A stretch of 56,754 nt of DNA from a virus. The DNA lies in the IMG/VR virus record IMGVR_UViG_3300046656_000441, positions 1 to 56,754 of that record; one strand, written 5' to 3'. Position 1 is the first letter of the stretch, and every line of letters begins with the position of its first letter. Positions 1 to 56,754 of this stretch are shown here, one piece after another. The notes beneath the pieces are model-generated. The model ran no database searches, was not told the origin of the DNA, and was given only the letters and a program-made list of their open reading frames with translations. A program made the translations under genes and the position numbers.

Positions 1-157
1 TCGTGATAGATGCGGCGATGAACGAGTTTCTGCAAGAGTCGGGAGCGCCGCTCAGCTGCGGCGCGCCTCTCGGCTCGCCTACGCTTCGCTAGGCGGCGGC
101 GTCTCGACTTCGTTGCCATCGGTGGTGACCTCCTGTGCGGCGGCGTGCGCCTTCTGC
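1..157. repeat. Left copy of 157-bp terminal overlap
   Basis: Positions 1-157 repeat 56598-56754 exactly except at 127-128 (GA here, TG at 56724-56725). The repeat falls inside a small minus-strand gene (79..246) rather than beside the terminase genes. I therefore read it as the overlap of a circular or circularly permuted assembly, not as a packaging repeat. The two-base change turns a Val codon into Ala in that gene. Confidence 0.9.
45..64 (-). terminator. GC hairpin after the 55-aa gene
   Basis: GCGCCGC (45-51) pairs with GCGGCGC (58-64) around a six-base loop. It lies just downstream of the stop of the minus-strand gene 79..246. There is no T-run, so termination is possible but weak. The structure also occurs in the right-hand copy of the terminal repeat. 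Confidence 0.35.
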
Positions 158-246
158 TTCTCTTCGCGCGCCTTGAAGCGCTTGTTCCAGGACGGCTTCT
201 CGCGCTTGTCCTTCGGGTCGAGCTTGCGCTTGGTGCCCTGCTTCAT
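79..246 (-). CDS. Small basic hypothetical protein (55 aa)
   Basis: I do not recognise this protein. The N-terminal two thirds are rich in Lys and Arg, and the tail is acidic and Pro-rich, ending PPPSEA. No hydrophobic segment is visible, so a nucleic-acid-binding or otherwise soluble protein is plausible. The start at 246 is chosen for the GGAGGG Shine-Dalgarno site and a 4-nt overlap with the upstream gene's stop. The gene's 3' part is duplicated at the right end of the contig, where one Val codon reads Ala. Confidence 0.6.
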   Translation of the reverse strand: MKQGTKRKLDPKDKREKPSWNKRFKAREEKQKAHAAAQEVTTDGNEVETPPPSEA

Positions 247-410
247 ACGCGTTTCCCTCCGTTGCGGCGGTTCACGAGCACGCCGTATGCCAGCTTTCGC
301 AGATGTTTGACCGTCGAGTGGCGCATGATGCGACGGAGCGCGACGTCGGGCCACGCGCGGAAGTCGCGCACGAATGACTGGCGCTCGGGAGTGTCGTTGT
401 TGGTGCTCAC
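243..410 (-). CDS. Small basic hypothetical protein, GTG start
   Basis: This is a 55-residue soluble protein rich in Arg, His and Lys, with no recognisable domain. The GTG at 410 is preferred because an AAGGGG-type ribosome site precedes it and it overlaps the stop of the upstream gene by 4 nt. Its own stop overlaps the next ATG by 4 nt. This tight coupling is typical of the whole minus-strand operon and is the main support for the gene. Confidence 0.55.
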   Translation of the reverse strand: MSTNNDTPERQSFVRDFRAWPDVALRRIMRHSTVKHLRKLAYGVLVNRRNGGKRV

Positions 411-745
411 TTCTCCACCCCTTTCGACGGGCAATCGTCTGTCACGCAGACGCCGCAGCTGGTCTTGACAAGTTTTCCGGTGTATTCGTCGTAGGCACTG
501 TAGCGCGGCGTGCGCTGGACGAGCTTATACCCGCAGTCGCCGCAGAACGTGCGCACGCGCGGGCCAGGGTCCGGTGCCGGCGGCTCCACAGGTGGCTCCA
601 CGGGCGCCTCGTATTTGCCCGGCGAGAAATGTGCGAGCTTGCTTTTGACCACGGCGCCGTCCACGTAAATGACATCCGCGTGGAGCACAGCGTTGTCCGG
701 CAGGTAGTTGTATTCACGTTCGTTCGAGCAGAAAATCGTAATCAC
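407..745 (-). CDS. Zinc-ribbon-like hypothetical protein (112 aa)
   Basis: The protein has a beta-rich N-terminal half, a Pro/Glu linker (APVEPPVEPPAPDPG) and a C-terminal part with CGDCG and CGVC pairs that could bind one zinc ion. The GTG start at 745 follows AAAGGAGG and overlaps the stop of the 30-aa membrane peptide upstream (GTGA). Function is unknown. It is one of more than ten small Cys-rich proteins on this strand. Confidence 0.65.
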   Translation of the reverse strand: MITIFCSNEREYNYLPDNAVLHADVIYVDGAVVKSKLAHFSPGKYEAPVEPPVEPPAPDPGPRVRTFCGDCGYKLVQRTPRYSAYDEYTGKLVKTSCGVCVTDDCPSKGVEK

Positions 746-834
746 TTGGTCCCTCCTTTGGCGACGAAGTAGTAGAGCAGCGAGCCGGCGGCGTAGAGCA
801 GCGCGCCGCTGAAGTAGAGCACGGGCGCGCTCAT
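742..834 (-). CDS. 30-aa single-span membrane peptide
   Basis: Translation gives a 30-residue peptide starting MSAPVLYFSGALLYAAGS and ending FVAKGGTK. Nearly all of it is one hydrophobic helix with a short basic tail. It is preceded by AATCAGGAGG at ideal spacing, and it overlaps both neighbours by 4 nt (ATGA and GTGA), which argues for real translation despite its size. An inner-membrane location is likely; function is unknown. Confidence 0.6.
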   Translation of the reverse strand: MSAPVLYFSGALLYAAGSLLYYFVAKGGTK

Positions 835-1049
835 CGGTCCTCCTGATTCAGGGTGACAAGGTTGAGAGGGTAGAAGGACAGCAGCAGCGAGCCATCCAGG
901 CGCACGGCGGCGCGCATGCCGTCTCGGTCGTCGCTGCAGCGGTCGCAGCCGGTGTTGACGTCGTGGAATCCGACCAGGACGCCATACAGGTAAGTCGGTA
1001 GCTCGGCGCCGTAGGGCGAGCTTTCGATGCGAACACGTTTGTCTAGCAT
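831..1049 (-). CDS. Hypothetical protein (72 aa)
   Basis: This unrecognised 72-residue soluble protein begins MLDKRVRIESS and contains one CDRC pair in the middle. It has a regular beta-strand-like pattern with no membrane segment. The start at 1049 follows GAGGAG; the same frame is open further upstream but without a ribosome site. The stop overlaps the start of the downstream 30-aa membrane peptide gene. Confidence 0.6.
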   Translation of the reverse strand: MLDKRVRIESSPYGAELPTYLYGVLVGFHDVNTGCDRCSDDRDGMRAAVRLDGSLLLSFYPLNLVTLNQEDR

Positions 1050-1056
1050 GGTCTCC

Positions 1057-1278
1057 TCAGTTGCAAAAGGCACACCAGGTGCCGCTGTCATCTCGTTCGG
1101 CCGCATCGACCGCTTTCGAGGACACACCCTCGACGGGCTTGTAACCATCGACGTCGAAGGTCTCATCCTCCAGCCGGTCAGCGTGCAGCCAGCACGCGTG
1201 GAACGTCGCGGTGTAGCCCTCGGGGCTCACGACTTGGCGCTTCACGCACGCGGGGCGAGGTCCGCTGATAGGTGTCAT
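1057..1278 (-). CDS. Hypothetical Cys/His-containing protein (73 aa)
   Basis: This 73-residue protein has scattered Cys and His (FHACWLHADR in the middle) and ends WCAFCN, a CxxC pair that may bind metal. It overlaps the upstream membrane-protein gene by 4 nt at its start (1275-1278) and is followed at once by the next Shine-Dalgarno site. Function is unknown. Confidence 0.6.
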   Translation of the reverse strand: MTPISGPRPACVKRQVVSPEGYTATFHACWLHADRLEDETFDVDGYKPVEGVSSKAVDAAERDDSGTWCAFCN

Positions 1279-1553
1279 CGGTGCCTCGCAATCTCGCGCA
1301 TGTTGTGCTGCACGACATAGGCGCGAACCCCCACCAGGCCGGCGCCCATCGCGAGCGCGAGACGCGGGTGTGTCGCATGCAGCCGGCGCAGCGAGCGGTC
1401 AGCCGCCCATGCTTGCGCGCCCAGGATGCCATCAATCGCCACCGGGTTCTGTGTAGGCAGAAGCACCTCGCGCCCGCCAGTGTTCAGCATGTAGTGGGTG
1501 GTTGCGGCGTCCGAGCCGGCGAGAATCCACCAGGACAATAGCAGGGGCTTCAT
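1275..1553 (-). CDS. Putative membrane protein (92 aa)
   Basis: The N-terminus (MKPLLLSWWILAGSDAATTHYML) is a hydrophobic segment or signal anchor. A second hydrophobic stretch (LALAMGAGLVGVRAYVV) lies near the C-terminus, giving a likely two-span inner-membrane protein. It resembles small DUF5658-type membrane proteins only in general layout, so no family is assigned. It overlaps both neighbours by 4 nt within the minus-strand early operon. Confidence 0.6.
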   Translation of the reverse strand: MKPLLLSWWILAGSDAATTHYMLNTGGREVLLPTQNPVAIDGILGAQAWAADRSLRRLHATHPRLALAMGAGLVGVRAYVVQHNMREIARHR

Positions 1554-1912
1554 CGGCGGCTCAGCGTCAGCACGCCATAGGGGCCGATGCAGCGCTCCCA
1601 GGTGGACGCGTCGAAGATGTTCCCGCGCACCGTGGTTGCCTCGCTCTTGCCGATGAACGGCTTGGGACCGCCCGCATAGAGCACGGCGCCGTCGCTGTTG
1701 CGGATGAAACCGTAGTAGGACGAGCCCTTGTAGCCCTGCGGGCCGGTCTCGACGCGCATGAGCTTGGTGTATTTCGGGCCAGCGCTGGCCTCGATGTGCG
1801 TGACGTAGAGTCGCACGCTATCGCCCGCATGGGTCTTGTTGGTGACGCGTTCGACTTCCGCGATGAAGTCTTCGAGCGCGGCGTCGAACGTCTGCTTCTG
1901 TGTGGTTTCCAT
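1550..1912 (-). CDS. Hypothetical soluble protein (120 aa)
   Basis: The protein starts METTQKQTF and has mixed alpha/beta character with no membrane segment or recognised motif. It is among the larger proteins of this block. A strong AGGAGGG ribosome site precedes the ATG at 1912. Upstream lies a sigma-54-like element (1928-1943) that belongs to a module also found before the gene at 2121..2324, so the gene may have its own promoter as well as operon read-through. Confidence 0.65.
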   Translation of the reverse strand: METTQKQTFDAALEDFIAEVERVTNKTHAGDSVRLYVTHIEASAGPKYTKLMRVETGPQGYKGSSYYGFIRNSDGAVLYAGGPKPFIGKSEATTVRGNIFDASTWERCIGPYGVLTLSRR

Positions 1913-1927
1913 TGTGCCCTCCTGATG

Positions 1928-1943
1928 TGCAATCACCGTGCCA
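1928..1943 (-). promoter_or_regulatory. Sigma-54-type -24/-12 element (exact match)
   Basis: Read on the minus strand, TGGCACG-GTGA-TTGC-A matches the RpoN consensus TGGCACG-N4-TTGC exactly. It overlaps the stop of the upstream gene, and the expected start site falls about 5 nt before the ATG at 1912. The same arrangement recurs at 2340-2355. It could instead be a duplicated translation-initiation segment, so promoter activity is inference. Confidence 0.45.
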
Positions 1944-2124
1944 CCCGCATCAGCATCTCTTCGGCGCCCATCACCGCCGGCTCGCCGCAGCGCTTGCACG
2001 GGTAGCCCTTGGCGTCGGGCTCCACGAACGTCTGGCGCCCGTGGCAGGCGACGCAGAACCCCGTGCCGTTGTCCTTCTCGACTGCCGTCATTATCGCCTT
2101 GATGGTGAGCTTCAGCTTGGTCAT
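1933..2124 (-). CDS. Zinc-ribbon protein (63 aa)
   Basis: After an N-terminal helix-rich segment come two metal-binding pairs, CVACHG and CKRCG, separated by about 18 residues, the layout of a small zinc ribbon. The start at 2124 follows AATCAGGAGG and overlaps the upstream stop by 4 nt. It is probably a soluble adaptor or nucleic-acid-binding protein; the specific role is unknown. Confidence 0.65.
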   Translation of the reverse strand: MTKLKLTIKAIMTAVEKDNGTGFCVACHGRQTFVEPDAKGYPCKRCGEPAVMGAEEMLMRVAR

Positions 2125-2324
2125 TTCGCCCTCCTGATTCGGACGATGTTGTCTTCCGTCGCGACGCCAGGCGTGCCGTAGCGCCCGCCCATGTTCAGCA
2201 CCCAGCCGTAGGGTCCGCGCATCACCGCCTTGCCCGACTTCTCCGCCCACTCCTGGCCGTCGCGCCCGATGCCGGCGGGCACGAGGATGGTGACGCGGTC
2301 GCCGTGTCGAATGGTATCAATCAT
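2121..2324 (-). CDS. Small beta-rich hypothetical protein (67 aa)
   Basis: This 67-residue protein begins MIDTIRHGDRVTILVPAG and looks like a small beta-barrel (alternating hydrophobic residues, many Gly). The pattern resembles SH3-like or KOW-like domains, but I cannot assign a family. The ATG at 2324 follows CAGGAGG and a copy of the TGGCAC/TTGC module described separately. Confidence 0.6.
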   Translation of the reverse strand: MIDTIRHGDRVTILVPAGIGRDGQEWAEKSGKAVMRGPYGWVLNMGGRYGTPGVATEDNIVRIRRAK

Positions 2325-2503
2325 TGTGCCTCCTGATTGTGCAATCGCTGTGCCACCAGCCAGCCGCGCACGCCTTGGCGTGCGGGACCGAGCAAGACGG
2401 GGCGTTTGGCTGCACGTTTCGCGCGGCGTGCCCGTATCCACGCGTATAGCTCCTCCGGTGTCATCGTCGCGTTGCGTTTCGCGCGGGTCATTCTCGCCAT
2501 CAT
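2321..2503 (-). CDS. Small basic hypothetical protein (60 aa)
   Basis: This very basic protein (MMARMTRAKRNATMTPEELY, then RARRAKRAAKR) has one predicted helix with TPEELYAWIR at its start. It could bind nucleic acid. The start has two adjacent ATGs after an AATCAGGAC sequence. Its last codons contain the sigma-54-like element that precedes the next gene. Confidence 0.5.
   Translation of the reverse strand: MMARMTRAKRNATMTPEELYAWIRARRAKRAAKRPVLLGPARQGVRGWLVAQRLHNQEAQ
2340..2355 (-). promoter_or_regulatory. Sigma-54-type element, near-exact
   Basis: On the minus strand TGGCACA-GCGA-TTGC-A differs from the RpoN consensus at one base. It sits in the last codons of gene 2321..2503, exactly 16 nt plus ATG upstream of the start at 2324. 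About 36 bp around it (through AGGAGG and CACAATG) are duplicated before the gene starting at 1912, so the two sites share an origin. Confidence 0.4.
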
Positions 2504-2733
2504 TCACCGTCCTGATTCGGGGACGACTGTCCTGATTTGCCGTCCTGATTCGGGGACGAGAACCGCCCGCGAGCGTCGCGTAGCGCGTAGAACCGCTCGC
2601 GAGCGTAGCCACCTATCTCGGCACGAATCTTGCCCAGCAGGCGCGTCTCGTGCAAGTCCGACCGCTTTGGTCCGGCATGGACTATGCTGTCATCAGCGAA
2701 GCGCGTGCCGCGTTCCCGATTACGTTTTCGCAT
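2500..2733 (-). CDS. Hypothetical basic protein, first gene of the minus operon
   Basis: This is an open frame of 77 codons from an ATG at 2733, giving a basic protein with a repetitive Ser/Asn/Gln/Asp C-terminus. The tail is encoded by the direct repeat at 2509-2559. No strong ribosome site precedes it and the frame continues upstream, so the start is uncertain. It would be the first minus-strand gene next to the divergent control region. Confidence 0.35.
   Translation of the reverse strand: MRKRNRERGTRFADDSIVHAGPKRSDLHETRLLGKIRAEIGGYARERFYALRDARGRFSSPNQDGKSGQSSPNQDGE
2509..2559. repeat. Short tandem repeats with Shine-Dalgarno-like core
   Basis: GTCCTGATTCGGGGACGA occurs at 2509-2526 and again at 2542-2559, with a partial copy at 2529-2541. 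On the minus strand the core reads AATCAGGAC, close to the AATCAGGAGG ribosome sites used repeatedly in this operon (before 834, 2124 and 2324). The array may be duplicated initiation segments. A second imperfect repeat (GAACCGCyCGCGAGCGT) follows at about 2560-2610. Confidence 0.7.
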
Positions 2734-2873
2734 GGGCCGTGCGATTGCAAGCGAGATGCCGGCGAGTGTTCCACAAAAATAGGACACGAAGTATCGATAG
2801 TGGACATTCGGAGCACGGGAAACGCGAAAACGCCAGTGTTTACGCTGGCACGCCGCGTGCTCTATTGTCTGGC
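2734..2873. promoter_or_regulatory. Divergent control region
   Basis: This 140-bp stretch separates the leftward operon from the first rightward gene, so transcription of the two genome arms must start here or nearby. It is more AT-rich than the surroundings (for example ACAAAAATAGGAC near 2775). It carries a hairpin, GCCAGTG-TTTA-CGCTGGC (2832-2849), overlapping a sigma-54-like element. I see no clear sigma-70 promoter for the leftward genes. Confidence 0.5.
2846..2861 (+). promoter_or_regulatory. Sigma-54-like element before gene 2874..3080
   Basis: TGGCACG-CCGC-GTGC-T is one base from the RpoN consensus (G for the first T of TTGC). It shares 14 of 15 bases with the element at 50493-50508 before the helicase gene. 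A start about 12 nt past the GC would fall right at the ATG, and no Shine-Dalgarno is present, so a leaderless mRNA is possible. A weak sigma-70 reading (TTTACG, 18 nt, TATTGT) overlaps it. Confidence 0.4.
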
Positions 2874-3080
2874 ATGCCCACCAAAACCGCCGATTACGAT
2901 AAGCGCTATTCCGTTCTATGGCTATCGCGTGACGGAGAGCCCGAACTAGTCGCGCGTCCAGTCGCGCGGTTTCGCACGCTACAGAACGCGCGAGACTTTG
3001 CCACAGAATATGCTGCCGATACATCGGGCGGATTCGTGGCGATTCGCGACAATGAGACCGATACGTTCATCGAATCGTAA
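2874..3080 (+). CDS. Hypothetical protein (68 aa), first rightward gene
   Basis: The protein starts MPTKTADYDKRYSVLWLSRD and is a small soluble alpha/beta protein with no recognised motif. The ATG at 2874 is chosen because the composition changes there and a candidate promoter ends just before it. No ribosome site is visible. A long antisense frame exists here but lacks a credible start. Confidence 0.5.
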   Translation: MPTKTADYDKRYSVLWLSRDGEPELVARPVARFRTLQNARDFATEYAADTSGGFVAIRDNETDTFIES

Positions 3081-3107
3081 ACCGCAGCCTATCAGGAGAT
3101 TACAAAA

Positions 3108-3509
3108 GTGAAAAACCACGGCCAGTCGAACAACACCATCACGCGCTCACTCGCAAACGCGCAGATTGCGCATGCGGCATCATCGGTCGTATTCGACGCG
3201 CGCGACGTCGCCAGCGTCGACGCGTTGTCCACGGTTTTCCGTATCTACACTGAGGACACGGGCGACGATTTCCCGGAGCATGTGACCCGCATCGGCTTTG
3301 ATGGCGCGACGATGTTCAGCGCGACCGGCATTTACAAGGGCCAGACGGAGCGTTCCGCCGTGCTCGAAATCATCGCCCCATACGGGCGTCGCGCCGATGT
3401 GCTCGCGCTCACGGTCGCCCTTGTTGATGCGCATCATCAGGAGTGCGCTATTCTCTCCTGGCAGAACGCCCGCGTGTTCGATTCAACGTTCGTCTTCGGC
3501 TCGCGGTAA
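3108..3509 (+). CDS. Hypothetical protein (133 aa), GTG start
   Basis: This soluble alpha/beta protein starts MKNHGQSNNTITRSLANAQ. Its core is rich in Val, Ala and Asp, and no domain is recognised. An AGGAG ribosome site at about 3094 supports the GTG at 3108. It lies in the 2.87-4.96 kb block, whose sequence is unusually rich in CGCG compared with the structural genes. Confidence 0.6.
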   Translation: MKNHGQSNNTITRSLANAQIAHAASSVVFDARDVASVDALSTVFRIYTEDTGDDFPEHVTRIGFDGATMFSATGIYKGQTERSAVLEIIAPYGRRADVLALTVALVDAHHQECAILSWQNARVFDSTFVFGSR

Positions 3510-3535
3510 CCACGGCATTTCAGGGAGAACGGGCA

Positions 3536-3754
3536 ATGAAGCTTTATAGCTGGTATGGACTAGACGGGCGAGATTACGGGGTAGATGTTGTTGCCGTTAT
3601 GGCGACCAGCTATACCGCGGCGCTCAAAAAGGCAACCAAGGTAGTGGAAGCACGGCACGCCTACGATGATGAGCGCCGCGTGCAAGCCATTGCACGGCTG
3701 CAGCTGCAGCCACCTCGTATGACGTCGACAATTTCACTCTCGTATTACGAGTAG
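3536..3754 (+). CDS. Hypothetical protein (72 aa)
   Basis: The protein starts MKLYSWYGLDGRDYGVDVVAV and has an alternating beta-strand N-terminus followed by a helical, basic middle. AGGGAG lies seven bases before the ATG at 3536. No family is recognised. It is followed by a short GC hairpin that may attenuate transcription before the next gene. Confidence 0.55.
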   Translation: MKLYSWYGLDGRDYGVDVVAVMATSYTAALKKATKVVEARHAYDDERRVQAIARLQLQPPRMTSTISLSYYE

Positions 3755-3765
3755 CGTCAACCACG

Positions 3766-3783
3766 GGCGCCCTTACGGGCGCC
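3766..3783 (+). terminator. Hairpin between small leader genes
   Basis: GGCGCCC-TTAC-GGGCGCC is a perfect 7-bp stem with a four-base loop, followed by TATTTC. It lies between genes ending at 3754 and starting at 3809. The U-tract is short, so partial termination or mRNA stabilisation is as likely as full termination. Confidence 0.4.
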
Positions 3784-3808
3784 TATTTCAGGGAAGGGAC
3801 AGCAATCA

Positions 3809-4444
3809 ATGCGCATCAACAAATCGCCCCATGCGGCCCACGTAGCGCGCTACCGCGCGAATCTTCGCAAGGTATACGCGCGCGCGACCGATGCCGACAA
3901 ACGCGAAGGGCTGGCGTGGTATCCAACCGCCGCGGCAGGCTGCAATACATGGGCGCAAGGTTTTGGGCTAGACGCCCGCACAATCGCCAGCGTCATTGCA
4001 GCCATCAGTCCGCAATGCGACTGGACAAGCAACCTGCGCATTGCGTTCGAACTACTCTCAGGACAGCCGCGGGTTACCGGTGGCGCCTTGCGCGCGAACG
4101 TCGAAAAGGCGCGCCAAATCTTGAACGACCGTGCTCACGGGGTAGCAGGGTATTTCAAGGTTGCCCCGAAAGTGACCGCGTTTTCGCGCAACCTGGCTGG
4201 AGATGATAGCGTCGTCACAATCGATGCGCATGCAGCGCAAGCCGCAACCAACAACCTGGGCATTTCCACGGTTAGACCTGCCGCCTACGTCGTGTTCTCA
4301 CAGTGTTACGTCGACGTGGCGCGCGAGCTGGGGATTCGCCCTTGCGATTTCCAAGCAATCGTATGGTGTGCGTGGAAGCGTCGATACTCGCCGGAGCGTA
4401 AACGCGCCATCAAACGCGCGAACGCGCGCAAGGCGGAGGACTAG
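3809..4444 (+). CDS. Conserved phage protein, possibly glycosylase-like (211 aa)
   Basis: The sequence has ordered helical motifs: IAAISPQCDW with a downstream N-L-R, then VTIDAHAAQAA at about residues 137-147, and FQAIVWCAWKRR near the end. The spacing, with a D in the middle motif after a K-rich segment, recalls helix-hairpin-helix DNA glycosylase-like phage proteins. I cannot confirm a helix-hairpin-helix, and the function is tentative. GGGAAGGGA precedes the ATG at 3809. Confidence 0.6.
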   Translation: MRINKSPHAAHVARYRANLRKVYARATDADKREGLAWYPTAAAGCNTWAQGFGLDARTIASVIAAISPQCDWTSNLRIAFELLSGQPRVTGGALRANVEKARQILNDRAHGVAGYFKVAPKVTAFSRNLAGDDSVVTIDAHAAQAATNNLGISTVRPAAYVVFSQCYVDVARELGIRPCDFQAIVWCAWKRRYSPERKRAIKRANARKAED

Positions 4445-4448
4445 CACA

Positions 4449-4706
4449 ATGGTAATCGACGCCTTGATAGACTTCGACGGGGGCGCCATCACGCAGACGG
4501 TTGACGGAGCGCTCCGCGTTCGATTCGCGCTCGAATGCTACCACGGGGCATTGTCGGATAGCTTGAACGACCGGTATCGTGCCCGGGGCAATGATGCCGG
4601 TTGCGATTTGCTACGCTCGCAGCTGACCGCGCTCGAATCCCAGCTAACCCGCGTGCGCGAAGCCATTGCGCGCGCCTACACCGAAAAGGGAGTATCTCAT
4701 GTCTGA
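4449..4706 (+). CDS. Hypothetical helical protein (85 aa)
   Basis: The protein starts MVIDALIDFDGGAITQ. Its second half is a regular heptad-like helix (LRSQLTALESQLTRVREAIA), suggesting a short coiled coil. The start at 4449 is 5 nt after the preceding stop. The 3' end overlaps the next gene by 8 nt, suggesting translational coupling. Function is unknown. Confidence 0.55.
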   Translation: MVIDALIDFDGGAITQTVDGALRVRFALECYHGALSDSLNDRYRARGNDAGCDLLRSQLTALESQLTRVREAIARAYTEKGVSHV

Positions 4707-4956
4707 TAGCTATCGCCGTTACAGCGCTGACTCGGAGGACCTTGGGAGCACGACGCGTGAGGACGCCAAGCGCTGGCGCGCCTACATGCGGAGCCTTGAG
4801 GAGCGAGGCGCGCCGCGTAAACGCGCGCACTCCACTGGAACGATGCACGCGAGCACGCGCGCATCATTCGACGCCGCATGTGCGCGCGCACGCGCGACAC
4901 ATGAGGACGAATCAATCGATGCGCGCGAAATGTTCGCGCGCATCATCGCCAGCTAG
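4699..4956 (+). CDS. Hypothetical Arg/Ala-rich protein (85 aa)
   Basis: It starts MSDSYRRYSADSEDLGS after AAAAGGGAG. It is Arg-, Ala- and Ser-rich with a helical C-terminus, and its DNA is dense in CGCG/GCGC words. No family is recognised. It is the last gene before a 526-bp non-coding region. Confidence 0.5.
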   Translation: MSDSYRRYSADSEDLGSTTREDAKRWRAYMRSLEERGAPRKRAHSTGTMHASTRASFDAACARARATHEDESIDAREMFARIIAS

Positions 4957-4969
4957 ACTGCTACTCGGG

Positions 4970-4990
4970 ACGCGCGCCTAGTGCGCGCGT
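4970..4990 (+). terminator. Hairpin after leader block
   Basis: ACGCGCGC (4970-4977) pairs perfectly with GCGCGCGT (4983-4990) around a five-base loop, 14 nt after the stop at 4956. No T-run follows. It could end or stabilise the leader transcript. Confidence 0.4.
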
Positions 4991-5101
4991 TCCGCCCATC
5001 ATCATCGACGCGCGCATCACGCGCGCATCACTCCCGCCCATTACGCCATTCAACGTAACGCGCGACACGTGCGCGGCGCGCGCGCGTCGCATCGATTGAC
5101 A

Positions 5102-5130
5102 TTCACGCGCGCGTGATTCTCGCGCGTGAA
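5102..5130. other. 10-bp dyad in non-coding region
   Basis: TTCACGCGCG (5102-5111) and CGCGCGTGAA (5121-5130) form a perfect 10-bp inverted repeat separated by nine bases. It lies in the GCGC-rich half of the non-coding region. It may be a protein-binding dyad or an RNA hairpin. Confidence 0.5.
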
Positions 5131-5326
5131 CGCGTGCGCCACTTCCGGCCGCACGTCCTTCCACCCGATATGGCGCGCCCGGCGGCGAGCGTAGCGAGGA
5201 CGTGTGGGGGTGCGCCCGATTCCGGCGCCGAATCCGGCCAGGCAAGCGGACCTGGGGCGCCGCGTTCCGGCCCGAAACCCCGGCATCGAGGGGGATTAGG
5301 CACAGAGTTGCACCGGCCGGGGAACC

Positions 5327-5353
5327 GGCCAACGTTGGCCAATGGACGTCCAT
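5327..5353. promoter_or_regulatory. Adjacent palindromes, operator or enhancer-like
   Basis: GGCCAACGTTGGCC (5327-5340) and ATGGACGTCCAT (5342-5353) are perfect palindromes one base apart. They lie about 85-110 bp upstream of the sigma-54-like element at 5436, the usual distance for an activator-binding site. The ATGGACGTCC half recurs twice, head to head, at 53732-53751. The binding protein is unknown. Confidence 0.5.
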
Positions 5354-5435
5354 AGGGGGATGCGCGCGCGTACGCACGCGTGTGCTGGGGGTGTGTGGGG
5401 TGGGTAGTCCTGACCCGCGATGTCTGCTGCCATTA

Positions 5436-5451
5436 TGGTGCAGCCCTTGCA
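5436..5451 (+). promoter_or_regulatory. Possible sigma-54-type promoter of the late operon
   Basis: TGG-TGCA-GCCC-TTGC-A keeps the invariant GG and GC at the required spacing and the TTGCA of the -12 box, but it differs at three -24 positions. It is the best candidate for transcribing the terminase genes. A sigma-70 alternative (TTGCAG, 18 nt, TACCAT) overlaps it and would start right at the small ORF at 5483. Confidence 0.3.
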
Positions 5452-5482
5452 GGATGTCAAGCTCCCGTGTTACCATCGGTGC

Positions 5483-5563
5483 GTGACCATCCTCCGAGCC
5501 GTCTGCCTGGTGGCTGGGCTAGCGGCATTCATCCTCTACGCCAAGCTAAAGCCCGAGAACTAA
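5483..5563 (+). CDS. 26-aa membrane peptide upstream of terminase
   Basis: A GTG at 5483 opens a 26-codon frame encoding MTILRAVCLVAGLAAFILYA followed by KLKPEN. It is one hydrophobic helix with a charged tail, like small phage membrane peptides. No ribosome site precedes it; a promoter -10 (TACCAT) ends six bases upstream, so it could be read from a leaderless mRNA. The stop is 7 nt before the terminase start. This is a weak but plausible gene. Confidence 0.4.
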   Translation: MTILRAVCLVAGLAAFILYAKLKPEN

Positions 5564-5570
5564 AGGAGTT

Positions 5571-6104
5571 ATGCCCAGCCCCCGCGCCTCAGCCGCTATC
5601 ACCGACGAGTCCCGCATGGCGCCCGCCGCCTCGGAAGGGCTCATTGCGCCCTCGGACTACCGGGTCGCCGCGGAGCGCCGCGACCGGGAGCGCCAGAACC
5701 GCAAGCCCGGCCCCAAGCCGGCTGAGGTAAGCGAAGCAATGGCGGAAGTGGTGGTCAACCTGATGGACAAGCTGGAAGCTGCCGCCATCGCCCGCCGGCT
5801 GAAGATTGACCCCCGCACGGTGCGCGAGACCATCAAGGCGGCGCGCACCAGCCTGGCGGCACGCGCCGAGGTCTATGTCGAGCTGCATGCCCATGCTGCC
5901 GCCATCGCGGCCATGAACGGTGACGCGAAGCCGGCCCAGTGGGCGCTCGAACGCATCCACGAGGACGGCGACCGGGTGATTGACCCACCCAAGGCTGAGG
6001 AGACCAAGGCGCCCGCCACCTTCAATATCGGGTTCAAGATTGGGGGTCTGCCCGAGGGAGTCGTGGTCAACCCGCTGGCGCTTGACGGCGAGGTCGCCAA
6101 GTGA
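5571..6104 (+). CDS. terS: Terminase small subunit
   Basis: This 177-residue protein lies directly before the large terminase and overlaps it by 4 nt (GTGA). It has a helix-turn-helix segment, EAAAIARRLKIDPRTVRETI (about residues 67-86), of the kind used by small terminases to recognise viral DNA. A helical oligomerisation region follows. AAAGGAG precedes the ATG. It begins MPSPRASAAI, the N-terminal motif shared with three replication proteins on the other strand, which are otherwise unrelated. Assignment rests on position, size and the helix-turn-helix. Confidence 0.8.
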   Translation: MPSPRASAAITDESRMAPAASEGLIAPSDYRVAAERRDRERQNRKPGPKPAEVSEAMAEVVVNLMDKLEAAAIARRLKIDPRTVRETIKAARTSLAARAEVYVELHAHAAAIAAMNGDAKPAQWALERIHEDGDRVIDPPKAEETKAPATFNIGFKIGGLPEGVVVNPLALDGEVAK

Positions 6105-7720
6105 ATGTGACCAATGCCCTGCTCGCGCAGGGTGGCTTCATCCCGGGTCTGCCGCCCATCGCCGCCGAGGAGATGGACCGCATCGATGAGGCGCTCAAAG
6201 CCGCGGTCATCCCCGACCGGCGGAAGTCCTACTTCGCGGCCAACGAACTCGCGCTCCTGCCCCGCGATGCCTTCTGTGTGTCGCGCCCGAAGGGCGCGGT
6301 AGAGATTCTCTATCGACCGTCCTCCGAGAAGCACAAACTCTATCATGCGAGCACGTTGCCCAAGCTCATCATGGAGGGACGCCGCGGCACCGGCAAGTCC
6401 CACACGATGCGCTGGGATTTCCACATGCGCGCGATGGGTTACGCCGGGTTCCGCTACCTGATGCTCCGGCGGACGATGCCCGAGCTGAGGAAGTCCCATC
6501 TCCAGTTTGTCGAGACCGACATGGAGAAGATGGGCGGGCGCGCGCTCGGTGTGCGCAGCGGCAACGTCGAACTCCACTACGCCAACGGGAGCCGCGGGCT
6601 CTTCGGCCACTGCGAGACCGAGGCCGACGTCCTCAAGTATCTGTCGGCCCAGTTCGACGCCATCTGCTTTGACGAAATCACCACCTTTGACTGGGATATG
6701 GTTACCCGCATCGGCACCAGCTGCCGTGTGGTCGAGGGCTCAGGGCTGACCGCCATCATCCGCGGCGGCACGAACCCCATTGGTGTGTCGGCCGACGAAG
6801 TGCACCACTACTTCATTGCCAAGGACGTCCTCAAGGAAGAGGACGCCAAATACGACCCGAGGGACTGGGGCTCGCTCCACATCGAGCGCGAGGACGCCGC
6901 AGGGACCGTCGACTTCGAGCAATACGACAAAGCGTTCGTCGGGTTGAGCAAAGCCTACCAGGACGCCTGGCTCGACGGGAAGTGGGGCGTCGAGGGCGCC
7001 TACTTCACCATCGAGGCGCCGAACCTGTGTAGGAATGACACGATGCCGCGCTGCAGCTGGACCGACAACGAGCCGGCGCGCATGTGTCTCCTCTGGCCGG
7101 GCATGCACATCTATCGCGTGTTCGACTACGGCTTCCACGACCCGAGTGTGTGCGTGTGGATAGCGGCGCTGCCCAACGGGCGCTACGTCGCGTTCAAAGA
7201 GATGTCGTGGGTGCGCAAGACGGTGCAGCAGATTATCCCCGAGATTCTCGCCGCCTCCGAGGGGATGAAGGTTATCACGACCATTGCCGACCCCACCCTG
7301 TGGGATGGGGAGAAGGAAATGGGCCACTGCATGGCCCACATCTTCGAGGACAGCGGGATTATGCTCACGGCCGGCGTGAACGACCGCACCGCGGCCGGGT
7401 TCGCCATCCAGGAGCTGCTGAACACCAACCTCAAGGACGGGGAGCCGACGCTGCTCCTCAACGAGGAGAGCTGCCCGACCCTGGTCAAGACGCTGCGCTC
7501 GATGCGCATCGACAAGAAGCATCCGGGCCGCATCGCGGACTCGAAAGTCGACCACATGCCTATCGCGCTGGGCTACTTCGCGCAGGCGAAACCGCCCGCG
7601 CCGCAGCCGCCCGCGCTGTCCGTCTCACGACCCTGGATGCACAACCCTTCGGGCGAGCGCCCCGTCATGGGCGCCGGTAATGTGCGCCGCCGAGCCAACT
7701 CCGTATACGATATTCACTGA
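6101..7720 (+). CDS. terL: Terminase large subunit
   Basis: This 539-residue packaging motor drives DNA into the prohead and cuts it. Visible motifs are the Walker A loop MEGRRGTGKSHT (about residue 90), Walker B AICFDEITTF (about 188) and coupling residues after it. RNase H-like nuclease acids follow in VFDYGFHDP, TIADPTLWD and DSKVDHMPIA. Length is normal for the family. The GTG start overlaps the small-subunit stop. It ends eight bases before the portal gene, the standard packaging-module order. Confidence 0.95.
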   Translation: MNVTNALLAQGGFIPGLPPIAAEEMDRIDEALKAAVIPDRRKSYFAANELALLPRDAFCVSRPKGAVEILYRPSSEKHKLYHASTLPKLIMEGRRGTGKSHTMRWDFHMRAMGYAGFRYLMLRRTMPELRKSHLQFVETDMEKMGGRALGVRSGNVELHYANGSRGLFGHCETEADVLKYLSAQFDAICFDEITTFDWDMVTRIGTSCRVVEGSGLTAIIRGGTNPIGVSADEVHHYFIAKDVLKEEDAKYDPRDWGSLHIEREDAAGTVDFEQYDKAFVGLSKAYQDAWLDGKWGVEGAYFTIEAPNLCRNDTMPRCSWTDNEPARMCLLWPGMHIYRVFDYGFHDPSVCVWIAALPNGRYVAFKEMSWVRKTVQQIIPEILAASEGMKVITTIADPTLWDGEKEMGHCMAHIFEDSGIMLTAGVNDRTAAGFAIQELLNTNLKDGEPTLLLNEESCPTLVKTLRSMRIDKKHPGRIADSKVDHMPIALGYFAQAKPPAPQPPALSVSRPWMHNPSGERPVMGAGNVRRRANSVYDIH

Positions 7721-7728
7721 GGTTAGCC

Positions 7729-9861
7729 ATGCTGGACGAAGGACAAGTCAACATTCCCGAGGGCAACGATGTGCCCGACACCGTGGCGAACGCGAACCCG
7801 GCGTCAACCGCGGACACCGACCGCTGGCGCGGTCGCATCGCGAAGTCGCGGCGCTACCGTCGAGACCTGACGGAGGATTGGCGCACGAACATCGACTTCC
7901 GCCGCGGCAAGGTGTTCGATGCCGACTCCGACATGGACCGGATTGCCATCACCTATGATTGGTCAGCCACCAAGGCGAAGCAGGCGCAGCTGTTCAGCCA
8001 GGTTCCCCAGGTGCGCCTCAAGGCGAAGAACAAGCGCTACGAGAAGGGCGTCCCCGTCTTCGCGAAGAAGCTGAACGACGCGCTGTCGCACGCCGACGTC
8101 GGCACCGCGATGGACGAGTGCTTGCCCAACTGCATCAACGCCGCCGGAGTCGGGCTCGTGCTCATCGCCTATGAGACGCGCACCGAGGACCGCGTGTTGC
8201 CGTCCGTGACGAAGCCGGCGCCGCCCGCGCCAATGATGATTCCGGGACAGCCGCCGCCACCCGCGGCGCCACCGATGGACGTCAACGGCGCCCCCGACAC
8301 CGGGGAAGCCGAGGCACCCGGCGCACCGGAGGAGACCCCGGAGCAGCCGATTCCCTACACCACCGCGCGGCGCTTCACCATCGACAGCCTGAGCCCGAGC
8401 GATGCGCTGTGGGACCTGACGTTTACCGGGTCCAACTTCAACCGCGCCCCGTGGGTTGGGCGCAGCGGACGCATGCACTTCTCGAAAGCGATGAAGGAGT
8501 TCGGGCTGAAGCCGAGCGACAAGGCGACCGTGTGCGGCACTGGCACGCAGCAAGCTTACGACCGGTTGTCCGAGGACGCCGACAAGGACCGGTTTGCCGA
8601 AGCGAACATGGTCGAGTTCGATGAGGTGTTCTACTGGCGCTACCTGTATCACGACGACGAAACGAGTTTCGAGGCCATCCAGCGCCTGGTGTTCGTGCAC
8701 GGGCGCGGCACGCCTGTGGTCAACGAGCCCTGGAAGGGGCAGCGCCGGCTCGACGCAGACGGACAGGAATCCGAAACGGGCGACATCATCGTGGGCTCCT
8801 GCAAGTTCCCCATCCAGTTCCTGACGCTGACCTATGTGACGGACAGCGCGATTCCGCCGTCCGACTCCGCGATGGGCCGGCCGCAAATCGAGGAACTCAT
8901 CCAGGGTCGCACCGACATGATGCTGCAGCGGCGTCAGTCGCGCCCGATGCGCTGGATGAACAACAACCTGGTTCCGCCAGCCCTGGTCACCGCGATTATG
9001 CGCGGCACCTGGCAGGGTGTCGTGCCCATCAACGGACCCGGCGAGCGCGCCTTCGGGGAAGTCGCACGCGCGAGCTACCCGCACGAGGACGACACCTTCG
9101 ACCGTATCGCGAAGAACGACCTGATGGAGACCTGGAATATCGGCGGGTCCCAGGGCATCGGCGGCGGCTCGAACACGCAAATCCGCACCGCGGCGGAAGC
9201 GAACAACGCCCAGTCCAACATGCAGACCCGGGTGGGCTACGAGCGCGCCCGCTGCAACAAGTTCTTCTGCAACATCGCAGAAGTCCTCGCCGGCCTCATC
9301 TGCCTGTTCGGGGAGTGGGACGAGGAAGAGACCGCGGCGCTCCAGGGCATGGACGTCCAACACATGCCCAGCTACTACATGTATACGACGCGCACCGATT
9401 CGAGCGTGCTGCTCGACGCGGAACAGCGTTACTCGCGCCTTGAGCGCTACACCAACATCGCGGCGAAGTCGGGTCTGGCCGACATGGTCCCGGTGCTCCA
9501 GGAGATGGCGAGCCTGGTGGACGTAGACGAGTCGACGGTGGCGCGGCCGACTGGTGGGAAGCCGGAGCCGGTTAACGTCTCGCTCCGTGTGGATGAACAG
9601 TCGCTGCAGGACCCGATTGTCGTGGCGATGCTCATCGAATCCGGCCAGTTCCCCAAGCCGGAAACCCTGGAGATGGCGAAGAAGGCCATCATGCAGTCGC
9701 GTCAGCTACCCGTGCCGCCGCCGCCTCCGGGTATGCCACCTGGTGGCCCAGGCGGAGCGCCGCCACCCGAGAGCGCACCTCAGCCGGCGCAGCCGGCGGA
9801 CGCCAACGCCCACTGGGACATGGCGGGCCGGGTCAACAAGCGTCAGCAGGACGGTCGATGA
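7729..9861 (+). CDS. Portal protein
   Basis: At 710 residues this fits the large portal proteins of short-tailed phages. It follows terminase directly and precedes scaffold and coat. The N-terminal third contains the region around WRTNIDFRRGKVFD and DRIAITYDW found in many environmental podovirus portals. A Pro-rich insertion lies at about residues 160-205, and the C-terminus is Pro/Gly-rich (PVPPPPPGMPPGGPGG). It forms the dodecameric ring through which DNA enters and leaves the capsid. No catalytic motif is expected. Confidence 0.85.
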   Translation: MLDEGQVNIPEGNDVPDTVANANPASTADTDRWRGRIAKSRRYRRDLTEDWRTNIDFRRGKVFDADSDMDRIAITYDWSATKAKQAQLFSQVPQVRLKAKNKRYEKGVPVFAKKLNDALSHADVGTAMDECLPNCINAAGVGLVLIAYETRTEDRVLPSVTKPAPPAPMMIPGQPPPPAAPPMDVNGAPDTGEAEAPGAPEETPEQPIPYTTARRFTIDSLSPSDALWDLTFTGSNFNRAPWVGRSGRMHFSKAMKEFGLKPSDKATVCGTGTQQAYDRLSEDADKDRFAEANMVEFDEVFYWRYLYHDDETSFEAIQRLVFVHGRGTPVVNEPWKGQRRLDADGQESETGDIIVGSCKFPIQFLTLTYVTDSAIPPSDSAMGRPQIEELIQGRTDMMLQRRQSRPMRWMNNNLVPPALVTAIMRGTWQGVVPINGPGERAFGEVARASYPHEDDTFDRIAKNDLMETWNIGGSQGIGGGSNTQIRTAAEANNAQSNMQTRVGYERARCNKFFCNIAEVLAGLICLFGEWDEEETAALQGMDVQHMPSYYMYTTRTDSSVLLDAEQRYSRLERYTNIAAKSGLADMVPVLQEMASLVDVDESTVARPTGGKPEPVNVSLRVDEQSLQDPIVVAMLIESGQFPKPETLEMAKKAIMQSRQLPVPPPPPGMPPGGPGGAPPPESAPQPAQPADANAHWDMAGRVNKRQQDGR

Positions 9862-10253
9862 GCTTCAGTTTCCGAGACCAGGAGCGCCTGCGAGGGGTGC
9901 TCCCGGCTCTCACCACGCTGCTCGCTCGGGTCTTCGAGGAGCAGCAAGCGGCCGGCGCCCCCATGTTTGTCGTGATGGGGGTTCGCACCACCGCTGAGCA
10001 GCAAGCACTCTACGCCCAGGGCCGCACAGCGCCCGGGAAAATCGTGACGATGAAAGATGGAGTCGTGCACAAGTCGAACCACCAGCTGAAGGAGGACGGA
10101 TTCGGCCACGGGGTCGACTGCGCCTTCATCGGCTCGGACCCGTTCGAGGACAAGCACGACTGGGAAGCGTTCGGCCGGCGCGTCGAGGCGCACGGCGGAA
10201 CCTGGGGTGGCCGCTGGGCTCACCCGCACGACGCCCCACACGTCGAACTGTAG
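9858..10253 (+). CDS. M15-type peptidase, probable endolysin
   Basis: This 131-residue protein matches the D-Ala-D-Ala/L-Ala-D-Glu carboxypeptidase fold used as phage endolysin (T5 Lys type). The metal and catalytic residues are visible: SNHQ...GHGVDCAF gives the SxHxxGxAxD-like zinc site and the end WAHPHDAPHVEL gives the final His. An LYAQGRTAPGKIVT segment is typical of the family. It would cut peptidoglycan peptides at lysis. There is no signal peptide, so a holin is needed. Its place right after the portal is unusual, and the start overlaps the portal stop by 4 nt. Confidence 0.85.
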   Translation: MSFSFRDQERLRGVLPALTTLLARVFEEQQAAGAPMFVVMGVRTTAEQQALYAQGRTAPGKIVTMKDGVVHKSNHQLKEDGFGHGVDCAFIGSDPFEDKHDWEAFGRRVEAHGGTWGGRWAHPHDAPHVEL

Positions 10254-10254
10254 T

Positions 10255-10270
10255 TGGCACGCTCCTTGCT
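10255..10270 (+). promoter_or_regulatory. Sigma-54 promoter, exact consensus
   Basis: TGGCACG (10255-10261), CTCC, then TTGCT (10266-10270) matches the RpoN -24/-12 consensus at every conserved position. It occupies the 40-bp gap between the endolysin stop (10253) and the gene at 10294. The expected start is about 10281, leaving a short leader with TGGAGA before the GTG. This is the best-placed such site in the genome and would drive the zinc-ribbon/Acb2-like genes. Confidence 0.6.
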
Positions 10271-10293
10271 AGACAAGGAGTGGAGACAATCCC

Positions 10294-10821
10294 GTGAAAA
10301 TGGTAGACGCTCAGTGCAAGACCTGTGCCACCGTGCGCGTGGACACGCTCATGCGCGACACCGGGTTCATCGCCCCCTGCCAGGAATGCGGCGCCGATAT
10401 GGAGCCGCTGTCCACCACATCGCGCCCGAGCGCGACCACGCCAGCCGTCGCTCCTGATTCAATCCCTGGAGGGATGTGGATTCGCCACGGCATCTGTAAT
10501 ATCGACGGGACCCCGCGTCGCTACGACTCGTTCTCGGAGATGCGCAAGGAAGCCAAGGCGCGCGGCCTCTACAACGTGGTCGAGCACGAGACCGACCCCA
10601 GCTCCGGCTCCGACAAGAACAAGCACACGCAGCGGTTTGTCGGCCTGCCGGCCTCCCTGACGCAAGCGGACGAGGACGCACGCGTCGCCGCGTGGTGGGC
10701 CAACGAGAAGCTCGAAGGCTACGCACCGCCGGCACCACCGACCCAGGAAACCGGTATTCGCATGGGCGGCTCGAACGACCCGCACGCGAACACCAAGGCC
10801 ATCATCAAAGCACATATCTGA
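10294..10821 (+). CDS. Zinc-ribbon protein of unknown function (175 aa)
   Basis: The first 32 residues contain CKTC and CQEC, a small zinc ribbon. After a Ser/Thr/Pro linker comes a beta-rich domain and a flexible charged tail. It starts with GTG at 10294 just downstream of a consensus sigma-54-type promoter and is followed 7 nt later by the Acb2-like gene. Being co-transcribed with a likely anti-defence gene, it could also act on the host, but nothing in the sequence shows how. Confidence 0.6.
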   Translation: MKMVDAQCKTCATVRVDTLMRDTGFIAPCQECGADMEPLSTTSRPSATTPAVAPDSIPGGMWIRHGICNIDGTPRRYDSFSEMRKEAKARGLYNVVEHETDPSSGSDKNKHTQRFVGLPASLTQADEDARVAAWWANEKLEGYAPPAPPTQETGIRMGGSNDPHANTKAIIKAHI

Positions 10822-10828
10822 GGGACAC

Positions 10829-11041
10829 ATGACACCTGAGCAGCTCGACAACTGGTTCAGCTACCACTCGCCCGACACGAGTCAGCAATACGCCTACGCG
10901 GAGATTCGCAAAGCCGCGCTGCACCTCGCCTCGGTCATCGCGAGCCACACGCCGGTCTCGGCTGACCAGACCGCCGCGGTGCGCAAGGTGCGCGAAGCCG
11001 TGATGACAGCCAACGCCGCCATCGCCTGTGGGGGTAAGTAA
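10829..11041 (+). CDS. acb2: Acb2/Tad1 hairpin-type protein, probable anti-CBASS sponge
   Basis: This 70-residue helical protein carries the pattern I know from Acb2: WFSYHSPD near the N-terminus, EIRKAALHLA in the first long helix and DQTAAVRKVREAVMTANAAI in the second. Acb2 proteins assemble as hexamers and bind cyclic di- and trinucleotides made by bacterial CBASS systems; related hairpin domains occur in the anti-Thoeris protein Tad1. Length is as expected. GAGGGACAC precedes the ATG, and the stop overlaps the next start (TAATG). Assignment is from remembered family features, not a search. Confidence 0.75.
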   Translation: MTPEQLDNWFSYHSPDTSQQYAYAEIRKAALHLASVIASHTPVSADQTAAVRKVREAVMTANAAIACGGK

Positions 11042-11499
11042 TGGGCATCATCAAGCTGACCGACGAGAAGCCGGATGCTGTGTTGCCCAACGAGCCGAAC
11101 TCTCCGACACCGACCGAGCCGGTCGAGTTCTGGAGCTTCCTGTTCAAGGGTGGCATCCAGAAGGATTTCACCATCCACACCGGGCGCAACGAGAAAGTGC
11201 TCATCGTCAAGAACGCCATCGACCAGACGCCCGTCGAGGTTCAGATTTACCTGCGGGAGGGCACCGATGGCAAGAACGAGGTAACCGGCGCGCTACGCAT
11301 CAACCTGTCCAACGTGCTCATCTGGGGCAAGGAAGACGGCGTCGAGGAAATCTACGCGCCCGGCGAATCCCCGGTCGAGAAGGAACTCAAGCGCCTCGCG
11401 GACCAGCAGCAGCAGCGCGCCGAAGCATTCGAGCGGCGCCAGGCGGAGAAGGAAGCCGCATTCGACGCCGAGATGGCGTCCATCGAGAATCGCCAGTGA
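11041..11499 (+). CDS. Hypothetical protein with coiled-coil tail (152 aa)
   Basis: The first 100 residues are beta-rich. The last 45 are a charged helix (KELKRLADQQQQRAEAFERR) likely to form a coiled coil. No family is recognised. It is coupled to the Acb2-like gene upstream and, by a 4-nt overlap, to the next gene. Position between the endolysin and scaffold suggests a minor head or host-modifying role. Confidence 0.6.
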   Translation: MGIIKLTDEKPDAVLPNEPNSPTPTEPVEFWSFLFKGGIQKDFTIHTGRNEKVLIVKNAIDQTPVEVQIYLREGTDGKNEVTGALRINLSNVLIWGKEDGVEEIYAPGESPVEKELKRLADQQQQRAEAFERRQAEKEAAFDAEMASIENRQ

Positions 11500-11750
11500 G
11501 AATCTACGTGGGCAGAGTGCGGGTCATTCGGGACCCGTATGAGCCCGAGAACCCACTCAAGGCCAGCCGGCACATCAGCCTGCCTGACCCCGAGGGGTTC
11601 ACCAAGTGGCAGGACGCGCTCGACTCCATTACCGAATGGGAAGCCGAGGCGTTCGCCTGCTGGTCTGTGACTGTGGACATAGACGGCAACCTTATGCTGA
11701 TGCTCTTCGACAAGCTCAGCAGTCATCCACACTACGTCCCATCCACGTAA
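11496..11750 (+). CDS. Hypothetical protein (84 aa), GTG start
   Basis: This acidic soluble protein starts MRIYVGRVRVIRDPYEP and ends SHPHYVPST. The GTG at 11496 overlaps the previous stop. Two beta-rich halves flank a helical WEAEAFACW segment. No family is recognised. Confidence 0.5.
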   Translation: MRIYVGRVRVIRDPYEPENPLKASRHISLPDPEGFTKWQDALDSITEWEAEAFACWSVTVDIDGNLMLMLFDKLSSHPHYVPST

Positions 11751-11762
11751 CGGAGCAGCAGC

Positions 11763-12953
11763 ATGAATCTCAGCGACATCGTCAAGGGCGCGGTCGACAC
11801 CGCGAGCGGAAGAGAACCGGAACCGGAACCGGTGGAAGACGGCTTCGTGCCGAGCGAGAATCCTGACCCCATCGAGGGCGAGGGCGACAACGATGGCGAA
11901 GTCGACCACCTGGTGGACGCCAGCAGCGAGCTCCCCATCGAGGGTGAGGAGACCGAGAACGAACCGGTGCAGGAAGAGGCGGCACCCGTCGTTGAGACGC
12001 CGGCACCCGTGGCCGAGACCGAGGACGCGTTCGCCGTCGAGCACGGCATCAAGTCCAAGGACAAGTCGGGCCGCGAGAATCGCATCCCCTACTCGAACGT
12101 CAAGAAAATCAACGAGAACGCCGTCAAGAAGGCGCGCACGCAGTGGGAAGCCGAGACCAAGCCACTGGTTGCCGAGCGCGACGCGCGCATCAAGGAATAC
12201 GAGACGCGCCTCACCAAGGTGGGCAACACCGAGAAAGTGATGTTCGAGGACGCGCCGACATTCCTCGGCATGCTCATCGAGGCCATCCCCGCCTACAAGC
12301 AGCTGCTGGGGCCGCATGTCAACCTCGACGCACAGGGGCGCGTCACCGGGCTCAAAGCCGCCGGCCCACAGGTTGACCCGAACGACCCGGAGCCACAGCC
12401 CGATGTGGACATGGGCAACGGTCAAATCGGTTACTCCCCCGAGCAGCACCGGAAGCTGCGCCTGTGGGACCAGCGACAGGCCGAAGAGAAAGCCTACACC
12501 CGCGCGAAGACGGACATCTCGAACGAGTTCAAGCCGATTCGCGACGTGTTCGAAATGGGGCAGCGGCAGCGCGAAGCGGCGCAGCAGCGCGAGGCCCAGG
12601 TCAACGAGGCCATGCAGTGGCCGGGCTTCCAGCAGAACTTCGACGCCATCCTCAAGGTGATGAACGAGGACAGCACCGCGAAACAGGCCGGCACCTACGC
12701 GGACTACAAGTTCCCGACGATGCGCGACGCCTACAACCACGTCATGTATCAGAAGGCGAACGGGGTCACCGAGACCGCGACCCAGATGGAAGCGCGTATC
12801 CGTAAGGAAGTGACCGAGTCGCTCCGGCGCGCGCCACGCGCCACCTCGGCGGGCGCGAGCACGGGCATCGCCCCGGTCGAGACGCCCAACCCGGCGGAGG
12901 CTGAAGGCGGCACCGCGGCCGTCATCGCGGCCAGCCTCAAGGGGCGGCGCTAG
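11763..12953 (+). CDS. Probable scaffolding protein
   Basis: This 396-residue protein lies before the coat gene. It is very acidic in its first 85 residues, helical and charged in the middle, and ends in a short basic tail (AASLKGRR). That layout is typical of internal scaffolding proteins, which use a basic C-terminal tail to bind coat subunits during prohead assembly. No protease domain is visible. Assignment is by position and composition. Confidence 0.7.
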   Translation: MNLSDIVKGAVDTASGREPEPEPVEDGFVPSENPDPIEGEGDNDGEVDHLVDASSELPIEGEETENEPVQEEAAPVVETPAPVAETEDAFAVEHGIKSKDKSGRENRIPYSNVKKINENAVKKARTQWEAETKPLVAERDARIKEYETRLTKVGNTEKVMFEDAPTFLGMLIEAIPAYKQLLGPHVNLDAQGRVTGLKAAGPQVDPNDPEPQPDVDMGNGQIGYSPEQHRKLRLWDQRQAEEKAYTRAKTDISNEFKPIRDVFEMGQRQREAAQQREAQVNEAMQWPGFQQNFDAILKVMNEDSTAKQAGTYADYKFPTMRDAYNHVMYQKANGVTETATQMEARIRKEVTESLRRAPRATSAGASTGIAPVETPNPAEAEGGTAAVIAASLKGRR

Positions 12954-13168
12954 TGCCCCGCTGGGACTGGAAGTGTGTAAAGTGTGGGACTGTAATGACT
13001 TACAGCGCCGGGTCGGTCGAGGAGGCCGACTCGGTATCCCACTACTGCCCGAATGAGCAGTGCACGCCCGCCGTTCCTGGCGGCGTCTGCCGGCTAGAGC
13101 GCCAGCCGGCGGCACCCTCCATCGCCTTCAAGGGCGCCGGCTGGACCCCGAAACACTACTCCCGGTAG
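12953..13168 (+). CDS. FmdB-type zinc-ribbon protein
   Basis: This 71-residue protein starts MPRWDWKCVKCGT, has a second Cys group (YCPNEQC) and ends with AFKGAGWTPKHYSR. That matches the FmdB zinc-ribbon family, whose members begin MPxYxYxCxxCG and end FxGxGWYxxDY. In phages such genes often sit among head genes; their role is unclear. The GTG start overlaps the scaffold stop by one base (TAGTG). Confidence 0.65.
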   Translation: MPRWDWKCVKCGTVMTYSAGSVEEADSVSHYCPNEQCTPAVPGGVCRLERQPAAPSIAFKGAGWTPKHYSR

Positions 13169-13237
13169 TGTCAATTCTTTGACGCTGTCCCCTCCGGGTG
13201 TCAATTCGTTGACACCTGGGGAGGACGGTGATAGGCT
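13168..13237 (+). promoter_or_regulatory. Capsid-gene promoter with paired operator-like dyads
   Basis: A sigma-70-type promoter is visible: TTGACA at 13209-13214, a 17-nt spacer, then TAGGCT at 13232-13237. The -35 box is part of the perfect hairpin GGTGTCAATTCGTTGACACC (13197-13216). An imperfect copy (GTGTCAATTCTTTGACGC, 13168-13185) lies 30 bp upstream. A related dyad overlaps the promoter at 24427. This suggests regulation of late transcription by a protein binding the dyads. Confidence 0.55.
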
Positions 13238-13451
13238 GTCTGTGAGCAACCCGGCAAGCCTTCCTGGCGAACTGGTGTGCGGACGGGCAGCTGAGCCTCT
13301 TCCAGCCTGGGTCCCTTAAGGACCTGCCCACCGTCCCGACCGCACGTGTTTCTCTTCCGCCCCCGCCTCGGCGTAAACCAGGCACTCAACGGGAACGACC
13401 CACCGTTAACGGGTTATTCGCTAAACCTTTGACTGCTTTGGAGTTACGGAC

Positions 13452-14408
13452 ATGGTTTTGACAATCGGACAGATGGTAGCCTCCAGCTACCCGGCCGTTC
13501 AGGCTGCGAAAAAGCGCCCCGAGAACCAGTGGGCGGAGTCGGCGTTCCTGCGTGCCTGCGAGGACATGAGCATCATCAAGCGTCGGAACCTGGGTCCGAC
13601 AATCGAGGCTCCGTTCGACTGGCGGCGCAACGCGGCGGCGGAAGTCCTCGGCGCGACGGAACTCGCGGCGGCGACCCTCACCACGAAGACCGACGTCATC
13701 GGAACGGCCAGCTACGTGCCCGCGCAGATGCGCGTGCCCGTCATTTGGTCGAAGGGCGACGACGCGAAGAACCCCGAAGAGAACCAGAAGATTGACCTCG
13801 TGGCCAGCCTCCTGGACAACGGGTTCGAATCGCACGACGACCTCCTGGAAGCGTCACTGTTCGTGACGACCAGCGTCGGCGGCGACGAAATCCTCGGCCT
13901 GGACACCATCATCTCGACGGACGGTCTCGGGACCATCGGCGGGGTTGTGGGTTCGGCGGAGTCGTTCTGGCGCTCGAAGGTTGACGGCTACACGTCAGGC
14001 GACGACCTCGAAGCCGGCCTCGAAGCCCTGTGGGTGCGCATCGAGCGCGGCACGGGCTCGCCGCTGAAGCCGCAGCTGGTCGTGAGCGGGGGCAGCACGC
14101 TGGCCCTGTTCAACTCGACCCAGCAAGGGTTTCAGCGCTACACCAACAGCCAGGAGCTGAAGGCGTCGTTCAAGACGACCGCGTTCAAGACGGCCATGTG
14201 GGTTTACTCCCAGTATGGTCCGGCGTCGGACGTCTACATGCTCAACTCGAAGAGCTACAACGTCGTTGTGTCCAAGGAATACTTCCGCAAAAAGGGACAG
14301 ACGATGGAGCAGCAGGCGTCGGAGGGCTACGTGTTCAAGATTTACAGCGCCCTTCAGGCCATCACGAACAACCGTTCGCGCCTCGGCCGTCTCGTCTTCG
14401 CGGGCTAG
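13452..14408 (+). CDS. Major capsid protein
   Basis: This 318-residue protein follows the scaffold and has its own leader promoter and terminator, as expected for the most abundant protein. It has the alpha/beta character of an HK97-fold coat, including a long N-terminal helix region and repeated beta segments (SYVPAQMRVPVIWS). GGAG lies before the ATG at 13452. I cannot name a subfamily. Position, size and the dedicated transcription signals carry the call. Confidence 0.8.
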   Translation: MVLTIGQMVASSYPAVQAAKKRPENQWAESAFLRACEDMSIIKRRNLGPTIEAPFDWRRNAAAEVLGATELAAATLTTKTDVIGTASYVPAQMRVPVIWSKGDDAKNPEENQKIDLVASLLDNGFESHDDLLEASLFVTTSVGGDEILGLDTIISTDGLGTIGGVVGSAESFWRSKVDGYTSGDDLEAGLEALWVRIERGTGSPLKPQLVVSGGSTLALFNSTQQGFQRYTNSQELKASFKTTAFKTAMWVYSQYGPASDVYMLNSKSYNVVVSKEYFRKKGQTMEQQASEGYVFKIYSALQAITNNRSRLGRLVFAG

Positions 14409-14425
14409 TCGTTCGCATTCACACA

Positions 14426-14457
14426 GGGCTGACCGGACACCGTCCCCCGGTCAGCCC
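14426..14457 (+). terminator. Terminator after the capsid gene
   Basis: GGGCTGACCGG (14426-14436) pairs perfectly with CCGGTCAGCCC (14447-14457), followed by TTCTTC. The 11-bp stem and its position 18 nt past the capsid stop make it a strong rho-independent-like terminator or mRNA-stabilising hairpin. Confidence 0.75.
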
Positions 14458-14495
14458 TTCTTCACAGGGACGTAAATCTACTGAAGGAACACATC

Positions 14496-14855
14496 ATGGC
14501 AGCTCCCATCTCTTCGTTCGCGGTTCAGGCGGTTAGCACGGGCGCGGCGTCCGATGCGACGCTCGTTGCGGCGGTCACCGGCACGACGCTCTACGTGCAG
14601 AAGCTCCGCGTCAACTTCATCACCGTTGCCAACGGCAAGAAGTCCACGATTCAGGACACGAACAGCTCCCCCAAGGTGCTGGCGGTCGTGAACTCGCTGA
14701 CTGTCGCTGCCGCCATCAACATCGGTGAGCAGATGATTTTCGACTTCGGCAAGCGTGGCTTCAAGTGCACCGCGGACAAAGGTCTGCGGGTCACCGACGA
14801 AGGCAGCGGCTGCGTGGTCAACGTCATCGCGGAAGGCTACAAGGTCATCGCGTAG
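14496..14855 (+). CDS. Probable head decoration or small structural protein (119 aa)
   Basis: This Ala-, Val- and Thr-rich, beta-strand-dominated protein (119 aa) lies between two terminators just after the capsid gene. Such short transcript units after coat genes usually encode abundant head decoration proteins. The second half (DFGKRGFKCTADKGLRVTDE) resembles the small beta-sandwich proteins encoded further right (24063 and 26211). Function is inferred from position. Confidence 0.6.
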   Translation: MAAPISSFAVQAVSTGAASDATLVAAVTGTTLYVQKLRVNFITVANGKKSTIQDTNSSPKVLAVVNSLTVAAAINIGEQMIFDFGKRGFKCTADKGLRVTDEGSGCVVNVIAEGYKVIA

Positions 14856-14869
14856 TTTCGGGTAAGTCC

Positions 14870-14891
14870 GGGGCGCCCTTCGGGGCGCCCC
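14870..14891 (+). terminator. Terminator after the decoration gene
   Basis: GGGGCGCC (14870-14877) pairs with GGCGCCCC (14884-14891) across a short loop. TTCGTCGTTC follows. It lies 15 nt past the stop at 14855. Together with the hairpin at 14426 it isolates gene 14496..14855 as a separate unit. Confidence 0.7.
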
Positions 14892-14970
14892 TTCGTCGTT
14901 CAACTTGATAGGGTGTGGGGGTTGCGTGCCACCCTCACCTAACGACACCCAGCACGCGAGACACATACCA

Positions 14971-15534
14971 ATGGCTACCCCCGACAACCAGACCCCCGCT
15001 CCGAAGACCCCGCCGGCTACCGCTGCGCCCACGACCGCGACACCCACCGTCTCTGTGGACTTGCTCGCCGCTGCCTTCGCACAGGCAATGGGCATCTCCA
15101 ACTCGCAGCTGGCCGAGGCGCTCTCCGCGCTGAAGCCGAAGGAGAAAATCACGCTGGCGAACCGCGTGACGCGCAACCCGATGAACCCGACGAATCGGGC
15201 GCGCAAGTTCCCCGTCAAGTATTACCAGAACTTCACCGAGGTCTACGAGGACGACGTGCTGGATGAGGAGTATGACTTGCTCCTCAAGCTCAAGCCCGGG
15301 TCCTTCATCACCGGCACCAATGGCGAGCCCCTGGTGGAAGTCATCGAAGTGAAGCGTGGCGCACAGCGCGGCATGCACATCCGCTACAACAACAAGACGA
15401 CCGACCAGCGGATGGAGTTCATGGTCAAGTGTGGCGGCTCGATGGCCGAGATGCTGACCAAGTGCATCAAGGAATACGAACGTCATCGCGTCGAAAGCAA
15501 GGCGGCACGGCGCCGCGAACTCGAAGAGGACTAG
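14971..15534 (+). CDS. Structural-region hypothetical protein (187 aa)
   Basis: The protein has a Pro/Thr/Ala-rich N-terminal extension, then a helical segment and a beta-rich domain ([20 protein letters not shown]). It ends in a charged helix rich in Arg and Glu. No family is recognised. The ATG at 14971 is chosen over an upstream frame start because the upstream part has a non-coding look. It is probably a minor virion protein. Confidence 0.6.
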
Positions 15535-15538
15535 ACCC

Positions 15539-15856
15539 ATGCCACTCCTGAAAGGCCACAGCCCCGAAGTCATCGACCAGAACATCCGGGAGATGATTGA
15601 CGCCGGTCACCCCGAGGCACAAGCGGTGGCTGCGGCCTATCGGGAGGCGGGCAAGTCGAAGCGCGGCCACGAGGCGCGCCTCAAGAACACCAAGCACGCG
15701 GCGAAGAGCCCCAATCGACCGGGGCTCCACCCGCATCACCCGTTCAACTCGAAGAAGGCGCCCAACAACCGGCGCCCGGCGGCTCAGACGATGGAGCAAC
15801 CGGCACACATGGACGTCGTCATCTCAGGGTCGCGGACCCCGGTGGTATCGAAGTGA
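15539..15856 (+). CDS. Small conserved phage protein (105 aa)
   Basis: The N-terminus [20 protein letters not shown] followed by [19 protein letters not shown] matches a small motif common in phages (xxxGxSxxxIxxNIxxxxxAGxPxxQAVAIAxxxAGK). The rest is basic and Pro-rich. Members of this group have no known function. It lies 4 nt after the preceding stop and overlaps the next gene by 4 nt. Confidence 0.65.
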
Positions 15857-16533
15857 CCTTTACAGAAATCGTCAACATGGTCGCGCTCGACCTGAATATC
15901 ACGGACGCGACGTCCATCACCCGGATTGGCACGCATGTGAACCGGCGCTACCGCAAGGTGCTGCGCCGGCTCGGCGTCGAGGTGTTCTCGCGTGTGGAGT
16001 TCGACTTCACGTGCACCCCGAGCACTCAGACCCAGACGGTGGCGGACAACAACGACCCGGTCATCACGCGCATCATCAACATCTTCTACGAGGTGGACGC
16101 GAACACGCGCCCGAGGAAGCTCGAAGAAATCACCTACGATGAGATGAAGGCCAAGGTCCCGACCGAGGACATTCCCATCTACTGGGCGAAGAAGCGCCTC
16201 GGCTCCGACACCGCGACGTTCATGATTGACTCGACCATCCCGGATGGGCTCACCCTGGTCCTGGAGTGCGAGGAGACCAAGAGCACGCTGAGCGGCTCCG
16301 ACGTCCCGAACTTCTTCGAGGAGTTCCACGAGATTCTCGTCATCGGCGCCAAGATTGACGAACTGTTGAAGAAGGACAAGCCGACGCTCGCACGCGTCTT
16401 CAAAGACGAGTTCGATGAGACGCTCAACGAGCTGGCGCTCAAAGCCGTCATCGGCGCCAGCATGGACATCGTCCAGAACAAGCGGGCCTCTCTGCGCCGC
16501 ACGCAGCGCCTCCTGGCGCCGGATGCCGTCTAA
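15853..16533 (+). CDS. Probable head-tail adaptor protein
   Basis: This 226-residue protein is helix-rich at its N-terminus ([33 protein letters not shown]-like segment) and follows the coat genes, where P22-like phages encode the gp4-type adaptor that docks on the portal. Size and order fit; sequence identity to a named family is not claimed. It overlaps both neighbours by 1-4 nt. Confidence 0.6.
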
Positions 16534-18701
16534 TGGCTGACCCGCGCCCGCTCGTCATCGACACCCTGCGCTACGGCTACGACGACGACACGTCGGCGCA
16601 CGAGCTGCCGGCCGACGCGTGCACGCTCGCACGCAACGTCGAGTTCTGGAACAGCTCGCTGGGTGAGCGCCGCTTCGGCTGCGAGCCGGTGGTGCTGTCC
16701 AGCTCGGGCCTCGACACCGAGACCACCGTGGTCCATGCGGTCGAGTGGTATCCCGATGGGAACCCGCAGCACCCGGAGTGGTTTGTTATCGCCGCGACGC
16801 CTGGGGTGAGCTACAAGATTGCGAAGCGCAGCTATCTGGGTGTGTGGACCGCGGTCACCGCCGCGGATGCCATCGTCACGACCGAGCCGAACATCTATCG
16901 CATCCACAGCGCCAGCGTGAACGGCAAACTGTTCGTCGCCTACCCGAGTGCCGTGGACCGGCTCCATGTGTGGGACGGCACCACGTTCCGTCGCGCCGGC
17001 CTGGGGCAACCCGTGGCCGCGCCGACTGCGGTCACCACCGGGAGCGGCACCTATAGCGGCACGCGGTTCTTCCGCATCCGCTACGTCATCCAGGATGGCG
17101 ACGGCAACGTGCTGGTGCGTGGCGAACCGAGCGACTCCTACACCTTCTATCCGCCCGGGACCGGGGCCGGCGCGCTCATCACGCGCCCCGCGCTGCTGGG
17201 CGAAGGAGAGACCCATTGGGAGGTCGAGGCCAGCGACAACGACACCGACTACTACATGATTGCGACGGTGGTGGCGGCGACGACAACCTACACCGACACC
17301 ATCTCGGGGCCAAACACGATTCCGACGATTCCGACCACCGTGACAGCCCCGGCCGGCTACGTCTTGCTGAGCAACCGCGCCCAAGCCTTGAACATCACGG
17401 GGACGGTGAGCAACGGGACGTATAGCGACGGCACCACGTTCTATGCGCGCGGCTGGGTCATGTATACCAGTGCGGGCGTCTACGTGCCGGCGGCAAGCTG
17501 GAGCGCACACAACCCACCGCTGACGGGCGACGTCACGTTTGCCTCACAGGATGTGGCGACGGTGCTCGAAGGCAGCGTCGGCCAGGGTTCCTCCTACGCC
17601 GACAACGGCGAACTGAGCGAGGACATCGGCACCTATTTGACGCAGCCGAGCGCGGTCTACCTGGCTGCGGTCGATGACCGGCTGGTGCTGGGCTCGAACT
17701 TCGATGACGAGACCCGGATGTCGAGCGTCTACTGGACCCCGGTTCATCGGGACCCGGGTAAGGGGAACGACGAGCGGCTCCCGCTGACCGTCGACAACAA
17801 CCTCGACCTGGACAATGGCGCGGGCGGCGTGCTCACCGGCATCATCCCGGGCATCAACGGCGCCTGGTATGCGCTGAAGTATCAGCGCATTTACAAGATG
17901 AACCCGACGCACAACCTGACGGATGCCTACAAGGCGCTCACCGTCAGCACGAACCGTGGCGCCATCGACGGCAGCACGTTCTCGGGCGTCGACCAGAACG
18001 GCGCGGCGTGCTTCTTCTTTGCGGACCCGCATGTGGGACCGTTCATGGTGGGCGCCGCCGGCATGCTCCAGATGTATGGACTGCTCGTCACCTGGAGGCG
18101 CGTCAACCTCGCCGCCACGAAGATTGTGTGCCGCGGCGTCTACTACCCGCACAAGAAGCAGGCGCACTGGTGGCTTGCGGTCGATGGGGAAAATTCGCCC
18201 AACTTCAAGATTGTCAACCAGGTCAGCGAACTGACGGAAGCTGATGGGGGCTTGAAGCGCGGCTGGTCCCTGTGGGATGGGCGCATCACCGAAGCAATGT
18301 GCGCCTCAGTCATGAGCGAAACCACCACCGAGGACTCGAACACGTTCCTGCGGACCTATCCGTTCATCGGGCTCGACGCAGGCGACTTGCTGCAGCGTTG
18401 CGACACCGATGTCATCACCGACGCCGGGGTGAGCTACGTGGCACGCATCCGCACGCGTCCCTTCATCTCGGCTGGGCTCATCGCTCGCTTCGGGGTGATG
18501 GTGGCGGCGCTGCTCGCCTCCAAGGCGGCAGACACCAGCATCGAGGTGTTCCTCATTCGCGACATGGGGCAGGAGACCACCGCAGGGGTGACCGTCGACT
18601 GCTCGGACCCGGCGACCGTCGAGCAAGTCGTGCGCGACATGGACGACCTGGTGCTGAGTGAGTGCCGCACGGTGCAAGTGGAGTTCGGAGACCCTGACTA
18701 A
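16533..18701 (+). CDS. Probable tail hub/nozzle structural protein (722 aa)
   Basis: This large protein is almost entirely beta-rich with repeated Thr/Gly/Tyr segments. It follows the adaptor and precedes the fibre genes, matching the place of the podovirus tail nozzle (P22 gp10 or T7 gp12-like). Sequence features such as WYPDGNPQHPEWFV and the internal segments fit propeller-like nozzle proteins. No enzyme motif is seen. Confidence 0.6.
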   Translation: MADPRPLVIDTLRYGYDDDTSAHELPADACTLARNVEFWNSSLGERRFGCEPVVLSSSGLDTETTVVHAVEWYPDGNPQHPEWFVIAATPGVSYKIAKRSYLGVWTAVTAADAIVTTEPNIYRIHSASVNGKLFVAYPSAVDRLHVWDGTTFRRAGLGQPVAAPTAVTTGSGTYSGTRFFRIRYVIQDGDGNVLVRGEPSDSYTFYPPGTGAGALITRPALLGEGETHWEVEASDNDTDYYMIATVVAATTTYTDTISGPNTIPTIPTTVTAPAGYVLLSNRAQALNITGTVSNGTYSDGTTFYARGWVMYTSAGVYVPAASWSAHNPPLTGDVTFASQDVATVLEGSVGQGSSYADNGELSEDIGTYLTQPSAVYLAAVDDRLVLGSNFDDETRMSSVYWTPVHRDPGKGNDERLPLTVDNNLDLDNGAGGVLTGIIPGINGAWYALKYQRIYKMNPTHNLTDAYKALTVSTNRGAIDGSTFSGVDQNGAACFFFADPHVGPFMVGAAGMLQMYGLLVTWRRVNLAATKIVCRGVYYPHKKQAHWWLAVDGENSPNFKIVNQVSELTEADGGLKRGWSLWDGRITEAMCASVMSETTTEDSNTFLRTYPFIGLDAGDLLQRCDTDVITDAGVSYVARIRTRPFISAGLIARFGVMVAALLASKAADTSIEVFLIRDMGQETTAGVTVDCSDPATVEQVVRDMDDLVLSECRTVQVEFGDPD

Positions 18702-19288
18702 TGTCTGTGATTATGTCGGTCCACATCAGTGGACTGAACACCCAGCTCCAGTTCGACTCGTCAGTCGCGTTGGCCTATGGAACCACCGCGGCGGCGTCGA
18801 CCACGACAGCCACCCACGGGGCATTGAGCTTCGACCGACCGCTCGGGTCCACGCCTCCGCTGGTGTCGTGGTTCTCGCAGCAGCGCATCAGCATCGATGT
18901 GAGCGCGGCGCCCGCGCTGACGCTCCCTGTGGTGCTGAGTGGCGACGGAGCCGGGACCTACTCACTTCCTGTGCCCGAGGCGCAAGCGCTGACCACCGGC
19001 AAGAACACGGCGCTGCCCATCACGCTCACGGTCACCGGAGGCACGACACCGGACGCCACGGCGTATATCACCTCAAGTCCCTCACATGGGGCGCTCACGG
19101 GCACCGCGCCCGCCTTGACGTATACCCCGAGCACCGGCTTCGTGGGTCAGGACTCCTTCACGTTCTACATCGACAACGGCGACGTGAACTCGATTTCGGT
19201 GACCGTGACTATCGATGTGACCGAGCTGCCCGGGCAGTGGCAAGTGAACCGGATTGACTTGCGCATCACTGAAGAGGAATCGCAGTAA
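18701..19288 (+). CDS. Virion protein with Ig/cadherin-like domain
   Basis: Residues about 105-170 contain TPDATAYITSSPSHGALTG, LTYTPSTGFVGQDSFTFYI and VTVTIDVTE. This is the pattern of bacterial Ig/cadherin-like repeats that decorate phage surfaces and bind cell-surface glycans. The C-terminus GQWQVNRIDLRITEEESQ resembles that of the next protein (GQWRVFRFDMRPASEASQ). It overlaps both neighbours by one base. Confidence 0.7.
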   Translation: MSVIMSVHISGLNTQLQFDSSVALAYGTTAAASTTTATHGALSFDRPLGSTPPLVSWFSQQRISIDVSAAPALTLPVVLSGDGAGTYSLPVPEAQALTTGKNTALPITLTVTGGTTPDATAYITSSPSHGALTGTAPALTYTPSTGFVGQDSFTFYIDNGDVNSISVTVTIDVTELPGQWQVNRIDLRITEEESQ

Positions 19289-21864
19289 TGGCGCGCATTA
19301 ACTACTGGAACGGCTCGGCCCAGCTGTTTGAAATCTCCGCACCTACGGGCAGCGGGATGCGCCACCAGGGCATCAATCCCACGAGCGACTTCTTCGTCAA
19401 GTTCGGGGCACTCGCGCGCCGGTCCACGTCCGACGTGGGCACGATGCGTTACAACCCGACCGACGTGACCGCCACGACGGCCAAGAACGAACTGTATGGG
19501 CGCTTCCACTTCAGACCGCTGACGACCCCGGCGTCCTCGGCGCGCATCGTCACGGTTGACTGGACCGGCGGCGCCACACATGATGCGCTGCGCGTCTCAC
19601 TGACCACGAGCAACACGCTGATTTTCGCGGTGTGGAACGGCTCCTCCCACGTGACGGCGTTCACGTCCTCGGCGCTCGTGAATGGCACCGACTATCGCAT
19701 CGAGTATCACTGGAAGTTCGTTGCGGCCGGCTCCACTACGTTCACCCTCGATGTGAAGGTGGACGGGGTCTCGCTCGGCGCGACCAGCACCCAGACCTAC
19801 GCGGGTGTGACCATCGGGAGCAACTCGACGGTGTTCGGTGAGAACGGCGGCGTCGCCTGTTACTACAACATCGCGGAAGTCGGCTTCGATGACGCCGCGT
19901 TCCTGGGCGACACGCGCACCTCGCATGTGCCGCTCTCGGGCGCCGGCAACTACGACCAGTGGACGACGGACGCGAATCGCAGCTATCTCGGGATGTCGGA
20001 CCATCCGATGACCGAGAACAGCGGCACGCCGCCGGGCACCTACGCAACGGCGACCAGTGGGAACATCGTCAGCTGGACGCTCCAGTCGTTCGCCTCGCTG
20101 GGCATCACGGGCAACATCAAGTGCATGAAGGTGCACTGGTATAAGAACAACGGCACCGCGATGCAGGTGCTCGTGCGCCGCAACGGCTCGGACACGCTCT
20201 ACACGCCTGCGGGGCTCTCGGGCAACTTCGACAGCCTGATGCTCGACACCACCGGGTGGGTGTATACCGACACCATCGAGGTGGGCTTCAAGTGCACGGC
20301 CGCGGCCACGCAGCGTGTTGCGAGCTGCGGGGTGTATATCGAGCACGACACCGCGGACCCGGGCGCGCCCACCGGCAACATGAAGGTGCTCTCGGGCACC
20401 TATAGCGGAACCGGACTCCCCCAGGCTATCAGCTTTGGCGACTCCGACGTCACGCTGCTCCAGCCCGACTTCATCAGCTTCGTGCGCACCGACCTGAACG
20501 CACAGATGACTTGGTGGTGGGATTCAAAGAACGCCACGCGTAAGAATCACAACTCGGACGACTCGCAAACGTTCGTGATTCCGGTGGCCGGGGGCTTCCA
20601 GATTAACGGACCCCAGGCATCGGTGAACACCGCGGGCGGCACCTACAGCTACGTGGCGTTCTTCGACCCGAACAATCGCGGCTCGGAGCGCGGCGGCTGG
20701 GCGGCTGAGACAGTTGTCGACAACCTGGATGTGTCGATGCGCAACACCTCGTTTGCCATCGAGTCGATGATTGCCGAACACGAGATGTTCAACGCCACAC
20801 TCAAGTCGAACACCTACTTCCGGGGTCCCGGAATGTCGGGCGACCAGAGCGATGCGCTGAACCTCGGCACCGTTAGCTTCAAGGCCGATGGTGTGCAGAG
20901 CATCGGCACCGGCACGTTCCAAGCGGGCACCACGCTCAACTACACGCAGCCAGGGTCAAACTACATCGCGTTCCGCACGACCCAGTTCGGCTCGAAGAAA
21001 CTGTTCGACACCGATACGTTCACCGGCAACGGCGGCGGCGCGCGCACCATTACCGTGGACCTGGGTGGGCTCACGCCATCGTTCGTGCTGCTCGCGACCA
21101 ACCAGGCGGTTGGCCGTCTCATCTGGCAGGGCGGCGTCTGCAAGAACATCAGCACCGGAGGCATCACCGCGGCCGGTGTGACCGCGGTTGGTGTCAACAG
21201 TTTCACGGTGGCCTCTGCGTATAACACAAACACCGCGATTTACTCGTTCCTGGTGTTCGCGAACGGGCTGGACCTCGACCCGGGGACCTTTGGGGTGACC
21301 CTGGTGACCGCGGCGAGCGGCCCCATTGTGGGCGGCGACTCGGTCACCGTCACGGGCGTGGGCTTCGAGTCGGGCGGGACCTTCAGCTTCGGGGGGAGCG
21401 CGCCCACCTCGGTCAACATCCTGAGCAGCACCTCGGCCACGATGGTGACGCCGGCTCACAGTGTCGGCCCGGTGGTGGTGACCTATACGTCACCGCTGTC
21501 GATTGTCGGGAGCCTGACGGGGACGTTCACCTATCTCAACCCGACCATCACGCTCATCGACCCGAACAGCGGGCCGATTGCCGGCGGGACCGCGTTCACC
21601 ATCACCGGGACCGTGTTCGAAGTTGGCGTGCTCGTCTACTTCGACGGCGTGCTGGCGACGTCTATTGTGCGCGTGAGCGACACGACCATCACTGGCGTAA
21701 CCCCGGCACATGCGGTAGGATTGGTAGACGTCCTGGTGCTCAACCCTGACACCACCAGCGTGACCGCGAGCGGCGGCTTCCAGTATGTGGCGCCGCACAG
21801 CTCAGTCGGTCAGTGGCGCGTGTTCCGGTTTGACATGCGCCCGGCGTCGGAGGCTTCCCAGTGA
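19288..21864 (+). CDS. Tail fibre/decoration protein with IPT/TIG domains (858 aa)
   Basis: The first 650 residues are beta-rich, with concanavalin-like stretches (ATHDALRVSLTTSNTLIFAV; GTDYRIEYHWKFVAAG). The last 190 residues hold two IPT/TIG immunoglobulin-like repeats, each running from GPIVGGDSVTVTGVGF or GPIAGGTAFTITGTVF to a TPAH motif. Such proteins usually adsorb to the host surface. The C-terminal 18 residues resemble those of the preceding protein. The gene overlaps the next by 4 nt. Confidence 0.75.
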   Translation: MARINYWNGSAQLFEISAPTGSGMRHQGINPTSDFFVKFGALARRSTSDVGTMRYNPTDVTATTAKNELYGRFHFRPLTTPASSARIVTVDWTGGATHDALRVSLTTSNTLIFAVWNGSSHVTAFTSSALVNGTDYRIEYHWKFVAAGSTTFTLDVKVDGVSLGATSTQTYAGVTIGSNSTVFGENGGVACYYNIAEVGFDDAAFLGDTRTSHVPLSGAGNYDQWTTDANRSYLGMSDHPMTENSGTPPGTYATATSGNIVSWTLQSFASLGITGNIKCMKVHWYKNNGTAMQVLVRRNGSDTLYTPAGLSGNFDSLMLDTTGWVYTDTIEVGFKCTAAATQRVASCGVYIEHDTADPGAPTGNMKVLSGTYSGTGLPQAISFGDSDVTLLQPDFISFVRTDLNAQMTWWWDSKNATRKNHNSDDSQTFVIPVAGGFQINGPQASVNTAGGTYSYVAFFDPNNRGSERGGWAAETVVDNLDVSMRNTSFAIESMIAEHEMFNATLKSNTYFRGPGMSGDQSDALNLGTVSFKADGVQSIGTGTFQAGTTLNYTQPGSNYIAFRTTQFGSKKLFDTDTFTGNGGGARTITVDLGGLTPSFVLLATNQAVGRLIWQGGVCKNISTGGITAAGVTAVGVNSFTVASAYNTNTAIYSFLVFANGLDLDPGTFGVTLVTAASGPIVGGDSVTVTGVGFESGGTFSFGGSAPTSVNILSSTSATMVTPAHSVGPVVVTYTSPLSIVGSLTGTFTYLNPTITLIDPNSGPIAGGTAFTITGTVFEVGVLVYFDGVLATSIVRVSDTTITGVTPAHAVGLVDVLVLNPDTTSVTASGGFQYVAPHSSVGQWRVFRFDMRPASEASQ

Positions 21865-23606
21865 TTTCTCTCCGTAAGTTCCTCGGCGGCTCATGGGAAA
21901 CCGTGCGCGACTACCTCCAGAGCGACCTGGAGGCCATCGAGACGAGCTTCAACACCCTGGTGGCGAACTCGTTCAACGACGACGGGACCATTGCCCCGAG
22001 CGCCTTCCCCGGGGAGTCCGACGCCGCCACGCGCTACATCGCGAACACCGGCACCAACCACGCCCCGAAGTGGGACCAGGTCGAGCTGAGCAACGGTGTC
22101 AAGGGTCGACTGCCCTTTGCAAATCTCGTGCCAGCGTCACGCGGAGGCGTCCTGGTGGGGCGCCAGAACAACATCCGGGGCGATTTTGGCGAGATTTACC
22201 TCGGAGCAGGTTTGCGCATGTCGGGCAACGTGCTGGAGGCAGTTCCGGCGCCGCCGGCAGCGTCCCCCGAAGAGAACTTCGCGACCGGGGGGATTCCTGG
22301 GCCGATGGGTCCGCAGGGGCCAGCGGGACCGATGGGACCCCCGGGACGGGATGGGATGGACGGTGGCGGCGGCGACTGGTCCATGTCGAGCGTCAGCTCG
22401 GAGGGGAACATCTTCACCCCGGGCAGCGTTATCTTTGCCGGCGCCAGTGGCATCCTCGCCCAGGACAACGCGGGCCTCTTCTGGGACGACACGAACAACA
22501 TACTGACGGTGGCCTCGGCGTCGGCGCTCGCCGCAGTCGAGACCGATGGCCTGGTGCTGTCCAATGCGACCGCGGCGACCGGTGGGGTGCTCGTCCAGAT
22601 GCCGCCGCGCCTCAAGTTCGCCGGGTCCGCGTGGAACGGCGCGACTGCCGACGCGATGACGGCATACCTGGAATGGTTGCCCCAGTCGGGCACCACGCGC
22701 GGCCAAATCAAGTTCGGCGTGCAGCGCAACGGCGCCTCGACCACCTATCCGGTTATCATCGACTCCAACCCCACCTCGGGTGCGGCCATTCTGACGCTGT
22801 CCTCGCCGGGCGCGTTTCGTGGCGGCGACGGCAGTGCAGCTTCTCCCGTGTTCGGCTTCGTCAACAGTGGCGGTGGGAGCGCCATCGGCTTCTGGACGCC
22901 GGCCGCGAACGACATGGACCTGGTGTGCGGCGGGGCCAACCAGATTCTCTGGGGCGCCTCGCTCTGGCGCAACAGCGCAAACCTGCTGATGGGCTGGTCA
23001 AGCAACGCCGACCCGAACAATGCAGTGGCGGATACGGCGTTCATTCGCCAGGCCGCAGCGAAAATCAAGTTCTACAACAAGCCCGAGACGACACCGGACG
23101 CCGGCTTCACGCTCGACTTCTCGGTGGACTCTGTGGCTCGCTTCCGCGACCGTGCGGACTCCACCGATGTGGTCGTCAAGGGCGCCGGCTACGCGTTCCC
23201 CGGGACCCAGATTGCCTCGGCCGATGCCAACACCCTGGATGACTACGAGGAAGGCACCTGGACGCCATCCGATGGGAGCGGCGCCGCATTGAGCTTCGCC
23301 GGGGTGAACGCCACCTATGTGAAAGTCGGCCAGGCGGTGCACGTGAGTTTCCAGTTCACGTTCCCGGCCACGGCCAGCGGCGCCGCGATTGTCATCGCCG
23401 GGCTCCCGTTCGCCGTCGAGAACTCGGGCGTCAGCGACTGGGGCGGCGCCTTCACCTACACCACACTGGCGCAAAGCAACACGCTACTCGCGGTCAACAA
23501 CTCGACCACATTCGCCGTTTTCACCAACGCTGGCGTCGGCGTCACGAATGCCGCTTACACCGGCCAGGTGTTCAACGGCTTCCTCGTTTACCGCGCCGCA
23601 GCCTAG
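21861..23606 (+). CDS. Tail fibre with collagen-like segment
   Basis: This 581-residue protein has an N-terminal virion-attachment-like region and a short collagen-like Gly-X-Y run at about residues 143-166 (beginning GIPGPMGPQGPAGPMG). Its long Gly/Ser/Ala-rich beta region ends with the fibre-typical DDYEEGTWTPSDGSG and a trimerising C-terminal domain. It is probably the main receptor-binding fibre. Collagen-like repeats in fibres support trimer formation. Confidence 0.75.
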   Translation: MISLRKFLGGSWETVRDYLQSDLEAIETSFNTLVANSFNDDGTIAPSAFPGESDAATRYIANTGTNHAPKWDQVELSNGVKGRLPFANLVPASRGGVLVGRQNNIRGDFGEIYLGAGLRMSGNVLEAVPAPPAASPEENFATGGIPGPMGPQGPAGPMGPPGRDGMDGGGGDWSMSSVSSEGNIFTPGSVIFAGASGILAQDNAGLFWDDTNNILTVASASALAAVETDGLVLSNATAATGGVLVQMPPRLKFAGSAWNGATADAMTAYLEWLPQSGTTRGQIKFGVQRNGASTTYPVIIDSNPTSGAAILTLSSPGAFRGGDGSAASPVFGFVNSGGGSAIGFWTPAANDMDLVCGGANQILWGASLWRNSANLLMGWSSNADPNNAVADTAFIRQAAAKIKFYNKPETTPDAGFTLDFSVDSVARFRDRADSTDVVVKGAGYAFPGTQIASADANTLDDYEEGTWTPSDGSGAALSFAGVNATYVKVGQAVHVSFQFTFPATASGAAIVIAGLPFAVENSGVSDWGGAFTYTTLAQSNTLLAVNNSTTFAVFTNAGVGVTNAAYTGQVFNGFLVYRAAA

Positions 23607-23614
23607 AGGAGCAC

Positions 23615-23869
23615 ATGGCACTTAGCAAGCGACAGGAGTTCGGGAAAATCGAGGTGCTGCCAGACGGGCAAATCCAGCTCCGCGAGGACCGTGTTATCGA
23701 GGAGGACGGCGTCGAGGTAGCTCGAACCTATCGGCGCTCGGTGCTCGAACCCTCGGCCACGCTTCCGACCATCGACCCTCGGGTGCGCGCTATCGCCAAC
23801 GCCATCTGGACGCCGACCGTAGTCGCCGCCTATCTCGCCAAGAAGGCAGAGCCCATTCAGCTTCCGTAG
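23615..23869 (+). CDS. Small conserved tail-region protein (84 aa)
   Basis: The protein starts MALSKRQEFGKIEVLPDGQI, then has charged beta strands (REDRVIEEDGVEVARTYRRS), the pattern of small proteins found beside fibre genes in many phages. Function is unknown; a fibre chaperone or connector is possible. GGAG precedes the ATG. Confidence 0.6.
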   Translation: MALSKRQEFGKIEVLPDGQIQLREDRVIEEDGVEVARTYRRSVLEPSATLPTIDPRVRAIANAIWTPTVVAAYLAKKAEPIQLP

Positions 23870-23876
23870 GGGACAC

Positions 23877-24041
23877 ATGACACTCGAACAGCTCATCGAG
23901 GACATCAAACAGCTGACCGCGCAGCGCGACCAGCTCATTGGGCAGACGAACCAAATCATCGGTGCGCTCCGCTACGCCCAGGGGCTCAGGGAGCAGATGG
24001 AGCACCCCGCGGACGTTGCAAAAACCGAGCCAACCACGTAA
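23877..24041 (+). CDS. 54-aa coiled-coil peptide
   Basis: An ATG at 23877 opens MTLEQLIEDIKQLTAQRDQL and continues with a regular heptad pattern to a short acidic tail, giving a 54-residue coiled-coil protein. The start region (GGGACACATGACAC) is nearly identical to that of the Acb2-like gene at 10829. Function is unknown; oligomerising or chaperone roles are possible. Confidence 0.6.
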   Translation: MTLEQLIEDIKQLTAQRDQLIGQTNQIIGALRYAQGLREQMEHPADVAKTEPTT

Positions 24042-24062
24042 ACTATCCGGTAGGAGTCAGGA

Positions 24063-24416
24063 ATGCCGTCAACACCGAAACGCATCGCCGGCCCCGCATT
24101 CATTGCGGCGTCCGCGACCAACATCTACACGCCTCCGGCGTCGACCATTCTGACGCTGATTCGTGGTATCCACGTCACCAACAAGGACACGGTTCCCCGG
24201 ACGTTCACCCTGTATGTGGGCGCCACGGGCGGCTCCGCCTCCGGCACCGAGCTGATTGCCTCGAAGGTGCTCCAGGCGGGCGAGAGCTACGACTGGTATG
24301 CGCCGGCCAGCGGGCTCCTGATGAAGTCGACCGACTTCTTGACGGGCATCGCGTCGAGCGCCTCGACGTGTGTCATCACCGTGATGGGCGAGACCTACAC
24401 CGACATCTCGGCGTAG
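24063..24416 (+). CDS. Small beta-sandwich virion protein (117 aa)
   Basis: The protein starts MPSTPKRIAGPAFIAASATN, with Thr/Val-rich strands and a GESYDWYAPASGLLM segment. Its layout matches the N-terminal halves of the proteins at 26211 and 26886, which add IPT/TIG domains, so these may be virion-surface paralogues. TAGGAG precedes the ATG. A promoter follows the gene. Confidence 0.6.
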   Translation: MPSTPKRIAGPAFIAASATNIYTPPASTILTLIRGIHVTNKDTVPRTFTLYVGATGGSASGTELIASKVLQAGESYDWYAPASGLLMKSTDFLTGIASSASTCVITVMGETYTDISA

Positions 24417-24455
24417 CGTCATTATTTTGACACCGGGACCCAGTGGGGCTATCAT
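24417..24455 (+). promoter_or_regulatory. Sigma-70-type promoter with operator-like dyad
   Basis: TTGACA (24427-24432), a 17-nt spacer and TATCAT (24450-24455) form the best sigma-70-type promoter in the window. The -35 box is the right half of CGTCATTATTTTGACACC (24417-24434), similar to the dyads before the capsid gene. A second dyad, GGACCCAG and CTGGGTCC, flanks the -10 box. It would drive the internal-protein genes from 24579 onward. Confidence 0.65.
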
Positions 24456-24578
24456 AGCTCTGCTGGGTCCCCGGGGTTCTTGGTGACGTGCGACGCATGA
24501 GCGCAGCCCACCCCCGCTGACCCGGCTTCAACCCCGCCTGGTGGCGCGTAAGCCCCACCCAAACAAGGACTTACAGCC

Positions 24579-24854
24579 ATGATGTTCGACCCGGCCAGCC
24601 TCGGCCAAGCTCTCCAACCCGGCGACAAGATGAGCGTGACCTTCTCGAAGGGTCAGCCCAAGGTGCCCGGCGGTTCCTTCATGGACAACGCGACCCAGGC
24701 AGGTATGATTCCCGGGGCCTCCGGCCCCGCTGGCGCGCCTCCCGCGCCGATGGCTCCCCCTGCCCCTCCGGCGCCGATGGGCGCTCCTGGGGCCGGCGTA
24801 GACCCCGCGATGAAGGCTCAGATGATGCAAGCGCTGATGGCGCGCGGACAGTAA
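24579..24854 (+). CDS. Pro/Ala/Gly-rich small virion-region protein (91 aa)
   Basis: The N-terminal 35 residues (MMFDPASLGQALQPGDKMSV) precede a long Pro/Ala/Gly run and a helical Met/Gln tail. It is low complexity and probably unstructured. It is the first gene after the promoter at 24427, with a 120-nt leader. Function is unknown. Confidence 0.5.
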   Translation: MMFDPASLGQALQPGDKMSVTFSKGQPKVPGGSFMDNATQAGMIPGASGPAGAPPAPMAPPAPPAPMGAPGAGVDPAMKAQMMQALMARGQ

Positions 24855-24855
24855 C

Positions 24856-25998
24856 ATGGCCGACCAGACCACCGACCCGTGGGCGACGCAGGACAACTAC
24901 CCGAACGGGGCTCCTGCCGGTAGCCCCACGACGGAGCCCGTGCCCCCGACCAGCACGACCCAGGTCCAACCGACCAAGGCAGCGCTGCCAACCCCGACCG
25001 GGACCCTGGCGCGGCCCTCGACCGACCCGTGGTATATCGATGCGCAGAAGGACCCGAACAACCCCGACTTCTACCAGGGGCGCAAGTCCCAGCTGGACGA
25101 CTGGGTGAACTGGGTCAAGGGCTCGCAGTTCTCGAACGGCACCGACGACGGACGTGGCACGGGTTTTGCAGGGGGCGCGGCCCAATACCGCAACCCACAG
25201 GGGCTCCAGGCGCTCGCGGACGCCTACAACGCGTCGCACCCCGGCCAGAACGCCAAGCCGGTGTTCGACAGCGCGAACGACAAAATCGACTTCGGCTTCG
25301 GCCCGGTGGACGTCATCACCGCGGGCGGGCAGTATTGGTATGACAACGGCAATTCGGCGCTCGGGCCGTTGGCACAGCAGGGCAGCGGTGGCGGAGCCGG
25401 TGGTGGCAGCGCAGCCGGCGGCTCCGGCGGCGCGACGGGTAGCATCCCTGGCGGTCAGCTCGGCTACCAGGACCCGAGGATGCAGCAGCTCTACAACGAG
25501 CTGGTGGCTCGCTCGAACCAGTCGCTGAACGTCGACCCGAACGACCCGATTATCAAGGCGCAGGTCGACGCGTTCCGCAACGCGCAGACGCGTGGACAGC
25601 GCGCCAACCTGGCGGCGCTCGCGGAGCAGGCTGGCCCGAACTCGAATCAGACGGCCGAAACCCGCCATGCGGGCGAAGTCGTCGGACAGCAGACCGCCGG
25701 CATGCAAGCCGAGCTGATGGGCCGCGAGGTCGATGCTCGACGCAAGGAAATCGCGGACGCGCTCAACGGTCGCTTCGGGGTGCTCTCGGCGGCTCAACAG
25801 GCGCAGCTGCACCGCGAGGACGAGCTGCTGCAGAGCCGGTCCCTGGACATCCAGTCGCAGCTCGGCAACCGTGGCTACGACGTGCAGAGCCAGCTGGGCA
25901 ACCGCAACGCGGACATCAGCGCGAACGCGAACGACAACGCCGCGGCGCAGAACGCGTGGCAGAATCAATACGACATTCTGTTCGGGAAGGGCTACTAA
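24856..25998 (+). CDS. Probable internal virion protein (380 aa)
   Basis: The protein has a Pro/Thr-rich N-terminal region, a compact domain (residues 50-165) with DPWYIDAQKDPNNPDFYQGR and YWYDNG, a Gly/Ala linker and a long helical Gln/Arg-rich C-terminus. Such layouts occur in podovirus ejection proteins that enter the cell with DNA. No lytic motif is visible. Codons near 25155 happen to match a sigma-54 site. Confidence 0.5.
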   Translation: MADQTTDPWATQDNYPNGAPAGSPTTEPVPPTSTTQVQPTKAALPTPTGTLARPSTDPWYIDAQKDPNNPDFYQGRKSQLDDWVNWVKGSQFSNGTDDGRGTGFAGGAAQYRNPQGLQALADAYNASHPGQNAKPVFDSANDKIDFGFGPVDVITAGGQYWYDNGNSALGPLAQQGSGGGAGGGSAAGGSGGATGSIPGGQLGYQDPRMQQLYNELVARSNQSLNVDPNDPIIKAQVDAFRNAQTRGQRANLAALAEQAGPNSNQTAETRHAGEVVGQQTAGMQAELMGREVDARRKEIADALNGRFGVLSAAQQAQLHREDELLQSRSLDIQSQLGNRGYDVQSQLGNRNADISANANDNAAAQNAWQNQYDILFGKGY

Positions 25999-26211
25999 GT
26001 GGGCCGCTGGCGTGGATTCCTGGATTCGCTCGACTCAGACGGTGGGCACATGCTCGTGCTCGTCGCATTGATGGGGTTCGGCATCGTGATGTATCGCGAC
26101 ATCCCGATGGCTGGTGAATCGGTGCTCATGGGCTCCTTCGCGGCGCTCCTGATGAAACTCAAGGATGCCGGTTCGAATCGTGAGCAGATGGACCCGAAGG
26201 ACAAGTCGTAA
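25999..26211 (+). CDS. Small membrane protein, holin candidate (70 aa)
   Basis: A GTG at 25999, directly after the previous stop, opens a 70-residue protein with two hydrophobic segments (HMLVLVALMGFGIVMYRDIP and ESVLMGSFAALLM) and a charged C-terminus ending EQMDPKDKS. Size and topology suit a class II holin. The endolysin gene lies far upstream, so the lysis role is only inferred. The 3' end overlaps the next ATG. Confidence 0.5.
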   Translation: MGRWRGFLDSLDSDGGHMLVLVALMGFGIVMYRDIPMAGESVLMGSFAALLMKLKDAGSNREQMDPKDKS

Positions 26212-26876
26212 TGGACCAATACTACGCGCGCAAGCGACAGCTGGGTGGCGGCTTCAACGTCACCATCCCGGTGGCCGTGGGCGACTCCGCACTCACGCTC
26301 AAGGCGGTCAAGAATCCGGTCACCTACGCGCAGCTGGACGACGTGGCGCGCTACACCATCCATGTGCAGCGGATTCAAATCACGGTGGTGACGGGCTCGG
26401 GCGGCAAGACCTGGAGCGTCGGCGCCTACACCGGCACCGAGCCCCGCGACCTGACGGGGGCGAAGTCGGTGGCGACCTCGAACACGGTTTACACCTACGA
26501 CTTCGGGCCGAGCGGCATGGACCTCGGGGAAGACCAGGACCTGGAGCTGCTGGCGAGCGCCGCGGGCGCGGTTGGCTTCATCACGGTCGAGGGCTACCAG
26601 AGCCGGCTCGAAATCGCGGCGAACATCTTCCAGGTAGACCTGGATACCGGGACGACTGCCGGCGGCGTCGACACCATCGTCAACGTCACGCCGACCGAGA
26701 CCGGTTGCCGGGTGTTCTTCGGGGATGACGAGGCGACCATCGTGTCGGTGGACGAGGCGACCGAGACCATCCATGTGCTGACCCCGGCGCACGCCGCGGG
26801 AGTCGTGGACGTCACCGTGCTGAACCCGTCGCGGCTCATTCCCATCGTGCTCGTAGACGGCTACACATACTCGTAG
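26211..26876 (+). CDS. Virion-surface protein with IPT/TIG domain (221 aa)
   Basis: The N-terminal beta domain begins MDQYYARKRQLGGGFNVTIP, and the C-terminal 85 residues form an IPT/TIG Ig-like repeat ending with TPAHAAGVVDVTVLNPS. The next gene is a paralogue (MFDRYMQPKRAFSGGFS). Ig-like repeats of this type usually decorate heads or fibres and bind weakly to cell surfaces. The start overlaps the membrane-protein stop by one base. Confidence 0.65.
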   Translation: MDQYYARKRQLGGGFNVTIPVAVGDSALTLKAVKNPVTYAQLDDVARYTIHVQRIQITVVTGSGGKTWSVGAYTGTEPRDLTGAKSVATSNTVYTYDFGPSGMDLGEDQDLELLASAAGAVGFITVEGYQSRLEIAANIFQVDLDTGTTAGGVDTIVNVTPTETGCRVFFGDDEATIVSVDEATETIHVLTPAHAAGVVDVTVLNPSRLIPIVLVDGYTYS

Positions 26877-26885
26877 AGGATTCCA

Positions 26886-27815
26886 ATGTTTGACCGCTAC
26901 ATGCAACCGAAGCGCGCGTTCAGCGGGGGCTTCTCGTCCACGTTCGAACTGAGCACCGCGGCCGTCACCCAGACCCTGGTGGAAGTGAAGCGCACGACGC
27001 CGCTCTACGAGCCGAAGGAGCACATCATCCGCGTGCAGCGCGTGACCGTCATCGTGACGACCGGCGCCGCGCAGACGTGGCAGCTGCGGAGCGCCACGAC
27101 CCACACCATCATCACCCCGAGCATGTCGATGCTGACGGCCGGCACCAAGTTCGAGTATGACTTCGGCCCCCAGGGTATCGAAGTCGACCAGAACGAGGAC
27201 CTTCAGGTGCTCATCAGCGCCGCTGGCGCCGCGGGTATCGTCCTGGTCGAGGGCTTCTGGCAAATCACCGTGGACGACCTGGACCTCGGGTTCACGCTCA
27301 GCCCGACGAGCGGCGACGTGCACTTCGACAAGGACGTCACGCTCACGGCTGCGGAAGGCACGACCTTCTTCGAGGGCGACGTCAGCGTCACGGTCGACGG
27401 TATCGATGCGACGGACGCTCTCTGGGTATCCGAGACGTCCATCACGTGCACGTTCCCCCTGGTGGGCACGGGCAACACCGGAGCGGTCGACGTGGTCGTC
27501 ACCCTGGCAGACGGCACGATTCTCACCCAGGCGGCTTCGTTCACCTGGACCGAGAGCGCCTACGCCATCACCGTGGTGGCACCGAACAGCGGCACGACCG
27601 CGGGCGGCGACGCCGTCACGCTCACCGGCTACTTCTTCGGCGCCTCTGTGGCTATCACGTTCGACGGCATCCCGGCTACCGCGATTGTGCCGAACGCCAA
27701 CGGGCTGACGTGCACGTGCGTGACGCCGGCTCATGCGGCGGGCGCCGTCGACGTTGTGCTCCTGAATACCGACACCACCACCGCAACGGCGGCGGGCGGC
27801 TTCACCTACGCTTAA
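26886..27815 (+). CDS. Virion-surface protein with two Ig-like repeats (309 aa)
   Basis: This is a paralogue of the preceding gene: a similar N-terminal beta domain followed by one diverged Ig-like repeat and one clear IPT/TIG repeat (GTTAGGDAVTLTGYFF to TPAHAAGAVDVVLLN). The ending, DTTTATAAGGFTYA, closely matches part of the TIG region in the protein at 19288. AGGA precedes the ATG. Confidence 0.65.
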   Translation: MFDRYMQPKRAFSGGFSSTFELSTAAVTQTLVEVKRTTPLYEPKEHIIRVQRVTVIVTTGAAQTWQLRSATTHTIITPSMSMLTAGTKFEYDFGPQGIEVDQNEDLQVLISAAGAAGIVLVEGFWQITVDDLDLGFTLSPTSGDVHFDKDVTLTAAEGTTFFEGDVSVTVDGIDATDALWVSETSITCTFPLVGTGNTGAVDVVVTLADGTILTQAASFTWTESAYAITVVAPNSGTTAGGDAVTLTGYFFGASVAITFDGIPATAIVPNANGLTCTCVTPAHAAGAVDVVLLNTDTTTATAAGGFTYA

Positions 27816-27825
27816 CGAGGGCTCA

Positions 27826-29097
27826 ATGGTTCCTCCGATTCCGCAAGTCGCACCCGGCACCGCGCCCCTGGACGAACTCGGCCAGTGGCGTGCGTGGCGC
27901 GCCGCGGTTGACGCCAGCGAGGGCGGCGCCGCGCAGCAGATGACGCCGGAGCAAGCGAAATACTACAACGGCCCGTCGCCGCGTCCGAACGACCCGCGCT
28001 TCGACAACCCCCAGTTCTCGAAGGAAGCCACCCAGACCTATGTCAACAAGGACACCCACTTCGACATCCCGACTGGAAAGGTCGTCAAGAACCAGTCTGG
28101 CTGGGACCTCCCCGAGACAAAGCTCATCGTCGCCCTCGCAGCCGGTGCTGCAGCAGGTTTCGCAGCTCCCGCAATCGCGGGCTCTCTCGGAGGCAGCTCA
28201 GCTGCAGGCGGCGCAGGCGCAGCAACGATTCCGACGACGGCAGGCATTGAGAGCGCAACGGCTCTCGGGCTCCCGGTCACCGCAGGACTAGGCAGCGCAG
28301 GGACCGCAGCAGCGGCCGGCGCGGCGGCTATCCCGACGACGGCGGGTTTGACCGGAGCGGAGTTCGGCGGAGAAGCCGCGACGCAGGCATTGCCAGCACT
28401 GGCGGACACCAGCGGACTGGTAGCCGGCGGCTCAGGAGCCTTTGATGCGGCCGGAAGCTGGGTTCCCAGCGGCACCTCGGCGCCTGTGTCTGCGGGCTCG
28501 AAGTTCGCGCAAATCACCGATGCCATCAAGCAGGGCAAGGACCTGGCGGGCTCGTTTTCGAATGCCGGCGTCGGCCCGGATGGCAACGCGGCGCACGCGC
28601 CCCAGTCGTCAGCGGACGCCGCACGCGCCCAGGCGCTCACGAACAACCGGTTCCTCCAGACCTCGAAGGACCAGGCCGGTGTCGCGACCGACACCAATGT
28701 GATGCGCAACCAGATGCGTGCCGCGCTCATCGCGCGCATGACGCCTGGTGGGTTCACGACGCCGGGGTATCGACTGAACAGCGGCGGCACCATCGCGCAG
28801 CCCGACCTCAGCGCGACTCAGAGTGCTATCGACTTCAACAAGACCTACGCGGACAAGCTCCGGGAGCGTCAGCTCGCCGGACAGCCGATGACGCTGAGCG
28901 GAGTTCCCGAAGCCTCGCAAGAAGAGAAGGACGCCACCGCACGTGCGCTGAATAACAGCGGCACCGGCACGGGCCTCAACTCCGACATAACGCGTGTCGG
29001 AAACGCTATCGACACCGGGACGCGCTACGCGGACCTGGGCCAGAACGCCTACACCAAGGGCAAGAGCATCTGGAACGTAGTCAAGGGGTTCTTCTAA
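27826..29097 (+). CDS. Ala/Gly-rich probable ejection protein (423 aa)
   Basis: Residues about 100-190 are a long Ala/Gly-rich hydrophobic stretch (LAAGAAAGFAAPAIAGSLGG) that could insert into membranes, between charged ends. Together with the next two genes it resembles the trio of podovirus ejection proteins that form a channel across the envelope. No enzymatic motif is visible. GAGG precedes the ATG. Confidence 0.55.
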   Translation: MVPPIPQVAPGTAPLDELGQWRAWRAAVDASEGGAAQQMTPEQAKYYNGPSPRPNDPRFDNPQFSKEATQTYVNKDTHFDIPTGKVVKNQSGWDLPETKLIVALAAGAAAGFAAPAIAGSLGGSSAAGGAGAATIPTTAGIESATALGLPVTAGLGSAGTAAAAGAAAIPTTAGLTGAEFGGEAATQALPALADTSGLVAGGSGAFDAAGSWVPSGTSAPVSAGSKFAQITDAIKQGKDLAGSFSNAGVGPDGNAAHAPQSSADAARAQALTNNRFLQTSKDQAGVATDTNVMRNQMRAALIARMTPGGFTTPGYRLNSGGTIAQPDLSATQSAIDFNKTYADKLRERQLAGQPMTLSGVPEASQEEKDATARALNNSGTGTGLNSDITRVGNAIDTGTRYADLGQNAYTKGKSIWNVVKGFF

Positions 29098-29098
29098 A

Positions 29099-30526
29099 AT
29101 GGCCGACCAATACGACGTGCCAGAGCTTCAGGGTGGCTCGGGAGCCGTCAACCCGGGCGCCGCAGCCTACTACGGGTTCCAGCGTGAGCTGATGCGCCGG
29201 CAGCAGGATGCCGCCGCGAAGGCGGAGGTGCAGCGCAAACTGGCGGCTGACGCCGTGGCTGCGGACGTGGCGCGCGCACAGATTGCCAACAGCACCGAGG
29301 CCACCAAGGCGCTCAGCGAGCAGCGTCAGGCGGCGACGGCGAAGACGGCGCTCGACAACATCACCTCGCAGATGCAGCCGGGCGCACAGCTCGCTCCCGA
29401 GCAATCCGCGGTGCTGCGCAAGAACGGCGGCGCGGCCATGATTCTTGGCAAACCCGCCACACCAGAGATGACCGCCGGGGTTCCGTCCCAGTTTGCAGCG
29501 GCGCCCGATGCGGCAGCTGCGTCCGAGGTTCCCATCACCCCGGCGGCTCCGGCTACCGAAGTCTACAAGGGTGACGCGAAGCAGCAGGAAGACGAGCAAC
29601 AGAAGGCGTTCGCCCAGGATGTGCTCGATGGCAAGCATGCCACGGGCAACGACCGGGTAGACCAGTTCCTCAAGGCCCAGGCCACGCAGATTCTCGGTGG
29701 CGGCAAGTTCGGCACGATTCCAGCGGCCATCATCAACGAGCCCAAGGCGGGCACCGAGGAGAACACCCCGGAGAAGCGTTACCTGGGGCTCATCTCCAAG
29801 CAGGACAGCGGCACCGCGCTCACGGCGGACGAGGCGTCCTACGTGAAGCACTACAAGGAGCAGCACCCCGACGAGGCGACCAAGGTCAAGGCAGCGGCTG
29901 ACGCAGCCGAGGCCGCGGGTGTTCGCGCCACCGACCGTCAGAACGCTGGCTACGCGGAGGCGGCGCGCACCAAGTTCCGCACGCTGCTCAACACCGAGGA
30001 TGCCAAGTCCGCAGACGGACTCGAACGCGTCGCCCGCGCCAAGGCCGTGCTCAACAGCCCCAGCTTCCTGGCGGACGCGCTCGCGGCTCCCGAAGTCCTC
30101 CAGATTGTGGCCGGCGGCATGGGCTCCGGTCTGCGTATGACGGACGCCGAGCTGAACCGCGTGAACAGCGCGCAGAGCTACATCGACCAGCTCAAGGGCA
30201 AGCTCGCGAAAGCCGGCATCGGTGAACGCGTCACCATCCAGGAAGAGCTGCGCAAGTCGATGAAGACCATCATCGACGTGGTCGAGAAGGCGAAGACCCG
30301 GTTGGAGACAGTGCGCGGCGACTTCCGCAAGCAGATTGCCGGCGCCAAGACACCCGAGCAAGTGGATGCGCTTCAGGCCGAATACGGCGCGGCGCGCATG
30401 GAAGCACTGAGCGGCGAGGACAAGCCGAAGGGCAACGCGCCCGCCGAGGGAACCCAGGGCACCGTGAACGGTCGGCCCGCTGTGTGGAAGAACGGCTCGA
30501 AGGGACCAGGTTGGTATGCCCGATGA
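29099..30526 (+). CDS. Helical probable ejection protein (475 aa)
   Basis: It is almost wholly alpha-helical and Ala/Glu/Lys/Gln-rich, with long coiled-coil stretches (RRQQDAAAKAEVQRKLAADA; AADAAEAAGVRATDRQ). It ends in a short beta-like tail, NGRPAVWKNGSKGPGWYAR. The gene starts one base after the previous stop and overlaps the next by 11 nt. Long helical proteins here are typical internal virion proteins. Confidence 0.55.
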   Translation: MADQYDVPELQGGSGAVNPGAAAYYGFQRELMRRQQDAAAKAEVQRKLAADAVAADVARAQIANSTEATKALSEQRQAATAKTALDNITSQMQPGAQLAPEQSAVLRKNGGAAMILGKPATPEMTAGVPSQFAAAPDAAAASEVPITPAAPATEVYKGDAKQQEDEQQKAFAQDVLDGKHATGNDRVDQFLKAQATQILGGGKFGTIPAAIINEPKAGTEENTPEKRYLGLISKQDSGTALTADEASYVKHYKEQHPDEATKVKAAADAAEAAGVRATDRQNAGYAEAARTKFRTLLNTEDAKSADGLERVARAKAVLNSPSFLADALAAPEVLQIVAGGMGSGLRMTDAELNRVNSAQSYIDQLKGKLAKAGIGERVTIQEELRKSMKTIIDVVEKAKTRLETVRGDFRKQIAGAKTPEQVDALQAEYGAARMEALSGEDKPKGNAPAEGTQGTVNGRPAVWKNGSKGPGWYAR

Positions 30527-32900
30527 ACTGTTGAGCGCGGACCCTCACGCTGACGAGCTGCTGTCCGCTGACGCGGGCGCCGGCACGCGTGAGCCGTTCG
30601 ACGTCAAGAAGCAGAACGAGCAGATGCGCGCCAACATGGCGAAGCAGGCGGGCGCCGGCAAGCAGGACCTCCTGGCCGACTTCGCCACGTCTGGGCCGAT
30701 GGGCGTGAACCTGGAGGGGCTGAACGCCGCCCACGAGGGGAACAACGCCAAGGCCGCGCACAAAATCATCATGGGCTCCGGCATGGTTGCGGCTCCCGCG
30801 ATGCTGCCGGCGCTCGGGTCAGTGGCCGGCGTTGCCGGCCTCGCGGCTGGGTTGGCGGGCGGCACCGCAGGCACGGGCCTGGCGCGCGGCGCGGCTGGCC
30901 TGGTGACCGACAACCCCGACTACATCGACCTGGCGGGGGATGTCGGCGGGCTCGCGGGCGGCATTGGCGCGGCCAAGGCTGGCGCGGCCGCTCCCGGGCT
31001 CGTGGGGCGCGGTATGACCGCTGCCGGCGACATCCTGGAGTCTACCCCGACTGTCAAACAGACCATCGGGACCTTGCTCAAGAAGGGCGGCGCCAAGCTC
31101 GCCACCGGCACCAAGACCGCTCCGGTTCCCGGGCTCGAACGCAACATGCCGAACGTCTCGCCACAGCGCCCGGCGGTGACCCTCTACGGCCCGAGCGCCG
31201 AGGGTATCGGCGTCGCGCCGGAGGCCGCTCCGGTAGCCGTCGAGCCCCACATGCCCAACGTCAGCGCGGGCAGCACGGGTGAGTATGCCCCGAGCGCCGA
31301 GGGCATCCAGGGCTCCGTCGAGCCCCACATGCCGAACACGAGCGCCGGCCCCGAGGGCTCGCGCCTGTTCGCGCCGAGCGCGGCGAACGTTCCGAGCGCC
31401 CCCGTAGTCGAGGGCAACGTCGTGCCCCCATCGAAGACCAACGAGATGCCCGACGCCTACCGCGCCGAGCTGCTCAAGGCGCTCGAAGCGCGACGTGCGT
31501 CGAATAACGCCGCATTCGACGCAAAGGTTGCGGAGCACGGCGCCGCGCCGCTCTCCCCGGGCGCCTCGCCCCAGGACGTCGCCAACAGCTACGCCAAGTC
31601 CAAGACACTTGAGGCGCCGGTTCCGCACGAACCCGTCAAGGTGGATGCTGAGCGCGGCAAGCTCATCGCGGACGCCTACGAGGCGATGAAGCACGACCCG
31701 ACGAACCCCCGCGTGAAGCAGGCGTATGACGCGCTCGCACGCGAGACCGCGGACCAGTTCTACTACATCAAGGCGCACACGGGGCTCCAGACCGAGGCGT
31801 ATACCGGCGAGGGCAACCCCTACAAGAGCTCCGCCGCGATGATGAAGGACGTCAAGGAGAACAATCACCTGTTCTACGAGCCGACCTCGAAGACGGGCGC
31901 GCTCCCTGAGGACCACCCGATGGCGGGCACGGTTCCCACGTCGCCCACTGGCGGCGAAGGCGAGATGCCCATCAATGACATGTTCCGCATCGTGCACGAC
32001 TACTTCGGGCACGCCAAGGAAGGGCACCAGTTCGGGGTGCACGGCGGGGAGAACGCAACCCTCGCACACTCGAAAATGTTCTCGCCTGATGCGCGCGCCG
32101 CGCTGATGACCGAGACGCGTGGGCAGAACAGCTTCGTGAACTTCGGACCCGGCTCGAAGGCTCCCCAGGGGCAGCGCCCATTCGCCCCTCAGAAGGCCGG
32201 GCTGCTTCCGCCGGAGCTGCGCGGGCTCAAGCCGGAGAACGTGAACCCGGGCATCGAGCAGAACAACGCCGCTGAGCTGCGCACCCCGGAAGGCAAGGCC
32301 CAGGTCGCAGAGGCCGGCGCGACTCCGACGACACCGGCCACGGGAGCTAGCCGCGAGAACGTCCCCACCTCGGAGACGGTCAAGAAGGCTATCAACCACG
32401 CGGTCAATTTCGAGACCGCGAATACGCCCACGATGGAAGTCGTGGACAACGGCGGCAACCGCATCGACATCAATGGGAGCGGCGAGGGCAATGGCATCTC
32501 GAAGGAAGCCATCGGACGGGCCAACGCCAATGCCGCAAAAGGCGAGCGCATCGCCTACATGGACCGAGCTGGCAAGATTCAGGAAATCGCAGACCAGGTC
32601 AACGCCGAGGACCTGAACCCGAGCAAGGGCCAGAACCTGGTGAGGGTGGACAAGGCCGGCAACGCCGTTGTGCTCAAGGAAAACGGTGGACGTTCACCAG
32701 TGGGCGCTGGCAACAAGGCGACGTCGTTCGACGCGATTGCCAAAACCGCGGCCGAGCACCTTCGGTCGGGCAAGAGCGACGCCGAAACCACCGACATTAT
32801 TCGTGCTGCCCTGGAATCTGAGCGCGCGAAACGCCTCCAGAAGGCCGACAAGGCAACCCTCACGCGCCAAATTCTGCGCGATGCGAAGGACATGTTGTGA
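30516..32900 (+). CDS. Large internal virion/polyvalent protein (794 aa)
   Basis: The first part contains a hydrophobic Ala/Gly segment (residues about 88-130). A region at about 205-295 repeats the unit PHMPNxSAG...APSAEGI three times. The centre (about 420-545) carries a motif I know from large phage polyvalent proteins: NDMFRIVHDYFGHAKEG, GGENATLAHSKMFSP and TETRGQNSFVNFGPGS. The function of that domain is not established. The C-terminus is charged and helical. It is probably ejected with the DNA. Confidence 0.6.
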   Translation: MPDELLSADPHADELLSADAGAGTREPFDVKKQNEQMRANMAKQAGAGKQDLLADFATSGPMGVNLEGLNAAHEGNNAKAAHKIIMGSGMVAAPAMLPALGSVAGVAGLAAGLAGGTAGTGLARGAAGLVTDNPDYIDLAGDVGGLAGGIGAAKAGAAAPGLVGRGMTAAGDILESTPTVKQTIGTLLKKGGAKLATGTKTAPVPGLERNMPNVSPQRPAVTLYGPSAEGIGVAPEAAPVAVEPHMPNVSAGSTGEYAPSAEGIQGSVEPHMPNTSAGPEGSRLFAPSAANVPSAPVVEGNVVPPSKTNEMPDAYRAELLKALEARRASNNAAFDAKVAEHGAAPLSPGASPQDVANSYAKSKTLEAPVPHEPVKVDAERGKLIADAYEAMKHDPTNPRVKQAYDALARETADQFYYIKAHTGLQTEAYTGEGNPYKSSAAMMKDVKENNHLFYEPTSKTGALPEDHPMAGTVPTSPTGGEGEMPINDMFRIVHDYFGHAKEGHQFGVHGGENATLAHSKMFSPDARAALMTETRGQNSFVNFGPGSKAPQGQRPFAPQKAGLLPPELRGLKPENVNPGIEQNNAAELRTPEGKAQVAEAGATPTTPATGASRENVPTSETVKKAINHAVNFETANTPTMEVVDNGGNRIDINGSGEGNGISKEAIGRANANAAKGERIAYMDRAGKIQEIADQVNAEDLNPSKGQNLVRVDKAGNAVVLKENGGRSPVGAGNKATSFDAIAKTAAEHLRSGKSDAETTDIIRAALESERAKRLQKADKATLTRQILRDAKDML

Positions 32901-33175
32901 AGACCGAGACTCTACTCCTGGAGATGCGCAAGGAGCAACGCGAAGACCTGCAGCGGCTCATGGAGCGCATGGACGCCGGGTTCACCCAGTCCCACACCGC
33001 GTTCGCCGCGCACACCATCGATGACGTCAAGGCATTCGCAGAACTCAACCGCCGGCTCGAACCCGTCGAAGAAGCTCGGAAGCTCTACAAGCGCGCCGCG
33101 TTCGCCATCTTCGTTGCACTCATCCCGGTGCTGATGGACGCCTGTGCCCACGCCACCAAGTATCTCAAACCCTAG
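32897..33175 (+). CDS. Small protein with C-terminal membrane anchor (92 aa)
   Basis: It has a helical, charged first two thirds (LLLEMRKEQREDLQRLMERM) and a C-terminal hydrophobic segment (RAAFAIFVALIPVLMDACAH). It overlaps the previous stop by 4 nt with a GTG start. Topology is a soluble coiled coil with one membrane span. It could be a holin/antiholin-type protein or an ejection accessory protein. Confidence 0.5.
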   Translation: MKTETLLLEMRKEQREDLQRLMERMDAGFTQSHTAFAAHTIDDVKAFAELNRRLEPVEEARKLYKRAAFAIFVALIPVLMDACAHATKYLKP

Positions 33176-33201
33176 GAACCGAACCCCCGGAGGCCGTCGT
33201 C

Positions 33202-33801
33202 ATGCGTAACCTAGTCACCCTTCTACTCCTCAGCATGATGGCCCTCTTCATCGGGAAGCCGCATGTCACCGAGTATCTCGCGGAGCGCGCCGCGAACTCT
33301 GTTGTGTTTGTGAGCATTGACGGGCCAAGCCAGCGGGGCTCGTGCTCGGGTGAAGTCGTCGCGCACAATCGCGTGCTGACGGCGCATCACTGCATCGGGG
33401 AGAAAATGTGGGCGGACGGGAAGCCGGCCAAGGTGCTATCGAGCGACGAATACTTCGACCTGGCGCTGCTCAGCGTGGACACGGGCGACCGGCCGTTCAT
33501 CTCTCTCAGCGACCACGGCATCGAACGCGGCGACAATCTCATTGGTATCGGCTACGCGTTCGGCTGGGACCAGCTGAGCTTCATTCATCTTCGCGTGACG
33601 CTCGCCAACATCATCCCGGACCCGCAAATTTCGCCGCGCATCGCCACCGAGGGCGAGGTCATCATGGGGATGTCGGGTGGACCCGTGGTCGACTCGATGG
33701 GCCGCATGGTCAGCATAGTCCAGCTCGGCGCCGAGAATCTCTCGATGGGCGTCTCGGTCCCCATCATCCGCGCATTCCTGCTCCAGACCGATGTGAGGTA
33801 A
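33202..33801 (+). CDS. Exported trypsin-like serine protease (199 aa)
   Basis: The N-terminus (MRNLVTLLLLSMMALFIG) is a signal peptide or anchor. The catalytic triad of the chymotrypsin fold is clear: LTAHHC (His63), EYFDLALL (Asp86) and GMSGGPVVDS (Ser158). Length is minimal for a single S1 domain, with no PDZ domain. It would act in the periplasm or at the inner membrane, perhaps in lysis, entry or cleavage of a host envelope protein. A dedicated exported protease is rare in phages. GGAGG precedes the ATG. Confidence 0.85.
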   Translation: MRNLVTLLLLSMMALFIGKPHVTEYLAERAANSVVFVSIDGPSQRGSCSGEVVAHNRVLTAHHCIGEKMWADGKPAKVLSSDEYFDLALLSVDTGDRPFISLSDHGIERGDNLIGIGYAFGWDQLSFIHLRVTLANIIPDPQISPRIATEGEVIMGMSGGPVVDSMGRMVSIVQLGAENLSMGVSVPIIRAFLLQTDVR

Positions 33802-33804
33802 GAC

Positions 33805-34023
33805 ATGGCTCAGCTAACAACGGCCACACGCAACGCGCTCCCGACTAAGGTGTTCGCACTCCCGGGGCGGCGCTATCCCATCCACGACGAGAACCACGCA
33901 CGCGTGGCTCTGTCGTTCGTGTCGCGCTACGGCTCCGCGGAAGAGAAGGCCAAGGTGCGGGCAGCGGTGCACAACCGCTACCCGGGGATGGGCGCAGACA
34001 AGCCTACAGCTGATACCCAGTAG
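33805..34023 (+). CDS. Small conserved phage protein (DUF6582-like, 72 aa)
   Basis: The central segment LPTKVFALPGRRYPIHDENH, followed by ARVALSFVSRYGSAEEKAKV and HNRYPG, matches a short domain that occurs alone or fused to head proteins in many phages. Function is unknown. It is the last rightward gene, and its 3' end overlaps the convergent minus-strand gene by 20 nt, leaving no room for a terminator. Confidence 0.7.
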   Translation: MAQLTTATRNALPTKVFALPGRRYPIHDENHARVALSFVSRYGSAEEKAKVRAAVHNRYPGMGADKPTADTQ

Positions 34024-34338
34024 CCATTCGCTTCACCACGTCTTCGCGGGTGAACTCGATGCTCGCGAAGACCACACCGCTCTCGGCGCGTGTGGGCACG
34101 TGGTTGCTGAGCAGCTTTCCGAGCAGGGTCCCGTCCTCCGCGTGGACGAGCATTTCCTCGGCGTAACGTCCGCGAGCAAAGAACCCCACGTGGTTCGCTG
34201 CGGGGCGTTTGTCCTGCGCATCCTCACTCATGGGACCCACCTCTCTCCAGGGAGTGCCGACGTCGCTCGTCCAGCCGCACTTGTGACAGCGCTTGCCGTC
34301 GAACCACTCGGTCGGGCAACTACACGGATAGCTTGGCA
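34004..34338 (-). CDS. Zinc-ribbon hypothetical protein (111 aa)
   Basis: The N-terminal 25 residues (MPSYPCSCPTEWFDGKRCHK) hold four Cys fit for one zinc. A beta-rich domain follows, ending REDVVKRMATGYQL. The start at 34338 overlaps the upstream gene by 19 nt. An internal ATG at 34231 has a better ribosome site (GAGAGGTGGG) and could give a shorter form without the zinc ribbon. It is the last gene of the minus-strand transcript. Confidence 0.55.
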
Positions 34339-34466
34339 TGGCTCGCACACACCGCGCAACTTTCGACGTATTCGATGACGTGGCCGCTCTCGGGGCATGA
34401 CGCGGGGCACCCCGAGACCAGGCGCTTGCACGTGAGGCACATGAAGAATCGGTGTGCGAGGCTCAC
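34320..34466 (-). CDS. 48-aa six-Cys protein
   Basis: A GTG at 34466, overlapping the upstream stop as GTGA, opens a 48-residue protein beginning MSLAHRFFMCLTCKRLVSGC. It has CLTC, CPASC and CAVC groups plus a His, enough for one or two zinc ions. Its small size and tight coupling are typical of this operon. Function is unknown. Confidence 0.6.
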   Translation of the reverse strand: MSLAHRFFMCLTCKRLVSGCPASCPESGHVIEYVESCAVCASHAKLSV

Positions 34467-35056
34467 AGGGTTGCCAGTGCCAGCATTGCATCGATGCGAG
34501 CCCACAGCTCCCCCATGTCCTCGTCCTTGACGTAGCGCATCACAGTCTTGGCGTTGAGGCCGGCACCAACCGGGAGCAACACGTTGTAGTCGACGGGCGC
34601 ATCGGGCCACAGCTTCAGATAGGTGATGGTCGGCACGCTGCAGCGCGTGAAGTGGTAGTCCCCCAGGCCCATCTCATATACGTCCCCGGCGCGCATCGTC
34701 TCCACGGCATCCTCGTAGGCGTGCATGCGCTGCTCGGTCGACTTGAACACCACATCGCGCGCTCCGTCTGCCTCGTGGACCGTGTGGAGCATGAAGGCGC
34801 CCTCGGGGTGCGGTTCCGCACTCAGCCGCACGTTGGTAATCTCGCCCAGCAGAATCCGGCTCGTGAACCCCAGGTCGTGCGTGTGGGGGTTGGTGCGGAT
34901 ACTCGGCATCTCCAGCGTCGGATGACCCCAGAAATTGAGGTGATACCCCTCCATCACCAGCTGTGTGAACCACTGGCCGTGCTGCCGAATGTTGCCCAGC
35001 TTCCCACGGCACGCCGCAATCTGCTCCGCCAGTAACGAGGTATCGAGATGTGGCAT
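34463..35056 (-). CDS. Cupin-like hypothetical protein (197 aa)
   Basis: The middle contains NPHTHDLGFTSRILLGEITN and HTVHEADGA, a double-His plus Gly-turn pattern reminiscent of cupin/double-stranded beta-helix enzymes such as cysteine dioxygenase-like proteins. A later segment reads GDYHFTRCSVPTITYLKLW. Metal binding is plausible, but substrate and reaction are unknown. AGGAGG precedes the ATG at 35056. Confidence 0.5.
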   Translation of the reverse strand: MPHLDTSLLAEQIAACRGKLGNIRQHGQWFTQLVMEGYHLNFWGHPTLEMPSIRTNPHTHDLGFTSRILLGEITNVRLSAEPHPEGAFMLHTVHEADGARDVVFKSTEQRMHAYEDAVETMRAGDVYEMGLGDYHFTRCSVPTITYLKLWPDAPVDYNVLLPVGAGLNAKTVMRYVKDEDMGELWARIDAMLALATL

Positions 35057-35065
35057 AATGACCTC

Positions 35066-35182
35066 CTAGCGTGTGCTTTGAACGAATAGTCCGAGCTGAT
35101 ACAGGAACCAGAGAGTCGCCGCGGTCGCTATCCATCCGAGTAACGAGGGGACCGGCCAGCCGTAGAATTGCTTCTGTGACAT
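35066..35182 (-). CDS. 38-aa membrane peptide
   Basis: The frame from 35182 encodes MSQKQFYGWPVPSLLGWIAT, then a hydrophobic run (AATLWFLYQLGLFV) and QSTR. It is one membrane helix with charged ends. A GGGAC ribosome site is weak. The stop sits just ahead of the next gene's Shine-Dalgarno. Probably a real small membrane protein. Confidence 0.5.
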   Translation of the reverse strand: MSQKQFYGWPVPSLLGWIATAATLWFLYQLGLFVQSTR

Positions 35183-35201
35183 GACCGGTCCCAGCGTCAG
35201 G

Positions 35202-35273
35202 CTAGACGCCCCAAATGACGACGAAGTCAACGACTTCGCCCTCGGTCGACGGAACGATGGGTGTTCTGTTCAT
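35202..35273 (-). CDS. 23-aa peptide with strong ribosome site
   Basis: GAGGAGGACAG directly precedes an ATG that opens a 23-codon frame (MNRTPIVPSTEGEVVDFVVI, then WGV). The strong translation signal suggests it is expressed. It may be a short peptide or a leader that controls the next gene. No function is assigned. Confidence 0.4.
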   Translation of the reverse strand: MNRTPIVPSTEGEVVDFVVIWGV

Positions 35274-35301
35274 TCTGTCCTCCTCTCGGGATAGTGTAGC
35301 A

Positions 35302-36270
35302 CTACCGAGTCAGTTCCCGAATGACTTCCTCGATGCTCCCGAACTGCTCGACTTGCGGGAGGTCGTAGAACACGTTTGTGTCGCGCGGTCCCACCAGCAT
35401 CACGCGATGCCCGAGCGCGAGCGCCATGCCCATCTCGCACGCCTTGCCTTCCGACTTCATCAGGTTGACGATGACCAGGGTGTTCGCTTTCTGCACCTCG
35501 GCGTAGTCGAGCGTCGCGGCCTCTTGCCGGCGAATCAGCTGGGAGTCCTCGTCCGCCTCGCGCTCGGTCCAGCCGCTGACCACTTCGATGCCGGCGTCGA
35601 GCAGCTGGCGCTTGTAGAATCCCATGACGTCGATGAGCTTCCACGAGCCCGCCAGGTAGACGCGCGGCTTCTCGGTTACGCCGATGGAGATAACCTCGGT
35701 GCGGTTGTTGAAGTCGTAGTAAGCGTTCATCACCGCTTCGTAAAGCTCGGGGAGGCTCGTCGCTGTGATGTCCAGGTCGACCCGCAGGCTGGCGATTTGC
35801 GCCTCGCTCGGGTGCGGGTCGTTCCCGCCGTAGCCGGGCCGGCTGATGCGAATGACGTAGCCACCGGCTTTCTTGATAGCCTCCGCCTCGTTGGGGAATC
35901 GAACGTCGCTGATGACCACGTTTGGGAACTCGCTAGCGATGCGCATCGCGCGCTCGACCCACACCTGGTGCCCGAACACGTCGCGCCCGCCTTCGGTGCC
36001 GCAGCGCTGCAGCAGCCGACGCACGTCCGGCATCGCCTTCGCTTCCTCGTAGCCGGCCGATTCGAGCACCTCGGAGTAGCGCATGAAGTGTGGGCGCCCG
36101 TTCAGCCCGTAGCCGTCGCTGTCGACCGTGTGCACATACGGGTCGATGCCCTTCGCCATTTCACGCACGCCGTCCGCGAACGCCACCTTGGCGAACCCGT
36201 AGTTGTTCACCAGGTAGTTCGCCGCCGAGTCCTTGCCGCTGCGCGCGTAGCCACAAAAGCCAATCAGCAT
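35302..36270 (-). CDS. dNMP kinase fused to deoxyribosyltransferase-like domain
   Basis: Residues 1 to about 195 are a phage-type deoxynucleoside monophosphate kinase. The P-loop GYARSGKDSAANYL lies at residues 7-20, followed by VAFADGVREM and the ISDVRFPNEAEAI segment. Residues about 203-322 match the nucleoside 2-deoxyribosyltransferase fold: RVYLAGSW, then GKACEMGMALALGH carrying the catalytic Glu. The two domains together would phosphorylate and remodel deoxynucleotides for replication. The ATG at 36270 follows GAGGAG and overlaps the SPFH-gene stop (TAATG). Confidence 0.8.
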   Translation of the reverse strand: MLIGFCGYARSGKDSAANYLVNNYGFAKVAFADGVREMAKGIDPYVHTVDSDGYGLNGRPHFMRYSEVLESAGYEEAKAMPDVRRLLQRCGTEGGRDVFGHQVWVERAMRIASEFPNVVISDVRFPNEAEAIKKAGGYVIRISRPGYGGNDPHPSEAQIASLRVDLDITATSLPELYEAVMNAYYDFNNRTEVISIGVTEKPRVYLAGSWKLIDVMGFYKRQLLDAGIEVVSGWTEREADEDSQLIRRQEAATLDYAEVQKANTLVIVNLMKSEGKACEMGMALALGHRVMLVGPRDTNVFYDLPQVEQFGSIEEVIRELTR

Positions 36271-36818
36271 TAGTTCTCCTCGTTCGAAAGGGACTGGGAC
36301 ACCTTCAACACGCGACACCGCGCCAACGTGTTGAGCTGGAGCTTGATGACCCGAATCCCGTATTCGCCCAGCTGGTGCTGGGCCTCATTGCGGAGCTTCG
36401 TTTTGAGCGTTCCCCTCTGCTGCTCCCGCTGCAGCTCAGCCCAATCGAAGTCGCAACAGACGTCGTGGAGCGCTGTCATCGCAATGTCGATGGTGTTGCG
36501 AGTGGCAAACGCGACGACTGGGAGCAGTTTGGACAGGTCCTCCACACAGTAGGTCAGCGTGCCACTGACCAGGAACGTTTTGCCATCCTTCGATTCCATC
36601 GTCTGGGTTTCCAGACGGTCAGTCTGGCGCGCCGTGGGATACGTCTCCCACGTAGTCACGAGCGGCCAAAAGAAGTGCAGACCCGGCCCGTAGGCGACCG
36701 GGGTCTTGCCGTGCTTGTATTTGATAGCACCCTGTGTGGTGTCGAGAATCACCAGGCGCGGGATGAACCGCCCCAGCCACTCGACAATCTGTCCAATCCA
36801 GGCAAAGGCGGTTTCCAT
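36270..36818 (-). CDS. SPFH/band-7 (stomatin-like) membrane protein (182 aa)
   Basis: An N-terminal hydrophobic hairpin-like segment (METAFAWIGQIVEWLGRFIP) leads into a band-7 core: RLVILDTTQGAIKYKHGKTP, GPGLHFFWPLV, then RLETQTMESKDGKTFLVSGT and a helical LSKLLPVVAFATRNTIDIAM stretch. This is the SPFH domain of stomatins, prohibitins and HflK/C. The usual long coiled-coil tail is missing, so it is a minimal form. It would assemble on the inner membrane. Bacterial relatives regulate FtsH and organise membrane domains; a phage version could modulate these. Confidence 0.75.
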   Translation of the reverse strand: METAFAWIGQIVEWLGRFIPRLVILDTTQGAIKYKHGKTPVAYGPGLHFFWPLVTTWETYPTARQTDRLETQTMESKDGKTFLVSGTLTYCVEDLSKLLPVVAFATRNTIDIAMTALHDVCCDFDWAELQREQQRGTLKTKLRNEAQHQLGEYGIRVIKLQLNTLARCRVLKVSQSLSNEEN

Positions 36819-36821
36819 CTC

Positions 36822-37052
36822 TTATTCTCCTGCAATCGGCATGCCGTCTGGGAGGAACTGCTTCCAGCTGTCGGGGAACGGCAGCGGCTCCTGCTGCTCG
36901 TAGTGGACCCGGCGCTTGTCGGCGTGGATGATGTGGAAGCGCTCCCCCTCAGACTCAAAGAACCCCGGCACCTCGGCCTCGGCCTCGATGGTTCCCTGGA
37001 TGACGTCAATGCCGTTGCGCATGCGCACCACGAGCCGGCGCAGGGCGCTCAT
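36822..37052 (-). CDS. Hypothetical protein next to SPFH gene (76 aa)
   Basis: This soluble protein starts MSALRRLVVRMRNGIDVIQG, with beta-rich and charged middle parts and a Pro/Phe-rich end. No motif is recognised. The start overlaps the upstream gene's stop by 4 nt, and the stop is 3 nt before the SPFH start, so the three are probably translated together. Confidence 0.55.
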   Translation of the reverse strand: MSALRRLVVRMRNGIDVIQGTIEAEAEVPGFFESEGERFHIIHADKRRVHYEQQEPLPFPDSWKQFLPDGMPIAGE

Positions 37053-37273
37053 CGGATACGCTGCCTTTCGGGCTTGAAGGGAAACTCACGCCACGGGTTA
37101 GGGTAAAGGTCTCGATGGTTCGCCCGGAAGTGCGCCCACTCGATATCGCCGGGCAGATGCCCCTCGCGTTCGAGATGCTGTCGACAATCCCGACAGCCGC
37201 ACTGAGCATATTCGATGGGCTCGGGTCCGTAGTTCGGTGAGTCGCAATCGAGAATGCAGTTCTCCCTTAGCAT
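37049..37273 (-). CDS. Cys-rich hypothetical protein (74 aa)
   Basis: The protein starts MLRENCILDCDSPNYGPEPI and has CGCRDC in its middle and an Arg/Pro-rich end (NPWREFPFKPERQRIR). The Cys groups suggest zinc binding. The ATG shares a base with the preceding stop (TAATG) and follows AAGGAG. Function is unknown. Confidence 0.55.
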   Translation of the reverse strand: MLRENCILDCDSPNYGPEPIEYAQCGCRDCRQHLEREGHLPGDIEWAHFRANHRDLYPNPWREFPFKPERQRIR

Positions 37274-37380
37274 TAGGGCTCCTTGTTGGTCAGGGCCAGG
37301 AGCGCGCTCGCCACCAGGAAGATGGCGAGCAGCACCCCGAGCGATTCGAGCAGATTCCCGGGCGTGAAGGTGGGCATCAT
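37273..37380 (-). CDS. 35-aa single-span membrane peptide
   Basis: Translation from 37380 gives MMPTFTPGNLLESLGVLLAI, then FLVASALLALTNKEP. It is one hydrophobic helix with a short charged tail. It overlaps its neighbours at both ends by 1-4 nt. Its place a few hundred bases from the SPFH gene hints at a shared membrane function. Confidence 0.55.
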   Translation of the reverse strand: MMPTFTPGNLLESLGVLLAIFLVASALLALTNKEP

Positions 37381-37535
37381 GGGTGCCTCTCGCGACACTT
37401 GCATGTTCGTCCGACCGCATCGCGCCATCGGTCCTCGGTGTCCTGCACACCCATTTTGTAGTAGCCCATCGCGCTGAGGAGAAACATCATCCCCACCAGG
37501 CCCAGCGAACCGATAGTGCACATTATGTAGAACAC
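37377..37535 (-). CDS. 52-aa membrane peptide with Cys-rich tail
   Basis: A GTG at 37535, preceded by AAGGGG, opens a peptide whose first 25 residues are hydrophobic (MFYIMCTIGSLGLVGMMFLL) and whose tail is charged with CKC. It is a single-span membrane protein with a possibly metal-binding cytoplasmic tail. Its stop overlaps the next start (ATGA). Confidence 0.5.
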   Translation of the reverse strand: MFYIMCTIGSLGLVGMMFLLSAMGYYKMGVQDTEDRWRDAVGRTCKCRERHP

Positions 37536-37544
37536 AGTAACCCC

Positions 37545-38678
37545 TTAGAGCAGAATCGGAACCGTGAACGTGCGCCCACGCTTGCGGTCCATGAGGAACA
37601 GCGCCTGCTTGGGTTTCTCGTAGCTCGCCTTGATGCTCAGTGCGAACGAGTCGTAGCCGATGAGGGAGCCGTTGACGATGAAGCGCCCGCCGTCGAACAG
37701 CTGGTGGAAGTGGCCGAGCACATCCAGGTCCGCGTGCCGGCCCTGGTTCCACTGGGCAATCGCCTTGTTCAGCGGGATGGTGAGCCCGCCCACGCCGCCG
37801 CCAAACTTGACCATGTGGCCATGCTGAAACCGGATGACGGTCCCATACACATCCAGGTAGCTGTGCGGCGCCTCGGGCACAATGAACGTCACGCGCGGCT
37901 CGTTCCTGAAATGGTTCTTCAGGTTGATGAACATCAGGTATTCGAGGGAGTGGCCGTTCTCGGCGCCGAAGCGCGTGGTCTTCGTGGTGCGCGCGTGGTT
38001 GCCGCTGTGGCAGGGAATCGTCAGGTGCAGGTCGCTGTTGTCGAGCAGATACTGGATGCCGCTCGCAATCTGGCTCTGCACCGCGATAACCTCGAACATC
38101 GGCGGCAGCGTGTTGGTCTCCTGGAACTCCTCATGGATGTGCCCGGTGATGAAGTCGCCCAGCAGCGCCAGCACCATGTGGTGGATGGGCACGCCAGTCG
38201 CCAGCAGCCCGGTCAGGCTGAGCGCCTTGCGGAAGAACCTTAGGATGCGCTCGTCGGCCACTTTCACATTGAAGGTGTTCAGCCCACCCACCTCGGGTCC
38301 CACGTGGCCGGCGTAGTGCCAGTCGGACGCCACGACCACCACGGTCGCCTCGTTGCCGCCAGAGGACTCCACGGGCTCGATGACCCGCACGTCCATGCCA
38401 TCCTGGAGTTCCTGGACGATATGCAGCTCCTGCTCCAGGCGCTCGATGGTGGCTTGCGCCGCCTTGTAGCGCTCCTTCAGACCGCGCTTCTCGGTCTCGC
38501 TGCGGGCCTTCTCACGGTCAGCGGCAAGCATCGCCGCGGGGCTGGGCTCGGGTGCGGCCTGGACGGGGAACTTCGGGGCGTTGCCGGGTCTGCCGGCGCA
38601 CACCGCGCAGCGCTTCGATTGCGAATGCCGCAGGTTCGCGCAGCCGGGAGTCGGGCAGGGGAGCTTGGTTGATGACAA
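37545..38678 (-). CDS. Calcineurin-like metallophosphoesterase with N-terminal zinc ribbon
   Basis: This 377-residue protein has an N-terminal zinc ribbon (Cys8, Cys13, Cys24, Cys27), a coiled-coil linker (about 55-95) and a metallophosphoesterase domain. All metal-ligand blocks are present: SDWHY (Asp119, His121), LGDF (Asp175), GNHA (Asn227, His228), HGH (286-288) and GHFH (323-325). Substrates could be nucleic-acid ends, nucleotides or phosphoproteins; in phages such enzymes occur near replication genes. The start codon is TTG at 38678, with GGAGG at good spacing. Confidence 0.8.
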   Translation of the reverse strand: MSSTKLPCPTPGCANLRHSQSKRCAVCAGRPGNAPKFPVQAAPEPSPAAMLAADREKARSETEKRGLKERYKAAQATIERLEQELHIVQELQDGMDVRVIEPVESSGGNEATVVVVASDWHYAGHVGPEVGGLNTFNVKVADERILRFFRKALSLTGLLATGVPIHHMVLALLGDFITGHIHEEFQETNTLPPMFEVIAVQSQIASGIQYLLDNSDLHLTIPCHSGNHARTTKTTRFGAENGHSLEYLMFINLKNHFRNEPRVTFIVPEAPHSYLDVYGTVIRFQHGHMVKFGGGVGGLTIPLNKAIAQWNQGRHADLDVLGHFHQLFDGGRFIVNGSLIGYDSFALSIKASYEKPKQALFLMDRKRGRTFTVPILL

Positions 38679-38710
38679 AATGGGCCTCCAGGGAACGGGG
38701 TTTGGTTCGG

Positions 38711-38926
38711 CTATTTTACCACGCCGGGCTCGGTCACCCTAGCGCCGCTCTCGGTCTCGTAGTCCATGCGCTCGCCCGTATACCTCGTCATGTAGGGGCG
38801 CCAGCGGTTCGTGCACTTGACGCAAATCTTGACAATTGTGCCGTCAATGAGGCAGACGGCCGGCGTGATGCCGGCGCGCTGCCCACAGTCCCAACACTTA
38901 CCGGTCAACGTGCTGCTCGACAACAT
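38711..38926 (-). CDS. Zinc-ribbon protein (71 aa)
   Basis: The protein has CWDCG and CVKC pairs about 25 residues apart, forming a zinc ribbon, in MLSSSTLTGKCWDCGQRAGI and IVKICVKCTNRWRPYM. The tail is acidic then basic. It overlaps the upstream gene by 29 nt. Function is unknown. Confidence 0.6.
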   Translation of the reverse strand: MLSSSTLTGKCWDCGQRAGITPAVCLIDGTIVKICVKCTNRWRPYMTRYTGERMDYETESGARVTEPGVVK

Positions 38927-39182
38927 CCCACTCCAGGCGCTCGCGTGCGCCCTCTTCGCTGTCGCGCACACTCAGCTTATGGATATAGGCTTGCGCGGCC
39001 TCTCGGGACGCCAGCTCCACCGGGGGCTTGAACTTTACTTCCTCGTCGCAAACCAGCTCCCAGAAGCCTAGAGTGGTGAGTATTGGTCCCTTGTAGCCCT
39101 CATCATACAGAGAGACCCGCTTCTCGATGCGGAACACCCGGTGGTTCCTCAGCTGCAGGATGCGATACTCAGTCTTCGTCAC
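38898..39182 (-). CDS. Hypothetical protein (94 aa), GTG start
   Basis: This soluble protein has an alternating beta pattern in its first half (MTKTEYRILQLRNHRVFRIE) and an acidic helix later (REAAQAYIHKLSVRDSEEGA). The GTG at 39182 follows AGGAGG. It overlaps the coiled-coil gene upstream by 14 nt. No family is recognised. Confidence 0.55.
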   Translation of the reverse strand: MTKTEYRILQLRNHRVFRIEKRVSLYDEGYKGPILTTLGFWELVCDEEVKFKPPVELASREAAQAYIHKLSVRDSEEGARERLEWDVVEQHVDR

Positions 39183-39600
39183 GGTAGTCCTCCTCGTCGC
39201 GCTCGTCGCGCGGTGCACCCTTGCGAGCCGCCATCGCCGCTGCGGCCTTGGCACGCTCCCCGGGCAGGTAGAACCGGGTGTGCCCTTTCTTCGGGCTCGT
39301 CTTGTAACAGTTGTCGAGCTGGGCCTTGGTGATGCCCAGGGCGTAGACCAGTTTCTTCTGCAGCTTCGAGCTGGTCCCGCCGTCCACCCTCGTGATGCCA
39401 TAGTCGCCAGGCAGCTCGATTTTCTTGGCGCCGGCTTCCTCGCGAATCGCTTCGATGCGCGCCTCGATGGCGCTGACGTCCGACTGCGCCGCCGCCAGGT
39501 CCGCCTTGGCCTCGGCGTAGATTCGCATCTCCTGGATGAGCAGTTGTTCGAGCGCCGGGTCGAGCTTCTCTTCGACTACCACGGTGGCCTGGAGTTTCAT
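39169..39600 (-). CDS. Coiled-coil hypothetical protein (143 aa)
   Basis: Residues 15-60 form a charged coiled coil (LLIQEMRIYAEAKADLAAAQ, VSAIEARIEAIREEAG). The second half is mixed, and the C-terminus is very acidic with many Arg (DERDEEDYRDED). An acidic tail after a helical body is common in phage replication accessory proteins. Start and stop overlap neighbours by 4-14 nt. Confidence 0.55.
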   Translation of the reverse strand: MKLQATVVVEEKLDPALEQLLIQEMRIYAEAKADLAAAQSDVSAIEARIEAIREEAGAKKIELPGDYGITRVDGGTSSKLQKKLVYALGITKAQLDNCYKTSPKKGHTRFYLPGERAKAAAAMAARKGAPRDERDEEDYRDED

Positions 39601-39932
39601 CGGTCCATCTCCACAAATAGGGACCCGTCAGCCGTCCGGTGCACGCGCCCCGGGTGGTCCTTCTCGCGCACGCACCGAGCGTAGCCGTCGCGGGAGAAGT
39701 GGCATTTGACGTAGTTGTCAGGGTGCTGGGCGCACGCGTGATTCGCGCCGGCATCGCAGCCGCAGGGCTGGGTGCTCTGGTCCTGCCAGCCGGGGTTGTG
39801 CTCGTTGCTATGCGCACCCGTGTGGTTTTTGCTCAGCCAGCAGCGCTCGCCGCCAGGGCCAAGATTGTAGCAGCTGGTCGCCTCGGCAAACGCTGCCTGC
39901 GCCGCGCGAACCTTGTCCTCCTGGCAGCTCAT
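39597..39932 (-). CDS. Cys/His-rich protein (111 aa)
   Basis: It has at least seven Cys and nine His spread along the chain (CWLSKNHTGAH; CGCDAGANHACAQH; KCHFSRDGYARCVREKDH). The repeated C-x7-H-x3-H-like spacing suggests two or more small zinc knuckles. It overlaps the genes on both sides by 4 nt. Function is unknown; nucleic-acid or protein binding is likely. Confidence 0.6.
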   Translation of the reverse strand: MSCQEDKVRAAQAAFAEATSCYNLGPGGERCWLSKNHTGAHSNEHNPGWQDQSTQPCGCDAGANHACAQHPDNYVKCHFSRDGYARCVREKDHPGRVHRTADGSLFVEMDR

Positions 39933-40099
39933 CGCGCCAGCCTCTCCAGCGACCGCTTGTGCCGCTTTTTCATGCGTTCGATGCTTTCCTGCAGCCGGCG
40001 GTTTTCCTCCACAAGCCGCTCGCGCTCCGGGTCGGGGCAGCTGTGCACGTCATCGAAGCCGTCCGAGTAGCTGTTGCCGCACTTGCCACAAGTGGTCAT
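39929..40099 (-). CDS. Zinc-finger/coiled-coil peptide (56 aa)
   Basis: The N-terminus MTTCGKCGNSYSDGF with a later HSC forms a C2HC-type finger. The remainder is a coiled coil (ERLVEENRRLQESIERMKKR). It overlaps the polymerase stop by 4 nt (ATGA), so its translation is coupled to polymerase synthesis. It might dimerise and bind the replication complex. Confidence 0.6.
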   Translation of the reverse strand: MTTCGKCGNSYSDGFDDVHSCPDPERERLVEENRRLQESIERMKKRHKRSLERLAR

Positions 40100-42735
40100 A
40101 GCTCCACCATTTCCGACCAGTTCATGCCCGCCTCGGGCTTGGTCTCCAGCGGCACCGAGAAACCCTCGGGCGCTCTCGTCATAATCTCTTGCAAGCGTGG
40201 GGCCACGTCGAGCAGGCGCCCGCTCTCCACCTCGGACAGCAAGTCGTCGTGCGTCCACAGCAGCGGCTCGACCCAGTGCCCCTGTCGCCGTTCGGGGACA
40301 TAGACCTCTTTCCAGGACGCTGCGAGCACCTGCTTGCCAATGAACTGGGCGCCCTCCTGGATGGGCGTCGAGTAGGCGAAGCGCTCGGCCTCGGCGCGCA
40401 CCCGGGAGTCCTTCGAGCGAATCCCGCCCACGTAGCGAATCCGCCCGCTCATGCAGCGGATAAAGCCGTTCTTCTCGGCCTCGGCCACCATCTTTTGCTT
40501 GTAGATGCCGGCGCCCACATAGAGCTTGTTCGCCTCGTCTATCATCTTCTGCGCGTCGTCGTCATCGATGTCGAGGCCGGCTTTCCTCAGTTCGAGCGCC
40601 AGGCCGATGTGCGTCTGGCCCATCCAGTATCCGAAGTTGATAGCCTTCGCCGCGGTGCGCTCGCCACTGTTCTTCTCGGGGCGCCCGTAGATGCGCTGGC
40701 ACATGTTCGTGTGCAGGTCGATTTGCGAGCCATCGGGGTTGCGCCGCTCGCCCCGATAGATGGCGAGCATCACGGGGTCTTGTGACAAATGTGCTCCGAC
40801 GCGCAGCTCGACCTGCGACTCATCGAGTGACAGAAACAGGCACCCCTTGCGTGGAATAAAGCAAGCACGAAATGCCTTAGCAAACTTACCGTGCTTGGGC
40901 ATGGCGAGCAGGTTTGGGTTCTTCGCCGCCAGGCGTCCACTTGGTGTGCGGTTAAGGAGTAGCTCGCAGTGGATGCGCTGGTCGAACGGCCAGCGGTCGA
41001 CAAGGTCAGGGAGGCGCTCAACGAACGTCCATCGCAGCTTAAAATATTCACGGTAGCTCCTCACATTGGCAATGGCTGGGAACTCGGGATACATGCGCTG
41101 CAGCGCTTCGAGCACCTTGTCGTTGGTGCTGCCGCGCCCGCCCTCGGTCTGCTTGCCCAGCTGCTCAATCTGCAGCTGGTTATACAGGTAGTCGGCTACC
41201 TGGTCGCCGCTGTTCGGGTTGAAGTCTTCTCTCCCGGTGTCCGCCTGGAGCTTCGCGAGCAGCACGGCCAGTTCCGCATCGAGCTTCGCGCCGAGCCGCT
41301 GGAACGCCGCGGGGTCTGGCGCCAGGCCGACGCGCATCATGCGGTCAAGTATCGGATACGTCCCCAGGTCGAGTCGGTAGACGGGCTCCAGACCCATCGC
41401 CTGGATTTGGGGCAGCAGCTTGTGCTTGAGGCGCAGCGTCGCATCCGGGTCCCGGCTGGCGTAGCGCAGCGCCACGGCCGGGTCGACATCGCTCAGCGAC
41501 GCCTCGGGAATCTCGCTCCGCATCACCGCGTAGCCGGCCACCTGGATATCTTCGTTCTGGTCCTGCCACAGTCGGTAGGGTTCCTTCGAGCCGAGCACAC
41601 GAGCGGCCGCTTGCATGAGCGCCGGCTTGGGCAGCTTGGGGAGCACCTTGATACGGCGCTTCCTCACATTGCGCTGGAAGTCGAAGTCCTCCTGGCGCAT
41701 CGCTTGGTAGCGTGTGTTCTGCTGCTCCCACAGCTTGTGCAGATAGTCTCTGGCGTGCTTGTCTTGCGCGTCCCCCAGGACGTCCTTGTAGTCCTGCATC
41801 TCCATGCCGCACTCGCGCACCGCGAGCGGCTTGAGCCCCTGGGGAATGACGCCCAGCTCATACGCCATCAGCATCGTATCCTCGATGGGGAGCCCCTCAT
41901 CGAGGTAGTCGATGCCGCCGATGATGCGGGACAGCTTGCAGTCCCACAGTGCATTGTGGAAGACGGTTACCGGCCGCGCTTCGCGCGTCCACTCGACGTA
42001 GGCGTCGATGACGTCTTTCGAGCGGAGGAGGATGCCGTCGCCCGGCGCTTTCGAGAGCTGGACGCTCCACGGCGCGTGCGGGTAGCCTTCGGTGTCGTTG
42101 GCAACTTCGAGGTAAGCGCGGTAGTCGTCGGCCCAGGCGTGAAATGCACCGGCACTGTGAAGCTCGGCATAGTTAGTGTCGACGGCGTCGGAATGTAGCC
42201 CTCGGGCTGGGGTGAGTCCTCGAAGAATACGCCCGAGGCGTTCAAATCCGACCAGAACTCGGTTTCCGTCTTCGGGGCTATGGAATCCGCTGGCGGGATG
42301 GACCTGGGGTGCAATCGTGCAGTCTGCTCGGAGGCCACATCGAGACACAACTTCTGGAGGGGGGACAAGGTGGAGTCCCCATACTTCATCGACGTCGACA
42401 TCCCCGAGGAAATAGCGAATCGCTTCGCGACCGAGCGCCACAATGATTTTAGGTTGAACACGTGCAATCTCCTCCTTGAGGTTGTGACCCGCTTCCTCGT
42501 AATCTTCCTTCGGGTGCGGGATACCCTTGCCCGGCGCCGGCCGGCGGAAGTAGTTGGTCAGAAACCAATGCTTCCGCGGCCAGCCGATGCGCTCAAGAAG
42601 TCGGTCAACCTCTTCACCGACTTGCCCGACGAACGGTTCGTGCTTCTGCCAGTCCTTCCAGCCAGGCTCCGACCCGACGAGCATGCGCTCGTTGGGGACT
42701 CTGCCTATTCCGTTGACTGGCCGGTCGGACGCCAC
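40096..42735 (-). CDS. Uracil-DNA glycosylase/DNA polymerase A fusion
   Basis: Residues about 15-185 match type-4 uracil-DNA glycosylases: MLVGSEPGWKDWQKHEPFVG followed by VDRLLERIGW, then FLTNYFRRPAP and IIVALGREAIRYFLG. Next comes a 3'-5' exonuclease-like region with NDTEG and VFHNALWDCKLS. The polymerase domain has motif A SLDESQVELR (about residue 635), motif B RTAAKAINFGYWMG (about 695) and motif C THDDLLSEV (about 828). The canonical Tyr of motif A is Glu, and motif C is HDD instead of HDE. The fusion could excise uracil while copying. The GTG start is 5 nt after the neighbouring stop. Confidence 0.88.
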   Translation of the reverse strand: MASDRPVNGIGRVPNERMLVGSEPGWKDWQKHEPFVGQVGEEVDRLLERIGWPRKHWFLTNYFRRPAPGKGIPHPKEDYEEAGHNLKEEIARVQPKIIVALGREAIRYFLGDVDVDEVWGLHLVPPPEVVSRCGLRADCTIAPQVHPASGFHSPEDGNRVLVGFERLGRILRGLTPARGLHSDAVDTNYAELHSAGAFHAWADDYRAYLEVANDTEGYPHAPWSVQLSKAPGDGILLRSKDVIDAYVEWTREARPVTVFHNALWDCKLSRIIGGIDYLDEGLPIEDTMLMAYELGVIPQGLKPLAVRECGMEMQDYKDVLGDAQDKHARDYLHKLWEQQNTRYQAMRQEDFDFQRNVRKRRIKVLPKLPKPALMQAAARVLGSKEPYRLWQDQNEDIQVAGYAVMRSEIPEASLSDVDPAVALRYASRDPDATLRLKHKLLPQIQAMGLEPVYRLDLGTYPILDRMMRVGLAPDPAAFQRLGAKLDAELAVLLAKLQADTGREDFNPNSGDQVADYLYNQLQIEQLGKQTEGGRGSTNDKVLEALQRMYPEFPAIANVRSYREYFKLRWTFVERLPDLVDRWPFDQRIHCELLLNRTPSGRLAAKNPNLLAMPKHGKFAKAFRACFIPRKGCLFLSLDESQVELRVGAHLSQDPVMLAIYRGERRNPDGSQIDLHTNMCQRIYGRPEKNSGERTAAKAINFGYWMGQTHIGLALELRKAGLDIDDDDAQKMIDEANKLYVGAGIYKQKMVAEAEKNGFIRCMSGRIRYVGGIRSKDSRVRAEAERFAYSTPIQEGAQFIGKQVLAASWKEVYVPERRQGHWVEPLLWTHDDLLSEVESGRLLDVAPRLQEIMTRAPEGFSVPLETKPEAGMNWSEMVEL

Positions 42736-42739
42736 GCGC

Positions 42740-43066
42740 CTAGTTGACCTTCCCGAAGATGTCGTCCATCTCGCTCAGGTCCACAGTCTGGATGAGCTTG
42801 GCTTTCGCCTCTTCGAGCTGCACATCGAGGCGCTTGTTCAGCTCCTCCAGCTCCTCGGCCTCGGGCACCGACGCTTCCATGAGGTCGTAGCTTGAGTAGG
42901 GAATCGAGGCGACGATGTAGCCCATGTTCCCGCGGTAGCGGACGAGCGATACCGCACCTGGTCCCTCGCGCAGCTCCTGCGCCTCGACCAAGATGGGCTC
43001 TTTGTGCTCCGAGTAGAACTCGAACGTGCGCATCGGCGCGTCCTCGTTGGTCAGCGGCTTGTTCAT
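42740..43066 (-). CDS. Hypothetical protein upstream of polymerase (108 aa)
   Basis: It has a beta-rich first half (TFEFYSEHKEPILVEAQELR; GAVSLVRYRGNMGYIVASIP) and a charged coiled coil with an acidic end (LEELNKRLDVQLEEAKAKLI). GAGGAGGG precedes the ATG. It is placed directly ahead of the polymerase gene, with its start overlapping the nuclease gene's stop. A replication accessory role is likely but unproven. Confidence 0.55.
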   Translation of the reverse strand: MNKPLTNEDAPMRTFEFYSEHKEPILVEAQELREGPGAVSLVRYRGNMGYIVASIPYSSYDLMEASVPEAEELEELNKRLDVQLEEAKAKLIQTVDLSEMDDIFGKVN

Positions 43067-43839
43067 CGGACCCTCCTCAATGCGTCAATGACGCGGATAG
43101 CCTTCGCGGTTCCCAGCCGGCGCGGGCCGGAGGGGGTTTCGACTTCGAGGTCTTCCCAAGCGCTCAGGGGCATTGCGAGCATCGCGGCGAGACTCCCTTT
43201 GCACCACTTCTCCACCGCTTTGGACGCTGCAAGACCGATGCCAGGGCACAGGTCCATCACCGCCAGGCGGAACGAGGACACCGGCTTGATGCCCATCTTC
43301 TCGGGGCGAATCATCGTCTTCATGGTGGTGTGCTGGTCCCACTGCTTATCGGTGAACGACCGATACAGGGAGACCAGCCAGCGCACGCTCTGCGCCTGGT
43401 TGGACGTCTGCTTAAGAATCATGCCGCCGCGCAGCGTGAGGCTCAGGAGCGCCTTTTCGAGCGTGTCCTCCGAGAACCCACCGGGCACCGAGCGCCGGCC
43501 GATACCCTGCGAAACTAGATGCCCGGCCCGGTCTGTCGAGTATGCGCCCTCCACGAGCAGGAACACGAAGTCGTATGTATCGTGGAGACGCGAGAGCTGG
43601 GATTCTTGCCCGGCCTCAGTAGACATGCCTTGCAGGCGCCCACTCCTGAGTGAGCCAACGAGGTCGTTAAGCGCCTTCCGCTCCACGCCGACTTCGCAAT
43701 CGCCGTCGGGGCCATTGCCGGTGAACGCGAAGTCAGCTGAGTCGAGAATCGCGGGTTTCGCATCAATCCCCGCTCTTCGCAGCGCCGGCAGCATTTCCTT
43801 CGAGCCCACTCGACTGTCGACCCACATCGTTGATGCCAT
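43063..43839 (-). CDS. ERCC4/XPF-type nuclease with helix-hairpin-helix
   Basis: MWVDSRVGSKEMLPAL, then DGDCEVGVERKALNDLVGS contains the VERK core of ERCC4/XPF/MUS81 nucleases (usual ERKxxxD; the Asp after ERK is present). It is followed by SQLSRLHDTYDFVFLLVEG. The C-terminal 60 residues contain helix-hairpin-helix DNA-binding hairpins (LCPGIGLAASKAVEKWC and RRLGTAKAIRVIDAL). It probably cuts branched replication or recombination intermediates. The ATG at 43839 follows GGGAG; the first 77 nt overlap the upstream gene. Confidence 0.8.
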   Translation of the reverse strand: MASTMWVDSRVGSKEMLPALRRAGIDAKPAILDSADFAFTGNGPDGDCEVGVERKALNDLVGSLRSGRLQGMSTEAGQESQLSRLHDTYDFVFLLVEGAYSTDRAGHLVSQGIGRRSVPGGFSEDTLEKALLSLTLRGGMILKQTSNQAQSVRWLVSLYRSFTDKQWDQHTTMKTMIRPEKMGIKPVSSFRLAVMDLCPGIGLAASKAVEKWCKGSLAAMLAMPLSAWEDLEVETPSGPRRLGTAKAIRVIDALRRVR

Positions 43840-43996
43840 CGGTTCTCCCACAGAAAATGCAGCCACTGACGCACACGCCGCCCAGACACGCGTCGATGCC
43901 GTTCTCCAGGAGCCGCAGCACCAGGTCCTCGCGCCGGGCGCGCTCAGCGGGACTCACGGTTCTGTCCTCGGATGCGCACCGCTTGGGCCTGCTCAT
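43763..43996 (-). CDS. Small Cys-rich protein overlapping the nuclease gene (77 aa)
   Basis: It starts MSRPKRCASEDRTVSPAERA and has a zinc-type cluster, CLGGVCVSGCIFCG. The last 25 codons lie in another frame of the nuclease gene and look unstructured. The cluster and the arrangement support expression, but the 3' overlap of 77 nt lowers confidence. Function is unknown. Confidence 0.45.
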   Translation of the reverse strand: MSRPKRCASEDRTVSPAERARREDLVLRLLENGIDACLGGVCVSGCIFCGRTDGINDVGRQSSGLEGNAAGAAKSGD

Positions 43997-44444
43997 CGGG
44001 CACCCATCGCCACGCGTCCAGCTCCTCACGCGTCATCGCCTGCACGCGCTCCAGGAGCGCCGCACGCTTCTCCTCGGCCTTGAGTGTCGAGCCGGTCATC
44101 AGGTTGTTGAGCGGGTCCAGCATCTCGACCCACGGGCCAACCTGGCGCTGCTCGACGCGGACGTATTCGAGCCGCGGGAACGAGTCCCGCAGCCGGAACA
44201 GAATCTCCCGCGGCTCGATGTGGGACACCGCCTCGAAGCCCACATCCAGCCGGCGCGCCAGCCACGCCCAGGAGCGCTTGAGCTGGGTCGGGGTGACGCC
44301 CAGCTCCGGCTTGTCGCTGCCTACGCGCCGCAGCATACGCCGGATGGCGTTCGGCCGGTCGGACACGAGAAGCCTCGCGCGCTTCTCGGCCCGATACTTC
44401 CAGACCAGCCGATACTGGTAGCTAAACCGCCGAATGCGGCGCAT
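43944..44444 (-). CDS. Basic hypothetical protein (166 aa)
   Basis: This Arg-rich helical protein starts MRRIRRFSYQYRLVWKYRAE. It contains KPELGVTPTQLKRSWAWLAR and ends with a Trp/Gln-rich segment. It overlaps its neighbours (23 nt upstream, 53 nt downstream). The basic, Trp-rich composition suits nucleic-acid binding. No family is recognised. Confidence 0.5.
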   Translation of the reverse strand: MRRIRRFSYQYRLVWKYRAEKRARLLVSDRPNAIRRMLRRVGSDKPELGVTPTQLKRSWAWLARRLDVGFEAVSHIEPREILFRLRDSFPRLEYVRVEQRQVGPWVEMLDPLNNLMTGSTLKAEEKRAALLERVQAMTREELDAWRWVPDEQAQAVRIRGQNRESR

Positions 44445-44628
44445 AGCCCCTCTCGGGAATCAGCAGGTAGACGTTGCCGACTCTCTCGATGTTGTAGCCG
44501 TCCGCACGCAGCTCCTGCACCACGCGACGCAGCGAGGCGCTCGGGATGTCAAGCGCCCTCTCCAGGTTGCGGATGCTGAGTGCACCCACACCGCGCAGCG
44601 CTCGAACGACCTGCTCTTTTTGTGTCAT
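44422..44628 (-). CDS. Winged helix-turn-helix regulator (68 aa)
   Basis: The protein has a clear winged helix layout: QVVRALRGVGALSIRNLERA, then ALDIPSASLRRVVQELRADG as the recognition helix region, followed by beta wing YNIERVGNVYLLI. This matches small DNA-binding regulators. It could control the early operon or host genes. GGAG precedes the ATG at 44628. Confidence 0.7.
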   Translation of the reverse strand: MTQKEQVVRALRGVGALSIRNLERALDIPSASLRRVVQELRADGYNIERVGNVYLLIPERGYAPHSAV

Positions 44629-44631
44629 GGT

Positions 44632-45393
44632 CTACTCCCAGTCGCTGTCGTCGCTGTCCGGGAAAATCATCATCCCCAGCTGAGCGAACGTGAGGTTCTC
44701 GAATGTCTTGTCCTGGACCAGTGCGCTGCCCTCGCCGCGGGCCTTGTTGACCGTGGTGAAGAACTTCCCACCCTCGCGATAGTGGAACAGGTCCACGTGG
44801 ACGAGCCCTTCCAGCTCGCGGAAGCCGGCACGCTTGACGGCGCCCGACTTGTTGTTCTGGGAGACCCACTCATCGCGGACGTCCTCGATGAACACCATAT
44901 TGATGTTCAGCTTTTTGGGCCAGTTGACATACTTGCGCATCGCCTGGTTGGCCTTGTCGAAGTCGCGCGCCTTGTCGCCCTTGGGCGCGCCGAACTCGGC
45001 ATACCTGAACAGGTTCCACACGTCGGTCTCTTTGTCCCAAATGACGGTGCGGGCCGCGCTGCACGCCAACACGTAGTCATCGATGAACTGGTCTCGCAGC
45101 TCCTTGGCCTTGAGCTGGAAGCCCTCGGACTGTTCGTCTTCTTTCGTGGGCGCCCAGTCGTAGTCGACCACGCGAATCTCTTTCTTGTCGTGGAACTTCT
45201 CGATGACGCCTTCGTGTCCCCAGTCGAGCGACTGGAGCACGATGGGACCAGGTCCCGTCAGCGCGAACTGGGTCTTGCCGGAGCCCGGGCCACCCACGCT
45301 GGCACAGATGAGGCGCGGCACCGAGGTCACGGTGGCGGAGGATGAACGACGAAAACGGTCGAGAGCGTTCTTTCCGGGGCTCACTATAGCCAT
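44632..45393 (-). CDS. RecA-like ATPase, probable Sak4-type recombinase
   Basis: The P-loop GGPGSGKTQF lies at residues 34-43 and a Walker B-like NMVFIEDVRDEW later. The overall 253-residue size and an acidic tail ending DSDDSDWE match phage single-domain RecA-like ATPases of the Sak4 group. These work with a ssDNA-binding protein to anneal or pair strands. The next genes upstream include a nuclease, which is consistent with a recombination module. AAGGAG precedes the ATG. Confidence 0.75.
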   Translation of the reverse strand: MAIVSPGKNALDRFRRSSSATVTSVPRLICASVGGPGSGKTQFALTGPGPIVLQSLDWGHEGVIEKFHDKKEIRVVDYDWAPTKEDEQSEGFQLKAKELRDQFIDDYVLACSAARTVIWDKETDVWNLFRYAEFGAPKGDKARDFDKANQAMRKYVNWPKKLNINMVFIEDVRDEWVSQNNKSGAVKRAGFRELEGLVHVDLFHYREGGKFFTTVNKARGEGSALVQDKTFENLTFAQLGMMIFPDSDDSDWE

Positions 45394-45668
45394 GTTGCTC
45401 CTTGTGATGGTGGTCGCTTATTCTCTTGCAAGAGTCGCTCCATGTGGCGCAAGAGCGCTTTGGCCCTCCACAGCTGGTCCTGGACTGGCTGCCAAATACG
45501 CCAGAAGATGAATGAATCCTCACGCTGTGTCGGCACTGGCAGGCGCATATTCTTGCTGTCGTCACGGGGGTCGGCCGGCGTGACGATGTCAACCACGTCG
45601 AGCAGCGCGCCCGAGTCGCGTTTCCAGTCTGCAGCGCGCATCACGCGGAACCACTCGCGAGTCGTCAT
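45384..45668 (-). CDS. Hypothetical helical protein (94 aa)
   Basis: The protein starts MTTREWFRVMRAADWKRDSG, is helical and ends in a coiled coil (RIWQPVQDQLWRAKALLRHM). It lies between the Sak4-like ATPase and the nuclease genes and overlaps both neighbours by 4-10 nt. It may be an accessory factor of the recombination module; no motif shows this. Confidence 0.5.
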   Translation of the reverse strand: MTTREWFRVMRAADWKRDSGALLDVVDIVTPADPRDDSKNMRLPVPTQREDSFIFWRIWQPVQDQLWRAKALLRHMERLLQENKRPPSQGATWL

Positions 45669-45961
45669 TCTGACTCCGAATACTCGACCAGGTCGCTGGC
45701 CGAGTGCATGGTATTCTCCAGCAGCTGACCCACCAGGTTCGATGCTTGCTCTGGCGTGTCGGCTCCTGCGAGCCAGCAGAACGCACGCCAGAGCCACTGG
45801 GGAAAGAATCGGCGCTGTGGCCCGAAGGCGCGCAACGTCCACAACGTGGGGAACGTGAGCACCTCACCATCGCTCAGGGTCAGCTCATGGCGCACCAGCC
45901 GCGCGTCGGGCATGCTCGGCAGCTGCTTATAGCTCGACTCCATCCTGACAATGCTTCTCAT
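45665..45961 (-). CDS. Hypothetical protein (98 aa)
   Basis: It starts MRSIVRMESSYKQLPSMPDA, then a beta segment and a Trp/Phe-rich helix (RRFFPQWLWRAFCWLAGADT), ending acidic. The aromatic cluster could be a buried hydrophobic core or membrane-associated helix. GGAGGAG precedes the ATG. No family is recognised. Confidence 0.5.
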   Translation of the reverse strand: MRSIVRMESSYKQLPSMPDARLVRHELTLSDGEVLTFPTLWTLRAFGPQRRFFPQWLWRAFCWLAGADTPEQASNLVGQLLENTMHSASDLVEYSESE

Positions 45962-46617
45962 CGGAACTCCTCCGCTAATCCCAGTAGCGCACGCCAGGTG
46001 TCGCCGCGCTCCTGCTCGGTGAACTCCAGTTCCCACCCGTGGACCTGGGGAATCTTCGCGCCCTCGTAGTCGCCGTTGACGAAGTAGACGAGAATCACCG
46101 CGCTGCACGTGTCGAGCGGCGTCGCGTATGCCACACACTGGTCGAGGCGATACGGCCACTTGGTGGGCGACCCCGGGAATGCGTCCTCGCCCTCCTCGTG
46201 TATCGGCAGGCGCCGGCAGCTGTCCCAGCCCACTTTCAAGGACAGCTCCTTCATCTCACCGTCCTCCTTGGGCGACAGCATGATGTCAGGCGAGCACGCG
46301 ATACCATCACAGCTCACCTCGCCCGGCCGGAAGCAGCGCCACGGCCAGTCGGCCTCCTCACTGAGCGAGAGCAGCGCCAGCTCGGCGCGGTCCTCGAAGG
46401 CGAGCCCCATCAGCCCGTAGAGCCGCAGCTGTTTCTCACTAATCTCTGTTCCCTCGGCACGCTTGGGCCGCGGATGTAGCTCGTGCAGCAGCGTCGAGCA
46501 GTGGAGCCCCTCGGAGCGCGGCGGGCGCCGGCTCAGCTCGAACCCCTGGTCGAGCAGGGAGCTGTCGGCCATGCGCTCGATAAGTCGGTCGGTGTAGGGC
46601 CAGGGTCGGTGAATCAT
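45958..46617 (-). CDS. PD-(D/E)XK-type nuclease (Cas4/RecB-like), 219 aa
   Basis: The order of motifs fits RecB/Cas4-type nucleases: GLAFEDRAEL (first acidic residue), IACSPDIMLSP (metal-binding Asp), then MKELSLKVGW in place of the usual ExK, and a final RLDQCVAYATP that gives the QxxxY motif. The ExK block has Ser where Glu is expected, with Glu two residues before it. It would resect DNA ends for the recombination module. The ATG at 46617 overlaps the upstream stop by 4 nt. Confidence 0.65.
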   Translation of the reverse strand: MIHRPWPYTDRLIERMADSSLLDQGFELSRRPPRSEGLHCSTLLHELHPRPKRAEGTEISEKQLRLYGLMGLAFEDRAELALLSLSEEADWPWRCFRPGEVSCDGIACSPDIMLSPKEDGEMKELSLKVGWDSCRRLPIHEEGEDAFPGSPTKWPYRLDQCVAYATPLDTCSAVILVYFVNGDYEGAKIPQVHGWELEFTEQERGDTWRALLGLAEEFR

Positions 46618-46910
46618 CGTGGGTGGCCTATTCCTATTGTATGCACAGAGCCGACAAGTAGCTCTTTCCACGCATCCTCAAGGATGTAGGGCGGAACGAC
46701 GTCCGGCTTGGGCGCCTCGAAGTCCCGATTGCGGTATGTCGACCAGGACCTCTTTCCATCGATGCGGAACTTGTGGCGCAGCGTTTTGCGCTCCATCACT
46801 AGCACCATAGAAAGGCGCAGGATAACCCGACATGAGCCCGTGTCAACCACGAAGCGCCACGTCGTGCATCTCAGTTTTGACTCTGTTGTGCGCGTGATGT
46901 CGATTGTCAT
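46614..46910 (-). CDS. Hypothetical protein (98 aa), uncertain start
   Basis: The C-terminal 60 residues (ERKTLRHKFRIDGKRSWSTY onwards) look coding, and the stop overlaps the nuclease start. The first 40 codons are doubtful because no ribosome site is seen and a terminator hairpin ends only 9 nt upstream. Shorter starts at internal Met codons are possible. Function is unknown. Confidence 0.45.
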   Translation of the reverse strand: MTIDITRTTESKLRCTTWRFVVDTGSCRVILRLSMVLVMERKTLRHKFRIDGKRSWSTYRNRDFEAPKPDVVPPYILEDAWKELLVGSVHTIGIGHPR

Positions 46911-46918
46911 ATATCAAT

Positions 46919-46943
46919 GGGCGGGGGCCGAAGCCCCCACCCC
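46919..46943 (-). terminator. Terminator after the lipoprotein gene
   Basis: GGGGGC (46923-46928) pairs with GCCCCC (46933-46938) around a CGAA/TTCG loop, extended by flanking G/C. It lies just past the stop of the minus-strand lipoprotein gene (46950). On that strand ATTGATATAT follows rather than a T-run. It probably limits read-through into the recombination genes. Confidence 0.6.
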
Positions 46944-46949
46944 TCCAGA

Positions 46950-47999
46950 CTACGGCTTACCGTTGCCGTTGCCGTTGCCGTTGCCACCACCGTTACCGGG
47001 CGGCGTTGTCGGCGGCGTCGGGTTATTCGGCGTCCCCGGCGTGCCTCCACCAGGCGGCGTCGGCGGCGTCGGCGTGGTGACGTGAGTCGTGCGCCCGTCG
47101 CACTTGCCGGCGTAGTCCCGGGTGTGCCCAGCGTGCGCGCTGTCGATGGCCTGCTGCGTGATATTCAGGTCCTGTTCCTTGTCCGCGCTGTCGACGTGGC
47201 ACCAGTCGACTTTCTTCGGAGCCGGCGGCGGGATGTCGACACACTGGCCGTCGACCAGCTGCTTCCCATCGGGCATCGTCGCTTGTGCTCCCGGAATGTT
47301 GGGGCACACGTCAACGACCGGGGGCGGCGGCGGCGCGTTCGGCACGCAGACCGGCGTTCCCTGGCCCAGCTCAGGATGCTGTCCCGGAGGGCAGCTCAGC
47401 GGCGGAGGCGGCGGAGGCGGCACCACCACAATCACGCGTGTCCCGGTGCGCTTCAGCAGGAACGTGCCCCGGTCTCCGTCCTTGGCGTTCTGTGAGTTAT
47501 GACATGTCGCCTCGTAGTTCCCCCTCAGAGTGTCGAACCCATCAGGCGTCCCCTGGGCGAATACCACGTTCGTTGCGGTCCACGTCGTGCAGCTGCCGTT
47601 CTCTCCGAAGTGCAGCCCGCCGTAGTGGATGGTAATCGTGCCGCTCAGGCTTCCACTGATGTCGGTTGTCTGGAAGTTGAACGCATACGCGCCGACGCTG
47701 AGCTGCAGAGCCGCCGCGACGCTCGCGGTGCTGTTGCTGCTGAAGGTAACAGTTACGTTACCGTTGGCGTTGCTCGGCATAACCAGCACGGGCGACGTCG
47801 GACCCACAAACGGGGCGCCGATGAGGACAATGGCGTCCTCCGCGGACAGCTTCCCACTGGTCGGGGGCGCTGCCGTGTCACTGGGTCCCGTGATGGTCAC
47901 CTGGCCGAGGCTGCTATCGCCCGGGCCGACGATGTGACGACTGTTACAACCAACGAACGCGAGCGACGCGAGCAATACCGCAACGAACTTCATTCTCAT
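46950..47999 (-). CDS. Surface lipoprotein with Pro/Gly-rich tail (349 aa)
   Basis: A lipoprotein signal peptide is clear (MRMKFVAVLLASLAFVGC, lipobox FVGC). The body has a beta-rich domain with one disulphide-like Cys pair and a poly-Pro linker. A segment VDWCHVDSADKEQDLNITQQ, followed by AIDSAHAGHTRDYAGKC, resembles the CHVPPG...ALDAHLAHGD...C motif of many bacterial secreted proteins. The tail is Pro/Thr then Gly/Asn repeats. A phage-encoded outer-surface lipoprotein could block superinfection or remodel the envelope. GGAGGTGA precedes the ATG. Confidence 0.7.
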   Translation of the reverse strand: MRMKFVAVLLASLAFVGCNSRHIVGPGDSSLGQVTITGPSDTAAPPTSGKLSAEDAIVLIGAPFVGPTSPVLVMPSNANGNVTVTFSSNSTASVAAALQLSVGAYAFNFQTTDISGSLSGTITIHYGGLHFGENGSCTTWTATNVVFAQGTPDGFDTLRGNYEATCHNSQNAKDGDRGTFLLKRTGTRVIVVVPPPPPPPLSCPPGQHPELGQGTPVCVPNAPPPPPVVDVCPNIPGAQATMPDGKQLVDGQCVDIPPPAPKKVDWCHVDSADKEQDLNITQQAIDSAHAGHTRDYAGKCDGRTTHVTTPTPPTPPGGGTPGTPNNPTPPTTPPGNGGGNGNGNGNGKP

Positions 48000-48012
48000 G
48001 CTCACCTCCAGG

Positions 48013-48879
48013 TTAGGGTTTCGCCAACTGATGCGCCGAAATCCACGCAATGAGTGGTGGTGCAATATACTTGCCAACAAACGTCATCACCGTGCCGAAC
48101 TGCTGGGTGAACGTCCGCACCTCGCCCCGAATCTCGGTCACCTTCTGGTTGGTGTCCAGCTCCAGCCGCATCAGCTCGGCTACCTGGGCCTGGAGCGTCG
48201 TGTCGACTACTGGCGGCGGCGGCGGGACCGGGGTCGGTGTGGGCGTCGGGGTCGGGGTCGGTGTGGGCACGGGTGTCGGCACGGGCGCCGGCACGAGCTG
48301 CCCCTCGCGCCACACAATCGGCAACGGGTGCTGTCCGTTGGCGTCGGGCCACACGACTTCCAGGATGTTGGTCCGCGCGTGCAGCGGCGTCTGGTTGTCG
48401 CTGCGCGTCGAGCCGGCCACCACCATTACGCCGATACGTTCACCAGGGAACGGATTATGGCCGCTCATCTCGTGCCAGCGGCCCGGGTCATACAGCCACC
48501 CGGTGCCAATCAGGTCGCTCGGGGAGCCCTCGGGCTTCGAGCCGTTGGTCTGGCTCGGCCGCAGGCGCTCGGCGCCCGTGGCGAACCACTGGCCGTTGAT
48601 GTTCAGGAACACCCACAGCGTGCCCGACTGGCTCGGCGGGCCGGCGTCGATGCTCACAGACGGCCAGTTCTCGGTGTTGCTGGTCTGGAGGTCCATGTGC
48701 CCGCCGCCCACGCCGAAATTGTCGAGCGTCGCGGATACTGGGAAGCCGAGAATCGCCGGGTCACTGCCTACGACCACCACGCAGCCCGGGCCACGGTCGC
48801 CGCACGCGACGGTGGGAATCTGGGCCGACGCCGACGCCGACACGAGCAACGCCACCAAGATGGCGAGTGCAGTTCTCAT
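48013..48879 (-). CDS. Secreted protein with Pro/Thr-repeat stalk (288 aa)
   Basis: A cleavable signal peptide (MRTALAILVALLVSASASAQ) is followed by a beta-rich domain with WLYDPGRWHEMSGHNPFPGE. Next is a PT-repeat stalk (about 205-230), a short coiled coil and a C-terminal hydrophobic helix (VMTFVGKYIAPPLIAWISAH). It would be exported and tethered at its C-terminus. It lies between the lipoprotein and helicase genes. Function is unknown; masking a receptor is one idea. Confidence 0.65.
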   Translation of the reverse strand: MRTALAILVALLVSASASAQIPTVACGDRGPGCVVVVGSDPAILGFPVSATLDNFGVGGGHMDLQTSNTENWPSVSIDAGPPSQSGTLWVFLNINGQWFATGAERLRPSQTNGSKPEGSPSDLIGTGWLYDPGRWHEMSGHNPFPGERIGVMVVAGSTRSDNQTPLHARTNILEVVWPDANGQHPLPIVWREGQLVPAPVPTPVPTPTPTPTPTPTPVPPPPPVVDTTLQAQVAELMRLELDTNQKVTEIRGEVRTFTQQFGTVMTFVGKYIAPPLIAWISAHQLAKP

Positions 48880-50477
48880 CAGAATTTCTCCTCGATAAAC
48901 GTCAGGGTTTCCTTCGCACGGGTGACCGCCACATAGTAGATGTTCTCTTCCTCTTTCCGCTTCATCTCGTCCACCTCGAACTCGCGGCACTTGCACTGGC
49001 TCGGGCGGCGCTTGCAATTCACACAGGGCGCCGGCAGGAAGAACGTCGACTCCAGCAGGAACACGTTGGTGGCTTCGAGCCCCTTGGCCTTGTGCACCGA
49101 GCTGCAGATGACATACGCGCCGGGGTCCGCCACGAACAGGTTGTCAATTTCAACCACCAGGGACGGGACCGAACGCGCGCCCTCGGCCAGGATGCGCAGC
49201 GTCTCGCACTTGTCGACCATCTCATCGATGCGGTGCTCGTGCTTCTCGGCAATGAGGCGGGCGCGCTGCTTGTTCTCATACGACTGCAGACGCGCCAGGA
49301 ACTCGGGGACGCTGTCGGCGGCGCTGCCCACTGCGAGCTGCTTGACCAGCTGCTTGAGTGCGGCGCCGATGTCACGCCCGACAATCCGCGCTGGGATGCC
49401 CCTCATCAGGAACCGGAGCGCGGTCCTCGCGAGCGGCGCGTTGCGCCGGCTGAGCACGAAGTCGCCGGCCTTGGCTCGGGATACCAGGTCATCAAGGGAC
49501 GCGATGCGGGAGACCACACCAGCCGGCGCGCTAGCGTCGACCTCGTAGTCTGGGACGTAACGCTGGGCGATGGCGTGGACCTTCTGCGGGCAGCGATACG
49601 TTTTCGAGAGCGGGAGTTCGTCGGCATCGAGCACACCCTTGAGCCGGTCCAGGGAGCCGCTGTCGGCGCCGCGGAACCCGTAGATAGCCTGGCGGTCGTC
49701 GCCCACGAGCACCACGCGTCCCTCGGGCTTGCACGCACGCATGGCCAGCGTCAGCTGCGAGGCGCTCATGTCCTGGGCCTCGTCCACCACCACCATGTCG
49801 AAGTCGGGGCTCACCATGCCGTTGACCAGCGGGAGGAAAATCATGTCCGCGAAGTCGATGCCGGTGAACTTCGCGCTCTCGGGGTTCGCGGCCCAGCGCA
49901 GCCCGTGCAGCGCGGCGCCGGCCAGCTGCTCGATGGTGAAGGTGTCGTTGAAAGATGGCGTGATGTCGAACTCCTCCGCCAGGTCCACCATCTGGTCGAG
50001 GGTGTTGTCGAGGCTCGGGAGAATCTCGCGCGCCTTGGTGACGAGGCGCCCGACCAGGCGCTTGGCGCCGTAGCCCAGACCCTTGGACACCATGTCAGCA
50101 ATCGCTTCCTCACGCTCCGAGCGCTTGCAGGTTGCGATGTAACCCACATGCTTGCGGAGCATGCGGTAGCCCAGCGAGTGCAGGGTGAGCGCGGTGGCGT
50201 TCGGGTTGCTGAGGCGCGCCGCCAGCTCCTCCTGGATGCGCTTGTTGAATGCCGCAATGAGAATGGCGCGCTCGGGGGCGAAGTCCACGGCTCGCAGAAT
50301 CGTGGTCGTCTTGCCCGTGCCGGCGCGCGCACGCACAATCAGGTTGCCCGCCTCGGGACCACGCTTGAACCACTCGAAAATGGCAAGCTGCAGCTCGGAT
50401 GGGGTGAACTCCCGCAGCACAACGGCGGCGGGAGTCGGGGTGTTATCGACGGCGGCGGACGCTCTGGATGATGGCAT
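48879..50477 (-). CDS. UvrD/PcrA-like SF1 helicase with zinc insert (532 aa)
   Basis: SF1 helicase motifs appear in order: ARAGTGKTTT (Walker A), VVVDEAQDM (motif II), GDDRQAIYGFRGA (III), SKTYRCP (IV), SSVHKAKGLEA (V) and YYVAVTRAKETL (VI). A Cys cluster, CVNCKRRPSQCKC, is inserted between V and VI. It unwinds DNA during replication or recombination. It begins MPSSRASAAV, the tag shared with three other proteins. No ribosome site precedes the ATG, but a sigma-54-like element ends 16 nt upstream. Confidence 0.88.
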   Translation of the reverse strand: MPSSRASAAVDNTPTPAAVVLREFTPSELQLAIFEWFKRGPEAGNLIVRARAGTGKTTTILRAVDFAPERAILIAAFNKRIQEELAARLSNPNATALTLHSLGYRMLRKHVGYIATCKRSEREEAIADMVSKGLGYGAKRLVGRLVTKAREILPSLDNTLDQMVDLAEEFDITPSFNDTFTIEQLAGAALHGLRWAANPESAKFTGIDFADMIFLPLVNGMVSPDFDMVVVDEAQDMSASQLTLAMRACKPEGRVVLVGDDRQAIYGFRGADSGSLDRLKGVLDADELPLSKTYRCPQKVHAIAQRYVPDYEVDASAPAGVVSRIASLDDLVSRAKAGDFVLSRRNAPLARTALRFLMRGIPARIVGRDIGAALKQLVKQLAVGSAADSVPEFLARLQSYENKQRARLIAEKHEHRIDEMVDKCETLRILAEGARSVPSLVVEIDNLFVADPGAYVICSSVHKAKGLEATNVFLLESTFFLPAPCVNCKRRPSQCKCREFEVDEMKRKEEENIYYVAVTRAKETLTFIEEKF

Positions 50478-50488
50478 TGTGGATATAG

Positions 50489-50692
50489 CTATTGCACTCG
50501 GCGTGCCAAGGGCACAATGCGCAGCGGGTTGCCGGGAGTGCCAGTTGGCCAGAGTTTATAGCTGTCGCCGTGCTCATCAGTGAAGACGAAGTAGTCCTCT
50601 CTTGAGGTCATCTGCCGGTGCTCTGTCCGAATCAGAGGACAGCCCGTCCAACAACCCTGGTCGTCGGGCGCTCCACAACCGCGGCAAACCAT
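50489..50692 (-). CDS. Small zinc-ribbon protein (67 aa)
   Basis: MVCRGCGAPDDQGCWTGCPL carries four to five Cys for one zinc. A beta-rich C-terminal half follows (REDYFVFTDEHGDSYKLWPT). CAGGAGG precedes the ATG at 50692. Its last codons (LARRVQ) contain the sigma-54-like element ahead of the helicase gene. Function is unknown. Confidence 0.65.
   Translation of the reverse strand: MVCRGCGAPDDQGCWTGCPLIRTEHRQMTSREDYFVFTDEHGDSYKLWPTGTPGNPLRIVPLARRVQ
50493..50508 (-). promoter_or_regulatory. Sigma-54-like element before the helicase gene
   Basis: On the minus strand TGGCACG-CCGA-GTGC-A differs from the RpoN consensus at one base and shares 14 of 15 bases with the element at 2846-2861. The predicted start lies about 5 nt before the helicase ATG, which lacks a Shine-Dalgarno. 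A TATATC sequence between them permits a sigma-70 reading instead (TTGGCA, 16 nt, TATATC). Confidence 0.45.
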
Positions 50693-50989
50693 TGGACCTC
50701 CTGGGGAAGAATGGAGCGGCCACCAGGAATCCCTCCCAGCCGTTGCCCGACCCGGTGCTGAGAACAGCGAGGGTCGAGAGCCGCATGTGTAAGCCAAGCC
50801 CCGTGCGGATTGACCGCCTTAGATGCCAGCCGCCGCATCCCCGTGGTGCGGCTGGTGCGTGCCCTGCTAGGCTTGTCACCACGAGTAGCTATCAACCCGC
50901 GGGGCGGCGTTCCGCACGCTCCATCCCCGCGGGAGACTCGGCACGGCTATGTCCCCTTATCGAGGAGTTTACCGTGCCGAACCCGGAGT
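50693..50989. other. Non-coding gap with two long dyads
   Basis: No convincing gene is visible. Two inverted repeats lie just downstream of the minus-strand gene ending at 50990: TCGGCACGG/CCGTGCCGA (50938-50946 with 50972-50980) and CCCGCGGGG/CCCCGCGGG (50896-50904 with 50925-50933). They may terminate or protect the upstream transcript. The rest shows nothing recognisable. Confidence 0.5.
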
Positions 50990-51871
50990 CTAGCCCAGCG
51001 TCACGATGTCGCTGGTCTTGTCGAAGTTGACACCGTCCAGGGTGCCGAGCTTCTCGACGTCGAGCGCGAATGCACGAACCGCCTCACGCAGGTTGGCGTC
51101 CATGCTGTCCATCGCCTGGAGGAGCTTCACGCTGAGCTTGTTCCGCGTCAGCTTGTTCTCTTTCGCAGCCTTCAGGACCTGGGCCACCATCGTCTCCGCG
51201 GTCGCTTCGACAAGCGCCGCATCGACCGCAACGGACGCGCCGGCCTTCGAGCTGCCGGTGTTCGAGCTGCCGGCGAGCTTCGGCTGCGCCAGCTTCGTGA
51301 TGTCTTCCTGGCCGTAGTAGTTCGCGATGACCAGGTTCTCACGCTTGAACGTGCCACCCGGCTTGCCGTCCTTCGGAGCCACCACACGCGGGTGGTCGAC
51401 GGACCACTTGTCGGTTGCCGCCGCCCAGTCGAACATGGCGCGCACGCCGCGAATGTTCGAGTAGTCCGCCACGAGACCCGCGGGGTCCTCCGGGAAGTTC
51501 TCTTCGCTGAAGCCGTCCCCGCCGTCGACCGGCGCCGACAGGGAGTTCAGGAAGATAATCCACGGGGAGTCCTTGTAGAACCCCTTGGTGCCCTTGAGAC
51601 CGCGGCCGTCCGCCACAATCTCGTAGTCCTTGGCGTCGCCCACCTTGATGGGCTGCAGCGAGGGACCCTGTTCCTGCCGGCCATCTTCCTGGATGGTCAG
51701 CACCGCGAACAGCGCCTTGTAGGTGGACGGCTTGCCGTCCTTGCCGAGTGCCTGCCGTTCTTCCTTGAAGAGCGGGTTCTTGGTGGTGAAATTGATGTCG
51801 AGCACCACCCCGTCCTTGCGACGGAGGATTCCGCCGCCACCGACTGCTTTCGACGCGCGAGCTGAAGGCAT
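50990..51871 (-). CDS. Putative DNA-binding replication protein (293 aa)
   Basis: The protein starts MPSARASKAVGGGG, carrying the shared N-terminal tag. The first 190 residues are beta-rich with many Lys and aromatic residues (FFTTK-like and FKRENLVIANYYGQEDITKL segments), followed by a flexible Ser/Gly linker and a helical C-terminal domain. Size, layout and placement between helicase and RepA-like genes suggest a single-stranded DNA-binding or annealing protein, but I cannot match a family. A good ribosome site (GAGGAG) and an exact sigma-54 element lie upstream. Confidence 0.55.
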   Translation of the reverse strand: MPSARASKAVGGGGILRRKDGVVLDINFTTKNPLFKEERQALGKDGKPSTYKALFAVLTIQEDGRQEQGPSLQPIKVGDAKDYEIVADGRGLKGTKGFYKDSPWIIFLNSLSAPVDGGDGFSEENFPEDPAGLVADYSNIRGVRAMFDWAAATDKWSVDHPRVVAPKDGKPGGTFKRENLVIANYYGQEDITKLAQPKLAGSSNTGSSKAGASVAVDAALVEATAETMVAQVLKAAKENKLTRNKLSVKLLQAMDSMDANLREAVRAFALDVEKLGTLDGVNFDKTSDIVTLG

Positions 51872-51875
51872 TCTG

Positions 51876-52403
51876 TTACTCCTCTGATTCGAGTTGACTG
51901 ACCGGGTTCACAGGTTCTTCTGCAAGCGGCGTGCCAGTGGCCTGCACCAGCTCCCGCAGCTTCACGAGCGCCTCCGGGGAATACTCGCAGCCACATGTGG
52001 GCAGGAGGTTGTCCCCGATGGCGTGCCGGTGCCCCGGGAGCACCGGCAAGAGGTCGATGATGGGCTGGAGCGCCTTGCGCTCCGCCTCGCGCCGCGCCCG
52101 CATCAGGGCTTTGCGCCCCTTGCGAAACTGGCGCCCGCTGAGCCCCGGCATTCGCTGCCAGGTGTTGCGCACCGAGCCGTCATCGTAAATCATCTGGACG
52201 GTGCCCCGAGCCGAGCGCATGTGGACTTCGGTGGGCTGGGGCGCACGGTTGGGGACCCGGAGGGAGATGGCGCGGCGCACCTTGCGCAGCGTGTTCTCCT
52301 CCTGGAGCCGGGCCTGGGCCGCAGCCAGCTCGGCGTCACCTACCGGGGACACCTCGTTGGCCTCGAACGGGGACACTTCCCCTTTGGTCGTTTCATCGTT
52401 CAC
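51876..52403 (-). CDS. Hypothetical protein with basic centre (175 aa)
   Basis: The protein starts MNDETTKGEVSPFEANEVSP and has a strongly basic middle (FRKGRKALMRARREAERKAL), a CGCEY motif and an acidic tail. GTG start at 52403 with AGGAGG. Its 3' end holds the sigma-54-like element for the next gene. Possibly a nucleic-acid-binding accessory protein; no family recognised. Confidence 0.5.
   Translation of the reverse strand: MNDETTKGEVSPFEANEVSPVGDAELAAAQARLQEENTLRKVRRAISLRVPNRAPQPTEVHMRSARGTVQMIYDDGSVRNTWQRMPGLSGRQFRKGRKALMRARREAERKALQPIIDLLPVLPGHRHAIGDNLLPTCGCEYSPEALVKLRELVQATGTPLAEEPVNPVSQLESEE
51921..51936 (-). promoter_or_regulatory. Sigma-54 promoter, exact consensus
   Basis: On the minus strand TGGCACG-CCGC-TTGC-A matches the RpoN consensus exactly. 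The predicted start is near 51910, giving a leader of about 40 nt with a GAGGAG ribosome site before the ATG at 51871. Orientation and distance are what a functional promoter for gene 50990..51871 would have. It lies within the last codons of the upstream gene. Confidence 0.55.
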
Positions 52404-52683
52404 CCAACACCTCCTCGAACATCACGCAATGACCGGCGCGGCACAGCTTCACCCCGGTCCAGTCGCCGTTGAAGTGGAGCACCGCGGCGCAGCCCAGGCG
52501 CGTCCACTTGCTGTCCACTCTACAGGACGGCTTCAGCACCAGGAGGATGTCCCTTAACGAGGACACCGAAACGTCCTCCGCAGCGGACACCGCGGCGCCG
52601 CCCAGCACCATCACCGCGGCAAGCGCCAGGCAACCCAGGAACACGCGCAGCGCCAGAGCTCCCACGAGCCTATTGAATTTCAT
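52393..52683 (-). CDS. Small exported protein (96 aa)
   Basis: A signal peptide (MKFNRLVGALALRVFLGCLA, then LAAVMVLGGAAVSA) with a likely signal-peptidase I site leads to a 60-residue mature part. That part contains four Cys (KPSCRVDSKWTRLGCAAVLH; GVKLCRAGHCVMF), suggesting two disulphides. It would be periplasmic. GGAGG precedes the ATG. Function is unknown. Confidence 0.65.
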   Translation of the reverse strand: MKFNRLVGALALRVFLGCLALAAVMVLGGAAVSAAEDVSVSSLRDILLVLKPSCRVDSKWTRLGCAAVLHFNGDWTGVKLCRAGHCVMFEEVLGER

Positions 52684-53065
52684 CGGGTCCTCCTGCGAGC
52701 ACCAGCCGGTGCACCGTGCTCCGCTGCTGCTCGCCAACCACGGCCACCTCGTAGCGGCCGGCGTGCTCCAGGTGAAACACCCGGGTGATGAGCGCCGGCC
52801 CGGTGCCGTCCTCAATCCAGCAGCTGGTGTGGTCCTCAGCGCCATTGATGACGATGCAGACGACGCCCCGCACGGTCTCGTGGTCGTAGCGCACGCGCAC
52901 GCTGAGCGGCGCCTCGCGCTGCATGTAGAACCCTTCAGGCGTCATCGTCATCGAGAAAGGTGTCCGCTGAACCGTAGCCGCTGTCGGCGCTGTCGTCCTC
53001 GTCGTCACACACGCTGACAGCGTCACGCTCAACGCGACACACGCCAGGTCCCTCGAATACTTCAT
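52670..53065 (-). CDS. Small lipoprotein (131 aa)
   Basis: The signal peptide MKYSRDLACVALSVTLSAC ends in a lipobox (LSAC). The mature part is beta-rich with two Cys, ending in an extended segment (VRYDHETVRGVVCIVINGAE; HHRLV-like). It overlaps the upstream gene by 131 nt in another frame. It is the second lipoprotein of this operon. A role at the outer membrane is likely. Confidence 0.65.
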   Translation of the reverse strand: MKYSRDLACVALSVTLSACVTTRTTAPTAATVQRTPFSMTMTPEGFYMQREAPLSVRVRYDHETVRGVVCIVINGAEDHTSCWIEDGTGPALITRVFHLEHAGRYEVAVVGEQQRSTVHRLVLAGGPDEIQ

Positions 53066-53330
53066 GGGTCAGCTCCAGTTCGAGGTCTCGCACGGCCTCG
53101 ATGATGATGGCCTCGTCGCTGGTCAGCAGTCGGTCTTCCTTGGCGTGCCGCAGCAGCTCCCGACAGAGCGCCAGGCGCTCACGGGCGCCACGGGCGCCGT
53201 CGAGCATGCTGAGCCCCAGGCGCCACGCCTTGGCCTCCTCAGCGGTCACCGGGTCGGCTGCGGTCGCCTTGGCGTGGGCGGCGTGTATCGCGCGCTCACG
53301 GTCGCTTTGTGCTTTCGGTAGTCGGCCCAT
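52935..53330 (-). CDS. Helical protein with acidic tail (131 aa)
   Basis: Starts MGRLPKAQSDRERAIHAAHA, is helical for 100 residues (GARERLALCRELLRHAKEDR; EAVRDLELELTHEVFEG) and ends in an extremely acidic tail (CDDEDDSADSGYGSADTFLD). The tail is encoded in the same DNA as the next gene's signal peptide, in another frame. GGAGGAAC precedes the ATG at 53330. Function is unknown. Confidence 0.5.
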   Translation of the reverse strand: MGRLPKAQSDRERAIHAAHAKATAADPVTAEEAKAWRLGLSMLDGARGARERLALCRELLRHAKEDRLLTSDEAIIIEAVRDLELELTHEVFEGPGVCRVERDAVSVCDDEDDSADSGYGSADTFLDDDDA

Positions 53331-53563
53331 CAGTTCCTCCGTTCCCTCTCTTGCAAGTATGACTCCAGCCTCCATTGGCCTAGCTCTCGGAGACGCTGAC
53401 TCTCGACAGCGAGGCTCCGGTGCTCGCTACAGTAGCCGCCCTTGCAGCCGAGAGTCTTATACCAGGCGCCAGGGTTGCGATAGAGCGCCTTGCCCTTGCA
53501 GCCGACAACCATGCAGCGTCCGGTGCTCGCTTTGTTCTTGTCGACGCCGGTTTGATTCCTCAT
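53330..53563 (-). CDS. Zinc-knuckle protein (77 aa)
   Basis: The Cys pattern CMVVGCKGKALYRNPGAWYK, then LGCKGGYCSEH gives four Cys and a His in the first half. This resembles a small HNH-free zinc knuckle. The second half is helical and basic. Translation is probably coupled through a 4-nt overlap with the upstream frame, since no Shine-Dalgarno is present. Confidence 0.55.
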   Translation of the reverse strand: MRNQTGVDKNKASTGRCMVVGCKGKALYRNPGAWYKTLGCKGGYCSEHRSLAVESQRLRELGQWRLESYLQERERRN

Positions 53564-53889
53564 AACTTGACAGGTTTTTCTTTTCGAGCAGATAATGGCA
53601 GGACGACATCGCGGGAAACAGGAGCCTCACTTTGTGTTATGCCCACATTGCCACACACATCCACTCGGTTGTTACGCAAGGGGCGTAGCGAAGCGAAGCC
53701 CCCACTCACCCATGTCCACAGGGCTCCACGTATGGACGTCCGGACGTCCATTGGATATACAGGGGAATCGGTTGGTTCCACGTGTGCCGCCAGCAGTCGC
53801 CGCAATGCTTCCGCCTTGGTGAGCTCGGGCAGCGGGGAATCGGCCGGCGAGCGGTAGTAGTCGGTGGTTTCGCGCACCGTGTGAATCAT
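53560..53889 (-). CDS. Hypothetical protein, doubtful 3' half (109 aa)
   Basis: The first 50 residues (MIHTVRETTDYYRSPADSPL, then TKAEALRRLLAAHVEP) look coding. The rest has odd composition and crosses a 20-bp palindrome, a GC hairpin and an oppositely oriented promoter-like sequence. The 4-nt overlaps at both ends argue for translation. The gene may be recent or extended by mutation. Confidence 0.4.
   Translation of the reverse strand: MIHTVRETTDYYRSPADSPLPELTKAEALRRLLAAHVEPTDSPVYPMDVRTSIRGALWTWVSGGFASLRPLRNNRVDVCGNVGITQSEAPVSRDVVLPLSARKEKPVKL
53567..53596 (+). promoter_or_regulatory. Promoter-like sequence against the operon
   Basis: TTGACA (53567-53572), an 18-nt spacer and GATAAT (53591-53596) form a near-consensus sigma-70 promoter on the plus strand, opposite to all surrounding genes. 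A GC hairpin follows at 53680-53702. It could produce a short antisense RNA of about 100 nt over gene 53560..53889. No plus-strand gene with a ribosome site is seen. Confidence 0.4.
53732..53751. promoter_or_regulatory. 20-bp perfect palindrome (operator-like)
   Basis: ATGGACGTCCGGACGTCCAT reads the same on both strands. It consists of two inverted ATGGACGTCC units; the same unit forms the palindrome at 5342-5353. The sharing of a 10-bp half-site between two distant control-like regions suggests a common binding protein. Confidence 0.55.
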
Positions 53890-54149
53890 CGGGTCACCTG
53901 GTCGGCCCTTCGGGCCTCCTCTGCAACGGGATACGCCGCCAGCGGGTCGAACGGCTTCTCGATTTCATGCGCGAAGATGGCCTCGATGTGGAAGTTGATG
54001 TCATCGAGTAGCACAAAGACCACCACATTCGGCTTCCCGTGATGCCGCCACACCTGGATGTGTAGCTTGTCTTCGGTGAAGAGGTCCATCACTTCGCCCA
54101 GCTCGGGCCAGCGGTTGATGCGGCGACGCGCCCAGTCTGGGAAGCTCAC
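53886..54149 (-). CDS. Hypothetical protein (87 aa), GTG start
   Basis: Starts MSFPDWARRRINRWPELGEV; the middle is beta-rich (LHIQVWRHHGKPNVVVFVLL, then FHIEAIFAHEIEKPFDPLAA). Alpha/beta, soluble. It overlaps its neighbours by 4 nt on both sides (GTGA). No family is recognised. Confidence 0.55.
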   Translation of the reverse strand: MSFPDWARRRINRWPELGEVMDLFTEDKLHIQVWRHHGKPNVVVFVLLDDINFHIEAIFAHEIEKPFDPLAAYPVAEEARRADQVTR

Positions 54150-54556
54150 TGCTGCACCACGAACACGTCCACTGACGTGTGCTGCCGGGTCTTGTAGTTC
54201 AGCGAGTGCGCGAACCAGGTGTTCTGGTCCCAGCTGCCGGCGCCGTGCACCCGCTCGAACTCCTGGACAGATTCGGCGTCGCCGTCATAGCTCGTGCCGA
54301 TGATGCCGAAGTAGTCGTTCAGCTCCAGCACCACGTAGTCGGGGTCCTTCGAGAGCGTCTTGCCCAGGGGCAGGACATACAGGTCCACGTCCTTGTCGCT
54401 GTAGCCGTGGTTCAGCACGCCGCCGCCCAGGGCCACGTGGTAGCCCAGGGGCCACACGCGCGCCTGCAGCTCGCGCACGAGCACCAGGGCATCCGCGAGA
54501 TACCACGCGTGGCGCGGCTTGTAGCGTTCGAGGTCCTTCTTGACAATCGGGCTCAT
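54146..54556 (-). CDS. Minimal nucleotidyltransferase-like protein (136 aa)
   Basis: The segment ALGGGVLNHGYSDKDVDLYV (residues 42-61) fits the polymerase-beta-type nucleotidyltransferase signature GG-x(n)-G-x-S-D-x-D-x-D, with Asp54, Asp56 and Asp58. A third acidic strand, TSVDVFVVQ (Asp130), lies near the end. Such small enzymes transfer nucleotides to proteins, drugs or RNA. Substrate is unknown; antitoxin-like or host-modifying roles are possible. GGAGGGTG precedes the ATG. Confidence 0.65.
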   Translation of the reverse strand: MSPIVKKDLERYKPRHAWYLADALVLVRELQARVWPLGYHVALGGGVLNHGYSDKDVDLYVLPLGKTLSKDPDYVVLELNDYFGIIGTSYDGDAESVQEFERVHGAGSWDQNTWFAHSLNYKTRQHTSVDVFVVQQ

Positions 54557-54654
54557 GCTTTCACCCTCCAGGTGGTCTTGCCGCTCGGCGCGATAACGCG
54601 CGTGTTGCCGGCGATGAGCTTCTCGCGGGGCGTCTGGGGCACAGGCTTGGCCAT
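54553..54654 (-). CDS. 33-aa basic peptide
   Basis: AGGAGG precedes an ATG at 54654 (shared with the previous stop, TAATG) opening MAKPVPQTPREKLIAGNTRV, then IAPSGKTTWRVKA. Its stop overlaps the nucleotidyltransferase start by 3-4 nt. The strong ribosome site and tight coupling support expression. It could be a partner of the nucleotidyltransferase, by position only. Confidence 0.5.
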   Translation of the reverse strand: MAKPVPQTPREKLIAGNTRVIAPSGKTTWRVKA

Positions 54655-55103
54655 TAGCGAACCTCCTGATAGCGCTCACGTCTCAGCGTGGCGTGGTTGT
54701 CGTCCTTGTGATTGAGATACACCGTGCGCACCGTCAGCGGGCTTACCATCCCGGTGCCTAGCGCGAGCACCACGTCGTAGTCGGTGCGCTCCAGGTGCAT
54801 CAGCTTGATGCCCTGGGCATTGCTCGAACCCACGAGCACATGGAGCGGGAAGCGCACCAGCCAGTGTGCCGGCATGCCCCCAAATGTGGACACCTCGATG
54901 ACCTCGAACGAGGACGGCAGGCGCTCCGGGAGCGCGTTCAGCAGCTCGCGTGCCGCCGTCTTGTCGAGTGCACGCGGCAGGCGCTCCAGTGCCGCCTCGC
55001 GAGCATGCTTGGAGTAGCTCAGGCGCACGCACGGCTGGGGCATCGGGTGCCCCTTGGGGAACCCCATATCACGATGGTAGAGTTTCGACAGCATGGTTGG
55101 CAT
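54654..55103 (-). CDS. Hypothetical protein (149 aa)
   Basis: Starts MPTMLSKLYHRDMGFPKGHP; a helical region (HAREAALERLPRALDKTAAR) is followed by a beta-rich domain (FEVIEVSTFGGMPAHWLVRF; YDVVLALGTGMVSPLTVRTV) and a charged end. GAGGAGG precedes the ATG. A sigma-54-like element lies about 30 bp upstream. Function is unknown. Confidence 0.55.
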   Translation of the reverse strand: MPTMLSKLYHRDMGFPKGHPMPQPCVRLSYSKHAREAALERLPRALDKTAARELLNALPERLPSSFEVIEVSTFGGMPAHWLVRFPLHVLVGSSNAQGIKLMHLERTDYDVVLALGTGMVSPLTVRTVYLNHKDDNHATLRRERYQEVR

Positions 55104-56161
55104 CAATCCTCCTCAGTTGGCTCAGTCTTGTGCAACGCGCGTGCCGGCTTGATGACAAAGGTCGAGTGTCGCTTTGTGATGACAGTGTCCGCGTCGATGC
55201 GCTCGATGCCGTATTCGAGCACCAGGTCGTCGGCCCCGCCCACGGTCTCCAGCCCGCCAAAGCTATTCTTGCGGTTGGTCAGCATCAGATGGCCCGGGTT
55301 GACCGCCTCCAGATACCATGTCGCTCGCGCGTAGTTGTGCCAGAACGCCGAGCCGAATGGCTTCATCACGTCGCCGGCTCGGTTCATGTGGGCCAACACC
55401 AGGGCGCCGCAGCGTAACCGGCGAAGCGCACCGAAGAACTCGGTGGGTATTTCAGCGCCCTCAGTGGCTGCTGCCGGCGCCGCTGAGTCGACCACCATGA
55501 ACTCGATGCCCAGGCGCTTGATAACTTCGCGCAACGAGTCCTCGATAACCGCCAGCGGCGCGCGTGCCGTCATGTAGTAGAGCCCCGGGAATACCTGGTC
55601 ATCGAACAAGCTGGTGAGCCGTTCCTTGTGGTCCTCTGCGCGCATTTCCCAGTCGAGATACAGTGTGGGTGTGTCGACGCTGAGCTGCGCCGCCCACCAC
55701 AGGGAGAGAAGCGACTTGCGCGCGCCGCCATCGGCAAACAGGATGGTGACGTCGTCGGTGAGAATGGGGAAACCCTTGATGTCAGCAAAGCGCTCGCTCT
55801 CGCGCGGCGTCACCTCATCGAGCACCACGGGCGCTTCGGTGCGCGCAATGTGGAACGACACACGGGCCAGGAATGAGTGAATGAGCGGCGCCCAGTTGTC
55901 CTCCTCAGTCGCAAACGCATTGAGGTAGCGAATGAGGCGCTCTCGATGCGCCAGGTCCGCGATGTCGACTTTGGCGCTGAACAGGTTGGTGCGCCGCACG
56001 GGGTCGTGCAGCATCGCCTTGGTGTTCAGGCGCTCACCGGTCCAATAGGGTTCCGTCAGCCTCAGCAGGTAGTCGCCCAGGCGCTCGTGGAACGAGTAGT
56101 CCTCTTCAACGCGTATGTTGTCGATGACGTCGAGCGCGTAGCTGGCGCGGGGTGATGGCAT
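55103..56161 (-). CDS. RepA-like replicative ATPase/helicase (352 aa)
   Basis: The protein begins MPSPRASYALDVIDN with the shared N-terminal tag, then an N-terminal domain typical of phage helicases. The RecA-like core (about 130 onward) has Walker A FADGGARKSLL, DWEMRAEDHKERL, Walker B-like MVVDSAAPA and ALVLAHMNRAGD. This matches hexameric RepA/DnaB-related ATPases (AAA_25). It is the likely replicative helicase or loader. Its stop overlaps the next ATG. Confidence 0.75.
   Translation of the reverse strand: MPSPRASYALDVIDNIRVEEDYSFHERLGDYLLRLTEPYWTGERLNTKAMLHDPVRRTNLFSAKVDIADLAHRERLIRYLNAFATEEDNWAPLIHSFLARVSFHIARTEAPVVLDEVTPRESERFADIKGFPILTDDVTILFADGGARKSLLSLWWAAQLSVDTPTLYLDWEMRAEDHKERLTSLFDDQVFPGLYYMTARAPLAVIEDSLREVIKRLGIEFMVVDSAAPAAATEGAEIPTEFFGALRRLRCGALVLAHMNRAGDVMKPFGSAFWHNYARATWYLEAVNPGHLMLTNRKNSFGGLETVGGADDLVLEYGIERIDADTVITKRHSTFVIKPARALHKTEPTEED
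55133..55148 (-). promoter_or_regulatory. Sigma-54-type element, one mismatch
   Basis: On the minus strand CGGCACG-CGCG-TTGC-A differs from the RpoN consensus only at the first T. It lies in the last codons of the RepA-like gene. A start near 55122 would give a leader of about 20 nt with GAGGAGG before the ATG at 55103. Confidence 0.4.
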
Positions 56162-56388
56162 CAGTCCATGCTCACGTTGTAGAAGATGGCGTCGCCCGAG
56201 ATGGGCATAATCGCGCGCCGCGGAATACCCACCTCAGCGCAGTAGGCGTAATAGTCGGCGCGTGTGGCGACACCGAGCACGTGGACGCGCACCTGGGGAT
56301 GCTCCCGTCTGTCTCGGTCGGTCAGGCTCTCCAGCGTGACAGTCTTTCCGACTTCGAGTGGCGTCTGGTCTTCGGTGTAGATAACCAC
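56161..56388 (-). CDS. Hypothetical protein (75 aa), GTG start
   Basis: Starts MVIYTEDQTPLEVGKTVTLE; it is beta-rich with a helical end (DYYAYCAEVGIPRRAIMPIS). The GTG shares a base with the upstream stop (TAGTG). It lies directly ahead of the RepA-like gene in the same operon. No family is recognised. Confidence 0.5.
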   Translation of the reverse strand: MVIYTEDQTPLEVGKTVTLESLTDRDRREHPQVRVHVLGVATRADYYAYCAEVGIPRRAIMPISGDAIFYNVSMD

Positions 56389-56588
56389 TAGGTTCTCGGC
56401 GCGCTGTTGCTCATCCGCCCCGCATACATGTTCGTGCGGAAGTTGGTGACCGGCAGCTTGGGTGTGTCGCTCCGCAAGCCGGCGCTCGCCATACCAGGGA
56501 CCGTGGTGGCGAATGCTTCCGCCAGGATGCCGACGCGAATCGGTGTGCGTGCGAGCGCAGCGCGCTCCTCATGGGTCAATGGCTTCAC
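56388..56588 (-). CDS. Hypothetical protein (66 aa), GTG start
   Basis: Starts MKPLTHEERAALARTPIRVG, ends NMYAGRMSNSAPRT. It is Ala/Thr/Pro-rich with one helix. GAGGAGG precedes the GTG at 56588. In the circular genome it is the first gene downstream of the small basic gene at 79..246. Confidence 0.5.
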   Translation of the reverse strand: MKPLTHEERAALARTPIRVGILAEAFATTVPGMASAGLRSDTPKLPVTNFRTNMYAGRMSNSAPRT

Positions 56589-56597
56589 TGGGCCTCC

Positions 56598-56754
56598 TCG
56601 TGATAGATGCGGCGATGAACGAGTTTCTGCAAGAGTCGGGAGCGCCGCTCAGCTGCGGCGCGCCTCTCGGCTCGCCTACGCTTCGCTAGGCGGCGGCGTC
56701 TCGACTTCGTTGCCATCGGTGGTTGCCTCCTGTGCGGCGGCGTGCGCCTTCTGC
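56598..56754. repeat. Right copy of the 157-bp terminal overlap
   Basis: It matches positions 1-157 apart from TG instead of GA at 56724-56725. It includes the 3' part of the minus-strand gene at 79..246 (stop at 56676), here reading Ala where the left copy reads Val. The complete gene is annotated at the left end. Confidence 0.9.

Follow-up and report, generated by a model that had tools for sequence, protein, structure and literature searches.

A putative Acb2-type cyclic-nucleotide sponge in an exchangeable head-operon slot behind a sigma-54-type promoter

Introduction

The closest described systems for the locus reported here are Acb2 and Tad1. Both proteins take up cyclic di- and trinucleotides, and Tad1 additionally takes up gcADPR of Thoeris (PMC12043709). 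It was found that phages without acb2 escape CBASS through capsid mutation, which ties the capsid to CBASS (PMC10419184). Another defence system, Panoptes, is set off by Acb2 (PMC12657218). Sponge genes have also been exchanged in the laboratory: when acb4 of SPO1 was engineered into the place of acb2 in T4, CBASS evasion was restored (PMC11722364). In mycobacteriophages of cluster E and Microbacterium phages of cluster EG, genes of the Acb2 type already carry an annotation as putative CBASS antagonists (PMC11953737, PMC13348362). For the short relatives collected in PHROG 1454, no biochemical test was found in the literature searched.

Here, we describe a member of this group in viral DNA from IMG/VR record IMGVR_UViG_3300046656_000441 (positions 1–56,754), and this whole stretch of 56,754 nucleotides is called the window below. 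Its first 25 kb gave no megablast match to known phages, and no match to its portal-position gene or terminase was found in genome contigs. Like Acb2 of PaMx33 and T4 (Vs.4), the window protein belongs to Pfam family PF24729, has a three-helix topology, and carries a pocket Tyr and a basic residue at the same spacing. Unlike them, it has 70 amino acids instead of 88–93. Its gene is part of a head operon that has a sigma-54-type promoter in front, whereas acb2 of T4 is found among small genes unrelated to the head. With Tad1 (PDB 7uav and 8kbe) it has in common the slot that both occupy in near-identical relatives, and the Pfam family name covers the hairpin of both. However, there is no significant sequence or profile similarity between Tad1 and the window protein, and the N-terminal beta domain of Tad1 (PMC12043709) is missing from the latter. 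Since the window protein is all helical and has no such domain, it is of the Acb2 type rather than a Tad1. Further likeness is seen with the "Acb2/Tad1 hairpin domain-containing" proteins of PHROG 1454 from Mycobacterium, Gordonia and Paenibacillus phages, which among the matches listed are about 37–49% identical to it over nearly the full length. We consider it highly probable (about 0.85) that the gene encodes an Acb2-type sponge, most likely a nucleotide-binding hexamer, in an exchangeable slot of the head operon behind a sigma-54-type promoter.

The gene and its operon

The sponge gene (10829–11041, plus strand) starts with ATG and encodes 70 amino acids. The original prediction, a 70-residue helical protein with the Acb2 pattern SYHSPD, EIRKAALHLA and REAVMTANAAI, was accurate in coordinates, length and all three motifs. 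The ATG lies 7 bp past the stop codon of the preceding gene, with a GAGG stretch resembling a ribosome site in between, and the stop codon shares TAATG with the start of the following gene. Upstream, a gene at 7729–9861 (+) sits between the terminase and the scaffold and head genes; it had no match in a PHROG search, and its position and length suggest that it is the portal. It is followed by an endolysin of the M15-like peptidase type at 9858–10253 (+), which matches PHROG 465 (E 3.5e-17) and, below the cut-off, Pfam Peptidase_M15_4 (E 2.6e-4). Next comes the gene of a zinc-ribbon-like head-module protein at 10294–10821 (+), co-directional with the sponge gene, which encodes two CxxC (Cys-X2-Cys) motifs and matches a Pfam zinc ribbon only at E 0.085. 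Downstream of the sponge gene, the gene overlapping its stop codon (11041–11499, +) and a called gene of 84 amino acids (11496–11750, +) have no family match in Pfam or PHROG. A scaffold-like gene of 396 amino acids (11763–12953, +), which is kept in relatives, then precedes the major head protein at 13452–14408 (+; PHROG 9953, E 1.6e-13). Thus, the sponge gene does lie between endolysin and scaffold and behind both a zinc-ribbon gene and an exact sigma-54-type site (10255–10270), as had been proposed; the endolysin is identified by its PHROG match and the scaffold by position only.

Of two other points in the original prediction, one needed correction and one found no support. The interval 11041–11750, which had been read as one gene, is 710 bases long and not a single reading frame, and it contains the two genes given above. 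It had also been suggested that the neighbours may counter defence. In 60 of 64 relatives, nearly all of them without a sponge, the zinc-ribbon gene comes after the portal-position gene; it is therefore a core gene of the head module and probably not a counter-defence gene. The gene at 11041–11499 is confined to the sponge-bearing clade in a profile search of relatives, but apart from having no family match it gave no confident fold (pLDDT 53.5, with too few relatives).

Elsewhere in the window, a single protein encoded at 40096–42684 (−) joins DNA polymerase A (Pfam DNA_pol_A, E 7e-72) to an N-terminal uracil-DNA-glycosylase domain (UDG, E 1.7e-14). Another, encoded at 35302–36270 (−), joins a deoxynucleotide monophosphate kinase domain to a weak, below-cut-off match to nucleoside 2-deoxyribosyltransferase, and may hint at modified nucleotides.

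Family membership, fold and binding-site positions

A profile search against the Acb2/Tad1 hairpin family, which the original prediction had named among its checks, assigned the protein to PF24729 (Acb2_Tad1_hairpin) with E 2.2e-10 and 41 bits against a curated cut-off of 27. Residues 11–67 were aligned to positions 1–58 of the 58-position profile. T4 Acb2 falls into the same Pfam family with 71 bits. PHROG 1454 was matched with E 3.8e-16, and NCBIfam and PADLOC gave no match to the protein. Relatives are encoded in 160 IMG/VR viral-contig stretches, as counted in a single pattern scan, and in 116 annotated phage records. A homologue annotated only as a hypothetical protein lies directly behind the portal gene of the unrelated Gordonia phage Chidiebere (MN586022, 11838–12056), and is followed there by genes annotated as RNA ligase and VIP2-like ADP-ribosyltransferase.

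The AlphaFold (AF2) model is of high confidence (pLDDT 95.7) and all helical, with helices at residues 3–9, 17–40 and 45–66. A short N-terminal helix is followed by two long antiparallel helices, with no further domain, and the same three-helix arrangement has been reported for Acb2 (PMC10419184). When the model was compared with the viral models of BFVD by Foldseek, 15 of the first 17 hits carried the name Acb2/Tad1 hairpin, and two were unnamed. Against the PDB (350,542 chains), where E-values were weak, the T4 Acb2–cGAMP structure 7uq2 ranked 2, 3 and 11 (E about 3) and Tad1 7uaw ranked 21. Neither 7uq2 nor 8ixz was returned by direct sequence searches of the PDB with phmmer or with hmmsearch using a 64-member profile, and the direct match between the Acb2 proteins of T4 and PaMx33 itself reaches only E 0.026. 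HHalign comparison of the sponge profile with T4 Acb2 and with Tad1 was not significant either, for which narrow profiles are a likely reason. The link to Acb2 runs via the Pfam profile and the fold. From this profile match and the predicted structure, the 70-residue protein is almost certainly a further member of the known Acb2-type sponge family.

Residues of the binding site were mapped via the Pfam coordinates, in which residue 7 of T4 Acb2 corresponds to residue 11 of the sponge. Substitution of T4 Y8 by Ala disrupts dinucleotide binding (PMC12657218). This Tyr, which is Y11 in PaMx33, maps onto Y12 of the sponge. T4 K23 and PaMx33 K26, the latter presumably the basic residue of the pocket, map onto R27, so that a basic residue stands 15 positions past the Tyr in all three proteins. 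Across the 67 aligned homologues, position 12 is Tyr in 63 and position 27 is Arg in all; F10, D46, R52, R55, E56, A57, T60 and A61 are likewise invariant. The base-stacking residue F82 of T4 is replaced by Ala66 in the sponge, as it is by Ala in the founding PaMx33 protein. Loss of the ligand-binding residues in a structural model had been named as grounds for giving up the prediction; by alignment, Y12 and R27 are kept. Compared with T4 Acb2, the hairpin is reduced by about 20 residues, and the geometry of the pocket may differ accordingly.

Exchange of Acb2 and Tad1 in close relatives

Relatives of the window, about 80 contigs, were found with the portal-position gene and alignments made from it. 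Ten contigs including the window (the others being L040, L042 and L084–L090) share the order of portal-position gene, sigma-54-type site, zinc-ribbon gene, sponge gene and a gene like that at 11041; wherever a contig extends far enough, scaffold and head protein come next. In L086 the sponge slot is occupied by acb2 (4884–5099). In L084, L085 and L087–L090, the slot holds a gene of 123 amino acids, whose product matches the solved Tad1 structure 8kbe with a phmmer E of 2.7e-18 and has no match to PF24729.

The flanks of the slot are mostly near-identical between contigs of the two states. Upstream, over about 3.9–4.9 kb ending at the sponge start codon, L086 is 98.6–99.7% identical to L085, L087, L088 and L090, and 97.1% identical to L089. 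Downstream from the sponge stop codon, it is 99.0% identical to L088 over 5,773 bp, and the corresponding values are 96.8% for L087, 95.4% for L090, 90% for L089 and 84% for L085. The breakpoints of the exchange are thus the start and stop codons of the sponge gene. In L086, acb2 is flanked by 12-bp direct repeats, GGCAAATGATAA (at 4879 and 5091), formed by the two start-codon regions; these repeats could help the exchange. An assembly chimera was considered as the cause and rejected, as each state is found in several contigs: Acb2 in the window, L040, L042 and L086, and Tad1 in the six named above. That one sponge takes the place of another argues strongly, if indirectly, that the gene is functional. 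At least one exchange seems to have taken place in the lineage, and two would be the simplest account, because Acb2 is carried by the window, L040 and L042, but Tad1 by L089, the most distant of the close set. In the T4 experiment acb2 was replaced by acb4 through engineering, whereas the exchange in this lineage is natural.

Among about 80 Acb2 and 51 Tad1 loci compared in search of further swaps of this kind, matching flanks were found in this lineage only. One neighbour gene shared by L309 and L016 is suggestive of another swap.

Sigma-54-type sites

Promoters were sought as exact matches to the −24/−12 consensus TGGCAC-N5-TTGCW. The window contains 7 such sites, while 0.06 are expected from shuffled sequences and permuted motifs average 0.043; when the spacer is changed from 5 to any other length between 0 and 14, no site is found. 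The operon site (TGGCACGCTCCTTGCT, 10255–10270, +) fits the consensus exactly and heads the gene run from zinc ribbon through sponge to scaffold. It is present in all ten sponge-bearing contigs, where the motif columns are invariant and the flanks and the spacer vary. It was not found in the same interval of the other portal relatives, several of which stop soon after the portal-position gene. The ten contigs probably form one clade, so that they count as one association and not as ten. Beyond these relatives the exact 16-base sequence of this promoter is not informative, since the matches listed fall in many unrelated viral contigs. No sigma-70-type site was found between 9800 and 14600.

Two more sites are conserved at orthologous positions in two relatives, G001 and G002. 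The site at 2340–2355 (−) lies 15 bp upstream of a gene of the left-arm operon (2121–2324, −), and in the relatives an exact site stands before the same CAATCAGGAGG leader (at 9601 in G001 and 8778 in G002). The site at 51921–51936 (−) lies 49 bp upstream of the gene 50990–51871 (−), and exact orthologous sites stand before the same gene at 15655 in G001 and 15340 in G002. Reversed-pattern controls in this comparison gave none. Orthologous conservation was shown for these two sites and 10255. The remaining four are the site at 1928–1943 (−), which is 15 bp upstream of the gene 1550–1912 (−) and has no exact counterpart in G001 or G002, and those at 10315, 22118 and 25155, which lie within or antisense to genes. 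Judged from motif and conservation, the sigma-54-type site of the sponge operon is real and conserved, and the TGGCAC-N5-TTGCW sites are probably sigma-54-type promoters. The sigma-54 activator domain PF00158 was not found in the window, so an activator of the host would be needed.

The sites at 1928–1943 and 2340–2355 are near-copies of each other, each with a CA(A)TCAGGAGG...CACAATG leader and 15 bp before a start codon, and they resemble a small cassette of promoter and ribosome site. In L040 (2824–3036) and L042 (3924–4136), a small tryptophan-rich protein (MWRxWTxGWGPRxWW...) is encoded directly behind the sigma-54-type site. A homologue of this protein is found about 1.4 kb upstream of a Tad1 gene in L304, an otherwise different phage.

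Alternative explanations

Given the position of the gene between the portal-position gene and the scaffold and head genes, its product might instead be a small protein of head structure or assembly that has the hairpin fold by chance. The Chidiebere homologue is also placed behind a portal gene, and a terminase, portal or head–tail gene is the largest ORF near many homologues. However, the same head module occurs in most portal relatives with no sponge gene in it, homologues of other phages lie elsewhere, for example near DNA polymerase genes, and T4 acb2 is among small non-head genes. The gene is also replaced cleanly by Tad1, a sponge without significant sequence similarity to its product, and we regard this explanation as very improbable. 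Somewhat easier to entertain, and still improbable, is an Acb2-fold protein whose nucleotide binding has been lost or changed, for example towards another small molecule or signal. The shorter hairpin, the Ala at the position of T4 F82 and the weak similarity to tested Acb2 proteins would fit such a change, but among 67 homologues there is little or no variation at Y12, R27, D46, R52, R55 and E56, and the swap with Tad1 suggests a shared task.

For the promoters, it is unlikely, though less so, that the sites bind another, phage-specific regulator. The window encodes no sigma-54 activator, and some of its sites fall within genes or run antisense to them, as this explanation would allow. Intragenic sigma-54 sites are, however, common in E. 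coli (PMC4591121), and the exact −24/−12 consensus with its strict 5-base spacer, the invariant core beside a variable spacer in relatives, and the three orthologous positions before genes all argue for sigma-54-type promoters.

Implications for phage and host

If the protein is an Acb2-type sponge, it would most likely assemble into a hexamer and bind the cyclic di- and/or trinucleotides with which host systems such as CBASS signal alarm, and sequestration of the signal would keep the defence effector off. The sigma-54 holoenzyme of the host, together with a host activator, would transcribe the sponge operon, and the sponge would be produced together with the capsid proteins. The original proposal of cyclic-oligonucleotide signalling in the host population is a reasonable inference. 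Since Tad1 adds the uptake of gcADPR, swapping of the slot could track the defence repertoire of local hosts, and Panoptes could add pressure toward a change of sponge. We lean, with some reserve, towards a broader picture in which the lineage runs several operons off host sigma-54 promoters and the head-operon slot swaps Acb2 and Tad1 whole, the sponge being made with the capsid.

The literature searched, incomplete in its coverage, yielded no description of a phage in which conserved sigma-54-type promoters serve both head genes and left-arm operons, nor one of a sigma-54-driven phage head operon. Such promoters, if true, would link the expression of phage genes to an activator of the host, and the sponge would be made alongside capsid proteins, which may trigger host immunity. 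The protein extends the known Acb2 family to a 70-residue form, and the 160 relatives in viral contigs suggest that evasion of cyclic-nucleotide signalling is more widespread than one would judge from the few Acb2 proteins tested. The exchange of Acb2 and Tad1 in near-identical phages is a natural counterpart of the laboratory swap of sponge genes, and it makes testable which host signal, that of CBASS or that of Thoeris, each state of the slot answers.
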